Of a DNA stretch of 64,000 bases, positions 1 through 64,000 are shown piece by piece. The stretch comes from Planctomycetota bacterium (lineage in GTDB: Bacteria > Planctomycetota > Planctomycetia > Pirellulales > Pirellulaceae), in NCBI GenBank assembly GCA_016872725.1, contig VGZC01000003.1, forward strand, positions 1-64,000, in the 5' to 3' direction. Position 1 is the first letter of the stretch. Each line of letters begins with the position of its first letter. Under the pieces are notes generated by a model. It was not told the DNA's origin. It saw only the letters and a program-made list of their open reading frames with translations, and made no database searches. The translations under genes and the position numbers were made by a program.

Positions 1-652
1 ACCAAGCTCGGCGATCCGTCGTGTGCAGGATGATCGTCGCTCCGCCGTTCTCGCCCGCGTCGCGCCGAGCCCGCTTGTAATAGGTCCAGATGGCGGCCTT
101 GCGGAGCGACGGGTTGTCGACGCGAAGGCCCAATCGGTTCGCGATCAAGGCTTGCTGCCCGGTCGCGTCGATCAGTACGCGCGCGGTGATCTCGACCGGC
201 TCGGCATCGTCGTGGCGCACCCGAACACCGACGGCGCGATCTCCATCGAAGCGAACATCCAGGACCCGCGTCACGTCGTGGCATTCGGCGCCGGCGGCCG
301 CCGCGTTCTCGAAAAGCAGTTGGTCAAAATCCGCCCGCTCGACCTGCCACGTCGCCGAGCAATCGCGGGGATCGTGTTCGCGGAAGAAAAAGGGCTGCGA
401 TTCCTTGCCCGAGTGATTCACGAACTGAACGCTCAGCTTTTGAACAAAAGGCGCGTTTCGCATCCGATCGAGCAGACCGAGCCGTTCGAGCGTCCAATAG
501 ACCTCGGGCATCAGCGACTCGCCGACATGGAACCGTGGCATCGGGTCGCGTTCGACGAGCAGCGTGGACCATCCTTCCTTCGCGACGAGCGCGGCGGCTG
601 TCGAGCCGGCGGGCCCTCCTCCCATCACCACGACGTCGTAGGCGTTCTTCAT
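1..652 (-). CDS. FAD-dependent oxidoreductase, halogenase/geranylgeranyl-reductase-like (3' part outside window)
   Basis: This is a flavoprotein monooxygenase-fold enzyme read from 652 leftwards; about 217 residues are visible and the C-terminus lies beyond the window. The Rossmann FAD motif GGGPAG is at residues 11-16. The segment RFHVGES near residue 40 is typical of tryptophan-halogenase-like and geranylgeranyl-reductase-like proteins, and a DATGQ motif of the FAD fold follows near residue 165. The start ATG overlaps the upstream chorismate-lyase-like gene by one base (TGATG), so the two are translationally coupled. The operon context suggests late tailoring of an isoprenoid or aromatic product, by chlorination, hydroxylation or double-bond reduction. 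The halogenase WxWxIP motif would lie outside the visible part, so the reaction cannot be chosen. Confidence 0.85.
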   Translation of the reverse strand, partial: MKNAYDVVVMGGGPAGSTAAALVAKEGWSTLLVERDPMPRFHVGESLMPEVYWTLERLGLLDRMRNAPFVQKLSVQFVNHSGKESQPFFFREHDPRDCSATWQVERADFDQLLFENAAAAGAECHDVTRVLDVRFDGDRAVGVRVRHDDAEPVEITARVLIDATGQQALIANRLGLRVDNPSLRKAAIWTYYKRARRDAGENGGATIILHTTDRRAW

Positions 653-1212
653 CACGCGATCGGTTCCTGGCGGCGCATCGGGGGCACGATCTCCAGCAGC
701 TCGACGGCCGCGGCTCCACCGCAGTGGATCAGGGCCGTCCGTCCATATACTAGCGCGCCCGAAACGACCGAGAAGTGCCTCGCCAACTCGATGCCGCACT
801 TCAACTTCCAGATTCCGACACGCCGCACGTGACGCAGCACGCCGTGTTCGATGAGTGTGCGGCCGAGCGGAATGCGTTCGCTGACGATGTCCCCGCGCAC
901 CTCCTCGCTCAAGAATCCCAGCTCCAGTCGCACGAGGGCGAACAGAACGACGGCGCGATTCGACCGGCGTCTCAGGAGGATTTTCCGAGCGTAGCGCGCT
1001 CCCTCCGCTCGCCGATCCAAGACCTCCACATCCACCGGCTCACCCCAAAACACCTCGACCGTTTCGGTCATGTGGTTTCCGTGATCGAGCAGCGCGCGTT
1101 CCGTGTCGGGAAGTTCATTCCCGCGAACGCGTTCGCATCGCGCGACCAGGTCCTCGCCGCGCGGAAAGAGCCCGAGCAGCGTTGTCAGATCGGCGGTGAG
1201 CTCGCCTTGCAC
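652..1212 (-). CDS. Chorismate pyruvate-lyase-like protein (DUF98/Rv2949c type)
   Basis: A 186-residue protein resembling the DUF98 family, whose member Rv2949c of Mycobacterium converts chorismate to 4-hydroxybenzoate plus pyruvate. Visible family features are LLDHGNHMT at residues 41-49, the stretch EVFWGEPVDVEVL just after it, PLGRTLIEHGVLR around 108-120, and YGRTALIH with AVELLEIVPP near the C-terminus. The start is a GTG preceded six bases upstream by AAAGGA. An upstream extension in the same frame lies inside the preceding gene and looks non-coding. It sits between the DUF116-polyprenyl synthase gene and the flavoenzyme gene. It probably supplies the aromatic starter of the pathway. 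Its activity is inferred from family resemblance. Confidence 0.8.
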   Translation of the reverse strand: MQGELTADLTTLLGLFPRGEDLVARCERVRGNELPDTERALLDHGNHMTETVEVFWGEPVDVEVLDRRAEGARYARKILLRRRSNRAVVLFALVRLELGFLSEEVRGDIVSERIPLGRTLIEHGVLRHVRRVGIWKLKCGIELARHFSVVSGALVYGRTALIHCGGAAAVELLEIVPPMRRQEPIA

Positions 1213-1261
1213 GAGCGGTCCTTTCGTCGTTCGCGCGCGGCGGGATCGGCGGGACGAGATG

Positions 1262-3193
1262 TCACGCTCCCGCGAGTCCGATGGTGGGCACGACCTGGGC
1301 AGGCGGCGTTCCGGACGATTCGTCGGTTCGGATGACCGAGTCGACAAGGTAGCGGAGCAGTCTCCGGAGGGGTTCGGGCTCGATCGCATCCGCGATCGAC
1401 TCGGCGCGCTGCCGGTGTTTTTCGACCAGGCGCCGCGCGTTGTCGAACGCGCCCGCTTCCTCGTACAGCGCGCGGACCCGCGCGACGCGGACGGTCGGCG
1501 CGTCACCGTCCTCGGCGACGGCCCGAAGCAACTCATCGCGGCGCGAGGCATCCAATCCTTCGAGCGCGAGGGCCCACAGCACGGTGGGGCGTCCGCCAAG
1601 CACGTCGCCCCCGGCCGACAACTTGTTGTGCGAATCGCCCTGCCAATCGATCAGGTCGTTGAGGATCTGGAAAGCGACCCCGAGATTGCGCGAGAACCGG
1701 CGGATCGCGGGCGCGTAGAGCGCCGCATCGGTCGCGAGCCGCACTCCGCAATACAGCGCGGCCTCGAAGGCGGGCGACGTTTTCAGAGCGTAGATCTTCA
1801 ATGCGTCGATCGGTTGGAGCCGCTTGTCGCGCGCGTCGCGCCAAAGCAGTTCGGCGCCTTGCCCCTCCGAAAGCCGCATGTGCGCTTCGGCGAGCGCGTC
1901 CAAGATATCGGAGGCGACGTCGGAACCGAGCTGCGCGGCCTCGCGGCTCACAAGCCGGTATCCCATGCCGATCAGGTAGTCCCCGACGTTGATCGCCGTG
2001 GGAACGCCGTACCGCGCGTGGAGTGTTGCTTCGCCGTACCGGAATGCGTCGTGGTCCTCGATATCGTCGTGGACCAGCGACGCCTTGTGGAACGTCTCGA
2101 TCGACATGGCCGTCCGGCACACGCTTTCCGGAATCGACTCGACGGCCCGCGCGCCGGCGGCGCCCGTGCAACGATCGCCCGACAGCGCGTCGTAGGCGGC
2201 GAGCGTGATGAACGGCCGAGAGTACTTGCCGCCCTTCGCGAGGAAGTCGTACGCGATCGCCTCGGTCGCGGCGATCGGGTCGAGCCCCGCGACACCTTGC
2301 CCATTCATGTCGGACAGACGCGGGCCTCCCCGAAGACGGGGCGTGATCCGATCGAGTCGCTCGGAGTCGAATAGACGGGCCGCCGCGCGCAGCAGATGCA
2401 GATAGGATCGCGTCGTGACCGCCGTCCGCGCGTCGCGAACCGTTCCCTCGCTCTCGCGGATCATCTCCTCGACCCAGTCCTCGTCGACCGACGTGTTCCG
2501 GCAATCGCTCGACAACAAGGGAACGGCCATGCACGGAATCCCGGCGAGCAGGATCTTGTCGATCGCCTTTTCGAGCACGTTCAGGCAGGCCACTCCGACG
2601 ATCGCGTCGACGTAACCGCCGACGATGATCTTGAGGACGATCGGCGACCCTTCGGCGACCAGAACCTTGTATCCCATCTCCTCGGCCATCGACCGGAAAT
2701 CGGCGATGCTGCACGCGCCGCATTCCTTGCAGGCGAGCCCCACATCGTCGTATTCGGCGGGGCAGCCCGCCGCGTGTTTGAGGCAATGGGGCAACAGGAA
2801 TAGGCGTCGTGCGGGGGGAACGGCGGCCACCTGTTCCCGCCAGAACTCGGTCGCCAGCACGACCATCGTCCACCCGACATACCCCTCGGATATCCCGGAT
2901 TCGTGGAGGATGCGGCGAGCGACTTGTTCCATCTCGTCCTTGGTCATCGCGCACGACTTGTCGAGTCGCGACACGACGTCGGCGCAAACCGCCCGCAGGC
3001 GATCGCGGGCCTCGCGCGACTCGGGCACCAGCTTGAGATGGGCCGTGCGGCGGCGTCCGGACGCCCGGGGGGCGACCGTCGAATCGTCGTCGGGAACCGG
3101 TGTCATCGATGCGGAGGCCAAGGTGCGAGGTTCCTCGTTTCGGGTAGCGTGCGACGGGCCGTTCGATCCGTCAGTCCGAGCCAACTCCCTCAT
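1262..3193 (-). CDS. DUF116 domain fused to trans-polyprenyl diphosphate synthase
   Basis: A 643-residue two-domain protein. Residues about 60-260 match DUF116: a LPHCLKH segment near 135 is followed by a cysteine cluster (GLACKECGAC) and a glycine-rich core ending in PLLSSDCRN. Residues about 300-640 are an all-alpha polyprenyl synthase. The first Asp-rich motif is DDIED near residue 377. The second is NDLID near 512, where an Asn replaces the first Asp, as also occurs in some family members. The domain should condense isopentenyl diphosphate with an allylic primer to make a linear prenyl diphosphate. The DUF116 role is unknown, and its cysteines could bind metal or an Fe-S cluster. The chosen start overlaps the cyclase gene by 23 bases; an internal ATG at 3106 is an alternative. 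Confidence 0.88.
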   Translation of the reverse strand: MRELARTDGSNGPSHATRNEEPRTLASASMTPVPDDDSTVAPRASGRRRTAHLKLVPESREARDRLRAVCADVVSRLDKSCAMTKDEMEQVARRILHESGISEGYVGWTMVVLATEFWREQVAAVPPARRLFLLPHCLKHAAGCPAEYDDVGLACKECGACSIADFRSMAEEMGYKVLVAEGSPIVLKIIVGGYVDAIVGVACLNVLEKAIDKILLAGIPCMAVPLLSSDCRNTSVDEDWVEEMIRESEGTVRDARTAVTTRSYLHLLRAAARLFDSERLDRITPRLRGGPRLSDMNGQGVAGLDPIAATEAIAYDFLAKGGKYSRPFITLAAYDALSGDRCTGAAGARAVESIPESVCRTAMSIETFHKASLVHDDIEDHDAFRYGEATLHARYGVPTAINVGDYLIGMGYRLVSREAAQLGSDVASDILDALAEAHMRLSEGQGAELLWRDARDKRLQPIDALKIYALKTSPAFEAALYCGVRLATDAALYAPAIRRFSRNLGVAFQILNDLIDWQGDSHNKLSAGGDVLGGRPTVLWALALEGLDASRRDELLRAVAEDGDAPTVRVARVRALYEEAGAFDNARRLVEKHRQRAESIADAIEPEPLRRLLRYLVDSVIRTDESSGTPPAQVVPTIGLAGA

Positions 3194-5147
3194 GCCCTTT
3201 TATCGCGCCCGGGTCCGGATTGCCAGTCCGCAGGCTGCTTTCATCGGGGTCGCCTTCGCCCCGCCCATGGGTGGTGCCTGATCGAAGCCGGCCCAGCGCC
3301 GACAGCGTGAACGACCACGGGTACAGCGCCTCGTGGTACCACAGCTTCGCGAAATACAGTCCGATGGGGCTGCATAGGATTGTTCCCGACTCGACCCGTT
3401 CGACAAGCCATTCGGCGCCGTGAAGGACGGCTCGATCGATTCGTTCCGCGGCGCGGGAATCGAGCTCGCCGGTTGGGCAAGCGTTCCGGATGGCGACGAG
3501 CGCATCGACGGCGACGGCCGTTTCCTCGACCGAGGACGAACGGGTCGCTGCCGATGCGGCGGTGGTTCCCCAGGCGGCGTCCTCGTGCTGCGCGGCGACA
3601 AGCCAGTCCCGGGCCGCAACGGCCGCGGGGTCGGATGCGATTCGCCAATCCGCATAGGCCATCAACACGCGCGATGTTCCGTAGACGGGGTTCGCTTCCT
3701 CGGGTTCGTCCTGATTGCCGAACCAGAGCGGGAGCCACGCGCCGTCCGATCGCTGGTGTTTCTTGAGGTACGCGAATCCTCGACGCGCCGCGCCGGCGAT
3801 TCGCGGGAAACTCGATGCGTCGACCGCCTCATGCGATGCGTCGGACGTCCAAGCCTTTAGCGCGCGGAGCGCGTGCGCGGTCAGGTCGGGGCCGCTGCGG
3901 TCGAAGGGGAGTCTTCCCCAACCGCGACAAAAGGTCGGCCAACCGCCGTCGGCGTTTTGCAGGCGAAGCAACCAATCGAGTCCCGCGCGCGCGGCCTCGA
4001 TCGGGTCGAGCGGCGCCGCGGCGGGCTCGGCCGACGACAGAGCGTTGCCCCGGAACGGAACGACCGGTTGCGGCGCGCGGCGGTTCTTGTGGAGCGCGGC
4101 GAGGGCGAGCAGCGCGCCGGGCGTGTCGTCCGAGTCGGGGACGGCGCCGCTCAAGTCGGTCCAGCCCCAGCCGCCCGGCTCGGCGCCGGTAAATGGATGC
4201 CGCGCTCGGTGTTGGCATCCGAGCAGCCATTGCCAGTCGATCAGATCGCGGACATCCTCGCCCGCCGCGGCGAACGCGTTGACGGCCAGCGTCGTGTTCC
4301 ATGTCGCCAGATTCGTGTCGATCGGCCAACTTCCGTCGGGCCGCATCGACGCGAGCAGGAACTCCGCGCCGCGCCGCGTGACGGGATGGTCGTGGCGGCC
4401 GGTCGCAGCGAGGCTCATCACGACGAACGCGGTCAGCGGCGTCGCTTCCAGGAATCCGCCGCTCGCCGGCTGCATGCGTTCAAGAACCCGAAGGCTCGGC
4501 GCGACACTCGCGCGGCGCAGCCAGCGCAGGGGCGGAAAACGCGACGGGGCGAACCAGTGCCGAGCCTGACCGATCGCGACCAGCGCCGGAATCGCATAGC
4601 TCACGACAGGCAGTCGCGCGTACCGGTACCACGATTGCGGCAAACAGGCCAATTCGAACGGCAAGGCCGCGACATGGTTCCAGGGAACCATGCCCGCGAG
4701 CGCCGCGTTCGTGAGGATCGGAACGGCGAATGTCCGATCCCGGCCGTATCGGAGGCGCAAGCCGTCCAGCATCCCCAGCCGCGCGACGTACGCTTCGGCC
4801 CGCTCCACCACCGATGCGAATTCCGCGTCGCGGCCGGCGATGCGGCATGCCGCGATGGTCAATAGCGTCGTCGCGATGTTCGAATGGCTTCGGTCCGTAT
4901 CCCCGAATCCACCGTCGGCGTTCGGGCTTCGCATGAGCCAATCGAGGCCGGCGCGCGCCGCCGCGGAACTTGGCCCGTCGGGCTCGCCGCGGGATCGGGC
5001 GACAAGCGACAACGCACTGACCGCCGCGGCCGTCGACAGCGCGGAACTCGCGAGCTCCCCGACCCAATGCCCACGCGCTCCCCGCATCGCGAGCATCCGA
5101 TCGCGGACGGCGCGGTATGCGGCGTCGATGCGAGCCGAGTCGCCCAT
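3171..5147 (-). CDS. Squalene-hopene cyclase-like terpene cyclase
   Basis: A protein of about 658 residues, the usual size for squalene-hopene cyclases, with the alpha-barrel QW-type repeats of that family (for example DGGFGD, DGSWP, DGGWPTF, DGAWLPLWFGNQ). The catalytic acid motif is DSDDT near residue 338, which fits the DxDD(T) protonating motif of class II cyclases. Near the C-terminus NPVYGTSRVL matches the conserved cyclase segment. It would protonate and cyclise an isoprenoid; because it follows a prenyl synthase rather than squalene synthase genes, the substrate may not be squalene. The start ATG at 5147 lies just inside the 3' end of the upstream radical SAM gene's region; a start at 5213 is also possible. 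Confidence 0.85.
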   Translation of the reverse strand: MGDSARIDAAYRAVRDRMLAMRGARGHWVGELASSALSTAAAVSALSLVARSRGEPDGPSSAAARAGLDWLMRSPNADGGFGDTDRSHSNIATTLLTIAACRIAGRDAEFASVVERAEAYVARLGMLDGLRLRYGRDRTFAVPILTNAALAGMVPWNHVAALPFELACLPQSWYRYARLPVVSYAIPALVAIGQARHWFAPSRFPPLRWLRRASVAPSLRVLERMQPASGGFLEATPLTAFVVMSLAATGRHDHPVTRRGAEFLLASMRPDGSWPIDTNLATWNTTLAVNAFAAAGEDVRDLIDWQWLLGCQHRARHPFTGAEPGGWGWTDLSGAVPDSDDTPGALLALAALHKNRRAPQPVVPFRGNALSSAEPAAAPLDPIEAARAGLDWLLRLQNADGGWPTFCRGWGRLPFDRSGPDLTAHALRALKAWTSDASHEAVDASSFPRIAGAARRGFAYLKKHQRSDGAWLPLWFGNQDEPEEANPVYGTSRVLMAYADWRIASDPAAVAARDWLVAAQHEDAAWGTTAASAATRSSSVEETAVAVDALVAIRNACPTGELDSRAAERIDRAVLHGAEWLVERVESGTILCSPIGLYFAKLWYHEALYPWSFTLSALGRLRSGTTHGRGEGDPDESSLRTGNPDPGAIKGHEGVGSD

Positions 5148-5161
5148 CGTCAAGGCATCCG

Positions 5162-6463
5162 TCAAGGCCACGAAACGGTCGCTTCCGATCCGCGCGGCGC
5201 GGGTGCGTCGCACCGAGCGCCGATCGGTTCTTCCGCTTCCGTCTTCCGCCAGTTCTCGATTCGGAATCGGCGCGCGTACATGCCGAAATCGCGGAAGGCG
5301 AGGAACTTGACGAACCGGTAGAACCAGGCCCGTTCGGGAATCGCATGGCCCGGATGGAACTGCGAGGGATGGGGGCGCATGGCGGCCAGTTCCTCACGCA
5401 TCGTCTTGCGGGCCGTCGAATCGCGGGCCGCGTGTTTGTCCATGAGTTCGATCAGCAGGTCGGGGCGTTCAAGAACGATGCAGCCCCGCGTGGCGCCCGC
5501 GGCCGTCTCGCGGAAATCGCGAAGGAACGCCGATTGCCGGATCGTCTCGGAAAGCGGGCGCGCGTCGTGGATCGAGTCCTTCGCGAATTGGATGACCGGG
5601 CACGGTTCGATGTCGCCCCACGGACTGATGTGGTGCGTGAAACCGGTCGCGGCCGGGCACAACGCGTTCCCCTTGCCGTCGTAGTAGGCGTCGATCATCG
5701 CGATCGGTTTCCTGGATCGCATCCGCACCACGAACTCGCGCGCCGCGAGCTGTTGATCGGCGGTCAGCGCCAGCTCGGGACAGGCGTCGGGGCCGACGGG
5801 GCGGTAGATATGGTACCATGCGTACATCACGCCCATGTCGATCAATTGGTCGATCCACTCCTCGCGCAACAGGTCCTCGATGTTCGACCTGCAAAGGCTG
5901 GTGCAGACGCCGGTGAGCAGTCGGTGCCGCAAGCAGTTCTCGAGGCCTTCCATCGTCTTGCCGTAGACCTTCGCCCGCCCGCGCCGCACGTCGCTGACGA
6001 TCTCGGATCCCTCGATGCTGATGAGCGGCGTGACATTGCCGAACTTGCGGAGCTCGCTGGCGACCGCATCGGTCACGAAATGTCCGTTCGTGAAGACCTG
6101 GAAGTAGCAGTCCCGATGGGCGCCCACGACGTCGAGCAACTCGTCGTGGAGGAACGGCTCGCCTCCGAGTATCCCGAAGAAGCAATTGCCCATCGCTTTC
6201 GCATCGCGGATCAACCGATTCAGGGCCGGCGCGTCGATCTTCTGTTGTTTCGCGCCGACGTCGACCCAGCAGCCTTGGCATCGAAGATTGCACGAGTTGA
6301 TCACCGAGACGTACAGGAACGGGGGAAAGAACTCGCCGCGCGCCATCCGCGCGCGGTGGCGTCGCATGGAAAGGAACCCCTTGACGCCCATGATCCAGGC
6401 GAATTTGAGCAACAGCCGCTTGTCGGTTTCCAGCAGGACGCGTTTCGCCATCCGCAAATACAT
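5162..6463 (-). CDS. Radical SAM enzyme with HpnH-like layout and extra C-terminal cysteines
   Basis: A 433-residue radical SAM protein. The [4Fe-4S]-SAM motif is CNLRCQGC near residues 56-63 (a CxxxCxxC pattern), followed by GGEPFLH near 118 that binds SAM. C-terminal cysteines near residue 286 (EPCPV) and a further one after it hint at an auxiliary cluster like SPASM proteins. Placement directly before a squalene-hopene-cyclase-like gene recalls HpnH, the radical SAM enzyme that adds adenosyl to hopene, but the sequence is not a clear HpnH and the product is unknown. The conserved tail motif FGMYARRFRIENW sits close to the C-terminus. I infer modification of the cyclised or linear isoprenoid. 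Confidence 0.85.
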   Translation of the reverse strand: MYLRMAKRVLLETDKRLLLKFAWIMGVKGFLSMRRHRARMARGEFFPPFLYVSVINSCNLRCQGCWVDVGAKQQKIDAPALNRLIRDAKAMGNCFFGILGGEPFLHDELLDVVGAHRDCYFQVFTNGHFVTDAVASELRKFGNVTPLISIEGSEIVSDVRRGRAKVYGKTMEGLENCLRHRLLTGVCTSLCRSNIEDLLREEWIDQLIDMGVMYAWYHIYRPVGPDACPELALTADQQLAAREFVVRMRSRKPIAMIDAYYDGKGNALCPAATGFTHHISPWGDIEPCPVIQFAKDSIHDARPLSETIRQSAFLRDFRETAAGATRGCIVLERPDLLIELMDKHAARDSTARKTMREELAAMRPHPSQFHPGHAIPERAWFYRFVKFLAFRDFGMYARRFRIENWRKTEAEEPIGARCDAPAPRGSEATVSWP

Positions 6464-6555
6464 GTCGATCTTCCTTCGTCCCGGGGGCCGGATCGATCGT
6501 CGATCACGCCGCGCGGAAGCAGGTCGTTACGTTGCGTCGGGAGGAAATCCCCGTT

Positions 6556-7776
6556 TCATTGGTCCAATGCGTCGAGTTGATCGATGAGCTGGTCGAGCGC
6601 ATCGCCCGATCGAGCCGGAACGATCTCGACCGCCGGTTCACGCCGCGTTTCGGCCGCTCGGTCACCCGTCGGCGAACGCGAACCCACCGCGTCGCGTCCG
6701 GCGGCGACCAGGTACGCGTCGCGTTCGCGCGCGGCCGTATCGGCCGCGCCGGGAGCGCCGAACAACCGCGACAGGTCGAGCTTCGCGATCGCGACGGCCG
6801 GGTCGTCGGAACCCGCGATCGCCGGCGTCTTGTGTTGGGGAAACAGGATCGCGTTCTCCGGACAAATCCGGCTGCATGCCGGACATCCCTTCCGGCAATT
6901 GTCCGGTTGTTCCACGAGGATCGTGTCGTGCCCGTCGACCCCGTAGACTCCGAAGAGGCAGAAATCGATGCACTCCATGCAATTCGTGCAGCGGCTGAAG
7001 TCGATCACCGGATACCAGCGTCGCGAGGGTGGTTCGTCGATCGAAGGCGGAGCGACCGGACCGCGGGACGCCGCCGTCGACGCCGGACGATCAACCGGGT
7101 CGCTCCGCGGGTCGCCGGATGCGGATTCGACGGGCATGGGACGCGGATCGGACGGCGCGCCGCGTTCGAGCAGCCTCGCGACCGATTCGAGATAATCCTC
7201 CGCGCGCGGGCTGCGTCGCAAGTCGGCGCAATAGATCGTCCGTGTCGGCGTCGGCCGATCGTTGACGACGCGCGGTTTGTCGCCCGATCCCGATTCGGCG
7301 GCGGAATCGCCCGAGCTCGCCGGGTCGGGTTCCTTCGGATCGCCCGTTACGTCCGAAGGTGCGCGCGAACCGTCGGGCTCGCCGGCCGCGATGAACCACG
7401 GTTCGCCGACGGCGCCCCGCACGGCGTGCCGATCGAGGGTCCAACGGATCGCCCGCTCATAGAGCCAAGCCATCACGACGAGGTCGCCTTCGATGCGCGT
7501 GAGCTCGCCGAAAACGGCCCCCCCCGCGGGCAGGTCGTACAGATGGGGAACCGCGATCACGCGGATTCCGTCGAGCGCCGAGAACCGATCGAGGATCTCC
7601 TGTTCGAGCCGGCGCGATTCGGGGTTGCGGCTTGGTCCGAGCGCGAGGATGGCCGTCAATCGCTCGGCGCGCTCGACCGCCGGCCGCTCGTTGCCGGACG
7701 CGATGCCTTCGGACTCGCGGCTTGCGCCGCGCGGGTCGAACTCGTCGCCATGAGGCATTGCGTCGGAAACTCCCAT
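6556..7776 (-). CDS. Two-cluster ferredoxin with an unknown N-terminal domain
   Basis: About 406 residues. The C-terminal third carries two iron-sulfur motifs: CTNCMECIDFC near residues 262-272 and CRKGCPACSRIC near 292-303, each suited to a [4Fe-4S] cluster. Residues about 20-120 form an unrecognised globular domain beginning ERLTAILALGPSR. Between them lies a long, low-complexity stretch rich in Asp, Pro, Ser and Gly, probably a flexible linker. The role is likely electron delivery to the neighbouring radical SAM enzymes or to a reductive step. The start is uncertain: ATG at 7776 avoids overlap with the lipoyl-carrier gene, while ATG at 7812 inside it follows AAGGG at very short spacing. 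Confidence 0.75.
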   Translation of the reverse strand: MGVSDAMPHGDEFDPRGASRESEGIASGNERPAVERAERLTAILALGPSRNPESRRLEQEILDRFSALDGIRVIAVPHLYDLPAGGAVFGELTRIEGDLVVMAWLYERAIRWTLDRHAVRGAVGEPWFIAAGEPDGSRAPSDVTGDPKEPDPASSGDSAAESGSGDKPRVVNDRPTPTRTIYCADLRRSPRAEDYLESVARLLERGAPSDPRPMPVESASGDPRSDPVDRPASTAASRGPVAPPSIDEPPSRRWYPVIDFSRCTNCMECIDFCLFGVYGVDGHDTILVEQPDNCRKGCPACSRICPENAILFPQHKTPAIAGSDDPAVAIAKLDLSRLFGAPGAADTAARERDAYLVAAGRDAVGSRSPTGDRAAETRREPAVEIVPARSGDALDQLIDQLDALDQ

Positions 7777-7799
7777 CGCCGATCGGCGTGATGCGCCGT

Positions 7800-8270
7800 T
7801 CAATCGTTCCATTGGCCCTTGATCGTTCGCTGCGTCACTTCCCAAACGGATGCCAGATGCTCCAAATACCGGTCCGCCGACATCAAGGACGCAGCCTCGT
7901 CGGCCCGTTCGATCGTCATCTCGAAGAGCCAGCCTTCGCCGTGGGTGTCGGTGTTGATCGCCGAGGGATCGCGGAGCAATTCCTCGTTGAATGTCCGAAG
8001 AACGCCCGGCGCGGGCGCGAACAGGTCGCTTTCCGCCTTCTTGCTTTCGATCGCTCCGATAGGCTGTTTCTCGACCAGCGACGTATCCTCATCGATCGAC
8101 CATTCGAGAAAGTACACGTCCCTCAGCAGGCGCACGGCGTAGGCCGTGAACCCGAACCGCGTCCGCTCCCCGCCGATGGCGAGCGCCCACATGTGATTGC
8201 GGGCGTACCGGCGATCGTCGGGGATCGGCGCCGCGAACTTCCCCATCATAAACACCCGGTCGCCGCTCAT
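7800..8270 (-). CDS. GcvH-like lipoyl carrier protein
   Basis: A 156-residue protein with the glycine-cleavage H-protein fold. The lipoylation site is recognisable as ESKKAESDLFAPAPG near residues 75-89, and the downstream segment INTDTHGEGWLFEM matches the H-protein signature. It is longer than a classical H protein (about 125-130 residues). No glycine decarboxylase (P) or aminomethyltransferase (T) gene is nearby. Instead it is flanked by a radical SAM gene, with which it overlaps by four bases (ATGA), and by a ferredoxin gene. It may act as a dedicated carrier or lipoate-binding partner in this pathway rather than in glycine cleavage. The fold assignment is strong; the role is inferred. 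Confidence 0.85.
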   Translation of the reverse strand: MSGDRVFMMGKFAAPIPDDRRYARNHMWALAIGGERTRFGFTAYAVRLLRDVYFLEWSIDEDTSLVEKQPIGAIESKKAESDLFAPAPGVLRTFNEELLRDPSAINTDTHGEGWLFEMTIERADEAASLMSADRYLEHLASVWEVTQRTIKGQWND

Positions 8271-9592
8271 GTATAGCGCACTCCCCGATGCTCGGGTTCG
8301 AAGAACGCGGGGAGCAACTCGTCGACGCGCAGGAGCCCGTCGCGCGTGAGCGTGATGCGGGTCCCGTCGATGGTGAGCCGACGTTCACGCTCGAGCGCGG
8401 ACCAGACCGGCCCCCAGACGTCAAGGATCGATGTTCCGAACTTGGATTCGAAGTAGGCCGTATCCAGACGCCCGCGTTTCAATTGCAGGATCATCTCGCG
8501 GATGAGCCGTTGGCGATGCGTGGGGCGGAGCGCGCGGCCGATCGGTAACCCGTCGCCTTGCAGAAGCGCTCCAAGGTAGTCGCTCCAGCTTGCGACGTTC
8601 TGGTAATGAACACCGGAGACATGTCCGAAACTCGCGATGCCCGTCGCCAGCAGGTCGGCGCCTTGCCAGAGCTGATCGCGGTAGTGGAAATGGACCCGAG
8701 CCGGATCCTTGATCATCGTGTAGCCGCTCGATACGCGATAGCCCGCCGATTCGAGCGTGTCGAACGCGTAACCGACCCACGCCCGTTTGGTCGGCCAATC
8801 GGCGACCGGAATCGGACGCCCCGGCCCCGACGGCGACCCGGCATTCCGCAGGTCTTGCGAATAGACCGTGTTGAAGGGCAGTTCGAGTTGATAGATCGTG
8901 ACGCTGTCGGGCGCGAGATCGAGCACGCGACGGACGCACTCGCGCCAGTTGTCCCACGTTTCGCCGACCATCCCCGCGATCAAGTCGACGTTCACATTCG
9001 GAAAACGCGCGCGTTCGATCGAGCGCCATGCCCGATCGATCTCTTCGGAAAGATGCGCTCGGCCGTTCTCGCTGAGGACGGCGTCGCTGAAGTTCTCCAC
9101 GCCCAGACTGAGCCGCGTGACGCCGAGATCGCGGATCGCGAGGACTTTCGACTCGGAAAGCGTTCCCGGCTCGCACTCGAACGTGACCTCCTCGGCCCGG
9201 CTCCAATCGATGCTCGCTCGCAGGCGTTCCTCGAGCGACCGCAACTGGCGCACGCTCAGGAATGACGGCGTGCCTCCGCCGAAATAGACGAACCGGAACG
9301 GACGGTCCCCCATGACGGGCAGGCGGCTGACACGTTCGATCTCGCGCGACAAGCCGGCGACGTACGATTCGATCTCGGAGGCCGTATTGTCGGTGAAGAC
9401 CTTAAAGTAGCAGAACTTGCACCGTTTGCGGCAAAACGGGATATGGACATAGAGACCGAGCGGCGCATCGGCGGGCGCATCGTTCATCGCGCGACGGATC
9501 TCGGGAATGTCGCGTTCCGACCAGAGCGAATAGGGCGGGTAGTTCGAGATGAAATAGCTGCCGACTTCGGTCTTCTTCGCATCGGTGGTCAT
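8267..9592 (-). CDS. HemN/HemW-like radical SAM protein
   Basis: A 441-residue radical SAM protein of the coproporphyrinogen-oxidase-like family. HIPFCRKRCKFCYFK near residues 50-64 carries the CxxxCxxC motif, and FVYFGGGTPSFLS near 103 is the SAM-binding region of HemN/HemW proteins. The order of family motifs continues with VTFECEPGTL and RLSLGVE. The first half is therefore highly typical, while the operon context (lipoyl carrier, ferredoxin, cyclase) argues against a housekeeping role in heme synthesis. HemN-like family members also include methylases and cyclopropanases, which are possible functions here. It starts with ATG 37 bases after the propeller gene and overlaps the lipoyl-carrier gene by four bases. 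Confidence 0.88.
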   Translation of the reverse strand: MTTDAKKTEVGSYFISNYPPYSLWSERDIPEIRRAMNDAPADAPLGLYVHIPFCRKRCKFCYFKVFTDNTASEIESYVAGLSREIERVSRLPVMGDRPFRFVYFGGGTPSFLSVRQLRSLEERLRASIDWSRAEEVTFECEPGTLSESKVLAIRDLGVTRLSLGVENFSDAVLSENGRAHLSEEIDRAWRSIERARFPNVNVDLIAGMVGETWDNWRECVRRVLDLAPDSVTIYQLELPFNTVYSQDLRNAGSPSGPGRPIPVADWPTKRAWVGYAFDTLESAGYRVSSGYTMIKDPARVHFHYRDQLWQGADLLATGIASFGHVSGVHYQNVASWSDYLGALLQGDGLPIGRALRPTHRQRLIREMILQLKRGRLDTAYFESKFGTSILDVWGPVWSALERERRLTIDGTRITLTRDGLLRVDELLPAFFEPEHRGVRYT

Positions 9593-9629
9593 GCGGCGTC
9601 ATCCGGTTCGCGGGTGGAGCGGCTCGCCG

Positions 9630-10871
9630 TCACGGCTTGTCCGCCGCGCCGAAACAATAGACCACGCCCGCGTCGCTCGCGATGACGAGCCGGTCGGCGG
9701 CCACGGCCGGTGATCCGGTGAACCCGCCCCGAACCTCGTGCTCCCACGCGACGCGCCCGTCCCGCGCGTCGACGGCCGTCAATCGCCCGTCTCCCGACCC
9801 AAAAAAAACACGGTCTCCGACGACCACGGGCGACGCGTCGATCCGCGTCTTCGCGACATGGGCCCAGAGTTCCTTGCCCGAATGGGCGTCGAGCGCGTGG
9901 AGTCGCTTGTCGCGACCGCCGAAGAAGACGCGGCCGTTCGCCAGCGCGGGGGAGCTTCGAAACGCCTGCGACTGATCGGACGCGCTGAATGTCCAGACGA
10001 CCTCCGCCTTCCGCCAATCGATGGCGAAGAACGTGCCCGCCTCGGTGCCGAAGTACACCCGATCGCCCTCCGCAGCCGGAGTGACCCCCGTCGGCGATTG
10101 GATGTCGACCGATGCCTTTTCCGTCCCGGTGGAAGCGTCGATGATATGGAGCCGACTGTCGCACCCCGCGACGAACGCGTGCCCCTCGATCAACGTGGGC
10201 GCGCAGCGGATCTGATCGTCGATCGCGTGTTTCCAGACGAGCTTGCCCGAGTCTTGCTCAAGGCAGTACAAGGTGGCGTCCTGCGATCCGAACACGATGC
10301 GCGCGCCAAGGAAATTGGCGCAGCCGTCAATCTCGGCCTGCGCCTCGAATGACCAGAGCGGTTTGCCGGTCGCCGCGTCGAGGCAAACGAATCGACCGTC
10401 CACATCGCCAAGGTAGACTCGTCCGTTCCGTACGGACGGCGACGCGATGAAGCTGCTGTCGGTCGCGAATTCCCACTTCTTGCTGCCGTCGGACAGCGCG
10501 AGCGCGTGCAATTCGCCGTCCATGTCCCCGATGTAGGCGACTCCGTCGGCGATCGCGGCGGTTCCCTCGAACGCGCCGTTCTTGACGGCGAACTGCCAAA
10601 GCAGCGCGGGCTTTTCCGGGAGTGCGCACTCGGCGACCCCCCGCATTTGCGGATCGCCTCGAAACAGGGGCCACCGCGTCCCGCGCTCGGCCGTTTCCGC
10701 CGTCGGACCCCGTTCGCCGGCAGGCGCGAGTCGAGAAGGGGGCGTCACCATCAAGAGAATCGCCAGGGAACTCCCGACCCAAACGAATGCGCGCGCGACC
10801 CGCAACGGCAAGACGGGCCGGCCCGCGGCGCGGGCATCGAGCGCCGAAGGAGGCATCGAAGACCGATTCAC
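9630..10871 (-). CDS. Exported PQQ-type beta-propeller protein
   Basis: About 413 residues. After a basic N-terminus comes one hydrophobic segment (AFVWVGSSLAILLMV), a signal anchor or signal peptide. The rest consists of repeated blades of the PQQ/BamB type, with motifs such as YIGDMDGELHALA, YLGDVDGRFVCLDA and FFGSGDGRLTAVDA; about seven blades can be counted. The start is chosen as GTG at 10871 because GGGAG lies seven bases before it; an ATG at 10856 is the alternative. No PQQ-dehydrogenase active-site set is apparent, so it is probably a structural or ligand-binding propeller outside the cytoplasm. It is embedded in an otherwise cytoplasmic biosynthetic operon, which suggests a link to product export or surface deposition. 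Confidence 0.8.
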   Translation of the reverse strand: MNRSSMPPSALDARAAGRPVLPLRVARAFVWVGSSLAILLMVTPPSRLAPAGERGPTAETAERGTRWPLFRGDPQMRGVAECALPEKPALLWQFAVKNGAFEGTAAIADGVAYIGDMDGELHALALSDGSKKWEFATDSSFIASPSVRNGRVYLGDVDGRFVCLDAATGKPLWSFEAQAEIDGCANFLGARIVFGSQDATLYCLEQDSGKLVWKHAIDDQIRCAPTLIEGHAFVAGCDSRLHIIDASTGTEKASVDIQSPTGVTPAAEGDRVYFGTEAGTFFAIDWRKAEVVWTFSASDQSQAFRSSPALANGRVFFGGRDKRLHALDAHSGKELWAHVAKTRIDASPVVVGDRVFFGSGDGRLTAVDARDGRVAWEHEVRGGFTGSPAVAADRLVIASDAGVVYCFGAADKP

Positions 10872-11011
10872 ATGGCAACTCCCGCGGGGATCCAATCGTG
10901 ATTCCATCGGCGGTCGGTCCTGTTTCGAGCGAGGGCCGTCGCGCCGCAATCGATTATGGCACCCCTCGCGGCCGGAGGATAGGCGATAACGCGAGCCGGC
11001 GCCGAGGTGGG

Positions 11012-12166
11012 TTACCACGCGTTTTCGTAAAGGCGACGGTAGTCATCCTCGGTCATCCCTCGCGGATTGAACTTGCCGGTCCATTGGTTCGCCGCGTCCC
11101 GGGCCAACCTCGGGATCGCGTCGCGGTCGGCGATCATCGAGGCCAGGCGCGTTTCGAGCCCCGCGCGTCGGGTCAGACTTTCGAGAAAGGCGGCGAGCCC
11201 GCCGGCGGCCGATTTCGAGTCGGGCATGCCGGGAATCGCCGCCCCGGCCGCAAGCAACTCGCCGTACCACGCGCCGCGCGTCGCGCCGTTGTGACGCACG
11301 ACATGCGGAAGCAGGATCGCGACCGCCGATCCGTGCGGCAGACCGAAGTGCGTCGTCAGCGGATTGGCGAGCGCATGGGCCGCGCCGAGCATCGCGTTCT
11401 CGATGGCGAGCCCGGCGAGACAGGCGCCGAGTTGCATGTTCGACCGAGCCTCGATATCCGTCGGATTCCGCAGAACGCCATCCAGATTGCCCGCGAGAAG
11501 CCGCCACGCCGCGACGCTGAACGCGGTCGATATCGCGTTGCGCCGCGTCGAGACATAGGACTCGACGGCGTGCGCGATCGCGTCAAGGCCGGTGAGCGCC
11601 GTGACGCGCGGCGGCTGCGTGAGCGTCAGCGACGGGTCCAACAAGGCGACTCGAAATGCGGCCTTCTCATCCCCGCACGCCATCTTCACGTGGGTTTCCG
11701 CATCGGATATCAACGCGAACGACTGTACTTCGCTCCCCGTTCCCGCCGTCGTCGGAATGCCGATCATCGGGAGCATCGGGCGAGCGGCCTTCCCAACACC
11801 CCAGTAGTCGCTCATCCGACCGCCGTTGGAGTGAACGAAGTTGATTCCTTTCGCGCAGTCCATCGCGCTCCCGCCTCCCAGCCCGACGATCAGATCGGGG
11901 CCGAACCGGTCCGCCGACTCGCGGCCCGCATCCACGTCGCGCGTCGTCGGATTCTCGCGGGTCTCCGCGAACTCGGCGACCGCCAGCCCGGCTCGACGAA
12001 GCGATCCGGCGGCTCGTTCCGCGTGACCGGCCTCCACGATGCCCCGATCGGTCACCAGTAGGGCCCGCGTCCCGCCGAGTTCGCTCGCCAATCGGCCGAG
12101 CCCGTGCATCGAATCGGTTCCCGACACAATGCGGGTGCGCATCCGGAAATCGAGCGGACCGCCCAT
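11012..12166 (-). CDS. Iron-containing alcohol dehydrogenase
   Basis: A 384-residue enzyme of the iron-type alcohol dehydrogenase family, which interconverts alcohols and aldehydes with NAD(P)H. The nucleotide-binding GLGGGSAMDCAKG is near residues 92-104 and TTAGTGSEV near 139. Metal-binding histidines are seen in AAHALANPLTTHFGLPHG around 263-280 and in LPHVVRHN just after. A GAGGGGG ribosome-binding sequence lies about eight bases before the ATG. Following an acid-activating gene and an aldehyde-dehydrogenase-type gene, it completes an apparent acid-aldehyde-alcohol reduction series. The substrate is not determined by sequence; an aromatic acid made by the lyase-like gene at 652-1212 is my inference. 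Confidence 0.92.
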   Translation of the reverse strand: MGGPLDFRMRTRIVSGTDSMHGLGRLASELGGTRALLVTDRGIVEAGHAERAAGSLRRAGLAVAEFAETRENPTTRDVDAGRESADRFGPDLIVGLGGGSAMDCAKGINFVHSNGGRMSDYWGVGKAARPMLPMIGIPTTAGTGSEVQSFALISDAETHVKMACGDEKAAFRVALLDPSLTLTQPPRVTALTGLDAIAHAVESYVSTRRNAISTAFSVAAWRLLAGNLDGVLRNPTDIEARSNMQLGACLAGLAIENAMLGAAHALANPLTTHFGLPHGSAVAILLPHVVRHNGATRGAWYGELLAAGAAIPGMPDSKSAAGGLAAFLESLTRRAGLETRLASMIADRDAIPRLARDAANQWTGKFNPRGMTEDDYRRLYENAW

Positions 12167-12196
12167 CGCCGTTCCCCCTCACGGAAGCCTCGCGAT

Positions 12197-13666
12197 TCAG
12201 GTCGCCGCGCATCCGCACGCGACCGCGGATTGGATCGCCGCGAAACGGTCCTCGGCGACCTGATAGGCGCGTGACCGGAAAAGGAACTCAATCAGATTGC
12301 CCTCATGCGGCTGCAGCCAATTCAGGCGTGTCGTGGGTATGGGACCAACATTGAGCCGATCGACATGGGTCGCGTCGCCGAGTGCCCGAAGGAACGACGC
12401 GTCCTCGGTGATCGCCGAACCGACGAGCGTCGGTCCAATCCGCGCGATCATCTCTTCCTGGGGGCATTGCACGACGGTTGCGAACGGGAACATGAACTCC
12501 TTTCTTGCAATCGCATTCGCGGGGGATTCGCAGTGGACGACCATCGGACGCAGGTAGGCGCAGCGGTCGAGTTCGACGAGCCGACTTCCCCATCGATCCG
12601 TCATGTCGGTCACCCCGTTCTCTTTCAAGTCCGCTTCGATCATGGACCAGACCGCCGTCGCGGCTCCAGGAATGGTGAACGCGGCGAGGCCCGCGTGCGG
12701 ATCGTCGGGGGGCCGCGGCTCGACCGGACCGATCCGCTCGGCGATCGCGGCCGCGATCGCCTTCGTATGGCGCGAGGCCCACACGCCCGAGCAGTTGATG
12801 CAACCCCGCCCGCTGTTGATGTAAATGCTCTCCACGATCGGATCCAGAAACTCCTCCCACCGATCGACCAGATCGTCCCCGATCAGGATCTTCGAGAATC
12901 CGGGACCGTGCGCTTGGACGCGCGGATCGCCTCGGTATTGCTCGACGGTCGCCGAACCGCCGAAGATCATCGCTCGGTCGCATGACGACAGCACGGCGGC
13001 GCCGGCCTCGGGGCCACCGGGATAAAGACAAAACACGTCGCGAGGGATGCCCGCTTCGGCGAACGCCGCGACCAACCGGTAGGGCGTCCATGGTTCCTGC
13101 GGGCCGGGCTTGAGCACGAGACCCAATTGGAGCGGAATCGCGGGGAGCCACAACGTGTGCACGCCGGGCGAATTGGACGGAAGGACCGCGCCGAGCACGG
13201 GACTTTGCGCCTGATAGCTGACGACGACGCCCCGTGATTCGACGCCGTAACCGCGCGAGAGGATGTCCGGATCCAGGCCGCGAGTCAGGCAGTCGAGGAT
13301 TCGCTCCATGTTTTCGAGCACGAACGCGTTCTTCCTCATGTTGGCGCGGCACATCGACTCGGGAAGTCCCGTCGACGCCGATTGTTGCCGAACAAAATCG
13401 TCGGGTGACTGGGATCCGTCACCCATCGGCAATGTCGCGTCCTCGTACAGACGGCCCGCCGCACGAACGCGTCGGATCAAGTCGCGAGCGGGCATTTCAC
13501 GCAGGATCGCGCGAGCCCTCGACGCCCGGCGCAGGTCGCGCCGCACGATGCCGCCGTTCGCCTGACTGACCTCGGCGATCGGCTCGCCCGTGAGGAAATG
13601 CGAGATCCGGTCGACGTCAAGCGACGTGTACGGGTCGCCCCATCGCAGAACGGGAATCTTGAGCAC
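12197..13666 (-). CDS. Aldehyde dehydrogenase/acyl reductase-like protein (LuxC-like role)
   Basis: About 489 residues of the aldehyde-dehydrogenase superfamily. The catalytic cysteine is in GRGCINCS near residues 283-290, and the cofactor-binding region includes LPSNSPGVHTLW and KPGPQEPWTPYR around 150-180. It lacks the standard ALDH active-site wording and looks more like the reductase subunits that accept activated acyl or aryl groups. The start is GTG at 13666, preceded by AAGGGAG and lying 15 bases after the upstream stop; an ATG at 13750 would overlap the upstream gene. With the upstream LuxE/PaaK-like enzyme it could reduce an activated carboxylate to an aldehyde. That coupling is inferred from gene order. 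Confidence 0.8.
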   Translation of the reverse strand: MLKIPVLRWGDPYTSLDVDRISHFLTGEPIAEVSQANGGIVRRDLRRASRARAILREMPARDLIRRVRAAGRLYEDATLPMGDGSQSPDDFVRQQSASTGLPESMCRANMRKNAFVLENMERILDCLTRGLDPDILSRGYGVESRGVVVSYQAQSPVLGAVLPSNSPGVHTLWLPAIPLQLGLVLKPGPQEPWTPYRLVAAFAEAGIPRDVFCLYPGGPEAGAAVLSSCDRAMIFGGSATVEQYRGDPRVQAHGPGFSKILIGDDLVDRWEEFLDPIVESIYINSGRGCINCSGVWASRHTKAIAAAIAERIGPVEPRPPDDPHAGLAAFTIPGAATAVWSMIEADLKENGVTDMTDRWGSRLVELDRCAYLRPMVVHCESPANAIARKEFMFPFATVVQCPQEEMIARIGPTLVGSAITEDASFLRALGDATHVDRLNVGPIPTTRLNWLQPHEGNLIEFLFRSRAYQVAEDRFAAIQSAVACGCAAT

Positions 13667-13680
13667 GCGCGTGGCTCCCT

Positions 13681-14808
13681 TCAATAGACGCCGACCGTGG
13701 TCTGCGCGGCGACTCCGCGGAATGGCCGCACACCGCGGATGCCGTCCCACGGATATCGCTCGTACGGCGGTTCCCGTTCGCCTTCGTCCCGCTCAAGGAA
13801 CCCGGGCACGAAAAACTCGCGCGTGAGCGTGGTCAGCTTGACGCGGCCCGTCGCGCCGTACCCAACGCATGATCGGCGGTCGTCGAAATCAACGACTTCG
13901 ATGACCGCGCGCGGTTGCGGCGCGTAGTAGGCGATCTTGTAGGCGTCCTCGGCTCGGACCGGCTTGCCGCACGCCAACCCCATGAGCGTGTTGCCGTACG
14001 TCGGCGTCATGTAGACTCCACCGACTTCCGGGGGACCGCCGAGCAGTTCCTCGACGGCGTACCGCGTCCATTGTGGAGTGAACTCGGTGCCGCCCGAAAA
14101 GATGCCGGTGATGCCGATCTCCGGGATCGATGTTCCCCGATCTTCCAGCTCGATGGCGAGCGATTCAAGCAGTTTGGGTGTGGCGAACATGCACTGGATG
14201 GCATGCCCGGCCGTTAAGATCGTCACCGCCTGTTCGATGACGTGCTTCTTGTAGGCTTCGAGATGCTCCATCCACCCCTTCTTGATCAGCTTGATGACCC
14301 AGCGCGGATCGAGATCAACGCAGAAGCAGATGCCACCCCGATGTTGGCAAAGGTGCTCGACCGCAAGCCGAAGCCGGCGCGGCCCGCTCGGCCCCAGCAT
14401 CAGCCAGTTCGCGCCTTTCGGAAAATACGTTTCGGGCAATGTCTCGCTGAACAGCTCGTAGTCGATTCGATGGTCGTCGATCACAACGCGACTCTTCGGG
14501 ATTCCCGTCGTTCCGCCCGTTTCGAACACGAAGACCGGCTTGCCCGACAGACCTTTCGGTACCCATCGGCGAACGGGACCGCCGCGCAGCCATTCATCCT
14601 CGAAGGGGGGGAGCTTCCTCAGGTCGTCGAAACCGCGTATTTGGGTCAGCGGGTCGAAACCGAATTCGCGCTTCTTTTCGAGCCAGAACGGGCATCCCGT
14701 CGATTCATGGAAGTGCCACGCGACCATTTCCACGGTATGAGCATCGAGCCGCTCTCGGGCCTGTTGGATGGCCGAATCCAGATCAAGCACGGTGGTTGAG
14801 GACTCCAT
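13681..14808 (-). CDS. LuxE/PaaK-like acyl- or aryl-activating enzyme
   Basis: A 375-residue adenylate-forming enzyme of the LuxE/phenylacetate-CoA-ligase type. The phosphate-binding loop is FETGGTTGIPKS near residues 94-105; downstream lie SGGTEF near 241 and a tyrosine-rich MTPTYGNTLMGL near 268. It is shorter than full-length CoA ligases because the C-terminal subdomain is small, as in LuxE acyl-protein synthetases. It would activate a carboxylic acid and hand it to the reductase encoded next. It is the first gene of the minus-strand operon, so the promoter should lie in 14809-15040. The substrate may be 4-hydroxybenzoate or a related acid (inference). Confidence 0.82.
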   Translation of the reverse strand: MESSTTVLDLDSAIQQARERLDAHTVEMVAWHFHESTGCPFWLEKKREFGFDPLTQIRGFDDLRKLPPFEDEWLRGGPVRRWVPKGLSGKPVFVFETGGTTGIPKSRVVIDDHRIDYELFSETLPETYFPKGANWLMLGPSGPRRLRLAVEHLCQHRGGICFCVDLDPRWVIKLIKKGWMEHLEAYKKHVIEQAVTILTAGHAIQCMFATPKLLESLAIELEDRGTSIPEIGITGIFSGGTEFTPQWTRYAVEELLGGPPEVGGVYMTPTYGNTLMGLACGKPVRAEDAYKIAYYAPQPRAVIEVVDFDDRRSCVGYGATGRVKLTTLTREFFVPGFLERDEGEREPPYERYPWDGIRGVRPFRGVAAQTTVGVY

Positions 14809-15048
14809 GATGTCTTTTCCGATCGGAGAACGGATCTTGGATCGTGCTCGCGATTGAGTTCCGCGCCGCTGCGTCTTGGTTCTGAATTCCGGGCGGGACG
14901 GCCACGATTACGGCGGTGAGGTGAATGATCGCTCATCCGGCCAAGTTCCCAGCGGGCGACAGGCGGTTCAACCGTGATCGGCGCACCCGATTAACCCAAG
15001 TTCGGCGACAATGTCGAGGTGCACATCAAGGCAATCAAGATCAAGACA

Positions 15049-15152
15049 AATCAAGACAGGACACCCCAAAATCAAGACAGGACACCCAATCGAGCATCAA
15101 GACCGAAAGCGAATCCGGGTGTCCGATCTTGTGGCGCGGGTGTCCGATCTTG
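15049..15152. repeat. Paired tandem repeats forming a large inverted repeat
   Basis: The 18-base unit AATCAAGACAGGACACCC occurs at 15049-15066 and again at 15070-15087. On the other arm GGGTGTCCGATCTTG occurs at 15117-15131 and 15138-15152. Both arms therefore repeat with a 21-base period, and the right units are near-complements of the left units (AAGACAGGACACCC against GGGTGTCCGATCTT, two mismatches). The shared pieces GCGAATCCGGGTGTCC and AATCAAGACAGGAC recur at 59516-59567. It could be a folded RNA or DNA element, a protein-binding site, or a small non-autonomous mobile repeat. Confidence 0.8.
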
Positions 15153-15272
15153 TGCCGAATGGGGGTAGATGGGTATATGGGACGAGCCCATCCGAACCAT
15201 TCGCCACGCCGGGCACCCGGCGCACGGTTCGGCGGCCCACGGTTCGAGGGCTCGATTGCGGGCCGGATGAGG

Positions 15273-15302
15273 TTGACACTCGGGGCACGTGTTCCGTATC
15301 CT
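15273..15302 (+). promoter_or_regulatory. Candidate sigma-70-type promoter
   Basis: TTGACA at 15273-15278 is a perfect -35 box. After an 18-base spacer, TATCCT at 15297-15302 agrees with the -10 consensus in four of six positions. It lies about 150 bases before the hydrolase start at 15449. It rests on box matches only. Confidence 0.35.
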
Positions 15303-15448
15303 CCCGCGCGTCCTTTTCGCGAGAGGGAGCCGGCAGGGGGCATACGTCGCTTCCGCGGGATCATTGCGTTGGCGCGGCGGTCCGCGGGGGAGCCTGCCGG
15401 CCGAATCGCCGCGAGCGTCGATGCAGCATGGATGGAAGGCCGACCTGG

Positions 15449-17524
15449 ATGCGCCCCCGTTCGCACGCCGCGCCCATTCGCTTCTCCCGATTCGTCCAGA
15501 TCGGGCTCGGTGTGGCCTTGGCGGGCTGCGCGAACCAGGGGTACCTGATCGAACGGAACTCGCCGTTCAATCCGCTGGCGGGGCCGTTGAAGCTCGTGTC
15601 GCGGGAAGGCCCGCAACCGTCCGCCCGCTCGCAGCAGATCCTCCGTCGGTACGATCTGCTTGGCCGACACGGAAACGACGCGGGGCCCGTTCTGGCCCGT
15701 TTGCAAGAGGACCTGCGGCACGAGCCCACGCACGAGAAGGTATATGCGTTCGCGGAACTCGCGTATCTTGGAGGCCTTCGTGCCCAGCACGAGGGGGATG
15801 CCAAGCAGGCGCTCGACTATTACGCGGCGGCCGTGTCGCACGCGTATCTGTACCTGTTCGATCGGCGATTCGAGTCGGCCCGCAGCGCGTATGACCCGGT
15901 GTTCCGGCAGGCGTGCGACCTCTACAACACGTCGCTCGAATCGGCCCTTCGCCTCTATTGCCCCGACGGCCGGCTACGCCCGGGCCGGCGACATCCGATC
16001 ACGATCGGCAACCGGCGCATCGACGTGGATGTCGTATTCCAGGGCGCCTGGAAGGAGGACGAGATCGAGCGGCTCGAATTCGTTTCGGACTTCCAGGTCG
16101 AGAACCTGTCGAACCGCCACCATACCTACGGACTTGGCGTGCCGCTCATCGCCATCCGATCGTCGCGCGAGGCGCGGGACCCGGCGGACGGCTACTATCC
16201 CCCGGGACTCAGCTTCGCGGTCACGGCCTTTCTGCGAGTCCTTCCGGACACGACCGAAGGCCGGACATCCTGCGCGCTGGAGATCACCGACCCGGTCGTT
16301 TCGCGGTTCACCATGGTCGACGCGCGCCCTGTTCCCCTCGAAACGGACCTCACGACGCCCCTGGCCTACTTTCTGGACACACCCGAGTTCAACCGAAAAG
16401 CGAACATCGCGACGCTTGGACTGCTCAATCCGAATCGGACCGAACGCGATTCGGGTCTGTTCATGGTCGAGCCGTATCAGCCGGGAAAGGTCCCCGTTCT
16501 GTTTGTGCACGGGCTTTGGTCGAGTCCGATGACCTGGATGGAGATGTTCAATGATCTGAGGAGTTTTCCGGAGATCCGCGAGCGGTGTCAATTCTGGTTC
16601 TATCTCTATCCGACAGGGCAGCCGTTTTGGGTGAGCGCCGCGCAGTTGCGCGAGGATCTCGCGAACGTGAGGCGATCGATTGATCCCGGCGGGGCGGCGC
16701 CCGCGCTCGATCGGATGGTGCTTGTCGCGCACAGCATGGGTGGACTCGTCTCGCGGCTTCAGACGATCGAAAGCGGCGACGATTTCTGGAAGATCGTCAG
16801 CGATCGGCCGTTCAAGGACCTGCGGGCCGACGACGCATCGCGCGAGGCGCTCGCCAAGACCTATTTCTTCGAGCCGAATCCGTCGATCCGGCACGTCTTG
16901 ACGATCGGCACGCCGCATCGCGGCAGCAGCTACGCGAACGATTACACACGGTGGCTCGGGCGGCGGTTGATTCGCCTTCCGACGATGCTCGTCAGCCGAA
17001 ATCAGCGGCTGATCCTGACCAACCCCGGTCTGTTCCGCGACCCGGAACTGCTCACGATCAATACGGGCATCGACTCCTTGGCTCCCGACTCCCCGATGCT
17101 CCCCGCCATCTTGAGCGCGAACCAAGCGCCGTGGGTCCAGTGCCACAATATCGTCGGCGTCTTACCGGACGACGGGATTGCAAAACGCATCGCATCGGAA
17201 TCGGAGAGCGACGGTGTCGTGACCGTCGCGAGCGCGCATCTCGACGGCGTGGCATCGGAGGTTGTCGTCCATGCGGACCACACGACCATCCACCAACACC
17301 CCCGCGCAATCCTGGAAGTGCGCCGCGTTCTGCTCGACAATCTCCGCGAGTTCGCTCGGGAGTCGGGCTCGCCGCCCGCGCCGATTTCGGCGCGCATCGG
17401 CATTTCCGACGGAGCCGAGACGCCGACGGCGCGCGAACGGCCGCTCGCCCGCCCCGCGCCGACCGACATCGGCCCACTCGAAGAACTCGCTCCGCCACCG
17501 CCAAACCTGCGTTCGATCGAATAG
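15449..17524 (+). CDS. Exported lipoprotein alpha/beta hydrolase (lipase-like)
   Basis: About 691 residues. The N-terminus has arginines, a hydrophobic stretch and the lipobox LAGC (residues about 20-27 from the chosen ATG), so it is predicted to be a lipoprotein. Residues about 30-330 are an unrecognised domain. The alpha/beta hydrolase part starts at VLFVHGLWSSPMTW near 350; the nucleophile serine is in VAHSMGG near 426-432, followed by GTPHRGS near 487, and a late His-rich HADHTTIHQH supplies the candidate catalytic histidine near 610. It resembles PGAP1-like and triacylglycerol lipases. A proline-rich tail ends the protein. ATG at 15428 is an alternative start. The gene converges on csrA across two hairpins. 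Confidence 0.85.
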   Translation: MRPRSHAAPIRFSRFVQIGLGVALAGCANQGYLIERNSPFNPLAGPLKLVSREGPQPSARSQQILRRYDLLGRHGNDAGPVLARLQEDLRHEPTHEKVYAFAELAYLGGLRAQHEGDAKQALDYYAAAVSHAYLYLFDRRFESARSAYDPVFRQACDLYNTSLESALRLYCPDGRLRPGRRHPITIGNRRIDVDVVFQGAWKEDEIERLEFVSDFQVENLSNRHHTYGLGVPLIAIRSSREARDPADGYYPPGLSFAVTAFLRVLPDTTEGRTSCALEITDPVVSRFTMVDARPVPLETDLTTPLAYFLDTPEFNRKANIATLGLLNPNRTERDSGLFMVEPYQPGKVPVLFVHGLWSSPMTWMEMFNDLRSFPEIRERCQFWFYLYPTGQPFWVSAAQLREDLANVRRSIDPGGAAPALDRMVLVAHSMGGLVSRLQTIESGDDFWKIVSDRPFKDLRADDASREALAKTYFFEPNPSIRHVLTIGTPHRGSSYANDYTRWLGRRLIRLPTMLVSRNQRLILTNPGLFRDPELLTINTGIDSLAPDSPMLPAILSANQAPWVQCHNIVGVLPDDGIAKRIASESESDGVVTVASAHLDGVASEVVVHADHTTIHQHPRAILEVRRVLLDNLREFARESGSPPAPISARIGISDGAETPTARERPLARPAPTDIGPLEELAPPPPNLRSIE

Positions 17525-17562
17525 CCACCGTCGCCCGTAGCCATCGTCGCCAGACGGTGGCT
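17523..17562. terminator. Hairpin between convergent genes
   Basis: AGCCACCGTC at 17523-17532 and GACGGTGGCT at 17553-17562 form a perfect 10-base stem with a 20-base loop. It begins at the stop codon of the hydrolase gene. There is no T-run, so it may be a repeat hairpin or a factor-assisted terminator. Confidence 0.5.
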
Positions 17563-17611
17563 GACGCGTGCGTTCGTTCGTCCACGCACTGGCGGGCGTG
17601 GCTACGAAAGG

Positions 17612-17640
17612 CGGTGGCAACCGACCTGCGGGTGCCACCG
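17612..17640. terminator. Second hairpin between convergent genes
   Basis: CGGTGGCA at 17612-17619 pairs exactly with TGCCACCG at 17633-17640, with a 13-base loop. It ends just before the csrA stop codon and could end transcription arriving from either side. The core GGTGGC recurs in the hairpin at 17523-17562, so both may belong to one repeat family. Confidence 0.45.
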
Positions 17641-17641
17641 A

Positions 17642-18040
17642 TCAGCGCGAACCGCGGATCATCGGAAGTCGTTTGTCGCCGAGGGCGTTCAGGGCCTCGC
17701 GAATCCGATCGATCCGGTTTCCCGAGCCGTCCGCGGTCGTCTGGATGACTCGCAATCGCGGCTTTTCGCCGGTTCCTTCGCCCGTCGGATCATCGGAAAG
17801 TTCCTGAACGGCGTTGGCCGATCGGGCCGACCCGTTCGTCGACCCGCCCGCCGGGTCGGCGTCGCCCGAACCGTTCGGGGTTTCGGCGATGTGGGCGTCG
17901 AGTTCGCCGCGAAGGACGCGCGTTTCGCGCGGCGCTTCGATGCCGATGCGCACTTGGTTTCCCTGGATTCGCAAGACGGTGATCGTGATCGAGTCACCGA
18001 TCCGGATCCGCTGGTGGTCTTTTCGTGATAGGACGAGCAT
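17642..18040 (-). CDS. csrA: Carbon storage regulator CsrA with a C-terminal extension
   Basis: A 132-residue protein. Residues 1-55 are a typical CsrA: MLVLSRK at the start, GDSITITVL, VRIGIEAP and the RNA-binding segment around IAPRE-like EAPRETRVLR. CsrA binds GGA motifs in mRNA leaders and alters translation or stability. The classical protein has about 60 residues. Here residues 56-132 add a low-complexity linker rich in Gly, Ser and Asp and then a basic segment. The gene lies downstream of, and on the same strand as, the UVR-motif gene, with 277 bases between. Confidence 0.93.
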   Translation of the reverse strand: MLVLSRKDHQRIRIGDSITITVLRIQGNQVRIGIEAPRETRVLRGELDAHIAETPNGSGDADPAGGSTNGSARSANAVQELSDDPTGEGTGEKPRLRVIQTTADGSGNRIDRIREALNALGDKRLPMIRGSR

Positions 18041-18317
18041 TCCTCACTCCTTGGGTCAAGACGTGCCACAGGGTGGAGTGTCGTTGAAACCGACTTCCGG
18101 ACGACAAGTTGACGAACCTCCAACTGCACGTCGCGCGCCGAAGTGCGACCGTTCAATGGCCGCAGCGCGCAACTCCTTCGAAAAGAAGCCGATACAGCGA
18201 ACCGATTTCCGCGAGGTCCAAGACGACCGCCTGGACACTTGGTGTACGGAATGCAATCGAGGGTCGCCGGGCCGCGGAAAATGCAAAGTCGGCGCGTACG
18301 GCCGAGCCGCTCGGCCG

Positions 18318-19058
18318 TCACCGCGGTCCGGGCTGATTGAGCCGGGCAAGCTGGTCGCGGATCTCCGCCGCCCGCTCGTATTCCTCGGCGGCGATCGCCG
18401 CGTCCAGATCCTTGCCGAGTTGGAATCGTTGGTCGAACTGTTCGCGCAGCGAATCGCGGAATTCACGAAGCCGCCCGACAATCTCGTCGTCCTCGAACTT
18501 GTCGTCCGCGCCGTGCTCCTGGAAGAAATCACGCAGTTCCCGAAGGCCTTCGTCGATCGTCGTGACCGACGCCTCGTAGCCGTGCGATTCGAGCTGCGCG
18601 AGGGCTTCGGACTGGATTCGGTGCATGAGCACGAACGGCCGGTACTGCTCGTGCGACAAGACCCATTCCTGATCGTCCGAGTATTCGCGGCAGAAATTCA
18701 TGAGGCCGAGTGTGTGGCGGGCGTCGTCGGCGGCCCGCTGGTATTGGAGCAAGCGAAGCCAGCAGAGCCGTCTGTGGTAGAACTGGAGGAACTCGCGGTC
18801 GATCTCGCGGCAATGCTCCTCGGTGAGGTCGAATCGATCGCCGGTGACCGAGGCTTGCGCGACCAGGAATGCGTGATACGATTCACAACCGCCCGGCCGT
18901 TCGCCATCCGGCCGCCCGGTCAATTCCATTTGCAGAACGCCCAGGTCGACCCGCATCTGCAACACGTCGCGGTTGCGCGTCGCGCGTACGATGCGAACGG
19001 ACAATTGCTGAGGATCGAAAGGCCATTTCCGCAGGATATTGTCGATATGATCCGCCAT
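18318..19058 (-). CDS. UvrB/UvrC-motif protein
   Basis: About 246 residues, mostly helical and charged. The C-terminal segment DLDAAIAAEEYERAAEIRDQL (about residues 215-235) is a UVR motif, the helical hairpin by which UvrB contacts UvrC and which also occurs in McsA and Clp adaptors. The rest is not recognised but has the style of a conserved planctomycete protein. It lacks helicase or nuclease domains, so it is not UvrB or UvrC itself. The start ATG at 19058 follows GGGGG by six bases; an ATG four codons earlier is possible. Confidence 0.75.
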   Translation of the reverse strand: MADHIDNILRKWPFDPQQLSVRIVRATRNRDVLQMRVDLGVLQMELTGRPDGERPGGCESYHAFLVAQASVTGDRFDLTEEHCREIDREFLQFYHRRLCWLRLLQYQRAADDARHTLGLMNFCREYSDDQEWVLSHEQYRPFVLMHRIQSEALAQLESHGYEASVTTIDEGLRELRDFFQEHGADDKFEDDEIVGRLREFRDSLREQFDQRFQLGKDLDAAIAAEEYERAAEIRDQLARLNQPGPR

Positions 19059-19307
19059 GGAGGCCCCCATTGACCGCGGTCCGCCGCGACGATTCGCCGC
19101 GCACCGGTCCCGATCGGCGCGAAGGCACCGGCCCGGAGTGCGAATCGTTGGGATCGCGAACCCCGGCTCCCCGATCGTTCCGATCCCCGGTAGTCTGTCA
19201 CACGGCTAGTCCGTCGCCCGACGCGCCGGGGAAGCGGTCCGTTTCGATTATAGCAGAAGCGCCGCATCGCGCAGGGCCGGCGCCGTTATCCACAAGGAGC
19301 ACGCCGC
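19059..19307. other. Divergent promoter region
   Basis: A 249-base region between the UVR-motif gene (leftward) and the acyl-CoA dehydrogenase gene (rightward). Promoters for both should lie here. A short AT-rich patch (CGATTATAGCAG) is at 19249-19260 and AAGGAG lies just before the dehydrogenase start. I see no further gene. Confidence 0.5.
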
Positions 19308-21089
19308 ATGAAGACCCATGACGATCATGCCAAGGAAATGGCGCAGGCCGAGGAGATTCTCGGCGATCGGTTGGACCGAACGAGCTTCACCAAGGGCTTG
19401 TTCTTCGGCCAATACCTGGCCGACAGCCTCCCCGACTATCCGACGCGCGTCGATGCGTCGACCCGTGACATGGTGGAGTCGCTTCGCGCGTTTTGCCGCG
19501 AGTCGATCGATCCGGTCGCCATCGACCGCGACGCGTCGATTCCCGCGCACGTGACCGCCGGGCTGGGAAAACTCGGCGTTCTCGGCGCGTGCCTTCCCCG
19601 CGAATGCGGCGGCCAAGCCATGTCGCAAACGGCCTATTGCAGGCTCCTCGAGGTTCTGGGCGGGCACTGCGCGAGCACGGCCCTGTTCGTCAACGCCCAT
19701 CATTCGATCGGCCCCCGCGCGCTCGTGCTGTTCGGCACGCCCGAGCAGAGGCGGACCTGGCTGCCCCGATTGGCGACCGGCGAGTGGCTCAGCGCGTTCG
19801 CGCTGACGGAGCCGGAGGCGGGGAGCGACGCGGCGAATGTTCAAACGCGGGCCGAGCCGACCGCCGACGGGACGGCGTTCCGATTGAACGGGGAAAAGCG
19901 GTGGATCACCAACGGCGGCACGGCGAGCGTGCTGACGGTCATGGCGCGCACGCCGACCTCCGACGGCGATTCCAAGATCACGGCGTTCCTCGTGACGCCC
20001 GACATGCCCGGCTTCGAGGTTGTCGAGGAACGGATGGACAAATGCGGTGTGCGGGGTACCGTGACGAGCCGACTGGCCTTCCATGACATGCTCGTTCCCC
20101 GCGAGAACGTGTTGGGATCGGTCGGCAAGGGATTGCGCGTCGCGCTCACCGTGCTCGACTTCGGCCGGACGACGTTCGGAGCGAGCTGCACGGGCGCGGC
20201 GAAGACCTGCTTTCGCCTCACCCGGAACCACGTCCGATCGCGCGTGCAATTCGGCAAGCCGCTTTCCGCGTTCGAGCTCGTACGGGACCGGGTCGCCCGT
20301 ATGCACGCGCGGATCTACGCGATGGAGGCATGCACGTACCAGACCGCGGCTTTGATCGACGCGGCCCATTCCGACTTCATGATCGAGACGGCGATGCTCA
20401 AGGTCTTCACGACCGAATCGCTTTGGCAAATCGTCTATGACGCGTTCCAGCTCCACGGCGGCACGGCCTACTTCACCGATCAGCCGTTCGAGCGGATGAT
20501 GCGGGACGCCCGGATCAACAGCATCGGCGAGGGAGCGAACGACGTGCTGCGCATCTTCAGCGCGCTCGTCGGCATGCGCGACGTCGGCATGGAGCTCGAA
20601 GGCGTCGTCGAGGCGATCCGAAGCCCCCTTCAACATGTGCCTCGATTGGGGCGATTCGTCGGCCGAACGCTCTCCCGAATGCTCGTCGGTCCCGAGGTCC
20701 GCGTCCGTTGCTCCGAACTCGAACCGCTCGCCGCGCGGCTCGGCCGCCGTATCGCGTCGGTCGCATCGCGCGCCGAACGGCTGCTGCGTACGCATCAACG
20801 GGAGATCGTCGATCGCCAATGCCTTGTCGCGCGGATCGCCGACGCCGCCACCGATCTTTTTGTGTCGTCGTGCGTGCTGCGTCGCATGGACGCCGAATCG
20901 CGGACGGACGCGGCGCACTCCCACAGCCCATCCGAAGTTCCCGTCGATCCGATGGACCTCGAGGCGGGCAAGCTCTTTTTGCGGCTCGCCGATCGCCGCA
21001 TTCACATGGCGCTCAACGCGCTCGACAACCATGACGATGAAGCGATCCTCGCCCACGCCCGGCGCCTCTTGGATCCGAGCGGCTCGTAG
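19308..21089 (+). CDS. Acyl-CoA dehydrogenase with long C-terminal extension
   Basis: A 593-residue FAD enzyme that forms the alpha-beta double bond of acyl-CoA. Seen are the family signatures FALTEPEAGSDA near residue 165, GEKRWITNGG near 198, and the C-terminal IGEGANDVLRIF near 408 with the glutamate expected as the catalytic base, in the same place as in very-long-chain acyl-CoA dehydrogenase. Length (over 590 residues) and the additional helical domain after residue 430 also fit the VLCAD group. A ribosome-binding sequence AAGGAG precedes the ATG by about 11 bases. The gene stands alone between divergent and convergent neighbours. Confidence 0.93.
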   Translation: MKTHDDHAKEMAQAEEILGDRLDRTSFTKGLFFGQYLADSLPDYPTRVDASTRDMVESLRAFCRESIDPVAIDRDASIPAHVTAGLGKLGVLGACLPRECGGQAMSQTAYCRLLEVLGGHCASTALFVNAHHSIGPRALVLFGTPEQRRTWLPRLATGEWLSAFALTEPEAGSDAANVQTRAEPTADGTAFRLNGEKRWITNGGTASVLTVMARTPTSDGDSKITAFLVTPDMPGFEVVEERMDKCGVRGTVTSRLAFHDMLVPRENVLGSVGKGLRVALTVLDFGRTTFGASCTGAAKTCFRLTRNHVRSRVQFGKPLSAFELVRDRVARMHARIYAMEACTYQTAALIDAAHSDFMIETAMLKVFTTESLWQIVYDAFQLHGGTAYFTDQPFERMMRDARINSIGEGANDVLRIFSALVGMRDVGMELEGVVEAIRSPLQHVPRLGRFVGRTLSRMLVGPEVRVRCSELEPLAARLGRRIASVASRAERLLRTHQREIVDRQCLVARIADAATDLFVSSCVLRRMDAESRTDAAHSHSPSEVPVDPMDLEAGKLFLRLADRRIHMALNALDNHDDEAILAHARRLLDPSGS

Positions 21090-21102
21090 GCGCGGCGTTC
21101 GA

Positions 21103-21429
21103 TCAGGCGGGTTTGGAGGCCACCCGTTCGAGACCGGGCGGATGTCCCTTGCCGCGGCGCGCGAGCGTGATGTCGGTGGTTTCGTCGATGACGAAAAGAT
21201 CGGTCGTGCGCGCGTGGGCCGCTCGGATCGGACGGAAGTCGCGACGCCACACGCATGCCATGATGAGCAGCCAGATCAAGGTTTCCGGCAGCCGTCCGAG
21301 CGTGGCGAGCACGATCGCGGGCACGACGATCGCCGCGCCCCATGCGGCCATATAGCATCGCCCCCGCCACGTGCCCGGTCGGATCCGACCATTCCTCGCC
21401 AACCGGAACCACTCCGCGCGCCCAAACAT
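21103..21429 (-). CDS. Small membrane protein of unknown function
   Basis: A 108-residue protein with a basic N-terminus and two probable membrane helices (MAAWGAAIVVPAIVLATLG and LPETLIWLLIMACVW). The C-terminal 45 residues are hydrophilic, with the segment TTDLFVIDETTDITLARRG. I do not recognise the family. The start ATG at 21429 is chosen because the upstream part of the frame is Arg/Ser-rich and looks non-coding. The gene lies downstream of the propeller gene at 21628-23028 on the same strand, about 200 bases apart, and converges on the acyl-CoA dehydrogenase gene. Confidence 0.6.
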   Translation of the reverse strand: MFGRAEWFRLARNGRIRPGTWRGRCYMAAWGAAIVVPAIVLATLGRLPETLIWLLIMACVWRRDFRPIRAAHARTTDLFVIDETTDITLARRGKGHPPGLERVASKPA

Positions 21430-21627
21430 GGCTTGTCGCCTCCCCGTTCCCGCGTTTCGGTGCGGCGATCGGCCTTTCGCCAGCCGATCCCGTTCATCCA
21501 CCTTCGACGTATTCGAACGGCAAGGCCCGATCTTGAACGGGCGAGGCGCGGCGTCGGTCGCTTTCGTGGTGTCGTGTCCGGAATCACGTGGAACGACGGT
21601 CCCCGTCGTTCCGGACAACCGCATCGA

Positions 21628-23028
21628 TCACCGCGGCCGTGTCGCGTCGGGAATCAGCTCAAGGCACACGACGCGGTCGCGACCACGAACGACCAAGAGA
21701 CCGTGCGAGAGAATCGGAGCGGCCCAGCAGGGTGGGCGGAGGAGGGGACGCGACGCGAACGGGCCGGCGTCGTCGCCGGGCTCCACGAGTCGCCGCTCCC
21801 CGATCATCGAACAGCGGTCCGGTTCGGCGCGCACCAAGCGAAGCACGCCGTCCTCGCCGAGGCATACGAAATGCCCATCGACGTACAGCAAGGACGTGCG
21901 GGTGAGCCCGGGTTCCGACCATCGCGGCTTGCCTGTCTTCCATTCGATGCACTTCAATTCGGCTTCGTGCGTATGTCGACCGCTACAGCCGTACAGGAAG
22001 CCGTTGTGAAGGATGGGCGTATTCCAGTGCGCGAGAAACGCCTTGGCCCGGCTCCTCGGATCATCGCGCCACACCACGTCGCATTTCCCCGGCGCGACCC
22101 GCAATAGCGCGCTTCCGGGACCATACGTCTCGCTCAAAAAGACCTCGTCGCCCGAGACGACCGGCGTGCTCGCGTTGACGCTTTCCAGCAGCCGTGATCG
22201 CCACGGAAAGCGGAAATCGACCGCACCCGAACGGGGATCGAAGGCGAGCAGGCCGCTCCGCGCGAACGCGAATCCCCATCGACGGTCGCCGATCGACGCG
22301 ACCTGCAGCGACGCGTAACTCGCGAGGTCGTCGCCGATCGACCAGCGCCGCGCTCCCGTTCGCTTGTCGAAGGCGACGATCGCCGAGCCGTTGGGGACGA
22401 CGCGATCAAGGCGGCCTTCGGGAGCGTCCCGGCTTTCCGGCGGGCTGCCCCCGACCATGACCAGCAGCAGATCGCCCTCGATCACCGGATTCGACCCGAC
22501 ACCAAAAAAATTCGGAACGACGCCGAACGCGCGCTGCGTGTCGACCGCCCAACGCAACGCGCCGTCGACGGCCGACCAGCAATGGAGCATGCCCTCGACA
22601 CCCAGCAGGTAAACGCGGTCTCCGTCGATCAACGGGGAACAGCGCGGTCCGCCGTCATATCCGTACAGGTCGACATAGGTCGAGTCATAGCGCGCGGACC
22701 ACAACGGGGTTCCCGTTTCGGCGTTCCAGCAGTGCAGGCGGCACGCGTCGCCGTCCCGGTCCGCGTGGTAGTAACGGCCCCACGCGACCGAACCGATCGA
22801 ATAGCCTTCACCAACGGATCGGGACCAGACGATCTTCCAGCGCGCGATGTCGGTTTGAATGCCCGTTTCGAGCGACTTGCCGTCGCGGCGCGGGCCGAGG
22901 AATTGAGGCCAATCGTCGCCCGCGGTCCGTTCACCGATCGTCGCGGGGCGTATTTCGTCGGTGAAGGCGGATCGAGCCGAAACGCAGGCCAGCGCCAGCG
23001 TCATCCACATGAGTTCGATTCGCTTCAT
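21628..23028 (-). CDS. Exported PQQ-type beta-propeller protein
   Basis: About 466 residues. A signal peptide is visible at the N-terminus (MKRIELMWMTLALACVSARSAFTDE). The entry motif DWPQFLGPRRDG, common in planctomycete PQQ/BamB-type propellers, is near residue 40. Repeated blades follow, with motifs such as LHCWNAETGTPLW, VYLLGVEGMLHCWSAVDGALRW and IVAFDKRTGARRW. The protein probably lies outside the cytoplasm and is not shown to bind PQQ or to be catalytic. Two ATGs five and three codons earlier are possible starts. Confidence 0.87.
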   Translation of the reverse strand: MKRIELMWMTLALACVSARSAFTDEIRPATIGERTAGDDWPQFLGPRRDGKSLETGIQTDIARWKIVWSRSVGEGYSIGSVAWGRYYHADRDGDACRLHCWNAETGTPLWSARYDSTYVDLYGYDGGPRCSPLIDGDRVYLLGVEGMLHCWSAVDGALRWAVDTQRAFGVVPNFFGVGSNPVIEGDLLLVMVGGSPPESRDAPEGRLDRVVPNGSAIVAFDKRTGARRWSIGDDLASYASLQVASIGDRRWGFAFARSGLLAFDPRSGAVDFRFPWRSRLLESVNASTPVVSGDEVFLSETYGPGSALLRVAPGKCDVVWRDDPRSRAKAFLAHWNTPILHNGFLYGCSGRHTHEAELKCIEWKTGKPRWSEPGLTRTSLLYVDGHFVCLGEDGVLRLVRAEPDRCSMIGERRLVEPGDDAGPFASRPLLRPPCWAAPILSHGLLVVRGRDRVVCLELIPDATRPR

Positions 23029-23196
23029 CGCCATGGTTTCCAACGGCTCCTGGCTTCCCGGGATCCCGCGGGTCGCGGCCCCCGGGAACGGCCGTCAATC
23101 GCCTCGCCCATCGGTCGATCCGCCGGCCGTCCTGGCACCCGGCTCGCATCAACCCTAATATAGGAACCGTACCGCGCCGTATCCACGAGCCCGACC

Positions 23197-23616
23197 ATGT
23201 TGAAGATCTCCGACTCGATCGCCGTCCCGCTCGACGCCTTCACCTTCACGTTCACCCGCAGTCGCGGTCCCGGAGGCCAGAACGTGAACAAGGTGCATTC
23301 CCGAGCCACATTGTCGTGGCGGCCCGAGCCGAACGATCGGTTGCCGTCGGACGTGCTCGAACGACTCCAAGGCCTCTTTCCCACGCGGTTCACGAAGGAT
23401 GGGGTCCTCAAGATCAGCAGCGAGCGGTTTCGGGATCAGGGGCGAAACGTCGCCGATTGCCTCGAGAAACTGAGGGAATTGCTGCAACAGGCGGCCAAAC
23501 GGCCCAAGGTCCGGCGCAAGACGCGGCGAAGCCGGGCCAGTCAGGAACGGCGATTGAGCGACAAACGGCAGGTCGCGACCAGGAAGCGCGAACGCCGCGG
23601 TCCGAGCGGCCAATGA
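23197..23616 (+). CDS. arfB: Peptidyl-tRNA hydrolase ArfB (YaeJ/ICT1 family)
   Basis: A 139-residue release-factor-like protein. The catalytic GGQ is in RGPGGQNVNK at residues 23-32, and the C-terminus is a long, very basic tail (RRKTRRSR, KRKRERR-like), as required for binding the empty mRNA channel of stalled ribosomes. It lacks the codon-recognition domains of RF1/RF2. ArfB frees stalled ribosomes by hydrolysing peptidyl-tRNA. Size matches E. coli ArfB (140 residues). Confidence 0.93.
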   Translation: MLKISDSIAVPLDAFTFTFTRSRGPGGQNVNKVHSRATLSWRPEPNDRLPSDVLERLQGLFPTRFTKDGVLKISSERFRDQGRNVADCLEKLRELLQQAAKRPKVRRKTRRSRASQERRLSDKRQVATRKRERRGPSGQ

Positions 23617-23685
23617 TCGAGGGCGAAACGAGACGTTGGCGTCGGGCGAATGGGGAGTTGCAACAATTCGCCCCCAATGCTCGAC

Positions 23686-24501
23686 TCAATGGGCGGCGCC
23701 ATTCAGCCAACCTTCGACGGCCTTGACCGAGTGGGCGAGCAGGTCTCCGTAGTCCGATTCCTCGATCTCCTCCCCCATCAGTTCGACATCGAAGAATCCC
23801 GAGTAGCCGTTGTCGAGGAATGACCGGACAAGTGCGCGGAGGTCGAGCACGCCGAGTCCGAGCCGGCATCGGTTCTGTTCGCCGTCGGGCGGGCCCTTGG
23901 CGTCGCCGAGCTGAACGATGGCCGTTTCCGCCGCGATCGCCGGAATACGGTCGACCAGCCGCGCATCGTGGGCCATGTGATACGCGTCGAACGCGAGCCG
24001 GAGGTGGGCGTTTTGGAAGACGCCGATCAGGTCGAGCGCTTCGTCGAGGCTTGTCAGGAATGTCCAGTCGCCCGCGCAGCCCGGATGCATCGGTTCGACG
24101 GCCAACACAACACCCATCTCCTCGGCGATCGGAATGCACTCGGCGAGCGCGGACCGCAGCAGACGGCGCGCGTGGTTGCGCGTATGGCCTCCGCGCGCGC
24201 CGCTGTAGAGGACCAGGCAGCCAGCGCGGAGCAAGGACGCCAGCTCGATCGCTTCCTGCGCGTCGCGCACGCTCTCGCGGAACGAACGCCCGTCGGAACC
24301 GGTGAAGCCGCCGGCCCAAAGCAGCGAGGAGACGGCGAGCCCGCTTTCGGCCAACAGGTCGATTCCCCGTTCCTCGCCGAAATCGGCCAGCTTCTCCCGC
24401 CACACGCCGATCGCCGGAATGCCCGCCTCGACGAAATGATGCACGTCCTCGTCGAATGTCCACCGGTAGGTGGTCAGCTCGTTCATCGACATCCGACTCA
24501 T
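23686..24501 (-). CDS. Sugar phosphate isomerase/epimerase-like TIM barrel
   Basis: About 271 residues of the xylose-isomerase-like TIM-barrel superfamily. Features seen are VEAGIPAIGVWREK near residue 20, AVEPMHPG near 145 with the expected metal-binding glutamate, RLAFDAYHMAHD near 180 (Asp and His ligands), and FFDVELMGEE near 240. Enzymes of this family isomerise or epimerise sugars and inositols; the substrate cannot be read from sequence. The start is ATG at 24501, which leaves about 50 bases after the upstream TraB-like gene; two further ATGs follow within five codons. Confidence 0.88.
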   Translation of the reverse strand: MSRMSMNELTTYRWTFDEDVHHFVEAGIPAIGVWREKLADFGEERGIDLLAESGLAVSSLLWAGGFTGSDGRSFRESVRDAQEAIELASLLRAGCLVLYSGARGGHTRNHARRLLRSALAECIPIAEEMGVVLAVEPMHPGCAGDWTFLTSLDEALDLIGVFQNAHLRLAFDAYHMAHDARLVDRIPAIAAETAIVQLGDAKGPPDGEQNRCRLGLGVLDLRALVRSFLDNGYSGFFDVELMGEEIEESDYGDLLAHSVKAVEGWLNGAAH

Positions 24502-24550
24502 GCGCGCCAACTCCGTTTGCCTCGCGACGCGATCGGAACGCGCGGGGACG

Positions 24551-25585
24551 TCACTTCGAGTCCTGCGAGTGGTCCTTTGTGAGATCCCAAGCGACAAGCC
24601 ATTCCTTGGACCGCTTGACCGCCTGAAAATCCTTGATCAGACGCGACTCCATGTCGGCGAGATGGCCGGCGCCGTAGAAGATGCCGAGCCGCGTCTTGCC
24701 GCTGTCGAGTTCGCGGCGGAGGACTTCGAGCGCTTTCTTGTTTCGTTCGTGGATGATCGTCGACGAACCGTCGGGTCCGGCGATGGCGCCGAGCGTTTCG
24801 TCCATGCCGGAAAGCTGTTCCGCCATGACCCGCTTGAGCGTCGCCCGATCGCGGCGCAATAGGGCGATCAGTAGCTGCGCGTCGCCGCCGCCGCCCGCGC
24901 CCTGGGCGCCCTGCAGAGCCATGCCTTGCCCCATCATCCGAAACATCATCTGAAGAAAACTCTCGCCCCGATCCTTCATCGACTGCGCGAATTGCTCGGG
25001 CGACATGTCCGCGTGGACGAAGTTGGTTTTGGAATAGTCGATGCGGTCAAGCTGGTATTCGAGGCCGAGGAATGTCTGCAGGGCCGTCTGCAACGCGCCG
25101 ACTCCGCTGCGGGATTCCAGCTTCGTGCCCTCGGGGATCTTGATGTCCTCGGGCGCCACTAGCTCGAACAGGAGCGCGTCGTACGACGCGAACTGCCCGT
25201 TGAGCGACTCGTAGTACGACTTCTCGCCGACGTGGATCGCGCCGATCAGATCGACGACCGCCGGTTTGCCGGACTTCGAAGGAACCTCGTACGTCGTGAT
25301 CGACGTTTCCATGGCCACCGCCCGTCCGCGATCGGTCCGTCGGATCCGCAGGAACCCGTTCTCCTTCGCCTCACCCTTCTTCCCGCCCTTCTTCCCGCCT
25401 TCCTTCGCGTTCTTGGACGCCGTTGATCGGCCAGGAGGCTCGTCTTCCGGCACGGCGACACAGGACGGACTTCCGCTCGCGGGTGCGGCGATCGCCTGGA
25501 CTCGATCGATGAGGAGGTGGGGCGCGGCGATCAGCGTGCCGAACGAGGCAAGGACGCCGTAGCGAAACAGGATTCGACCGAACAT
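24551..25585 (-). CDS. TraB/PrgY/GumN-like protein with lysine-rich linker
   Basis: About 344 residues. A hydrophobic N-terminus (FRYGVLASFGTLIAAPHLL) is probably a signal peptide. A short linker made of repeated GKKGG units follows near residues 60-75. The TraB-type domain has VDLIGAIHVGEKSYY near 110, DALLFELV near 133, HERNKKAL near 290, and GAGHL near 315, the paired conserved motifs of this family, which is thought to include metal-dependent proteases such as TIKI. It is probably extracytoplasmic; its substrate is unknown. It precedes the isomerase-like gene on the same strand. Confidence 0.82.
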   Translation of the reverse strand: MFGRILFRYGVLASFGTLIAAPHLLIDRVQAIAAPASGSPSCVAVPEDEPPGRSTASKNAKEGGKKGGKKGEAKENGFLRIRRTDRGRAVAMETSITTYEVPSKSGKPAVVDLIGAIHVGEKSYYESLNGQFASYDALLFELVAPEDIKIPEGTKLESRSGVGALQTALQTFLGLEYQLDRIDYSKTNFVHADMSPEQFAQSMKDRGESFLQMMFRMMGQGMALQGAQGAGGGGDAQLLIALLRRDRATLKRVMAEQLSGMDETLGAIAGPDGSSTIIHERNKKALEVLRRELDSGKTRLGIFYGAGHLADMESRLIKDFQAVKRSKEWLVAWDLTKDHSQDSK

Positions 25586-26049
25586 CGGCGTTCTCCAGGG
25601 TCGAGGACCCGCCTCGCCCAAGTGGGGATGCGCGCTTGCCGCCGCGGCCGAGCGTAGTCCGCGAAACGGGCACCTCGGAAGTATAAGCCGGGCCGCGCGG
25701 CGGAACAACACGCGGTGCCGTCGATCCCTTTTCCCGGGGAATGACGCCGACGCCGTCGTTTGGCCGTTCGTCCGGGCGATCGACGTGCGTTCCCGATACG
25801 CCCCTCCGCGCGCGATGCCGTTCGGCGCGCGCAACGCACCGACGGCCGGTTTGCCCATCCTTCCGGGACGACGCGGCCCGAGCCGCATTCGGGCATCACC
25901 GAACGAATTTTCGGCAAGGCTTGCCTTTCTTACTCAACTTCCATCACGGGCAGATCCGATACTACCGTCGCAAGAGGAACTCCGCACGTCGCCTCCTCAG
26001 GAGCGCCGTGGCATTCACGGAATGCGTAAGCCAGAGGTAGAACCGAATC
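25586..26049. other. Divergent intergenic region
   Basis: A 464-base region between the TraB-like gene (leftward) and the outer-membrane barrel gene (rightward). The right half is AT-richer than the surroundings (around 25905-25960), as expected of a promoter. No recognised protein or RNA gene. Confidence 0.5.
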
Positions 26050-27231
26050 ATGTCCATCACGACACTAGCTCGATCCTTGGTCCTCGCGTTGGTGGCTGCC
26101 GTCCTCGTCGCTCCCGGCGCACGCGCCCAGTCCGGTCCGGAATTCACGCCGTTTATCGATCCATTGGCGTTCAATCCGGACTATCAGTTCTTCGCTCCGG
26201 CCGAGCTCGGCGATTTCGGAAACGTGGACGAGCCGAATACGGGGTGGTTTGGGACGTACGACCGGATGTACATCTATGTGACCCGCGGCGAGCTCGAGGA
26301 TTCGTCCACCGACGGCGATTTCACCTGGGGCAATCGGTTCGACATCGGATACATGACCGAGGAGGACCGGGGTTGGCTGGTTTCGGTGATGCATGTCGGC
26401 GGCCCAAACGTCTACGACGTCCTCCGCCATCCGCGGATTAACCGCGACAACACCGACGACCGGAATACGACGGGCGGCGGCGGCGGCGGCGGCGGTGGTG
26501 GTGGCGGCGGCGGCGGCGGCACGACGGTCGCGGCCCCCGTCTTTCCGCAACAGGACCGCAACTACGATCCGAGCGGGGCTCGGGATTACGACATCCGCCA
26601 CAGCCTGAACGTCGCGTCGCTCTCCAACTTCGAACTCAACCACGTCTGGAGGCTCGATCAGCTCCATCGGGGCGGCACGCTCGAGCCGTTCGCCGGGTTC
26701 CGATACATCAAGTTCAAGGACCACACGCAACATGACGCGTACACGCGGTTCGACGACACGGGCGTGACGAATCCATTTCCGAACACGACCGACGAGATCG
26801 AGGAGATCACGAACAACCTGACTTGGTGGGACAACCAGATGGTGGGCGGCCAAATCGGCGTGCGGTGGGCCCAGCAAAAGAGCCGCTGGCTCTTGTCGAG
26901 CGACTTGCGGGCGTTCGCGGCGCAGAACTTCCAGAACTTCAGTTCGCGCCAGGACGTGTACCAGATCCTCTATGCCGGCGTCGGCACCGACACGGACGTC
27001 GACAGCGAGAAGTACTTCCGCACGGGCACCGCGTCGCACAGTTCCGAATTCGTCTTCGGAGCCGATGTGCGTGCGGAAGCCGCGTTCGAACTGACACGGG
27101 ACATTTCGCTTCGGACGGGCCTCCAGTTCCTGCATTTCCCGCGCGGCATCGCGCGAGGAAACCTCGCGGCGTTCAACGAACAGGACCTCACGCTGCTCGG
27201 CGGCACGATCGGCCTGACCATCAACCGGTAG
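26050..27231 (+). CDS. BBP7-like outer-membrane beta-barrel protein
   Basis: A 393-residue exported protein. The signal peptide covers residues 1-26 (ARSLVLALVAAVLVAPGARAQ). The mature part has alternating aromatic and polar residues typical of beta-strands, the segments SLNVASLSNFELNHVWR and PFAGFRYIKFKDH, and ends in GGTIGLTINR, an outer-membrane-like terminal strand. This layout matches the BBP7-type barrel proteins common in planctomycetes. Residues about 142-157 are sixteen glycines in a row, encoded by GGC/GGT codons, probably an exposed loop. Start ATG is clear from the signal peptide. Function is probably structural or a porin. Confidence 0.78.
   Translation: MSITTLARSLVLALVAAVLVAPGARAQSGPEFTPFIDPLAFNPDYQFFAPAELGDFGNVDEPNTGWFGTYDRMYIYVTRGELEDSSTDGDFTWGNRFDIGYMTEEDRGWLVSVMHVGGPNVYDVLRHPRINRDNTDDRNTTGGGGGGGGGGGGGGGGTTVAAPVFPQQDRNYDPSGARDYDIRHSLNVASLSNFELNHVWRLDQLHRGGTLEPFAGFRYIKFKDHTQHDAYTRFDDTGVTNPFPNTTDEIEEITNNLTWWDNQMVGGQIGVRWAQQKSRWLLSSDLRAFAAQNFQNFSSRQDVYQILYAGVGTDTDVDSEKYFRTGTASHSSEFVFGADVRAEAAFELTRDISLRTGLQFLHFPRGIARGNLAAFNEQDLTLLGGTIGLTINR
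26473..26520 (+). repeat. GGC/GGT trinucleotide repeat (16 codons) inside the barrel gene
   Basis: Forty-eight bases of GGC with four GGT interruptions encode 16 glycines inside the outer-membrane barrel gene. Changes in repeat number would be in frame, altering loop length only. Confidence 0.95.
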
Positions 27232-27332
27232 TCCAACGGCTCGCGCCGAGAGCCTCGCGATTCCCCATCCGTGCGGTTTTCGGTCGGCTCAAGCGGCCGC
27301 CTGAAGGACCCTTCGAGGTCGATCGTCCGGAT

Positions 27333-27620
27333 TCAGCCCGTCGATTCCTGCAGTCGACGCACTTCATCCAGTTCGCCGCACAATCGGTGCCGGAGCGGGC
27401 TCTCGGGACGCAGGTTGTCGAGCAGGGCCTCGGCTTTTTCCAACGCGTCCGGCTCCGAGCTCCACGTCTTGAGAAGGATTCGAAAACTGCGTTGCACTTC
27501 CGCTTCCGTAAGCAACTCAATGCTCCTCGAATCTGATGGGGTCGGCGTCTCGCGAATCGCCGCGCGGCGCGTGTTCGACAGGGGACGGCGCGTCGTGAAA
27601 CGGGATGTGCTGATCATCAT
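27333..27620 (-). CDS. Small hypothetical protein
   Basis: Ninety-five residues if started at ATG 27620. The first 30 residues are Ser/Thr/Arg-rich; the rest (IELLTEAEVQRSFRILLKTW, then ALLDNLRPESPLRHRLCGEL) is predicted helical and looks genuinely coding. I do not recognise the family. It lies alone on the minus strand after the barrel gene and before the FAAL-ACP-AONS gene's 3' end. Confidence 0.5.
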   Translation of the reverse strand: MMISTSRFTTRRPLSNTRRAAIRETPTPSDSRSIELLTEAEVQRSFRILLKTWSSEPDALEKAEALLDNLRPESPLRHRLCGELDEVRRLQESTG

Positions 27621-27753
27621 CCCCGATCGATCACCGATGGACGCGCACTCATTGTAGATGTCGAACCTAGGGACGCAAGGGATTTCCGCGCGCCCCATGC
27701 ACGCGGGGATCGACCGATTCGGTGCGCCGCCATGCGCGCGGGGAGTCGTCGCG

Positions 27754-31973
<4,220 letters not shown>

Positions 31974-32588
31974 ATGAACCCGTTACTCAATCCGTGCGTT
32001 TTGGTCATCGATCGCCGCGAACCGGTCGTTCGGCAGGTCCTCGATCGCGTTCCCGCGCTCGATGTGCGGCCGTTCTCGTCGATCGAGGATGCGCTGCGAT
32101 CGTCGGTCATGGAAAACGCGCACGCGGTCCTCGTCGATCTGACGGCGGCCGATACGCCGTTCGATTTTCAAGGGCTTGACCGATTGCGGCTCGCCTTCCC
32201 CTCGCTCGCCGTCATCCTGTTGGCGGACTCCACCGACGAGGACCGAGCGCTCGCGGCGCTGCGGCGCGGCGCGCACGAGTACCTGGTGCGGGACGCGCTG
32301 ACGGCGGAGAACATCGCGCGGGCCATCCGCAACGCAAGGAAGATCGCCGATCTGGAATACCGGCTTGCCGCGCTCGACACGCAGCTCGACCAGGCCAATC
32401 GCCGACTCCGCGATATCCTCCTGGACATGGCCCGCCATCGCCAGCCGTCGCTCGAACGGTCGGCGCGCATGGTCCGCGCGCTCGACGTGCCGCCCGCGCC
32501 GGTCGAGGATCGCGAGTCGACCGCGCGCGGGGCGGAGCCGATGAGGGGCCGGCATCCGGACGCCGCCCGTTCGGGAACCGCCTCGTAG
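31974..32588 (+). CDS. Degenerate response-regulator receiver protein
   Basis: About 204 residues. Residues 5-120 follow a CheY-like receiver fold: CVLVIDRREP at the start, the expected phospho-acceptor strand VLVDLTAAD near 53-61, and FPSLAVILLADST near 75. The conserved lysine near the end of the fold is not seen (the segment reads EYLVRDA), so phosphorylation signalling may be altered. A helical segment (ALDTQLDQANRRLRDIL) follows near 135, then a disordered tail. No output DNA-binding domain is visible. ATG at 31959, five codons upstream, is an alternative start. Confidence 0.72.
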   Translation: MNPLLNPCVLVIDRREPVVRQVLDRVPALDVRPFSSIEDALRSSVMENAHAVLVDLTAADTPFDFQGLDRLRLAFPSLAVILLADSTDEDRALAALRRGAHEYLVRDALTAENIARAIRNARKIADLEYRLAALDTQLDQANRRLRDILLDMARHRQPSLERSARMVRALDVPPAPVEDRESTARGAEPMRGRHPDAARSGTAS

Positions 32589-32768
32589 CGTGCCGCCCAT
32601 CGCACGCGATCGAACACCGGCGCGGCTGGTGCGCGTCCCCGCGCGCCGCTACAATGCCACAATGCCGACGGGACGTCGCGGCGCGGAGCGATCCGGCAGC
32701 TCGGCCCGATAACACGATCGTCGCGAAGGGAGGAAGGGAGTCGGTCCCGCGCGGGCGGATCCGAACGC

Positions 32769-32868
32769 GGAAGTGCTTGTACACCTGGTGGTGGCCACGG
32801 TCTTCAAAACCGCTGCGCCGCGCGTGAACCGCGCGGTGGGTGGGTTCGATTCCCATGCACTTCCGCCA
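32769..32868 (+). tRNA. selC: tRNA-Sec (anticodon UCA)
   Basis: The acceptor arm GGAAGTGC at 32769-32776 pairs with GCACTTCC at 32857-32864 over eight bases, which is characteristic of selenocysteine tRNA, and discriminator G plus CCA follow. The anticodon loop CTTCAAA holds anticodon TCA, flanked by CGGT and ACCG. A long variable arm (GCGCGT...ACCGCGCG region, about 32815-32840) separates the anticodon stem from GGTTCGATTC. Coordinates include the encoded CCA. It implies UGA decoding as selenocysteine. No selA, selB or selD is present nearby. Confidence 0.95.
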
Positions 32869-32873
32869 TTTTT

Positions 32874-32889
32874 GCGCCATTGTTGGCGC
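32874..32889. terminator. Hairpin after tRNA-Sec
   Basis: GCGCCA at 32874-32879 and TGGCGC at 32884-32889 form a six-base stem with a four-base loop, immediately after a short T-run (ATTTTT) that follows the tRNA CCA end. It separates tRNA-Sec from the converging 75-residue gene and may end transcription from both. Confidence 0.45.
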
Positions 32890-32892
32890 GGG

Positions 32893-33120
32893 CTACGCGT
32901 ATTCCATGCCCGTCAATCGGCGGATCCGTTCGCGGTATTCGCCGAGCAGGCCGCCGACGAGGTCCCAGCCTCGCGGCCTTCGCACCTCGATGTCCCCCTG
33001 CTCGTTGATGCGCACGATCGTGTCGTCCTCGATGCCGGCTGCCGCGAGATCGTCGGTGTGGAGCTCTTCGTCCCTCACGATGCGCGCCAGCGCCTTGCCG
33101 GTCAATTCGACGAATTTCAT
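32893..33120 (-). CDS. Conserved small hypothetical protein
   Basis: A 75-residue acidic protein. It starts MKFVELTGKALARIV and carries a mid-region of short beta-like stretches (TIVRINEQGDIEVRRP) and a helical end. It is 18 bases downstream of ribE on the same strand, so it is probably co-transcribed with it. I do not recognise the family, but the sequence has coding character and a good ATG. Confidence 0.7.
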   Translation of the reverse strand: MKFVELTGKALARIVRDEELHTDDLAAAGIEDDTIVRINEQGDIEVRRPRGWDLVGGLLGEYRERIRRLTGMEYA

Positions 33121-33137
33121 GGACCTTGCCGCATTTC

Positions 33138-33764
33138 CTAGGATGGGGAGCCTGACGGCGGGACGGGAACCGAATCACGCAATCCCAGTTGACGTTCAAT
33201 GTACTTCGCCAGCACATCGGTCTCCAGGTTGACTTCATCGCCGACGCGCAGTTCGCCGAGCGTCGTGACGGCGAGCGTGTGGGGGATCAGGGCCACGCTG
33301 AATCGGTCCGAACCGACCTCGACCAGCGTCAAACTGACGCCGTCGACGGCGACCGAACCTTTCGATGCCATTTGACGGAGCAGGGCGGGGGATGCCGAAA
33401 ACCAACAATCGGACCAGTCGCCGTGATCGTCGCGCCGCGCCAGTCGCCCCACGCCATCGATATGCCCCGTCACGAAATGGCCGCCGAGCGGATCGCCGGC
33501 GCGGAGCGACGATTCGAGGTTGATCCGGTCGCCGATGCGCCTTCGGCCGAGCGTCGTCCGGCCGATCGTCTCTTCACCCATGTCGAAACCGATCCGGGAT
33601 CCGTCGGTTTCGACCACCGTCAAACAACATCCGGCGACACACACGCTGTCCCCGACCCGGAGTCCGGGCGCGAGTTCGCGCGTTTCGAGCGCGAGCCGTA
33701 TTCCAGCGCCCAGCGGCGCGAGGCGGGAGACGCGGCCGGTCGTCTGGATGATTCCCGTGAACAT
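33138..33764 (-). CDS. ribE: Riboflavin synthase alpha subunit
   Basis: A 208-residue protein built from two lumazine-binding repeats. Each repeat begins with a family signature: MFTGIIQTTG at residue 1 and GGHFVTGHIDGVG near 94. The repeat motif SVCVAGCCLTVV near 40 is matched by SVAVDGVSLTLV near 137. The enzyme dismutates two molecules of 6,7-dimethyl-8-ribityllumazine to riboflavin. Length matches the family (about 200-215). The start ATG is fixed by the MFTG signature. Confidence 0.96.
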   Translation of the reverse strand: MFTGIIQTTGRVSRLAPLGAGIRLALETRELAPGLRVGDSVCVAGCCLTVVETDGSRIGFDMGEETIGRTTLGRRRIGDRINLESSLRAGDPLGGHFVTGHIDGVGRLARRDDHGDWSDCWFSASPALLRQMASKGSVAVDGVSLTLVEVGSDRFSVALIPHTLAVTTLGELRVGDEVNLETDVLAKYIERQLGLRDSVPVPPSGSPS

Positions 33765-33885
33765 GCGAGAAACCGAAACCCGTTGGCTGTTGTTCGCGGC
33801 GGCCCGATCACGACGGTTTTATCGTACCGGGAATCGTCCGGCGGTTGAATGGGCCGCCGGCGCGTCGAAAGCCCGGCCGGGCGAA

Positions 33886-33970
33886 CGCGAGGAATCTCGG
33901 GAGCGCGGCCTGGCCCTCGTCGAGTCGATCGCGCGAGGAATCTCGGGAGCGCGGCCTAGCCCTCGTCGAG
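33886..33970. repeat. Direct repeat, two 39-base copies
   Basis: CGCGAGGAATCTCGGGAGCG... begins at 33886 (to 33924) and again at 33932 (to 33970). The 39-base copies differ at one base (CCTGGCC versus CCTAGCC) and start 46 bases apart. Each copy contains the short palindrome CGAGGAATCTCG. They lie between ribE and rsmA, upstream of the rsmA start, and could be an operator or a duplicated hairpin. Confidence 0.9.
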
Positions 33971-34062
33971 CCGAACGCGTTACGATGGGGTGCACCGGGT
34001 CCCGTTACGCGGCTCGCCGACGCGCGGTCGACCCTCGGACGCTCAAACCGCTCCCCGATCCC

Positions 34063-34983
34063 ATGTCCCAACGCCAAACGCTCACGTTCCTGCGGCGACG
34101 ATTCGACGAAATCGGCATCCGGCCCATCACTCGCCACGGCCAGAACTTCCTGATCGATCTGAATCTCGTCGACCTTGTGGTCGAATCGTCCGATCTCTCG
34201 GCCCGCGACGTCGTGCTCGAAGTCGGCACGGGCACCGGCTCGCTCACCGCGAGGCTTTCCGCCAAGGCGGGGGCGGTCGTCAGTGTCGAGATCGATCCGA
34301 ACCTGCACCAGCTCGCCCGCGAACAACTCGCCGGTGCCTCCAACGCCACGTTGCTCCTCCAAGACGCGCTCAAGAATAAGAACACGCTCCACCCCGAGGT
34401 GCTCGACGCGGTCGCGGCCGCACTGCGCGCCGTCCCCGATGGGCGATTCAAACTGGCGGCGAACTTGCCCTACTGCGTCGCGACGCCGGTGATCTCGAAT
34501 CTGCTCAGCGCGCCGGTCGTACCCGAACGGATGGTCGTGACCATTCAGAAAGAGCTCGCCGACCGTATGACGGCGAGCCCGGGAACCAAGGACTACGGAG
34601 CGATCAGCGTCTGGATGCAGAGCCAATGCGGGATCGAGCGGATCCGGGAGTTGCCTCCGGACGTTTTTTGGCCGCGTCCCAAGGTCGGCTCGGCCATCGT
34701 GCGGATCCTCCCCGACCCGGTGATGCGGGCGGCCCTGGGTGACGCCGCGTATTTCCACGCGTTCACGCGGGCCGTGTTCCTGCATCGGCGGAAGCTCTTG
34801 CGCGGAGGGCTCGCCGCCGCCCTGTCCGGCCGTTTCGACAAGCCGTCGATCGACGCGATCCTCGCGACCCACGATCTTCCGCGCGACGCGCGCGCCGAAC
34901 AGCTCGCCTGGCCTCGGGTCCATGCGCTCGCCGAGTCCTTCCGGCGCGCCGAGACGGGCGGGCGGCGCGCCGCGCCTCGGTGA
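34063..34983 (+). CDS. rsmA: 16S rRNA dimethyladenosine transferase RsmA (KsgA)
   Basis: A 306-residue SAM-dependent methyltransferase that dimethylates two adenosines near the 3' end of 16S rRNA. Seen are HGQNFLID near residue 25, the SAM loop LEVGTGTGSLT near 49-59, and the catalytic NLPYCVATP near 134-142; KELADRM and WPRPKVGSA follow in the expected order. The start ATG at 34063 is chosen by the family N-terminus; upstream frame is the repeat region and not coding. It lies about 140 bases before eno. Confidence 0.94.
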   Translation: MSQRQTLTFLRRRFDEIGIRPITRHGQNFLIDLNLVDLVVESSDLSARDVVLEVGTGTGSLTARLSAKAGAVVSVEIDPNLHQLAREQLAGASNATLLLQDALKNKNTLHPEVLDAVAAALRAVPDGRFKLAANLPYCVATPVISNLLSAPVVPERMVVTIQKELADRMTASPGTKDYGAISVWMQSQCGIERIRELPPDVFWPRPKVGSAIVRILPDPVMRAALGDAAYFHAFTRAVFLHRRKLLRGGLAAALSGRFDKPSIDAILATHDLPRDARAEQLAWPRVHALAESFRRAETGGRRAAPR

Positions 34984-36402
<1,419 letters not shown>

Positions 36403-36419
36403 CTCGCCCCGCGGACTCG

Positions 36420-36821
36420 ATGAACGGCAACGCACCGAAACCGTGCAGCGCGCCGATCACGGATTCTCCGTGGTTCTGGCTCTATCTGTTCGCGACGGCC
36501 GGGCTCGCCGCGCTCATGCTGATGGAACCGAGAATCGCCTCGCGCCAATCGCAGATCGAGCGGAACATGCAAGGCCGAACGCGTGCCGCCCGAGTGCGCG
36601 CCGGTGAAACGCCCTCCACGCCCCTCTCCGATCCGGCGCGTCCCGTGTTGACGCTCAAACCGCTCCACGCGCTCTTGGCCGCCCTGCTCGTGGTCGCGTG
36701 GGCGGGCCTTTTCGCGAGACGCCGCGCACGGTGTCACTCCGCGGAGCCACCCGCCGCGCGTGTCGGCCCTCCATCGCATGCCATTCCGGAGCGGGACGCG
36801 TTCCCGGACCGAACATGTTGA
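36420..36821 (+). CDS. Small membrane protein of unknown function
   Basis: 133 residues with two predicted membrane helices (PWFWLYLFATAGLAALML near residues 17-34, and LHALLAALLVVAWAGLFA near 80-97) separated by a basic hydrophilic segment. The last 35 residues are low-complexity. It starts 18 bases after eno and overlaps the next gene by seven bases, so the three are probably co-transcribed. Family not recognised. Confidence 0.68.
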   Translation: MNGNAPKPCSAPITDSPWFWLYLFATAGLAALMLMEPRIASRQSQIERNMQGRTRAARVRAGETPSTPLSDPARPVLTLKPLHALLAALLVVAWAGLFARRRARCHSAEPPAARVGPPSHAIPERDAFPDRTC

Positions 36822-37399
36822 CCGTTCTTGCCGAAAGTCCGGTGACGATCGGACTGGCGGGTTGCCTTGTGGCCGCCGTTCTGCTGGTTGTCTGGTCGCA
36901 GACCGGACACCGCGCGGCGCTTGGCGCGATGGTCGGCGTTCTCGCGGTCACCGCGGGACTGATCGCCATCGAACGAATCTGGACGACCGATCGCGAGCAA
37001 CTCCTCGACACACTCGATCGAATCGCCGAGGCCGTCGAACGGAAGCGGCTCGAGGATCTGCTCGCCTTCATCCATCCCGACGCGCGGGGCGTGAAGGATG
37101 TCGCGACCGCCGAATACAATCATTATCAACTCGATCAGGCCCGCATCACCCAAGTCTGGGAAGCAACCGTGCTCGACGCCCAACACGCCGTCGTGAAATG
37201 CAATGTGCGCGTCGTCGGAGGAACCCGTTCGGGCGAGATCGCCAATCAGGTGGTGGTCCGGTATCTGATCGTCGATTTCAAGAAACACGGCGGCGCGTGG
37301 AAAGTGGCGAACTACAGCCACCACGGTCCCCACGAGGCGCTCCGGCGCGACCCGCCCGACGCGGCGGCTCCAGGTCGCGATCCGGCGACGGCATTCTAG
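36815..37399 (+). CDS. Membrane-anchored hypothetical protein
   Basis: 194 residues. Two hydrophobic segments near the N-terminus (VTIGLAGCLVAAVLLVVW and GAMVGVLAVTAGLIAI) are followed by a soluble domain of about 130 residues (LDTLDRIAEAVERKRLEDLL, then LIVDFKKHGGAWKVANYS), which has the look of an NTF2-like/SnoaL-type fold. Overlap with the preceding gene suggests a shared operon with eno. The function is unknown. Confidence 0.75.
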   Translation: MLTVLAESPVTIGLAGCLVAAVLLVVWSQTGHRAALGAMVGVLAVTAGLIAIERIWTTDREQLLDTLDRIAEAVERKRLEDLLAFIHPDARGVKDVATAEYNHYQLDQARITQVWEATVLDAQHAVVKCNVRVVGGTRSGEIANQVVVRYLIVDFKKHGGAWKVANYSHHGPHEALRRDPPDAAAPGRDPATAF

Positions 37400-37455
37400 G
37401 GGCTTCGGCCGCGCCGCGGGTCGGCTTGGCTCCGCGTTCGCCGCGCCGCGTTACG

Positions 37456-37971
37456 CTACGGACCGCTCGGCGGCGCATAACCGCCGCCGTGGTGATGGCC
37501 ATGCCATGGGCCCGCGCCGCCGGCGCCCCACGGTCCGCTCCAGGTGCCTGGTCCCGAAGGCCCGGGGAACGGCATCGTGGGATAGGATCCGTACGGCGCC
37601 GGACACCCGTAGGGCATTCCGTACATGACCGGCGGACCCCAAAGCCCGTAGGGGACCGAGTACGGTCGAAACGGGTATTGCCATTCGCCATACGGCCGAA
37701 CGGGATTCCGGCCCCATTCCTCGACCACGTGCAGATAGTCGGCCGTACCGCCCGCCTCGATTACGCTCTGAATATGGCGATAACCGCTTTGCACGACGTT
37801 CCGGTCGGGAAACGCGTAAACGGGGCCGATCGGCGAGTAGCGGTAGACCCGCTGCCCGGTCCTGGGATCATGCGTGTAGGTTGACCGCGCGGCGGCCCAT
37901 TCGTCGGCGCGAAGGACGGGAACCGCGATGCACACACCGAGAAAAAACGCCGTCGCGAGGCCGCGTGCCAT
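37456..37971 (-). CDS. Exported Pro/Gly/Tyr-rich hypothetical protein
   Basis: 171 residues. A signal peptide covers residues 1-22 (ARGLATAFFLGVCIAVPVLRA). The C-terminal third is rich in proline, glycine and tyrosine and ends in a histidine-glycine cluster (WHGHHHGGGY) that could bind metal. Such proteins are common in planctomycetes but their role is unknown to me. The start ATG is chosen by the signal peptide. Confidence 0.72.
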   Translation of the reverse strand: MARGLATAFFLGVCIAVPVLRADEWAAARSTYTHDPRTGQRVYRYSPIGPVYAFPDRNVVQSGYRHIQSVIEAGGTADYLHVVEEWGRNPVRPYGEWQYPFRPYSVPYGLWGPPVMYGMPYGCPAPYGSYPTMPFPGPSGPGTWSGPWGAGGAGPWHGHHHGGGYAPPSGP

Positions 37972-38178
37972 GGGATCGCCTGGGGGTGAGTTCGGCGGGC
38001 AAGAGGGGCCGCGCGGACCGCGTGGGAGCCTCTTCCTTCGCCTATCCTCATTGCGATTGACGGTATCCCGGCCGTCAAGGGGCCTCGTCCGAAAATACGG
38101 TGGGCGGACGACCCAAACCGTCCGATTGTGTGGTCCGCGGATTCGCCGAATTCCGCGCACCGCGGCGCGCGCCCGCGA

Positions 38179-38970
38179 TCAGGGTGTCGCCGGCATCTCG
38201 ACGAAAAGCTCTTTCGTCTTGGGATCGTACAGGTAGCGATGGCCCGGACGCAGTTCAGGCAACTGGATGTTGTTCGCCTCGACCACGTCGCGCATGAATT
38301 CCTCGTGGGAACGCGGCGCATAGCCGTTCAGCGCTTCGAAGAGCTGGAGGGCGTGGGGCAGCGCGATGTTGAAGGTGATCCGTTCGCGCGCCGCGAAGAG
38401 GCTCTTCGCGGGCTGCGCGATCATCCGTTGCACGCCCTTGTCGTACTTATCGAGCGACCGGCCTTTCGCTCCCACGCCGACATCCGCCTTGACCCGCTCG
38501 GTCGCCGATGGAGGCGGGCTCGACACGGGCGGAGCCGCGCCGGCGAACGGGTCCGATCCGGCCCGCGTTCCGCCTTGGGACTCGGCGAACGGATCGCGTA
38601 CCGGCGCCCCGGGTATGCTCGGCGAATCCGGCGAGCCGCCCGCGTTCGTCGCTCCCGGCGCAGCCCCGCCCGGCCCTCCGAAAACGGACGGCGGCGGTCC
38701 TCCGCCCGACGGCGGCGCGTTCCTCGCCGGATCGTACATGCCCGCCGTCGACGGATCGCCCGGCGGGAAGGTCGACCGCTGTGACGGGTTTGTGTCGCTT
38801 GGATCCGATGCGGGCGATTCGGCCGAGGATGGAGGAGTCCCGGTTGTCGCGTTGTCGGCGAGCGGAACAGGCTCGGCGCAGCCGGAAACCACCAGCGGGA
38901 CACCGAGCGCGCAGATCCAATAATAGGCGGCGACCGTCCCGCGACGGCCGCTCGAAGATCGGGAGCCCAT
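38179..38970 (-). CDS. Lipoprotein with Pro/Gly-rich spacer
   Basis: About 263 residues. An N-terminal hydrophobic stretch ends in the lipobox VVSGC near residue 30, predicting lipoprotein anchoring. Residues 35-165 are a long Pro/Gly/Ser-rich, probably disordered, spacer. The C-terminal 90 residues are a compact domain (ITFNIALPHALQLFEALNGY near 190 and HRYLYDPKTKELFVEM at the end). The domain is conserved-looking but not assigned. It is transcribed away from the DUF1080 gene. Confidence 0.75.
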   Translation of the reverse strand: MGSRSSSGRRGTVAAYYWICALGVPLVVSGCAEPVPLADNATTGTPPSSAESPASDPSDTNPSQRSTFPPGDPSTAGMYDPARNAPPSGGGPPPSVFGGPGGAAPGATNAGGSPDSPSIPGAPVRDPFAESQGGTRAGSDPFAGAAPPVSSPPPSATERVKADVGVGAKGRSLDKYDKGVQRMIAQPAKSLFAARERITFNIALPHALQLFEALNGYAPRSHEEFMRDVVEANNIQLPELRPGHRYLYDPKTKELFVEMPATP

Positions 38971-39363
38971 GACAGACCTCCACCTCGACGCGCGTGCCAC
39001 GGCAATCGGACAAGGCACCCACCGGTCGCCGAGCGCCCTTCCTATACGACCGCGGTGCGTTTCCATTGTCGCACAACGACCGTTCGCCGACCAGCGATGG
39101 TGCGGTCCTCCCGGGCAAGTCGCCTCAGTCCGTGCGCCGCGCCGGCGCGCGGCGCGTCCAAGCCATGGCTCGGTTCCCGCGCGGTGGCGGGACCGACGGG
39201 CCGCCCGGATCGCCCGGCTTGCGGTCCGGACTCGCTCGAAACAAACTGGTGCCAAGTCCCGACGCGACGACGCCGGAGTGGTTGGCATTCAGCGAGTCCG
39301 CGATCTTGGGGAGCGCGCGGGTCTCCGGAATCTCGGTTGAAGGCTGGGAGGGAGGTCGTGGTC
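38971..39363. other. Divergent intergenic region
   Basis: 393 bases between the lipoprotein gene (leftward) and the DUF1080 gene (rightward). It should contain both promoters. An AAGGCTGGGAGGGAGG tract lies just before the DUF1080 ATG and is a strong ribosome-binding region. No other gene recognised. Confidence 0.5.
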
Positions 39364-40395
39364 ATGCGATGGCCGATTGGGATCGCGCTGGTTTGGAGCT
39401 TCACGTGTGGGATTTCCGGTGTCCGACCCGCGACCGGCGCGGATCGCCGTCCGACCGATCGCGTGGAGCCGGACCTTGTCGACCAAGGCGAGTTCCTGGG
39501 ATGCGTGCGCGGATCGTGCGGCGACCGGCCGGTTGGAATGCAGGTCGTCGCGCTGGGACAGGGTGCTTTCGAGGCCCGTTGGTTCGAAGGCGGATTGCCG
39601 GGAAAAGGCGAGATCGAATGGCCCGGCGTGAAACTGAAGGGACAACGCGAGACCGAGCCGGGCGGTCGAGTCGTCTTGATGGGGGATGACGGGATTCGAG
39701 CCGAGATCTCGGGTGGGCGAACCGACTTCCGCGCTCCATGGGGGTCCGGTCGCCTGATGCGGTACCACCGTTCGAGCCCGACGCTGGGACTGAAACCGCC
39801 CGAGGACGCGATCGTGCTTTTCGCCGATGGCCGCGCAAACCGGCTCGATCGAGTCAAGCTTGCCGAGGATGGTTCGTTGCTCGCCGGCGCCGTCACGACC
39901 ATTCCCGTCGGCGACTTCACCATGCACGCCGAATTCCGTACTCCGTTCATGCCCGACGCGCGGGGCCAGGGTCGCGGAAACAGCGGGATCTACATCCAGC
40001 GGCGCTACGAAGTTCAGATCCTCGATTCGTTCGGATTGTCCGGCGAGGCGAACGAGTGCGGAGGCCTGTACCGACAGAGGCGGCCCGCGCTGAACATGTG
40101 CCTGCCGCCGCTCGCATGGCAAACCTACGATATCACGTTCCGCGCGGCGCGGTGGAACGCATCCGGAACGAAAACAGACGACGCCGAACTGACCGTGTTC
40201 CACAACGGCGTCGCCGTGCACTATCACCGGCCGATTCCGGATAAGACGGGAGCTGGGCAGCCCGAGGGGCCGAACGATCTGCCGATCTATTTCCAGGATC
40301 ACGGGAACCCGGTGACGTACCGCAACGTCTGGATCGTTACCGAAATCCGATCGCCCAGCCGGCCTGGGACGCCTAGGGTATGCGGCCGACGGTGA
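39364..40395 (+). CDS. DUF1080 (3-keto-disaccharide hydrolase-like) protein
   Basis: 343 residues with a signal peptide (MRWPIGIALVWSFTCGISGV...). The C-terminal domain from about residue 155 is a concanavalin-like DUF1080 fold: FADGRANRLDR, DFTMHAEFRTPF near 185, NSGIYIQRRYEVQILDSFG near 203, and the closing IYFQDHGNPVTYRNVWI. This family is abundant in planctomycetes and includes 3-keto-glycoside hydrolases. It is presumably secreted and acts on sugars. Its last 23 bases overlap the converging PP2C gene. Confidence 0.88.
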   Translation: MRWPIGIALVWSFTCGISGVRPATGADRRPTDRVEPDLVDQGEFLGCVRGSCGDRPVGMQVVALGQGAFEARWFEGGLPGKGEIEWPGVKLKGQRETEPGGRVVLMGDDGIRAEISGGRTDFRAPWGSGRLMRYHRSSPTLGLKPPEDAIVLFADGRANRLDRVKLAEDGSLLAGAVTTIPVGDFTMHAEFRTPFMPDARGQGRGNSGIYIQRRYEVQILDSFGLSGEANECGGLYRQRRPALNMCLPPLAWQTYDITFRAARWNASGTKTDDAELTVFHNGVAVHYHRPIPDKTGAGQPEGPNDLPIYFQDHGNPVTYRNVWIVTEIRSPSRPGTPRVCGRR

Positions 40396-42061
40396 CAAGG
40401 CACATGTCGTCGAACTGGGACGCTTCCCCCATGAAACGCTGGACGTCGTCGATGACGGCCTTGCCGTACGCCGCCAGTCCGCCTGGAAGGCGCCGGATCG
40501 TCTCCCGCATCCGTTCGATCGTGAATTGATCTTCCTTCGCGTCCATCGCCTCGTTGATGCCGTCGGTATAGAGTGTGAGGCAGTCGCCCGGTTCAAGCTG
40601 AATGACGGCCAGTTCGTACGGCATGTCGTCCACGATACCGATCGGAACGCTCGATACGTCCTCTCCCGCGTCGATGAGTTCGCCCGAGGCTTTCCTCCAG
40701 ATCGGCGCCATGTGTCCGCCGTTCACGATGGCGACCTGATCCGTCTTGGGATCGACGACAACGATCACGATCGTCGCGAACCGATCGCTGTTGGGGTTGT
40801 AGAACCGCCGATTCAATTCGGTGAGCGCCTGAGCCGCGTCCTCGCACATGGCCAGGCAGAACCGCGTTTCGGCGGAGAGTTTCGCCATCAGAAGCGCGGC
40901 GGCGACTCCGTGCCCCACGACGTCGGCGACCACGACGGCGACTCGGCCGTCCGGGAGTTGGATGTAGTCGTAGTAGTCGCCGCCGATATCGTTGGCCGAT
41001 CGGTAATAGTCGAAGAAGCAATAACCATCCAGTTCGGGCCGTCGCTGGGGCAGGAATCCGATCTGGACCTGATGGGCGATGGCCAGATCCCGTTCGACGG
41101 CCCGCCGCCTCAAGGCCTGTTCGTGCAACTGCGCGTTGTTGATCGCGATGCCCGCCTGTGCGGCGATCGCGGCGAGAATCTCGAGATCGTCCGCTTCAAA
41201 TCGTTTGCGCTGATCGAGCGTGTCGATTTGGATGACGCCCAACGGCTCTCCCTCGATGTCCAGGAGCGGCGCGCACATCATCGAACGGATCCGGAAGTCG
41301 GCGATGCTCTGGCTCAGTTCGAACCGGTTGTCCGAAGCCGCGTCGGCCGACAGGATGGCCTCTTTCGCTTTCAGCACTTCGTTGACGATCGTGCGGCTGA
41401 TGCGAGCCGATTCCCTCGAGTTCTCGCGGCGCGTCTTCATGTAGCGCGGGACCAGTTCCCCCCTGGGGCCCTTCAGTACGATGAACCCGCGGTCCGCCTG
41501 GACGAATATCCGAAACAGGCATTCGAGGACATTGGGAAGCACGCTGTCGAGCGCGAGCGCGCGGGCCATCGATCGGTTGATGTCGAGGACGGCCGTGAGC
41601 TTGGCCTGCGTGGACGCGGTGAGCTGCATCGAGCTGCCGTGTGACAAGAGATCCAGTTTCGACATGATCGTCGAACCGGTGCTCGGCTCGTCGGCGAGCG
41701 CGAAGGCCGAACTTGATTCGTCCTCGTCCAGTGTGGCCGCGGGGTCGGCGTCGTCACTCACAAATCGAAAAGCCACTCCGCAAACGCGGATCTCGTCGCC
41801 CGAGTGGAGCTCGTGATGGGCGGGCGTCTTGCCGGGCGTTCCGCCGATCGGCTGATCATTGAGCTCGGTGCCGTTGCGGCTGAGCAGATCGGCGACATAG
41901 TACCGCTGGTCCTCGACCCAGACCTTGGCATGGTGGCGGCTGACCCCGTGGCCATCCACGAGGATCTCGCATTCGGGATGCCGCCCGATCGTCACGCCCT
42001 GATTGGATACTCGATAGCGCTTTCCCGCATCGGGTCCGTTTTCGACGAGCAGAAAGGCCAT
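40373..42061 (-). CDS. FHA-GAF-PP2C (RsbU/SpoIIE-type) phosphatase
   Basis: A 562-residue signalling protein. Residues about 1-105 are an FHA domain (VTIGRHPECEILV, GVSRHHAKV, RNGTELND) that binds phosphothreonine. Residues about 165-325 are a GAF sensor (CLFRIFVQADRGFIVL, MMCAPLLDIEGEPLGVIQID). Residues about 335-562 are a PP2C-type phosphatase, with metal-binding aspartates in NDIGGDYYDY near 365, VVVADVVGHGVAAALLMA near 390 and TLYTDGINEA near 510. It likely dephosphorylates an anti-anti-sigma factor or another protein in response to a ligand and a phosphoprotein cue. Its partners are not in this window. Confidence 0.93.
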   Translation of the reverse strand: MAFLLVENGPDAGKRYRVSNQGVTIGRHPECEILVDGHGVSRHHAKVWVEDQRYYVADLLSRNGTELNDQPIGGTPGKTPAHHELHSGDEIRVCGVAFRFVSDDADPAATLDEDESSSAFALADEPSTGSTIMSKLDLLSHGSSMQLTASTQAKLTAVLDINRSMARALALDSVLPNVLECLFRIFVQADRGFIVLKGPRGELVPRYMKTRRENSRESARISRTIVNEVLKAKEAILSADAASDNRFELSQSIADFRIRSMMCAPLLDIEGEPLGVIQIDTLDQRKRFEADDLEILAAIAAQAGIAINNAQLHEQALRRRAVERDLAIAHQVQIGFLPQRRPELDGYCFFDYYRSANDIGGDYYDYIQLPDGRVAVVVADVVGHGVAAALLMAKLSAETRFCLAMCEDAAQALTELNRRFYNPNSDRFATIVIVVVDPKTDQVAIVNGGHMAPIWRKASGELIDAGEDVSSVPIGIVDDMPYELAVIQLEPGDCLTLYTDGINEAMDAKEDQFTIERMRETIRRLPGGLAAYGKAVIDDVQRFMGEASQFDDMCLVTVGRIP

Positions 42062-42413
42062 AGGGGCTCCCTCAACGACCGCGATCGGAGGATCGGGGCC
42101 GCGCCGAGGACGTGATCACGCTGGACGCAATCCCAGTGTAAGTCGCGGCCCGAGAGACCGTCAACGCGCGGGTTCGTAACGGCTAATCCCACGCGCATAC
42201 CAATGCCGGCCACCGTAGCGTGGGCTTCAGCCCTCGCGGCATCATGCGTCGGCCAAAGCCAACGCCCCGGCGCGCTCCCATCGCGGGCTCTGACCGGGCG
42301 GACTTGACCGGGTTCGGGGAAAGACGTAGTGTACGCGAAGGACTTGGCGGTCGTCGGGCATCGAATCGCGACGAGATTTTCTCGTGGGATCGACGGCCGT
42401 TCGCCGAGCGGTT
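42062..42413. other. Intergenic region before tRNA-Gln
   Basis: 352 bases between the phosphatase start (minus strand) and tRNA-Gln (plus). The tRNA promoter should lie here, and an AT-rich patch with GACGAGATTTTCTCGTGGGA (a short inverted repeat, ACGAGA/TCTCGT) is at about 42370-42390. No gene recognised. Confidence 0.45.
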
Positions 42414-42484
42414 TGGGGAGTAGTGTAACGGTAGCACGACTGACTCTGGATCAGTTAGTTGGGGTTCAAATCCCTGCTCCCCAG
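42414..42484 (+). tRNA. tRNA-Gln (anticodon CUG)
   Basis: A 71-base cloverleaf: acceptor TGGGGAG at 42414-42420 pairs with CTCCCCA at 42477-42483, discriminator G at 42484. The anticodon loop CTCTGGA carries CTG inside the stem ACTGA/TCAGT, and GGTTCAAATCC is the T arm. CCA is not encoded. A terminator-like hairpin follows directly. Confidence 0.95.
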
Positions 42485-42486
42485 TT

Positions 42487-42532
42487 CCACGAAAGGCCGT
42501 AAATCCAAAGGGTTTACGGCCTTCTTTCGTGG
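42487..42532 (+). terminator. Long hairpin terminator after tRNA-Gln
   Basis: The left arm CCACGAAAGGCCGTAAA and right arm TTTACGGCCTTCTTTCGTGG pair over about 17 bases with a small bulge, around a nine-base loop. It begins three bases after the tRNA. A strong rho-independent-type hairpin, without a clear following T-run. Confidence 0.75.
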
Positions 42533-42649
42533 ACCCGCGCGGGCGATGCCGATGATCGGGTACAACCTATGTGCCACGCGCCGAATGGACAACGCCTTTC
42601 GGATGGCTCTTCGGAGAGCAACGGAGCACCTCGTTCGGAGCAAATCATC

Positions 42650-45328
42650 ATGCGGTGGTTGATGTCGGGCCAACGGGTTCCCGCGCGGACGATCGTGTCC
42701 GCGCTTCTCGTCCTATCGGTCCACGTCCTATCGGTCCGCGTCGACCACCGAGTTGTCGGCGTCGTGTGGGCCAAGGAAACCGCACGGGTGCCTGGTCGCG
42801 CGCCGGAACGTGCCGACGACGATCCGCCGGTCGCCGAGCCGGTCGGCACGGTGCGGCTCACGCGCGGATTGGCCATCGCGCCGACACGATCGCTCGGCCG
42901 GTCCGCCGTGCGGATCGATGCTCTCGATTACGCTCTCGCGCGAGGCGCATTGGAACCACCTCGTCCGGGCGGAGCCCTGACGCTCGCCGACGGCGCGCGG
43001 CGCGAGTGGATTCCCGTCCAGGCCGCCGATGACGGTTCGTTCACGCATGAAGCCCTTCGGGGCGGATACGTCCATTTCGACGTGCCTTCCGATCAAGCGC
43101 GTGTCATGCTGCTCGAAGCGTCCGGCCATAGTTCGGCGATCGTCAACGGGGAGCCGCGAGCCGGTGATCCGTACTCGCACGGTTACGTGCGTCTGCCGGT
43201 GCTCTTGCGGTCGGGGCGCAACGACATCCTCTTTTCCGTGCGCCGAGGCCGACTCGTCGCGAAACTCGCGCCGATCGACAAGCCGGTCTGGATCGATCCG
43301 GCCGATGCGACGCTCCCCGACCTCGCCGCCGGTTCGGATACCGACGCATGGGTGGGAATCGTGGTGGTCAACGCGACGACGGATTTTCTGAATGATGGGA
43401 TCGTATCCGTCCGATTGGATCCCGACGGCTCGGGCGCGACGCCCGCGACGGCGCCCCTTCCCCCGATCGCTCCGCTCACGGTACGCAAGGTCCCGGTGCG
43501 CATCACGGTTCCCGGTTCGATGACGGCGGCCGCCGAGGAACTCGTGTGCGAACTCAGCGTCGCGCGTGGGTCGACCGATGGGCGGGAGCCCGTTCAGCCG
43601 ATCGATTCGCGCCGCATCGCCTTGCGGGTGGTCGGCCCGACCGCGACGCGCAAGGCGACGTTTCTCAGCGGCATCGATGGGAGCGTGCAGTACTACGCGG
43701 TCGTTCCCCCGCTCGATTTGGTGAACGCGCGTTCCTCGAACGAAACGACCGGATCGACGCCGAATCCTCCCGCGCTCGTCATGACCCTTCACGGCGCGGG
43801 CGTCGAGGGGATGGGGCAGGCGGCCTGCTTCGCCGCGAAGCCCGGCCTGGTCACGATCGCGCCAACCAATCGCCGACCGTTCGGTTTTGATTGGGAGGAT
43901 TGGGGCCGAATCGACGCGCTCGAAGTGCTCGAACACGCGTCGGCCGCGTTCGGCGCGGATCGTCGCCGAGTGTATCTCACGGGCCATTCGATGGGCGGGC
44001 ACGGAACGTGGCATTTGGGCGCGACCTATCCCGATCGCTTCGCGGCGATCGGTCCGAGCGCCGGTTGGGTCAGCATGGCGTCCTATGCGGACGGCGGTCG
44101 CGCCGATCGCGGGACGCCCATGTCGGAGATCGTGCTGCGCGCCGCCGGAGCGAGCGACACGCTCGCCGTTTCCGCCAATCTCGCGCACCATGGCGTCTAT
44201 GTGCTCCATGGTGACCAGGATGACAACGTCCCGGTCGCCCAGGCGCGCGCCATGCGAAAACGGCTCGCCGAATTCCACCCGGACTTCGTCTACCGCGAAC
44301 AGCCGGGAGCCGGACATTGGTGGGGAAATCCATGCGTCGACTGGCCGCCGATGACCGACTTCTTTCTGCGCCACGAGATCCCGAAGGTCGAAGACACGCG
44401 TCGCGTCGCGTTCACCACGATGAGCCCCGTCGTGTCGGCCGACTGCCACTGGGTTCGTGTCGACGCGCAGCGCCGCGCGTTCCTGCCCAGTTCGGTCCGT
44501 GCGACGTACGATCCCGATCACCGTTTTCTGAGCGGGACGACCGACAACGTCGCGCGGATCGCGTTCGACCTGGTCGGCCACAAGCCCGCGGAGGAAATCA
44601 CCATCGAGTTGGACGGACAGAGGCTCGACCCCCTTCCATGGCCGGAACCCGCGGGCGCCGGGGCATCCCGCCGCGTCTGGCTCGAATCACGCGACGGCGC
44701 GTGGCACGCGGTGTCCGCGCCACCGGCCGAACACAAGCGGGCCGAACGAGGCGGCCCGTTCAAGGAGGCGTTCCGCAATCGCATGATGTTCGTCCATGGC
44801 ACAACCGGAACGGACGAGGAAAACGCGTGGGCCCTCGCGAAGGCTCGATTCGACGCCGAGCAGTTCTGGTACCAGGGAAACGGCTCGGTCGACATCGTCT
44901 CCGACCGGGCCTTCCTGGAACGCCATGATCCAAGCGACGCCGCCGAACGCGATCGCAACGTGATTGTCTATGGCCATGCCGAGTCGAACGCGGCGTGGCC
45001 CGTCCTCCTGGCTTCGAGCCCGGCGGAAGTCGCACCGAATCGAGCTCGGATCGGCGATCGCGCGTTCGAGGGTGACGACCTGGCCTGCCTGTTCGTTCGG
45101 CCTCGGCCCGGCAGCGATCGCGGGCTGGTGGGCGTCGTCGCGGGAACCGGGCCGATCGGCCGACGCCTGGCCAATCGCATCCCGTATTTCGTTTCGGGAG
45201 TCGGGATCCCCGACTGCATGCTTCTGTCCGCCGAGTCACTCGCCGTGGGATGGGACGGCGTGCGCGCCGCGGGGTATTTTGGGAATGACTGGGGCGTTGC
45301 GAGCGGCGAGTTCGCCTGGCAGCCCTGA
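42650..45328 (+). CDS. Prolyl-oligopeptidase-like serine hydrolase
   Basis: About 892 residues, exported (hydrophobic segment VSALLVLSVHVLSV near the N-terminus). Residues 60-360 are beta-rich and unassigned. The alpha/beta hydrolase part starts near 365 (LVMTLHGAGVEG), with the nucleophile in GHSMGGHGTWH near 444-454, GDQDDNVP near 523 (candidate Asp) and HWWGNPCVDW near 555 (candidate His). It resembles planctomycete esterase/peptidase proteins of the S9 type. The last 300 residues are a further unassigned beta-rich domain. The role may be degradation of polysaccharide esters or peptides; unproven. Confidence 0.82.
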   Translation: MRWLMSGQRVPARTIVSALLVLSVHVLSVRVDHRVVGVVWAKETARVPGRAPERADDDPPVAEPVGTVRLTRGLAIAPTRSLGRSAVRIDALDYALARGALEPPRPGGALTLADGARREWIPVQAADDGSFTHEALRGGYVHFDVPSDQARVMLLEASGHSSAIVNGEPRAGDPYSHGYVRLPVLLRSGRNDILFSVRRGRLVAKLAPIDKPVWIDPADATLPDLAAGSDTDAWVGIVVVNATTDFLNDGIVSVRLDPDGSGATPATAPLPPIAPLTVRKVPVRITVPGSMTAAAEELVCELSVARGSTDGREPVQPIDSRRIALRVVGPTATRKATFLSGIDGSVQYYAVVPPLDLVNARSSNETTGSTPNPPALVMTLHGAGVEGMGQAACFAAKPGLVTIAPTNRRPFGFDWEDWGRIDALEVLEHASAAFGADRRRVYLTGHSMGGHGTWHLGATYPDRFAAIGPSAGWVSMASYADGGRADRGTPMSEIVLRAAGASDTLAVSANLAHHGVYVLHGDQDDNVPVAQARAMRKRLAEFHPDFVYREQPGAGHWWGNPCVDWPPMTDFFLRHEIPKVEDTRRVAFTTMSPVVSADCHWVRVDAQRRAFLPSSVRATYDPDHRFLSGTTDNVARIAFDLVGHKPAEEITIELDGQRLDPLPWPEPAGAGASRRVWLESRDGAWHAVSAPPAEHKRAERGGPFKEAFRNRMMFVHGTTGTDEENAWALAKARFDAEQFWYQGNGSVDIVSDRAFLERHDPSDAAERDRNVIVYGHAESNAAWPVLLASSPAEVAPNRARIGDRAFEGDDLACLFVRPRPGSDRGLVGVVAGTGPIGRRLANRIPYFVSGVGIPDCMLLSAESLAVGWDGVRAAGYFGNDWGVASGEFAWQP

Positions 45329-45749
45329 CAAGGGCGATCGCGTCCCCGAAACCCGCGTACTCGACCACGTTGGCCGGGCCGTTTTCGGAAAGGACTCCAT
45401 CGATCCGATCGGGATGCAGGCACGCGAAGATCAGCGCGCCCGTGCCGCCCATCGAACCGCCCGCGAGATAGACGCGCCGCACGCGGTATTGCCGCTCGAG
45501 TCGATCGAGGATCCGCCTCAGATCGGATTCGCCTTTCGGTCCCGTCCACGAAGCGGGCGCGCGATAGTCGGGCGAGATGAACACCATGCCGCGCCGAGCG
45601 GCGACGTCGCGGACTCCGCGGTATTCGCCCCGCGCGTCCCGCACGTATTGCCATCGGTCCGAACCATGACCGTGCAGGGCGATCAACAGGTCGACCGGTT
45701 GGGGACGATCCAGACCGATCGGCTCTCGATGGGGAGTCGCGGATGGAGT
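45329..45749 (-). pseudogene. Truncated alpha/beta hydrolase fragment
   Basis: The minus-strand frame from 45749 reads PVDLLIALHGHGSDRW, then GMVFISPDYRAPASW, RVYLAGGSMGGTGALIFA and HPDRIDGVLSENG, which are consecutive esterase motifs including the nucleophile serine in GGSMGG. The frame is closed upstream by a TGA at 45750-45752, with no clear start, and homology stops near 45335, at the end of the convergent hydrolase gene, so the catalytic Asp and His are missing. The reading frame that continues leftwards runs antisense to the neighbour and is not meaningful. It is probably a decayed gene. Confidence 0.65.
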
Positions 45750-45863
45750 TCACGGAGCGCTTACCGTAAGCTTATCGCGTGCGCGGCGAAAAGTCCGTCC
45801 GCGCCGGGTGGAATGTTCGCCACACCGTGTTGCCGCGCGCGGAGGCGGCAAGGAAATCGACGC

Positions 45864-46769
45864 ATGTATGCCGCAATCGCATTGAGTCTGATCATGGTCC
45901 CCTCCGAAGCACTCGGCCCCGGCGATCATACGCGATCTCTTTCCGTTGATGGACGCGATCGGTCGTACGTGGTCCACGTTCCGCGGACCTACGACCGCCG
46001 GAAGCCGACTCCCGTCGTGCTCGCCTTCCACGGCGGCGGGACACACGCCGAAACCATGGTGGCGTTCAGCGGCCTGAACCGGAAGTCGGATCAGGCGGGT
46101 TTCATCGTGGTCTATCCCAACGGCACCGGACGACTACCTCGCGTGCTCACCTTCCACGGCGGCAATTGCTGCGGATACGCCATGACCCATAACGTGGATG
46201 ACGTGAATTTCACTCGAAAACTGCTCGACGACTTGGCGCTCGTCTGTCGAGTGGACTCGAAACGGGTTTACGCCACGGGCATGTCGAACGGCGCGATCAT
46301 GGCGTACCGACTTGCCTCCGAACTCTCCGACCGCATCGCCGCGATCGCTCCGGTCGCCGGAACCATGGGAACCGAGACATGCCGACCCAAGCGTCCGGTT
46401 TCGGTCATCCACTTCCACGGGACGGACGACGAGCACGTTCCGATCGGCGGAGGGAAGGGGGTGGGGCCGTCGGGCACGGAGTTCCATTCCGTGGAGCATT
46501 CCATCCGTGCCTGGGTCGAATCGAACGGATGTCAGAACCGGCCCACGGTGGCGACGATCGCGGACACCGAGGGCGACGGTACGTCCGCGCTGCGCACGAC
46601 CTATGGCCAGGGCCGGGATGGTTCCGAAGTCGTGCTCGTCGAAATCCGCGGGATGGGCCACACCTGGCCCGGTCAGCCCACCAGGCTCCGCACGCTCGGC
46701 AAGTCGACCGCCAATGTCTCGGCGAACGATCTCATGTGGGAGTTTTTTGAGAAACACCCGATGCCGTGA
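45864..46769 (+). CDS. PHB-depolymerase/feruloyl-esterase-like hydrolase
   Basis: 301 residues with a short signal peptide (YAAIALSLIMVPSEALG). The LpqC/poly(3-hydroxybutyrate) depolymerase motifs are in order: PVVLAFHGGGTH near 50-61, GMSNGAIMAYRLAS near 138 with the catalytic serine, HFHGTDDEHVP near 189 (catalytic Asp), and GMGHTWPG near 260 (catalytic His). A disulfide-like GGNCCGY lies near 95. It likely cleaves esters of aromatic acids or polyesters outside the cell. Confidence 0.92.
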   Translation: MYAAIALSLIMVPSEALGPGDHTRSLSVDGRDRSYVVHVPRTYDRRKPTPVVLAFHGGGTHAETMVAFSGLNRKSDQAGFIVVYPNGTGRLPRVLTFHGGNCCGYAMTHNVDDVNFTRKLLDDLALVCRVDSKRVYATGMSNGAIMAYRLASELSDRIAAIAPVAGTMGTETCRPKRPVSVIHFHGTDDEHVPIGGGKGVGPSGTEFHSVEHSIRAWVESNGCQNRPTVATIADTEGDGTSALRTTYGQGRDGSEVVLVEIRGMGHTWPGQPTRLRTLGKSTANVSANDLMWEFFEKHPMP

Positions 46770-46844
46770 AGCATTCGGTCGCGAAGCCGGGCTTTGGGAA
46801 CAGGGTTCGCGATCGCCATTGGTCCTGCCGACCAGAGAATTACG

Positions 46845-47417
46845 ATGAACCGTGTCGTGTGCGCCTTGGTTTCCGTTCTCGCCGCGTGTCTTGCGGGGAT
46901 GGGGTACTTATGGGTATTCGACGATGAAATCGACCCTCGGGCCGCGGCGAACATCGGAAAGGGAATATTCGCGCCGATGTGGCGTCACGGCGCGGAATGC
47001 CTCGTCATTTTCGCCACTACCTGGCCCGCTGTGGCGTTTGTGTATTATTCGTTGTTTGGAAACAGGATCGTGTTTCGTCTTACCGTCCCGGGAGACAACC
47101 AAGGCGGAATCCAAGAGATCGGTAGCTATCGACCAGTTGAAGATCGTGTTCCGCGACATTCGGCCGCCGATCTGGGGGCGGGGCCAGGTCCCGAACGATC
47201 ATGGCAATCGTCGTTGGCGTGTTTAAAAGGGGACGGACGTCCCCCGCCCGCCGTTCCACTCCCCGCTCACCTATCCGCCGACGCCCCATGCCGAACGCGC
47301 CAATCTGGTATTGGGAATTCCGTGTTGTTCCGTATGATTCCGTGGCCCCAAGATGGCCGAGCTTGTCAAAGCAGCCACGGCAGGACACGGAATGCGGATC
47401 GGGGTCAGATTGGGTGA
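46845..47417 (+). CDS. Hypothetical membrane protein, possibly frame-broken
   Basis: 190 residues as read from ATG 46845. The first 75 residues contain two clear membrane helices (VVCALVSVLAACLAGMGYLWV and ECLVIFATTWPAVAFVYYSLF). After residue 80 the sequence turns into Arg/Pro/Ser-rich text that looks unlike a real protein, so a frameshift or read-through into non-coding DNA is likely. I do not recognise the family. The 3' part (about 47100-47500) has no recognisable gene on either strand. Confidence 0.4.
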   Translation: MNRVVCALVSVLAACLAGMGYLWVFDDEIDPRAAANIGKGIFAPMWRHGAECLVIFATTWPAVAFVYYSLFGNRIVFRLTVPGDNQGGIQEIGSYRPVEDRVPRHSAADLGAGPGPERSWQSSLACLKGDGRPPPAVPLPAHLSADAPCRTRQSGIGNSVLFRMIPWPQDGRACQSSHGRTRNADRGQIG

Positions 47418-47533
47418 TTGGTAGATCCAGGAGGTTGGCGAGTGATTTGGTCGGTTGTCCGTGCCCGAGTGCCACGGTGCGCTCTTGACGCTTGCCTCCT
47501 AATCGGGTTTCAACGACTTGCGTACCGCGCCGC

Positions 47534-49009
47534 CTACCAGTTGTCGGTGCGGAACGGTGACGCGGGCATTCCATCCTTGTTGTATAGGTTCGCACCGACC
47601 GGGTTCATCGAAAACGCATAGCGGACAGCCACCGGTTCCGGGACGCTCGGCGATGAAACAACCACCGTCTCGCCGTCGATTTTCGCGTCGGCCCAGACCC
47701 ATTTCTTGTCCGCACCGGCGATCGCGAACCGTTCGAGCTTCCCGTTGGCGACCTCGGTGGTCGGTTCGAGCCCCGTTTTCGCGCCGACCATCAATCCCCC
47801 GCCGACATGGTGGAACGCCACGCGGATCGAGCCGCCTTCCGCCTTGTGGCTTGCGTAGAGCGGTCCGCTTGGAACCAGTTCCTTCTTGCCGTACGTCTGG
47901 TGCAACGCCCACTGCGCGAGTCGCCAACCGACATCCTGCTTGTTCCGGGGATGGATGTCGTTCGCTTCGCCGATGTCGATAATCACGGCCATGCCCGTAT
48001 GGGGAATGCCGAGCGATTGGACTTGGGCTTCGCGCAATCTCGCCCATCCGTCGCCACCCGCCGGATCGTCGTTGGGTTTTTGGAAGTTGGCGAGCTGCAC
48101 CCAATAGAAGCCCAGATTCGGATTGAACTGCTCGCGCCAACCGGCGACGAGCGCCTGCTTCTTGTGGTGGTAGGACTCGCCTTCGTTTCCGTTCGATTCA
48201 CCCTGGTACCAGATCGCGCCGCGCATCGCGAACGGCCCGAGAGGATAGATCATCGCATGATGGATGGCGGAGGGCGACGTCGGTTCGACCTTGGTGGACT
48301 CCGTGTACGCCGCGACCTGTTCGGCGATCGGAGCCAGCTCGGCGATCTTTCGGAATCCCGACAGGGAGACCCAGGGTTCGATCCGCGTGCCGCCCCAGTT
48401 CGATCCGACGAGCCCGACGGGGACATTCAGATCCTTTTCGAGTCTCCTGCCGAAGAAATAGCCGACCGCCGAGAATCCCTTGGCGGTTTCCGGCGTGCAC
48501 GTTTGCCATGTACCGGGGCAAGTGTCCTTGGGGACCGGCGAGGTCAGATGGTCCGGGACATTGAAGAGCCGGATCCGGGGATGCTGCGCGGCCGCGACTT
48601 CCTGTTCCGCGTTGACGGACGCGGCGAGCGGCCATTCCATGTTGGACTGTCCCGAGCAGATCCAGACTTCCCCGACCAGCACATCGGCCAGCTCGATCGT
48701 GTTCTTGCCCGCGATCTTGAGCGTTTGCCCCTGATCGCTCGCGGCGAGCGGATCGAGTTGGATTTTCCATCGACCGGCCGAATCGGCCGTCGCCTTCTTG
48801 GTTTGACCGCCGAAGGTCACCGCCACTTCCTCGCCCGCGTCCGCCGTTCCGAATACGGATACCGGCATATCCCGCTGCAAGACCATCGACGGTCCGAAGA
48901 TCGACGCCGGCTTGACGTCGGCGAGCGCCGGTGCGCAAAGGACGACACCCGCGACGATGAAGGCGAGGCGTGCGACAAGATGAAGGGTCCGGATGCGGAA
49001 ACGTCTCAT
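47534..49009 (-). CDS. Sialate O-acetylesterase-like protein (SASA)
   Basis: 491 residues with a signal peptide (LVARLAFIVAGVVLCAPALA). The catalytic region has GEVWICSGQSNMEWPL near residue 108-123, carrying the GQSN serine, and downstream GLVGSNWGGTRIEPW and GAIWYQGESNGNEG in the usual SASA order. The C-terminal MAVIIDIGEANDIHPRNK has the expected Asp and His of the catalytic set. It removes acetyl esters from sialic acids or related sugars outside the cytoplasm. The start is given by the signal peptide. Divergent from the MFS gene. Confidence 0.93.
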   Translation of the reverse strand: MRRFRIRTLHLVARLAFIVAGVVLCAPALADVKPASIFGPSMVLQRDMPVSVFGTADAGEEVAVTFGGQTKKATADSAGRWKIQLDPLAASDQGQTLKIAGKNTIELADVLVGEVWICSGQSNMEWPLAASVNAEQEVAAAQHPRIRLFNVPDHLTSPVPKDTCPGTWQTCTPETAKGFSAVGYFFGRRLEKDLNVPVGLVGSNWGGTRIEPWVSLSGFRKIAELAPIAEQVAAYTESTKVEPTSPSAIHHAMIYPLGPFAMRGAIWYQGESNGNEGESYHHKKQALVAGWREQFNPNLGFYWVQLANFQKPNDDPAGGDGWARLREAQVQSLGIPHTGMAVIIDIGEANDIHPRNKQDVGWRLAQWALHQTYGKKELVPSGPLYASHKAEGGSIRVAFHHVGGGLMVGAKTGLEPTTEVANGKLERFAIAGADKKWVWADAKIDGETVVVSSPSVPEPVAVRYAFSMNPVGANLYNKDGMPASPFRTDNW

Positions 49010-49133
49010 GGTGTGCTCCAGGTAATCATCCCCAACGGATCGAATGGAGCATACTATAAGCGATCCACCCGCCTCTTTGCTACAATCGGTCGCCCGCTTC
49101 GGCTCCGAATTCGTCCGCCAGGAAACGCGATCC

Positions 49134-50537
49134 ATGGGGAATCGACCGAACACCGAACCCGAGCGCGCGACCGAGTTCCGATCGGCCGCCGATCGGCCCG
49201 CCTCGTGGCGCTGGACGCTGTGCGGCCTCCTGCTGATGGCGACCATGCTCAACTACATGGACCGCCAGACACTGTCGCTCACCATTACCGATATCCGCCA
49301 CGAATTGGGGCTCAGCAACGAACAGTACGGGAATCTCGAATTCGGCTTTGGGATGGCGTTCGCGATCGGCGGGCTGGTGACCGGTTTCATCGTCGACAGC
49401 GTATCCGTGCGCTGGATGTATCCGGCCGTCCTGCTCGGCTGGTCGCTTGCGGGTGTCGCGACCGCGTACGGCGCCGACGTCGGCGCCTGGTGTTCGAGAG
49501 TGCTCGTCGACCACTTCGCGGTCGATCCGGTCCGGTGGCGCATCGCGTCGGCCGGGGAGCAGGCCTATCTGGGGCTGATGATCTGCCGAATCGCCCTTGG
49601 TTTCTTTGAAGCCGGGCAGTGGCCGTGCGCGCTGGTCACGACGCAGCGCGTGTTGGCTCGGAAGGACCGATCGTTTGGCAACAGCCTCCTGCAAAGCGGC
49701 GCGGCGATCGGCGCCATCTTCACACCGCTGGTGGTCCAGTGGTTGGTGACCGATGAGCCCGGCACGTGGCGAGGCCCATTCGTGATCATCGGCCTCGCGG
49801 GCATGACGTGGATCGTGCCCTGGTTCGCGCTCGTTCGGTCCACCGACTTGCGGCGACCCGACGAGCAAGGATCTTCGACCGAGCCGAGTGGCGCCGCGCG
49901 GGCCGTCGGCGGTCCATCCGTCGGAGGAACCGCCGACGGCCAGTCGACGGTCCGTACGCTGCGGCGTTTCGCGGCGCTCGTCGTCGTCGTCATCATGATC
50001 AATGCGACATGGCAGTTCTTCCGGGTCTGGTTGCCGGCGTTGCTGCGCGAGTTCCACGAATACGATCGGACGACCGTGAATTACTTTACTTCGGCGTACT
50101 ATATCGCGACCGACGCGGGATGCGTCACGGTCGGCGCGCTCGCGCGCTGGTTGACCTCATTGGGTTGGGGTGTGCACCGCGCGCGGATGGCGACGTTTCT
50201 CGGCTGCGCGCTGCTCACGTCGCTCAGCACGATCGTCGCGCACTTGACGCGTGGCCCGTTACTGCTGGGCCTGCTGCTCGCCATCGGATTCGGCGCGCTG
50301 GGCCTCTTTCCGAATTTCTATTCGTTCACGCAAGAGCTCTCGGTCCGCCATCAAGGCAAGGTGACCGGAATCCTGAGCGCGGCGACGTGGGTCATCACAT
50401 CGTGGATGCAGCGGGAAGTCGGCCGCATGGTGGATGCGACCCATTCGTACGCCGCGGGCATTTTTTGGGTCGGCCTCGCTCCGCTCGTCGCGTTCGCCGC
50501 GCTTGCCCTCCTGTGGGGAGGTCGGTCGGACGAATGA
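49134..50537 (+). CDS. MFS transporter (hexuronate/ExuT-like)
   Basis: 467 residues with about 12 predicted membrane helices. The N-terminal MLNYMDRQTLSLT near residue 38, the loop GLVTGFIVDSVSVRWMYP and the late QELSVRHQGKVTGI segment are typical of the anion:cation symporter (hexuronate transporter) branch. Substrates of that branch are sugar acids; the true substrate is not known. A variable soluble loop of about 40 residues joins the two halves. It is divergently transcribed from the sialate esterase, suggesting a linked sugar-uptake role, and overlaps the next gene by four bases (ATGA). Confidence 0.88.
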   Translation: MGNRPNTEPERATEFRSAADRPASWRWTLCGLLLMATMLNYMDRQTLSLTITDIRHELGLSNEQYGNLEFGFGMAFAIGGLVTGFIVDSVSVRWMYPAVLLGWSLAGVATAYGADVGAWCSRVLVDHFAVDPVRWRIASAGEQAYLGLMICRIALGFFEAGQWPCALVTTQRVLARKDRSFGNSLLQSGAAIGAIFTPLVVQWLVTDEPGTWRGPFVIIGLAGMTWIVPWFALVRSTDLRRPDEQGSSTEPSGAARAVGGPSVGGTADGQSTVRTLRRFAALVVVVIMINATWQFFRVWLPALLREFHEYDRTTVNYFTSAYYIATDAGCVTVGALARWLTSLGWGVHRARMATFLGCALLTSLSTIVAHLTRGPLLLGLLLAIGFGALGLFPNFYSFTQELSVRHQGKVTGILSAATWVITSWMQREVGRMVDATHSYAAGIFWVGLAPLVAFAALALLWGGRSDE

Positions 50538-51859
50538 ACGCTCGCCGCCCCTCGCCCCGACCTTCGACGCGCGCCCGGCCGGTGGGCGGCCCGATCGAAT
50601 ACGCGCAGGGGCCGATCGCCGATCGGCCCCTATGCGTCGATCCGGCCCTCCCGGTTCCCGCCGTCTACCTGCGCACGCCCACGTGGCATCCGCTCATCTA
50701 CCGCAAACGGATCGATCGCGTCGAGGGCGGCGCGAGGCCGGGGGACCTCGTCGCCGTCTATCTCGAACCCGACCAATTGCTCGGCTACGGACTCTACAAT
50801 CCGCGATCCGAATTCGCCGTTCGGATCGTGCGTTGGGGAACCGAACTGCCCGACGCGGCGTTTTGGCGGGAGCGATTCGAGCGCGCGGTCGCCTTGCGTC
50901 GCGATTTCCTTGGGCTCGATCGGGTCACCGATGCGTATCGCCTCGTGCACGCCGAAGGGGACGGGCTCCCGGGGCTCGTCGTCGACCGATTCGGCGAAAC
51001 GCTGAGCGCCGAGGTTTTCAGTTTGGGCATGTTCCAGCGATGCCGGCCGATTCTGGACGGTCTGGCCGCGCTCTGCGGGACCCGCCATACGGTGGTTCAG
51101 GCGGGACCGAACACGGTCGCTCAGGAGGGTTTTGCATGCCCGCCGGTCGTCTCCGACGGCGCGCCGCCGCGCGTCACCATCCATGAATTCCAAACCCGGT
51201 TTCGCGTTCGGTTCGAAGGAGGCCACAAGACGGGCTTCTTCTGCGACCAGCGCGACAACCGCAAGCGGTTGGCCGGATTTTGCGGGGGCAAGTCGGTCCT
51301 CGATCTGTGTTGTTATTCGGGCGGGTTCGCCATCCAGGCAAAGCGGCTCGGCGGCGCGACCGAAGTGATCGGCGTCGATCTGGACGAGGAGCCCCTTCAA
51401 CTTGCCCGCGAGAACGCCGACCTCAATCAGGTCCGCGTCCGATTCGTGCAGGCCGACATCTTTCCGTTCATGCGGGACATGCTGCGCGGAGGCCGCCAAT
51501 TCGACGTGGTCGTGCTCGACCCGCCCAAACTAATCCGATCCCGCGCGGAGATCGACGAGGGAACACGGGCCCACTTCGACATGAACCGGCTCGCCATGCA
51601 GCTCGTCAAACCGGGCGGGCTCATGTTGAGCTGCACGTGCGCGGGGTTGTTGCCCGAGTCGGAGTTCGTGCGGCTGTTGAGCGCGGCGGCGCGGCAAGCG
51701 GGCCCGCCCGATCCCCGGACAGCGGGCGACGAGCGGCCGCGCCATGCCCCCCGCGCCATGCAGATCCTCGAAAAAACGGGAGCGGCGCCCGATCATCCGG
51801 TCGACGCGATGTGTCCCGAAGGCGAGTACTTGAATGCGGTCTGGATGCGGCTCGTTTGA
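50534..51859 (+). CDS. Class I SAM-dependent rRNA methyltransferase (RlmI/RlmK-like)
   Basis: About 441 residues. The first 150 residues include a PUA-like RNA-binding region (HPLIYRKRIDRVEGGARPGDLV near 55). The methyltransferase core has DLCCYSGGFAIQAKRLGG near 255 (SAM motif I), VDLDEEPL near 281 and the catalytic-type DPPKL near 328. It belongs to the m5C rRNA methyltransferase group represented by RlmI; the exact 23S position is not known from sequence. The ATG overlaps the stop of the transporter (ATGA). Confidence 0.9.
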   Translation: MNARRPSPRPSTRARPVGGPIEYAQGPIADRPLCVDPALPVPAVYLRTPTWHPLIYRKRIDRVEGGARPGDLVAVYLEPDQLLGYGLYNPRSEFAVRIVRWGTELPDAAFWRERFERAVALRRDFLGLDRVTDAYRLVHAEGDGLPGLVVDRFGETLSAEVFSLGMFQRCRPILDGLAALCGTRHTVVQAGPNTVAQEGFACPPVVSDGAPPRVTIHEFQTRFRVRFEGGHKTGFFCDQRDNRKRLAGFCGGKSVLDLCCYSGGFAIQAKRLGGATEVIGVDLDEEPLQLARENADLNQVRVRFVQADIFPFMRDMLRGGRQFDVVVLDPPKLIRSRAEIDEGTRAHFDMNRLAMQLVKPGGLMLSCTCAGLLPESEFVRLLSAAARQAGPPDPRTAGDERPRHAPRAMQILEKTGAAPDHPVDAMCPEGEYLNAVWMRLV

Positions 51860-51976
51860 TCGCCCGCGCCGGGCCGTCCCGCGCGATGCGTTCGGCGTTA
51901 TACTGGGGCAAGGACCCCTTCGATTGGCCGATCGGCGGGCCGCGCGGAGTCCGGACCTCGAAACGGGCTCACCCGC

Positions 51977-54064
51977 ATGGCAAACGACCCCTCCCCGGCG
52001 CGGCGGTCGAACGACCTTGCCGAGTTGCCGCTCGGATCGTCGGCGACGGGAGGCTCGGGCTGGCTGCCGATGTCGGCCGCCGAGATGCGCGACCGCGGGT
52101 GGGATTCGGTGGACGTTGTGTTCGTCACGGGCGACGCGTATGTGGACCATCCGAGTTTCGCGATGGCCGTTCTCACGCGCGTGCTCGACGCGGCCGGGTT
52201 TCGAGTCGGCGTCTTGAGTCAGCCCGACTGGCACGCGTGCGACGCCTGGAAAACGTTCGGTCGGCCCCGTCTGTTCTTCGCGGTCAGCGCGGGGAACATG
52301 GACTCGATGATCAACCACTACACGGCGAATCGGAAGGTGCGCAACGATGATGCGTACTCGCCGGGCGGCCGAATCGGCCTGCGCCCCGATCGGGCGACGC
52401 TCGCCTATTGCCAGCGCGCGCGCGAGGCGTACAAGGGAGTGCCCGTGATCGCCGGCGGCGTCGAACCGTCGCTCCGGCGCCTCGCGCATTACGACTATTG
52501 GAGCGACAAGGTCCGCCGCTCCATCGTTCTCGACTCGAAGGCCGATCTGGTCGTGTACGGCATGGGGGAAGAGGCGATCGTGGAGATCGCCCGCCGACTC
52601 GACGGGGGCGAATCGGTCCGCGATCTGCGCGACATGCGGGGAATCGCCTTCGCGCTCGGCGCGTCGGAAGCCGCGCCGAACGACGCGATCGTGCTTCCGA
52701 GCTACGAACAGGTCGTCGCGGACAAGCGGGCATTCGCCGACGCGACGCGGCGCATCCACGACGAGACGAATCCGTTCAACGCCAAGAGGCTCGTTCAGTT
52801 CCACGACCGCCAGGCCGTCGTGGCGAATCCGCCGCGTTTCCCCCTTGCGAGGGAAGCCATCGATCGCGTCTACGGCCTGCCGTTCCTGCGCCGGCCGCAT
52901 CCGTCCTATCGCGATCCGATTCCCGCGTTCGAGACGATCAAGGATTCGGTCACCATCCTGCGTGGCTGTTTTGGAGGCTGCACGTTCTGTTCGATCACGA
53001 CACACCAGGGCCGCATCATCCAATCGCGCAGCCGCGAATCGGTGCTGTCCGAGCTCGCCGCGATGGGCCGGGACCGCGATTTTTCCGGAGTCGTCAGCGA
53101 TCTTGGAGGCCCGACCGCGAACATGTACGCGATGGGCTGCACGAGGCCCGAGGTCGAAGCCGTCTGCCGGCGGCAATCGTGCGCGCATCCCTCAATCTGC
53201 AAATTGCTCGGCGCGAACCACGGGCCGCTCATCGGCCTCATGCGAACCTCGCGCGACGTGCCCGGCGTCAAGAAAGTGCTGATCGCGAGCGGAATCCGCA
53301 TGGACCTGGCGAACCGTTCGCCCGACTACATGCGGGAGTTGACGCACCATCACGTCGGCGGCCATCTGAAAGTCGCTCCCGAACATGTCGATCCGGAAGT
53401 GCTCGACCGGATGCGCAAGCCGTGCGGCGAGGACTTCGAACGGTTCACGGCGGAATTCGAGCGGGAGTCGGGCCGCGCGGGGAAGCGACAGTACATCGTT
53501 CCGTACTTCATCGCGAGCCATCCCGGAAGCGACCTCGACTCCATGGTCCAGCTCGCCGTCTACCTCAAACAAACGGGCTACCGACCCGATCAGGTCCAGG
53601 ACTTCATACCGGCTCCGATGGACGTCGCGACAGCCATGTACCATACGGGCCTCGATCCCTGGACGGGCAAGCGCGTCTTCGTCGCGAAATCCGCGCGGGA
53701 ACGCCGGCGGCAACGCGCGCTCATGCAGTTCTTCAAGCCCGAGAACTACCAGGAAGTGCGCGAGGCGCTGATCGAGGCGGGACGTCGGGATCTGATCGGC
53801 GACGAACCCGATTGCCTCATCCCCGCCGAACGGCCGTCCGAACCGAACGTGCGTCGAACGACGTCCTCGAAGGGGTCACGGACCGTCGAGCGGCCGCGTC
53901 CGTCGAAACGGACGGCCATCCAAAAACGGCGAGGGAACGGGCGAGGGAAAACCGGGTCCGGCTCGCACGGGAGTACGGCGGAAAAAGACGGAAAACGGCG
54001 GGAATCCCGGCACCGTCCCGGCAAGGGATACCGGCCCGGACGGAAAGGTGCCGGCTCGTCATGA
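51977..54064 (+). CDS. YgiQ-family radical SAM protein (UPF0313)
   Basis: 695 residues. The radical SAM motif is RGCFGGCTFCS near 328-338. The N-terminal segment (VFVTGDAYVDHPSF, GNMDSMINHYTANRK) and C-terminal KQTGYRPDQVQDF and GLDPWTGKRVF match the YgiQ family, whose substrate is unknown. The final 80 residues are an unusual basic, Arg/Lys/Gly-rich tail, probably disordered and nucleic-acid-binding. The stop overlaps the ATG of the HAD gene (ATGA), so they are coupled. Confidence 0.93.
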   Translation: MANDPSPARRSNDLAELPLGSSATGGSGWLPMSAAEMRDRGWDSVDVVFVTGDAYVDHPSFAMAVLTRVLDAAGFRVGVLSQPDWHACDAWKTFGRPRLFFAVSAGNMDSMINHYTANRKVRNDDAYSPGGRIGLRPDRATLAYCQRAREAYKGVPVIAGGVEPSLRRLAHYDYWSDKVRRSIVLDSKADLVVYGMGEEAIVEIARRLDGGESVRDLRDMRGIAFALGASEAAPNDAIVLPSYEQVVADKRAFADATRRIHDETNPFNAKRLVQFHDRQAVVANPPRFPLAREAIDRVYGLPFLRRPHPSYRDPIPAFETIKDSVTILRGCFGGCTFCSITTHQGRIIQSRSRESVLSELAAMGRDRDFSGVVSDLGGPTANMYAMGCTRPEVEAVCRRQSCAHPSICKLLGANHGPLIGLMRTSRDVPGVKKVLIASGIRMDLANRSPDYMRELTHHHVGGHLKVAPEHVDPEVLDRMRKPCGEDFERFTAEFERESGRAGKRQYIVPYFIASHPGSDLDSMVQLAVYLKQTGYRPDQVQDFIPAPMDVATAMYHTGLDPWTGKRVFVAKSARERRRQRALMQFFKPENYQEVREALIEAGRRDLIGDEPDCLIPAERPSEPNVRRTTSSKGSRTVERPRPSKRTAIQKRRGNGRGKTGSGSHGSTAEKDGKRRESRHRPGKGYRPGRKGAGSS

Positions 54065-54738
54065 ATGTCGTCCTGTTCGATATCGATGGAACGCTCATCC
54101 GGACGGGCGGCGCCGGACGCGACGCGCTCGACGCGGCCCTGCTCGCCGAATTCGGCAAAGTGGGATCGGATGCGGTCGAGGTCAACGGGCGGACCGACCG
54201 AGGCATCGCGGGATGCCTCTTTCGATACCATGGCATCGAGGACTCCGACGCGAATTGGTTCCGCTTCCGCGCGGCCTACCTCGACGTCCTTCCCCGCGCG
54301 CTCGCCGCCCGCCAAGGGAATGTGCTCGACGGCGTCGTCGACCTCGTGACGCGCCTGCGCCGCATCGACCGGACGCTCGTCGGCCTGTTGACGGGGAACG
54401 TGCGCGAGGGCGCGCGGATCAAGCTGGCTCACTACGCGATCGACGAGCATTTCGCGTTCGGTGGTTTTGGAGACGAACACCACGAGCGGGACGACGTGGC
54501 GCGCGAGGCGTTCCGCGAAGCGCGAACGCGCGTCGGCGCGTCGCTCCGCGCCGATCGGATCTGGGTCGTCGGAGACACCCCGAACGATATAGGGTGCGCC
54601 CGAGCGATCGGAGCTCGCGTCGTCGCCGTCGGGACGGGATCGTATTCTCCCGCCGAACTGGCGACCCACGAGCCGGATCTGGTTGTCGCCGACTTGAGCG
54701 ACGCCGAGTTCCTCGCGAACCGGTTCACCGAGGCCTGA
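54061..54738 (+). CDS. HAD-superfamily phosphatase (PGP-like)
   Basis: 225 residues of the haloacid-dehalogenase fold. Motif I is DIDGTLI at 7-13 (nucleophile Asp), motif II is LLTGN near 105, and motif IV is VVGDTPNDIGCARA near 168-181. Size and the cap domain fit phosphoglycolate-phosphatase-type enzymes; the substrate is uncertain. It is translationally coupled to the YgiQ gene and converges on accC. Confidence 0.9.
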   Translation: MNVVLFDIDGTLIRTGGAGRDALDAALLAEFGKVGSDAVEVNGRTDRGIAGCLFRYHGIEDSDANWFRFRAAYLDVLPRALAARQGNVLDGVVDLVTRLRRIDRTLVGLLTGNVREGARIKLAHYAIDEHFAFGGFGDEHHERDDVAREAFREARTRVGASLRADRIWVVGDTPNDIGCARAIGARVVAVGTGSYSPAELATHEPDLVVADLSDAEFLANRFTEA

Positions 54739-54814
54739 GCGGGAACGTCCAACGGCCTCGTTGGCGAACTGGGGGGCGGCTTGTCGCGGCAAGCGGGAAA
54801 CCCGCCCCACGTGG

Positions 54815-56164
54815 TCAGTCGCCGCCGGTGAATGTCCGCTCGACGAATTTCGTGTCGATCCAGCCTCCGACGAAGTCGGTGTGGCGCAGGACCCGCTTGT
54901 GGAACGGCGCCGTCGTCGGTATGCCCTCGATACGGAGTTCATCGAGCGCGCGGATCATGCAGGCGATCGCCTCCCCCCGCGTCGGCTGGTGGACAATGAG
55001 CTTGCCGATCATCGAGTCGTAGTGCGGCGGAACCGTGTAGCCCGGGAAAACGTGCGTGTCGAATCGGACTCCCATGCCGCCGGGAAACATCATGCGGCGA
55101 ATCGTTCCCGGACCCGGTTGGAACCGCCGGTCGGGATCCTCGGCGTTGATCCGGCATTCGATCGCGCAGCCCCGTTGCTCAATGTCCGACTGCGGGAAGG
55201 GAAGCCGCTCGCCCGACGCGATGAGGATCTGTTGCTTGATGAGGTCGATGCCCGTCACCATTTCGGTCACCGGATGTTCGACCTGAATCCGCGCGTTGAC
55301 CTCGATGAAATAGAATCGGTTGTCCTGATCGACGATGAATTCGACGGTGCCCGCGTTCGTGTATCCCGCGCTCCGGATCAACCGGACGGCCGATTCGCAA
55401 AGCTCGCTTCGCGTTTCCGCCGGGAGATTGGGAGCCGGGCTTTCCTCGATCAGCTTCTGGTGGCGGCGCTGGGTCGAGCAATCGCGTTCCCAGAGATGGA
55501 CGGCGTTGCCGTGATGGTCGGCGAGGACCTGGACCTCGATATGCCGAGGCCGTTCGATGTACTTCTCGATGTAGACACCGGCGTTTCCGAAAGCCGCGCC
55601 CGCTTCGGCCCTCGCCTGGGCGAGGGCCGACTTGAGCGCGAGGTCGTTCGAAGCGACGCGCATGCCCTTTCCGCCGCCTCCCGCCGTCGCCTTGATCAGG
55701 ACGGGGAATCCGATCCCGTGGGCGACCTGCGTCGCCATCTCCTCGTTTTCGATCAGGCCGTCACTGCCCGGCACGATGGGAACGCCCGCGTCGCGGGCCA
55801 TCGAACGCGCGCGGTTCTTGTCGCCGAGCAGATCCATGGCTTCGGGCGACGGGCCGATGAAGTCGATCTTGCAACTGCGGCAGACTTCGTTGAAATGCGA
55901 GTTTTCCGACAGGAACCCATAACCCGGGTGGATCGCCTCGACGTTGCCGACCTCGGCCGCCGAAATCACCTGATCGACTTTCAGATAACTCTGCGCGGAT
56001 TTCGCGGGGCCGATGCAATAGGCCTCGTCGGCGAGCTCGACATAGGACGCGCCGCGATCGGCTTCGCTGAAGACGGCGACCGTCTCGATCCCCAACTCAC
56101 GGCACGCGCGGATGATCCGCAGCGCGATTTCGCCCCGGTTGGCCACGAGGATTCGCTTATACAT
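54815..56164 (-). CDS. accC: Biotin carboxylase subunit of acetyl-CoA carboxylase
   Basis: 449 residues. It carboxylates biotin on AccB using ATP and bicarbonate. Seen are the ATP-grasp glycine loop [10 protein letters not shown] near 163, the N-terminal [16 protein letters not shown] at 4-19, the [11 protein letters not shown] segment near 235, [13 protein letters not shown] near 288-300 with catalytic residues, and GPGTIRR near 355. Length matches the family. It lies 11 bases after accB in the same direction. Confidence 0.97.
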
Positions 56165-56175
56165 GGCAAACCCCG

Positions 56176-56661
56176 CTAGCCGGTCGTGTCGACCTTGAAC
56201 AACGGTTTGCCATGATCGACGGGCTCTTCGTCATTGACGAGTACGGCGACGATCTTCCCGCGCACTTCGGCCGGGATTTCGTTGAACATCTTCATCGCCT
56301 CGATGATGCACACCGTCGTTTCCGGTTCGATGTGATCGCCCACCTTGATGAACGGTTCGGCGTTCGGATTGGGGCGCGAGTAGAACGTGCCGACCATCGG
56401 GCTCTTGATCACGACGATATTCGCCCCGTCGGGCGGCGCGGTGAGCGCGGAACCGGAAGGGACCGTCGGGGTCGGCGCGGCGGCGACCGGAATCATGGCG
56501 CCGACAGGCGCCGTGTTCCGTGATCCCCGCGCGATGCGGACCGCCTTCTCGCCGTCGCGAAGATCGACTTCTCCGACATCGTGTTCGCGCATCAGATCGA
56601 TCAGCGCGCGCAGTCGATCCAGATCGAACACGCTCGGTGGATCCTGTCCGCCTTCGGCCAT
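56176..56661 (-). CDS. accB: Biotin carboxyl carrier protein of acetyl-CoA carboxylase
   Basis: 161 residues. Residues 85-160 are the biotinyl domain: [18 protein letters not shown] and the biotin-accepting EAMKM near residue 120, then [10 protein letters not shown] at the end. The N-terminal half ([20 protein letters not shown]) is the usual AccB start, with an Ala/Pro-rich linker between. Order M24 peptidase-accB-accC, as found in many bacteria, supports the assignment. The start ATG at 56661 fits family length. Confidence 0.96.
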
Positions 56662-56709
56662 GGTTCGCGCTCCCGTATGCCCAGGTCCGCGCGGCGGCGG
56701 ACGCACCAT

Positions 56710-57810
56710 TCACTGACAAAGGTCCTTGGCGACCGTGGTCATCACGTCATGTCCGGCCCGCGTCACCAGCACGTCGTCCTCGATTCGGACACCGCCCCAA
56801 CCGGGAAGATAGATTCCCGGTTCGACGGTGACGACCATCCCGGCTTTCAACAGACCGTCCTGACCGGGCGCGAGTCGCGGCTGTTCGTGGATCTCCAGTC
56901 CGAAACCGTGTCCCGAACCGTGTCCGAACCGGCGCCCGAATCCGGCGTCCTCGATCACGTGTCGCGCGGCCCGGTCGACGTCGCCCATACGGGCGCCGGG
57001 CCGGATGGCCGCGATCGCCGCGAGCTGGGCTCGCAACACAACTCCATACACGCGTTCGAGTTTGGGCGGGATTTTATCCTTGACCATCAGCCGCGTCAAG
57101 TCGCTGGCATAGCCGTCCACCGTCGCACCCCAATCGACGAGCGTGAACGGATGGTCGTCGATGCGCGTATCGCCCGGTCGGCCGTGGGGCAGAGCCGCGC
57201 GCGGGCCGGCTCCCACGATCGGCGGGAAACTGCACCCGGAACCGCCCAGCAATCGAATCCGGTACTCCAGTTCGCAGGCCATCCGGCGTTCGGTCCAATC
57301 CGGCCGCATCGACGCGCGCGCGTCCTCATAAGCCCGTTCGGCGACCGCGATCGATCGACGGATGCATGCGATCTCATGACGGTCCTTGACCGCGCGCAGT
57401 TGGGCCGTGAGTCCATTGAGCGGCGCGATGGCCGCGGCGCGGGGACCGTCTTGGATCCGCGTGGCCTGATCGACCGTCATGTGGTCGCCTTCGAAGGCCA
57501 AGTGGCGAACGCCGGCCGAGCGTAACGTTCGATGGTAGTGCTCATGCATCGTGCGGGGAGGTCGGCGGATGGCGAGTTCCAGACCGGGGCATTCCTCGGC
57601 GAGTTGCTGTTCATACCGCGCGTCGCTCAGCAGAATCGGCCGACCCCGCGTCAGAAGGAGGGCCGTATCGCCGCCCGTGAATCCCGTCAGATACGCGACA
57701 TTGGGTTCATGGGTGACGAGGAAATGATCAAAACCTCTGCGGCGAAAAAGCGACTCCAATCGGCCGCGCCGCCGGGCGAAGTCCATCGTCATGGGAGCGT
57801 CTCGCGCCAC
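56710..57810 (-). CDS. M24 family metallopeptidase (Xaa-Pro aminopeptidase-like)
   Basis: 366 residues. The N-terminal creatinase-like domain (LVTHEPNVAYLTGFTGGDTALL) is followed by the pita-bread fold. Metal ligands are seen: Asp in LVDWGATVDGY near 223 and in SDLTRL, His in GHGSGHGFGLEIHE near 300, Glu in TVEPGIYLPG near 332, and a late Glu in RIEDDVLVT near 346. It cleaves N-terminal residues before proline. It lies upstream of accB by about 49 bases and is probably in the same transcript. Alternative start ATGs seven and nine codons in are possible. Confidence 0.93.
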   Translation of the reverse strand: MARDAPMTMDFARRRGRLESLFRRRGFDHFLVTHEPNVAYLTGFTGGDTALLLTRGRPILLSDARYEQQLAEECPGLELAIRRPPRTMHEHYHRTLRSAGVRHLAFEGDHMTVDQATRIQDGPRAAAIAPLNGLTAQLRAVKDRHEIACIRRSIAVAERAYEDARASMRPDWTERRMACELEYRIRLLGGSGCSFPPIVGAGPRAALPHGRPGDTRIDDHPFTLVDWGATVDGYASDLTRLMVKDKIPPKLERVYGVVLRAQLAAIAAIRPGARMGDVDRAARHVIEDAGFGRRFGHGSGHGFGLEIHEQPRLAPGQDGLLKAGMVVTVEPGIYLPGWGGVRIEDDVLVTRAGHDVMTTVAKDLCQ

Positions 57811-57946
57811 GGGATCCGGGGTCCAAGGCCCGCCATTGTGACAGGACGTGCGCGGGACGCAACCGTGCCGACGAGCGGGTGCTCGTTCCCTTGGCGTCCC
57901 GAAGGGGGCACCCTAAAATGACGTCGCGCGAAGGACCGTCATTGGA

Positions 57947-59287
57947 ATGCCGTCGAATCCCGAGGAGTCTGTTTCGCCGATGTCCACGTTGTCGCGACCG
58001 CCGCGTCCCGAGCACAGTTTTCGCCGAGTGGCCATCCTGTTCGCGGGCGGCCCGGCCCCCGGGGCCAACGCTGTGATCAGTACGGCTTCCGTCTCGTTCC
58101 TCCGAAACGATATCGAGGTACTGGGCATCCTGCACGGCTATTCCGGCATGATTCAGTTCGGGCCGGACCGACCGATGGAGCCGGGTCGCGACTACATCGT
58201 CATCGATCACCGGGTGTTGAAACGCAGCCGGAGCAGTCAGGGGATCATGCTGGGCACCGCGAGGACCAATCCGGGGAAGCAAATCTCCAGTCCCGCGCAC
58301 CTCGACGACCCGGAACGGTGCAAGCCGCTCCGCACCGTCTACGAAGCGCTTTGTTCCATGAACGTCGACGCGCTGATTTCGATCGGCGGCGATGACACGC
58401 TGAAGACGGCCAACAAGTTCAAGTTGTTCCAGGACCGGCTCCCGGCCGGAAGCCGCCGCATTCCGGTCGTCCACTTGCCGAAGACGATCGACAACGACTA
58501 CATGGGGATCGATTTCACATTCGGGTATTTCACGGCCGTCGAGACGCTCGCCGGCGAGATCCGCAATCTGTTGTACGACGCGGAGGCCGGTCGCGCGTAT
58601 TTCCTCGCCGAGACGATGGGCCGCAGCGCCGGCTGGCTCGCCTACGGCGCTGCGATCGCCGGTGAAGCCAGCCTCGTGATCAGCGTCGAGGACATCGAGG
58701 GCAAGTATCTCGTCGAGGAAAAGTCCGAGAACCCGGAGACCGGCGAAACGACGGTCCGCTCGGTGATGGACGTCGAACGGGTCGTGCGGCGGATCGTCAA
58801 GACGATGCTCGCGCGCGAGGACGAACGGAAGGAGTTCGGCGTGATCGTCATCGCCGAAGGGCTCGCCGAATTCCTGCCGTCGAACTATTTGGCGGGGATT
58901 CCCCGTGATGAACACGACCACATCTCGATCTCGCACGTGAACCTCGCGAGGCTTTTCGCGAAGCTCGTCGGCGATGCCTACAGGAAGGAAACGAATCGGC
59001 CGCGCAAGATCACCGGTATCCAGCTCGGCTACGAATCGCGGTGCGCGAAACCCCAGGCGTTCGACATCATGCTCGGCAGCCAGCTCGGCGTCGGCGCCTA
59101 CCGCGCGCTCGTCGAAAAGCGGCTCGACGGCGTGATGGTGTCCGTTTCCGGTCAGCTCGACCTGCACTACGTTCCGTTCGAAAAGCTGGTCGACCCCGAC
59201 ACGCTGGTGACGGTGGTGCGCTACATCCAGAAGGCCAGCGACTTCCACGCGCTCGCCCGATTCCTGGAAACCTACGTAAACGAATGA
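57947..59287 (+). CDS. pfp: Pyrophosphate-dependent phosphofructokinase
   Basis: 446 residues. It phosphorylates fructose 6-phosphate reversibly with pyrophosphate. Seen are FAGGPAPGAN near 35, SIGGDDTLKT near 145 (the Asp after GGD is the marker of PPi-type enzymes), LPKTIDNDYMG near 181, and AETMGRSAGWLAYGAA near 224. All active-site segments are intact. A second ATG at 57980 also has a purine-rich stretch upstream, so the start could be 11 codons shorter. Confidence 0.93.
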   Translation: MPSNPEESVSPMSTLSRPPRPEHSFRRVAILFAGGPAPGANAVISTASVSFLRNDIEVLGILHGYSGMIQFGPDRPMEPGRDYIVIDHRVLKRSRSSQGIMLGTARTNPGKQISSPAHLDDPERCKPLRTVYEALCSMNVDALISIGGDDTLKTANKFKLFQDRLPAGSRRIPVVHLPKTIDNDYMGIDFTFGYFTAVETLAGEIRNLLYDAEAGRAYFLAETMGRSAGWLAYGAAIAGEASLVISVEDIEGKYLVEEKSENPETGETTVRSVMDVERVVRRIVKTMLAREDERKEFGVIVIAEGLAEFLPSNYLAGIPRDEHDHISISHVNLARLFAKLVGDAYRKETNRPRKITGIQLGYESRCAKPQAFDIMLGSQLGVGAYRALVEKRLDGVMVSVSGQLDLHYVPFEKLVDPDTLVTVVRYIQKASDFHALARFLETYVNE

Positions 59288-59360
59288 TCGGCGGAAATGT
59301 CCGCACTTCCCGCGCGGCGCGAGGAACTGGAGGACTCTATTACCCGCCGCCGCGCATGGG

Positions 59361-59409
59361 AACAGGACACCCAGGTTCGGGTGGGACGGGGAAGTCGGGT
59401 GTCCTGTTT
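59361..59409. repeat. Inverted repeat hairpin (dispersed family)
   Basis: AACAGGACACCC at 59361-59372 is the exact complement of GGGTGTCCTGTT at 59397-59408. The stem is 12 bases with a loop of about 24. The same core (AGGACACCC/GGGTGTCC) is at 15049-15152. Confidence 0.85.
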
Positions 59410-59515
59410 GGAAGCGATCAACGACAAAGTCGTGGTTCGCTCCGCGAACCACCGCGAGCACGCTCGGTTTGGATGCCACGTCAAGTTGATCGCGGAGCGA
59501 TCAACGACTTTGGAG

Positions 59516-59567
59516 AATCAAGACAGGACGCCCAGGTTCGGAACCCGAAGGCGAATCCGGGTGTCCT
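59516..59567. repeat. Second inverted repeat of the same family
   Basis: AGAATCAAGACAGGAC from 59514 and GCGAATCCGGGTGTCC from 59551 repeat phrases found at 15049-15124. The two arms are near-complementary (AGGACGCCC against GGGTGTCC). The direct phrase ACGCCCAGGTTCGG is also close to ACACCCAGGTTCGG in the 59361 copy. Confidence 0.8.
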
Positions 59568-59806
59568 TTCTCGGACGGGAGACGCCGACGTCCGAGATGC
59601 TGGCGATGCTCGGCGCGAGGGCCCATCATGGGCTGGCTTGCGGTCTTGGGTTTGGGGCCGCGACGCTCGTGGTGCTCATCCCCGGACCCCGCTTCCGCCG
59701 CCGCGAGGATGACGAATCGCGGACGCCTTGCCCGCGCGTTGCGGCACGCTCGGGCGTTCACCGACAAGAACGTCACGAACGGTCGATCGACGCGGTGCTG
59801 ACCTCG

Positions 59807-61029
59807 ATGACTTCGGACCATCCACTCACGCAGCCCCTGGACGACGCCGCGACCCTGCTCGCCGAGCGGCGCGGCGAGCCGTTCGCCCAATCACACGATC
59901 GGGCACTTGAAGCGGACTGGGGTGACGCGGTGTTGTCATCGGAGACGTCCACCGCGCCGTTCGGTTCGAGCGGAGTAGAGAGGTTGGACGTAACGCCGAT
60001 CGGTCCTTCTATCGCGCCCCGCGCCGATGGTCCGCGCGTCGGCGCAGCGCTGGCTCGGCGGCGAGCGGTACGGATCGCGCGGATGGCCGTACCGGCGCCC
60101 GCTCGGCTCTCGGACCGATCGTCGTGGCGTTGGCGGTTGCCGATCGCCGCGGCACTCATGACGGTCAGCGCCGCGTTCGGCCTCTTGGCCTGAAGAACGG
60201 ACTCCGGTCCGAACACGGGTACCGAGCCGAATCCGGTGTCCGCGCCGAACGAACCGCCGTCAAGCTGGGCGCTCACGACGTACACGAAGGGGATCGAGCA
60301 GGTCGCGCCGGGCGAGTTGGTGCCGGCGGACCGCCTGCACGGCGACAACGACCTGACGCTGGGCATCGTCGTCGATCCTCCGACCTGGCGTCGGATCGTC
60401 CTGCGCTGTCCGAAGACCGATGGTAGCCACGCCGACGGCAATTTGCTCCGGCCTCTCCGGTGGCTCCGGGAACAGCTCGACGCCACCCGCGCGGAGGTTC
60501 GCGGCGCATCGCGCGATCCGGCGCCGCTGACGCCCGACGAGATACTGCGGCTCGAACGGGACCTGGTGGAGGCCAAGTTCCACATCGCCGTTCCCGAATG
60601 TGGCATCGATGGCTTGGCGGAGGTGCTTGAGGTCGGGCCGTGTCCCGACATCCAGAACCTACTGGGCACGCGGGTGGTGACGGGCACATGGAGGCACCAC
60701 CCGGCGCGGGTGATCGATCTTTGGATCGAGGATCTCGACGGGCCGATCGGGACGACGGTCAACCATCCGTTTTGGAGTGAGGACCGGCTCGCGTTCGCGC
60801 GGGCGGACGAGCTACAGGACGGTGAGCGGCTGCATTTGCTGTCCGGCGGCGCGACCGCGCTCGCGCGGCTCGTCCGGGCCTTCATGAGGTGTTCAACCGC
60901 TGCCGCGTGATCCACGCCGTGCCCGCAACCGACGTCAGCCTCGCGCGAAGGAAGGCCCCGCTCCTCCGCGCGCACCCGGTTATTGAGAAGTTACCATTGT
61001 GGAAATCTCTCTTTCCTATTTTCCCATAG
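59807..61029 (+). pseudogene. Broken planctomycete-type HINT-domain gene
   Basis: The frame from ATG 59807 runs through a membrane-like segment (WRLPIAAALMTVSAAFGLLA) to a TGA at 60191-60193, then continues in the same frame to 60910. The second part has TYTKGIEQVAPGELVPADR and GTTVNHPFWSEDR with DELQDGERL, the marks of polymorphic-toxin-type HINT domains. Near 60877 the expected motif GLHEVFN continues in a different frame, ending at TAG 61027-61029. Thus at least one stop and one frameshift break the gene. HINT domains self-cleave and are usually fused to toxins; no toxin domain is left here. Confidence 0.7.
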
Positions 61030-61062
61030 GTTCTTCTGCGCGGGAAGGACGCGAATCGTGCC

Positions 61063-64000
61063 CTATTTCACCGTGAACTCAATCCGCCCTCCCACCGGCA
61101 CGGTCACCGCGTTGGACGCCGGCGACACGCGACTATAACCCTTGGGAGTCCGGACGATCGTCTTCAACTCCTTGCTCGTCGGGTTGTGAGCGAGCACCTT
61201 CACGGCGTTTCCGTTCTCCTGAACCACCGTGAGCCTAAGTTCCGGGCAGTCGCAAACGGCCAGATTGCCGATATAGACGTCCGCATCGCCCTCGTCCAAG
61301 TCGAGCGAGGCGTATCCGACGCCGTCCAGGAAGCCGAACGGCACAAGTTCATTTCGCTTGCGGTCGTAGGCCGCGGCGGAGCAATTCGGATTCAATCCGC
61401 GAACGCGCACCGGCAGACGGCAAGGCAACCGTTGCTCGGTTGTCTTGCGAATGACGCCGAGGCACTCGCCGTCTTGGGCCTCTAGGTCAAGATAGAACTT
61501 GGTGCCCAGCACCTTGCCTTTCTCCAGCTCTGCGCGGTACGCGGGCGGGCCCAGGATTCCCATGCTCTGCAGCACCCACTGGAACTCGGAACCGTCGGCG
61601 GGGCCTGCGTAGCGGCCCAGGACACACAGCAGGCGAAACGGCAACTTGTCGCCCACCGCCATCTCTTGCCCGGGCCGGGAGATATAGGCCGCGGCCCGAA
61701 CTCGGCTCTTGTCGGCCTCGACCCGTAGCGAATAGCCGTCGTCCAGAAGCACGATGCCCTGTGCGCCGACCAGATCCGGAAAGCAGGCGAAGTAGCTGCC
61801 GGCCGGCAGCGGGCCGTCGTGGACGAACGGCTCGCCCGTGTCCGGCAGGGGAATCGGCGCCACGGCCTGCCCGGGCAACGCCAGCGTGAAGCGATCGTTC
61901 TCGCCTTCCTTGGGAGTCGGCGTGACCACGGTCAGCGGCAAACTGGCTCGCTGATTCGCATCGAAGCGGAACGGCTTCTTGGCGGTAAGGCATCCTTCGA
62001 CCACGACCAGTCCCATGTCGCGGTCGCGGCGAACGCACGCGAACTCCCGCACGTCCAGGTCGAAATACTCCAGCGCGCGATACGGCATGTAGGGCGTCAC
62101 GTTCAGGACGGCGCGCAAATGGCCGCTCACCGGCAGAAACTCGTGCGTGATGTCCCACCGCTGCACAATCACGTCCCTGCCCACCAACGGATACGAGCAG
62201 CGGGAGAAATACCCGCCGCCGCGATCCCAGCCCGGAATCTGAGGAACCAGATCGGGCCAGTAGCCCTTCCACGAAGAGCCCCCGTCCATGCCCGGCAAGG
62301 CGATGTCGTACGTGGGCGCCGCCGGCGCGATGGCGGTCGACGGCGGACGGCCCTTGTCCACCATCGTGGCCGCCGGGTAGTAGTACGGCGTCCCGTCGTT
62401 TCCGCGGACGATGCTGATCGGCATGGTGTTGTTGCGATCGCTGCACACTTGCGTCCGGCCCAGGAAATCCACCGTCAACAGGCTCGGCGTTACGAGTTCG
62501 CCGCCGCCTCGATCCGTGACGACCGCGACGAACCGGCGCGACTGATCGTGCAAGCCGTCGAAGCTCAGATCGAACGTCGTCCCCTCGGCAAGATGGCGGG
62601 CATAGAGCTTTGTGCCGTCGTAGATTCGCACTTCGTTGAGGCCGGCGTCGGCCTGGACCGTCAGGCGAATCCGCCATCGCTCCGTTCCGCGCAAGGAATA
62701 TGCGCCCGACGCGACGCGCGACAGATTCCGGCCATCCCAGCAGAGCAGTCGGGGACCGGAGGAAATGTACGATCTGCCCGGCCGCCAGCAGGGCTCCGTG
62801 AACCAGTGCCGCGCCGCCGGCGCATCCGGTCCGAAAAGCCACGTGCGCGGGATCGGCTGACTCATCGAAGCAAGTTCCGCGGGGGCAAACAGCCGATTCA
62901 CCACGATGGGCTGCACCTCGTCCTCCTGCTCTTGCTTGACGAGGTAGTCGTCCAGCGACCGGTCGACCAGGGCATTCTTCTCGACAGTGTACACGGCGAA
63001 GGAATCGAGAAAGCGGTAACTCCAGGCCGGGTGTCCGCCTTGCCGGATGAGAAACGGCGCGGTGGGCGGGGCGCCGCGCATGAACTTGAAGTTCTGCGAT
63101 TCCCGAATGCGCTGGCCCGACGCGTCGAGCATATTCGGCGTCAGCCAGGGCAGCCGCGGGCCGAACTGCACCCAGCGATTGCCGGCCACGTCCATTGCCT
63201 CGATTCCGGGAATCGCCCAGAAGGAGTCGCTCGACGCTTTGTCGCACCGTGCCACGAGTTGCTCCCAATCGCACTGCTTGAGCTTCTCGAACGTCTCGGT
63301 GAAGACGAGCCACTTCAGCCCCGCCGCCCGGGCCGCAGCGGCCCATTGCTCCACCGTGCCGGAGCCGTCGCTATACGCCGAATGCGCGCCGATCACGCCG
63401 GGAAACGCGTGCGGAGTTTCCGGGATGCCGCCGTCCGTCCAATCGATGGGCGGATCCGAGCGCAGGTCCGAGGCGCGCTCAGCCGGGGCGGAGGCGTTTC
63501 CAGCCCAACCGCCGAGTTGCTTCGACGCGACCGACGGCTCGGCCAGCCAGCGATATAGATTCGCCAGCAGCCGGCCGGCGTCGCTGGGCGTCTTCCCATC
63601 GCCGCGCGTAAGACAAACGTCGTCCGTCAAGGGATGTCCCTGCCACAAGAGGCAGGGGAGGAAATGCAACCCCACCGCTGCCACGCGTCCCTTGCCGTAC
63701 GCTCGCACTGCCGCCAGCGGAGGCGCGGCGGCGAAGCGGCCAGGGAGGTCGTCGCGGAAATGCACGGCGTGCGCCATGAACCACGTGCCGGCGCGGCTCG
63801 ACGCCGTGTCCATGCCGCGAACCACCACCTGCCACGCGTCCGACTCGATCCGCAATGGCGCCGTGGCCGGGCTGTACATCACCGGCGTCGTCGGGTAATA
63901 GACCGTCTTGACGCCTTGCATGACGGCGTGTTTGGCCACGTCGGTGGTCCACCCGTAGCTATGCTGAACCCTTCGCGGTTGCACGTACGCATGAGACGGA
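61063..64000 (-). CDS. Large hypothetical protein with PHP-like segment (5' part outside window)
   Basis: At least 979 residues; the frame is open at the right edge, so the N-terminus lies outside. Residues near the visible start (QGVKTVYYPTTPVMYSP, then AVRAYGKGRVAAVGLHFLP) recall a glutamine-amidotransferase-like fold. Further on, GVIGAHSAYSDGSGTVEQW and GLKWLVFTE look like a PHP-type phosphoesterase start. The later 600 residues are beta-rich and unassigned. The protein is likely exported and acts on sugars or phosphate esters, but I cannot assign a reaction. Codon choice (more GGC/GCC, fewer CGA-type codons) differs from most neighbours, which hints at a different origin. Confidence 0.65.
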   Translation of the reverse strand, partial: PSHAYVQPRRVQHSYGWTTDVAKHAVMQGVKTVYYPTTPVMYSPATAPLRIESDAWQVVVRGMDTASSRAGTWFMAHAVHFRDDLPGRFAAAPPLAAVRAYGKGRVAAVGLHFLPCLLWQGHPLTDDVCLTRGDGKTPSDAGRLLANLYRWLAEPSVASKQLGGWAGNASAPAERASDLRSDPPIDWTDGGIPETPHAFPGVIGAHSAYSDGSGTVEQWAAAARAAGLKWLVFTETFEKLKQCDWEQLVARCDKASSDSFWAIPGIEAMDVAGNRWVQFGPRLPWLTPNMLDASGQRIRESQNFKFMRGAPPTAPFLIRQGGHPAWSYRFLDSFAVYTVEKNALVDRSLDDYLVKQEQEDEVQPIVVNRLFAPAELASMSQPIPRTWLFGPDAPAARHWFTEPCWRPGRSYISSGPRLLCWDGRNLSRVASGAYSLRGTERWRIRLTVQADAGLNEVRIYDGTKLYARHLAEGTTFDLSFDGLHDQSRRFVAVVTDRGGGELVTPSLLTVDFLGRTQVCSDRNNTMPISIVRGNDGTPYYYPAATMVDKGRPPSTAIAPAAPTYDIALPGMDGGSSWKGYWPDLVPQIPGWDRGGGYFSRCSYPLVGRDVIVQRWDITHEFLPVSGHLRAVLNVTPYMPYRALEYFDLDVREFACVRRDRDMGLVVVEGCLTAKKPFRFDANQRASLPLTVVTPTPKEGENDRFTLALPGQAVAPIPLPDTGEPFVHDGPLPAGSYFACFPDLVGAQGIVLLDDGYSLRVEADKSRVRAAAYISRPGQEMAVGDKLPFRLLCVLGRYAGPADGSEFQWVLQSMGILGPPAYRAELEKGKVLGTKFYLDLEAQDGECLGVIRKTTEQRLPCRLPVRVRGLNPNCSAAAYDRKRNELVPFGFLDGVGYASLDLDEGDADVYIGNLAVCDCPELRLTVVQENGNAVKVLAHNPTSKELKTIVRTPKGYSRVSPASNAVTVPVGGRIEFTVK

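Follow-up and report, generated by a model that had tools for sequence, protein, structure and literature searches.

Palindromes of a Planctomycetota genome resemble REP-like half-sites of a subclass 2.3 transposase and appear to grow by duplication from a preferred start

The window, by which we mean the whole 64,000-nucleotide stretch of Pirellulaceae DNA analysed here, displays an imperfect palindrome (15048–15157) in which each arm is built of two 21-bp tandem units. The left arm repeats AAATCAAGACAGGACACCC, exact over 19 nt, with a step of 21 from 15048 to 15069; its two units (+ strand, 15048–15068 and 15069–15089) carry the core GGACACCC at 15059–15066 and 15080–15087, and the second has a duplication junction 11 nt 5' of its core. 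The right arm (- strand) consists of 21-nt units at 15116–15136 and 15137–15157, again with a step of 21 and with 20/21 identity, which carry the inverted core GGGTGTCC at 15117–15124 and 15138–15145; the junction of the first lies 12 nt 5' of the core on the - strand. The 21-base double-tandem step that an earlier note on this DNA had described for both arms is thereby confirmed. Pairing between the arms reaches 87% over 15 nt and 72% over 36 nt, while the predicted RNA fold (-48.5 kcal/mol, z -4.2) was equalled by 0/200 shuffles and the DNA fold (z -2.8) by 2/200. Shorter partial left-side copies, absent from the first description, are also present: units opening with ATCAAG start at 15025, 15034, 15040, 15050, 15071 and 15096 and extend over differing lengths until the next one opens. 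The first three of these are short truncated left-arm copies (15025–15049, + strand); the last, ATCAAGAC, is a further truncated copy within the loop (15090–15115, + strand), where the family-typical GCGAATCC precedes the right core.

Two more family members lie in the window, a hairpin ACAGGACACCC ... GGGTGTCCTGT at 59362–59407 and, at 59516–59567, AATCAAGACAGGACGCCC with a degenerate core ... GCGAATCCGGGTGTCC. The phrase said to be common to 59551–59566 is indeed exact, with GCGAATCCGGGTGTCC found both there and at 15109–15124. Overall the window holds nine copies of GGACACCC when 2.56 are expected (maximum of 6 in 100 shuffles). It also displays, at 26473–26520, exact 18-nt direct repeats with steps of 27 and 30 bp. 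The array is neighboured by a 375-aa reading frame without Pfam match (13681–14808, - strand) and by an alpha/beta-hydrolase frame on the + strand, for which a promoter-like match is seen at 15273–15302. The mechanical + frame opens at 15011, within the array region, and the hydrolase gene presumably starts after the promoter-like match, which would make the array intergenic.

In order to place the locus in its genome (95.77% complete), we counted the family across all contigs, as the earlier note had suggested. The 16-mer GCGAATCCGGGTGTCC is found without mismatch 11 times, on 6 contigs, and is therefore not a two-locus curiosity, and the pattern GGACACCC-N10-40-GGGTGTCC occurs 21 times, compared with 0 for the reversed pattern. 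The complex palindrome is thus real and multi-copy, and not confined to two loci lacking conserved structure, the outcome that the note had named as a refutation. Single cores number 206 (97 reversed), and 31 same-orientation core pairs lie 12–42 bp apart (0 reversed). The half-sites follow a consensus close to TCGAAACAGGACACCCA and are arranged as palindromic pairs. Only this locus has pairs at 21 bp (2/31), while the others in the genome are 23–41 bp apart; the spacings were rechecked for 28/31 pairs, and the remaining three, on other contigs, have a spacing of 28 bp. In one gammaproteobacterial MAG the commonest step is 20 bp (11/39). The proposal that 21 bp reflects two helical turns is consequently not borne out, even if proteins may bind cooperatively at some loci.

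Several palindrome copies sit at contig ends. A stretch of 157–190 bp with a palindrome array is common to the starts of contigs C5, C6 and C70 and the end of C40; it probably belongs to a longer repeat at which the assembly was interrupted. A longer composite unit, with two hairpins and a shared spacer around GATCGCTCCGCGATC, was observed at C3:59361–59700 and C25:69486–69730. The palindrome pattern was found in 4/60 genomes searched, this one included, the other three having one palindrome each, and among 296 genomes sampled from the order of this bacterium the stricter form is present in this genome only. A literature search with the core letters gave only unrelated papers among the matches listed.

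We then consider which transposase accompanies the family. Contig C5 carries an 88-aa transposase relic (313–576) between palindromes at 239–276 and 582–620. The relic has no HUH motif and is similar to longer proteins of relatives, whose open frames are mostly 350–450 aa; a match to it was found in 24/60 genomes searched, this one included. No intact partner gene with HUH and Tyr was detected in the own genome, which may be incomplete. Two strong IS200-like TnpA proteins encoded there were rejected as partners because the palindromes are not nearby, none lying within 1.5 kb, and one of the two has a single lone core ~440 bp away. Elsewhere in this genome, a Y1_Tnp-like match lies inside long tandem peptide-like repeats (ASERRIVARLSEACYAKENSNREEL; C32:41660–44896).

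The link to a transposase is found in other genomes. A scan of the species collection for a strict palindrome gave 34 stretches, among them some from gammaproteobacterial MAGs with arrays very similar to those of the own genome; two of these stretches (L047 and L067) also show two forward cores followed by two inverted ones at ~20 bp, as at the locus. When a transposase from one of these MAGs was used as a query (L066/L096), it was found in 4/14 source genomes, that is in four of the five MAGs with arrays and in 0/9 of the others, the genomes having been grouped by eye; in the fifth MAG with arrays no transposase was detected. The Elusimicrobiales, Exiguobacterium, Lachnospiraceae and other stretches, mostly single hairpins, were set aside by eye, with a transposase match in 0/9 of those tested. 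All five strong matches have a core within ~210 bp upstream, and at L096, L098 and L100, whose contigs are long enough, cores lie downstream too. Among four weak matches, three have no core in the locus and L104 has a lone core ~370 bp away; one genome (G063) has the transposase but no single-core excess (55 versus 67 reversed).

The L096 transposase is a 327 aa protein with, by alignment, H73, W162-E163, Y183 and TS at 203–204, and it displays the motifs NHYH (NHxH), W-E, YVDLNP and TS with a His-to-Tyr distance of 110. Its sequence matches the hallmarks of TnpAY1 subclass 2.3 (~325 aa, NHYH, W-E, YVDLNP, TS, His-Tyr 110; Quentin et al. 2018, PMC6006769), an assignment based on published motif values rather than on the profiles of those authors. 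The closest NCBIfam model is the REP-associated tyrosine transposase, below cut-off, while Pfam Y1_Tnp is just above cut-off in 1/3 homologues; a structure prediction from two sequences had a mean pLDDT of 42 and was set aside.

Other palindromes were seen during this survey. Two loci of a gammaproteobacterial MAG (L102 and L103) carry other Y1-transposase-like genes with the TIRYT-like palindromic words GGGTCAGAGT and GGGGACAGAT nearby, and no tandem duplications were found there. The Elusimicrobiales MAG has a separate multi-copy palindrome (L048, L050, L054, L057, L059, L065), of which the two copies read, L054 and L059, have CTTACAGGACACCCCAGGCGGGAGCCTGGGGTGTCCTGTAAG in common and no stutters that can be seen; this MAG gave no match to the subclass 2.3 transposase. 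One viral contig displays a single symmetric hairpin.

In order to extend the comparison to homologues of the transposase, we searched their flanks for an enriched 8-mer, a locus passing when its count was reached by at most 1/100 shuffles. Six of the 72 homologue loci were removed for their short flanks; of the 66 tested, 31 pass and 35 fail. As six places had been fetched twice, this corresponds to 60 distinct places (L164 being counted separately despite an identical middle), with an enriched word at 27/60 and none at 33/60. The word stands on both sides of the gene in 21 of the 27 places and on one side in 6, inverted order not being required, and at a few loci, L139, L140 and L172 among them, the word that passes is simply a local tandem repeat. 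The words vary by lineage (GGACAGGC, GGGGACAT, GGGGACAG, CAGACACC, GGTGGCAC, CGGTGCCA and others). As for plasmid copies, 1/8 passes (Photobacterium) and 7/8 have no enriched word.

To follow how the arrays are built, we listed exact tandem duplications of 8–60 nt around each core. They were present in 27/75 core contexts of the own genome versus 1/225 background positions, and in 65/255 versus 2/765 in the gammaproteobacterial MAGs. The background is the better control since control cores near arrays, with 0 events, had only 0–13 contexts each. The duplications have a preferred start: the junction falls 8–13 nt 5' of the core in 15/24 distinct events of the own genome (3.9 expected) and in 34/43 of the MAGs (6.1 expected), values as high being reached in 0/200,000 simulations for either set. 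The events are not fully independent, and when look-alikes were merged 13–15/20 and 31–32/40, respectively, remained at 8–13; 9/24 and 9/43 fall outside this range. Bases are conserved from 7–8 nt 5' of the core onwards, a point slightly inward of the duplication start. The ends vary up to +32, many of them falling between 0 and +4 nt relative to the core. Copies with the preferred start that span a whole core start at 8–13.5 and end at +10 to +31.5, and the whole core is absent from 13/15 preferred-start copies in the own genome and 23/34 in the MAGs (36/49 in total), copies as short as 6–9 nt being present. The 21-bp step at the locus is explained by such tandem duplication, not by a general helical period, because the duplicated stretch runs from ~10 nt ahead of the 8-nt core to a point just past it.

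A similar start is seen with other words. In relatives, 18/20 events start at 7–13 (3.05 expected), a range set after the events had been seen and with one of the 18 intervals too wide to be informative; 15/20 are at 8–13. Single-contig genomes (G006, G019, G028, G036) are among those with such events, and two TIRYT-like loci gave 0 duplication events.

Arrays also differ by whole units between related genomes. In MAGs G061 and G062, which are 91–99.8% identical at matching arrays, we observed seven gains or losses of 9, 11, 19, 27, 29, 29 and 36 bp. A definite junction could be assigned in 6/7, always 8–15 nt 5' of the core; the phase of the 27-bp unit is ambiguous. There are 3 mismatches between one 29-bp unit and its neighbour, and a further site looks like one start with two different ends. 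These counts come from 11 locus pairs, of which one gave no match, three were gapless and six were aligned for indels, while the L184/L188 pair was left out for its runs of N; a terminal gap of 23 bp was disregarded, and the tally excludes a 6-bp difference noted in L186/L190.

Taken together, we regard the locus as a member of a family of small palindromes, spread over the genome, that accompanies a single-strand-cutting transposase. The reading that we consider probable is that these are REP-like half-sites of a subclass 2.3 transposase, in arrays that grow by fixed-start duplications. Judged from sequence, the half-sites are taken to be the cognate sites of an HUH single-tyrosine transposase of the TnpAY1 subclass 2.3 type, and the palindromes seem to grow by repeated copying of one short stretch from a fixed start. 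A site-specific nick, a variable extension and resealing would leave copies whose start is fixed and whose end varies, and such a reaction may be what the transposase carries out. The enzyme would nick single-stranded DNA ~8–13 nt 5' of the core; the free 3' end would be extended along the template, often halting at the hairpin base; and the tyrosine-held 5' end would then be resealed to the lengthened 3' end. Each round would add one truncated extra copy, and the double tandem of 21 bp would represent two events, one per arm. TnpAREP is described as making a 3'-OH and a 5' phosphotyrosine and as able to pass the 5' end to another 3'-OH, in a cleavage and strand-transfer assay (PMC8266576); the extension between cleavage and strand transfer is the step that we infer. 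More tentatively, and with somewhat less confidence than doubt, subclass 2.3 Y1 transposases might run this nick-extend-reseal reaction on their own sites. Truncated tandem copies would then be added from a single fixed cut point, turning lone hairpins into polymorphic arrays, as an enzyme-driven pathway of tandem duplication and a route to REP-like families.

The main rival is replication slippage, in which the polymerase would stall at the stem base and the new strand slip back and re-anneal with no transposase needed, the palindromes being perhaps old REP-like repeats. The clustering of tandem duplications at palindromes agrees with it, as do the many copies that halt 0 to +4 nt into the core, the lack of an intact partner transposase in the own genome and microhomology slightly above chance, with none at 4/15 and 13/34 junctions versus ~56% by chance. 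Yet under slippage the start should vary according to microhomology, which is mostly 0–2 nt here, while the observed start is near-constant with ends reaching +32, and other genomes show a similar offset at core words that differ from this one. Because of this near-constant start slippage falls short, though the stem-base stops and the microhomology excess fit, and we hold it to be an unlikely, if serious, account.

Side-by-side insertion of whole hairpin elements at a preferred site would also give a preferred left boundary, in the way that IS200/IS605 elements insert beside a fixed tetranucleotide, and some events do copy a complete core. It is already disfavoured by the copies without a complete core and by those of 6–9 nt; most preferred-start copies are thus not transposed or inserted hairpins, and we find this very improbable. 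Equally hard to credit is a regulatory or structural array, with a protein on two sites 21 bp apart per arm upstream of the hydrolase promoter. The step on both arms, the promoter-like match and the position between divergent genes would suit such a role, while other copies in the own genome lack this step, several copies lie at contig ends and half-sites cluster at transposase genes elsewhere. Readings as a terminator, a known RNA family or a GTAG REP were tested and rejected, with no intrinsic terminator (stem and T run, loops of 3–8) and no Rfam match at gathering score in 14800–15500, and no GTAG in the position profile ahead of the core.

The preferred reading, half-sites lengthened by their transposase, can be set against known systems. 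IS200/IS605 elements carry their own short TnpA between subterminal hairpins, an arrangement that was not found at the two strong IS200-like proteins of the own genome. Di Nocera et al. (2013, PMC3733652) describe TIRtrons and TIRYTs as Y1 HUH transposase genes between inverted repeats that do not resemble GTAG REPs and that in some cases make up multi-copy families, as dimers or clusters. Inverted repeats flanking a Y1 gene are likewise found at L096, L098, L100 and the C5 relic. The TIRYT consensus GGGGWSAS given there (PMC3733652) resembles several words of relatives (GGGGACAG, GGGGACAC), some of which fit it, while the core GGACACCC does not. In addition, 20/26 described TIRYTs have been placed in subclass 2.1 (Quentin et al. 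2018, PMC6006769), unlike the long subclass 2.3 type seen here. REPs and REPINs, short palindromes thought to be dispersed in trans by the Y1 transposase RAYT, include tandem clusters with flanking DNA (Bertels and Rainey 2011, PMC3116915); the canonical 5' GT[AG]G foot is absent from the present family. Truncated duplications with a fixed start were not found in the descriptions of PMC3733652 and PMC3116915 drawn upon here, and such copying would show concretely how a single hairpin can become a repeat family, a transition that the REP papers, in those same parts, do not account for. The closest likeness is to subclass 2.3 itself, which shares with the transposase here several diverged copies per genome (PMC6006769). 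According to the account of the subclass in Quentin et al. 2018 (PMC6006769) on which we rely, no REP-like sequences are identifiable at its genes, whereas 27/60 homologue places have an enriched flanking word here and 33/60 have none, so that the statement is true for part of the subclass, not all. The family would thus supply cognate sites for some transposases of a subclass that has been described as lacking them, with the likely cut position, ~8–13 nt 5' of the half-site, read from natural sequence. With this prediction a simple laboratory assay could test binding, cleavage and array growth, and fixed-start copying suggests a testable way in which such transposases edit DNA.
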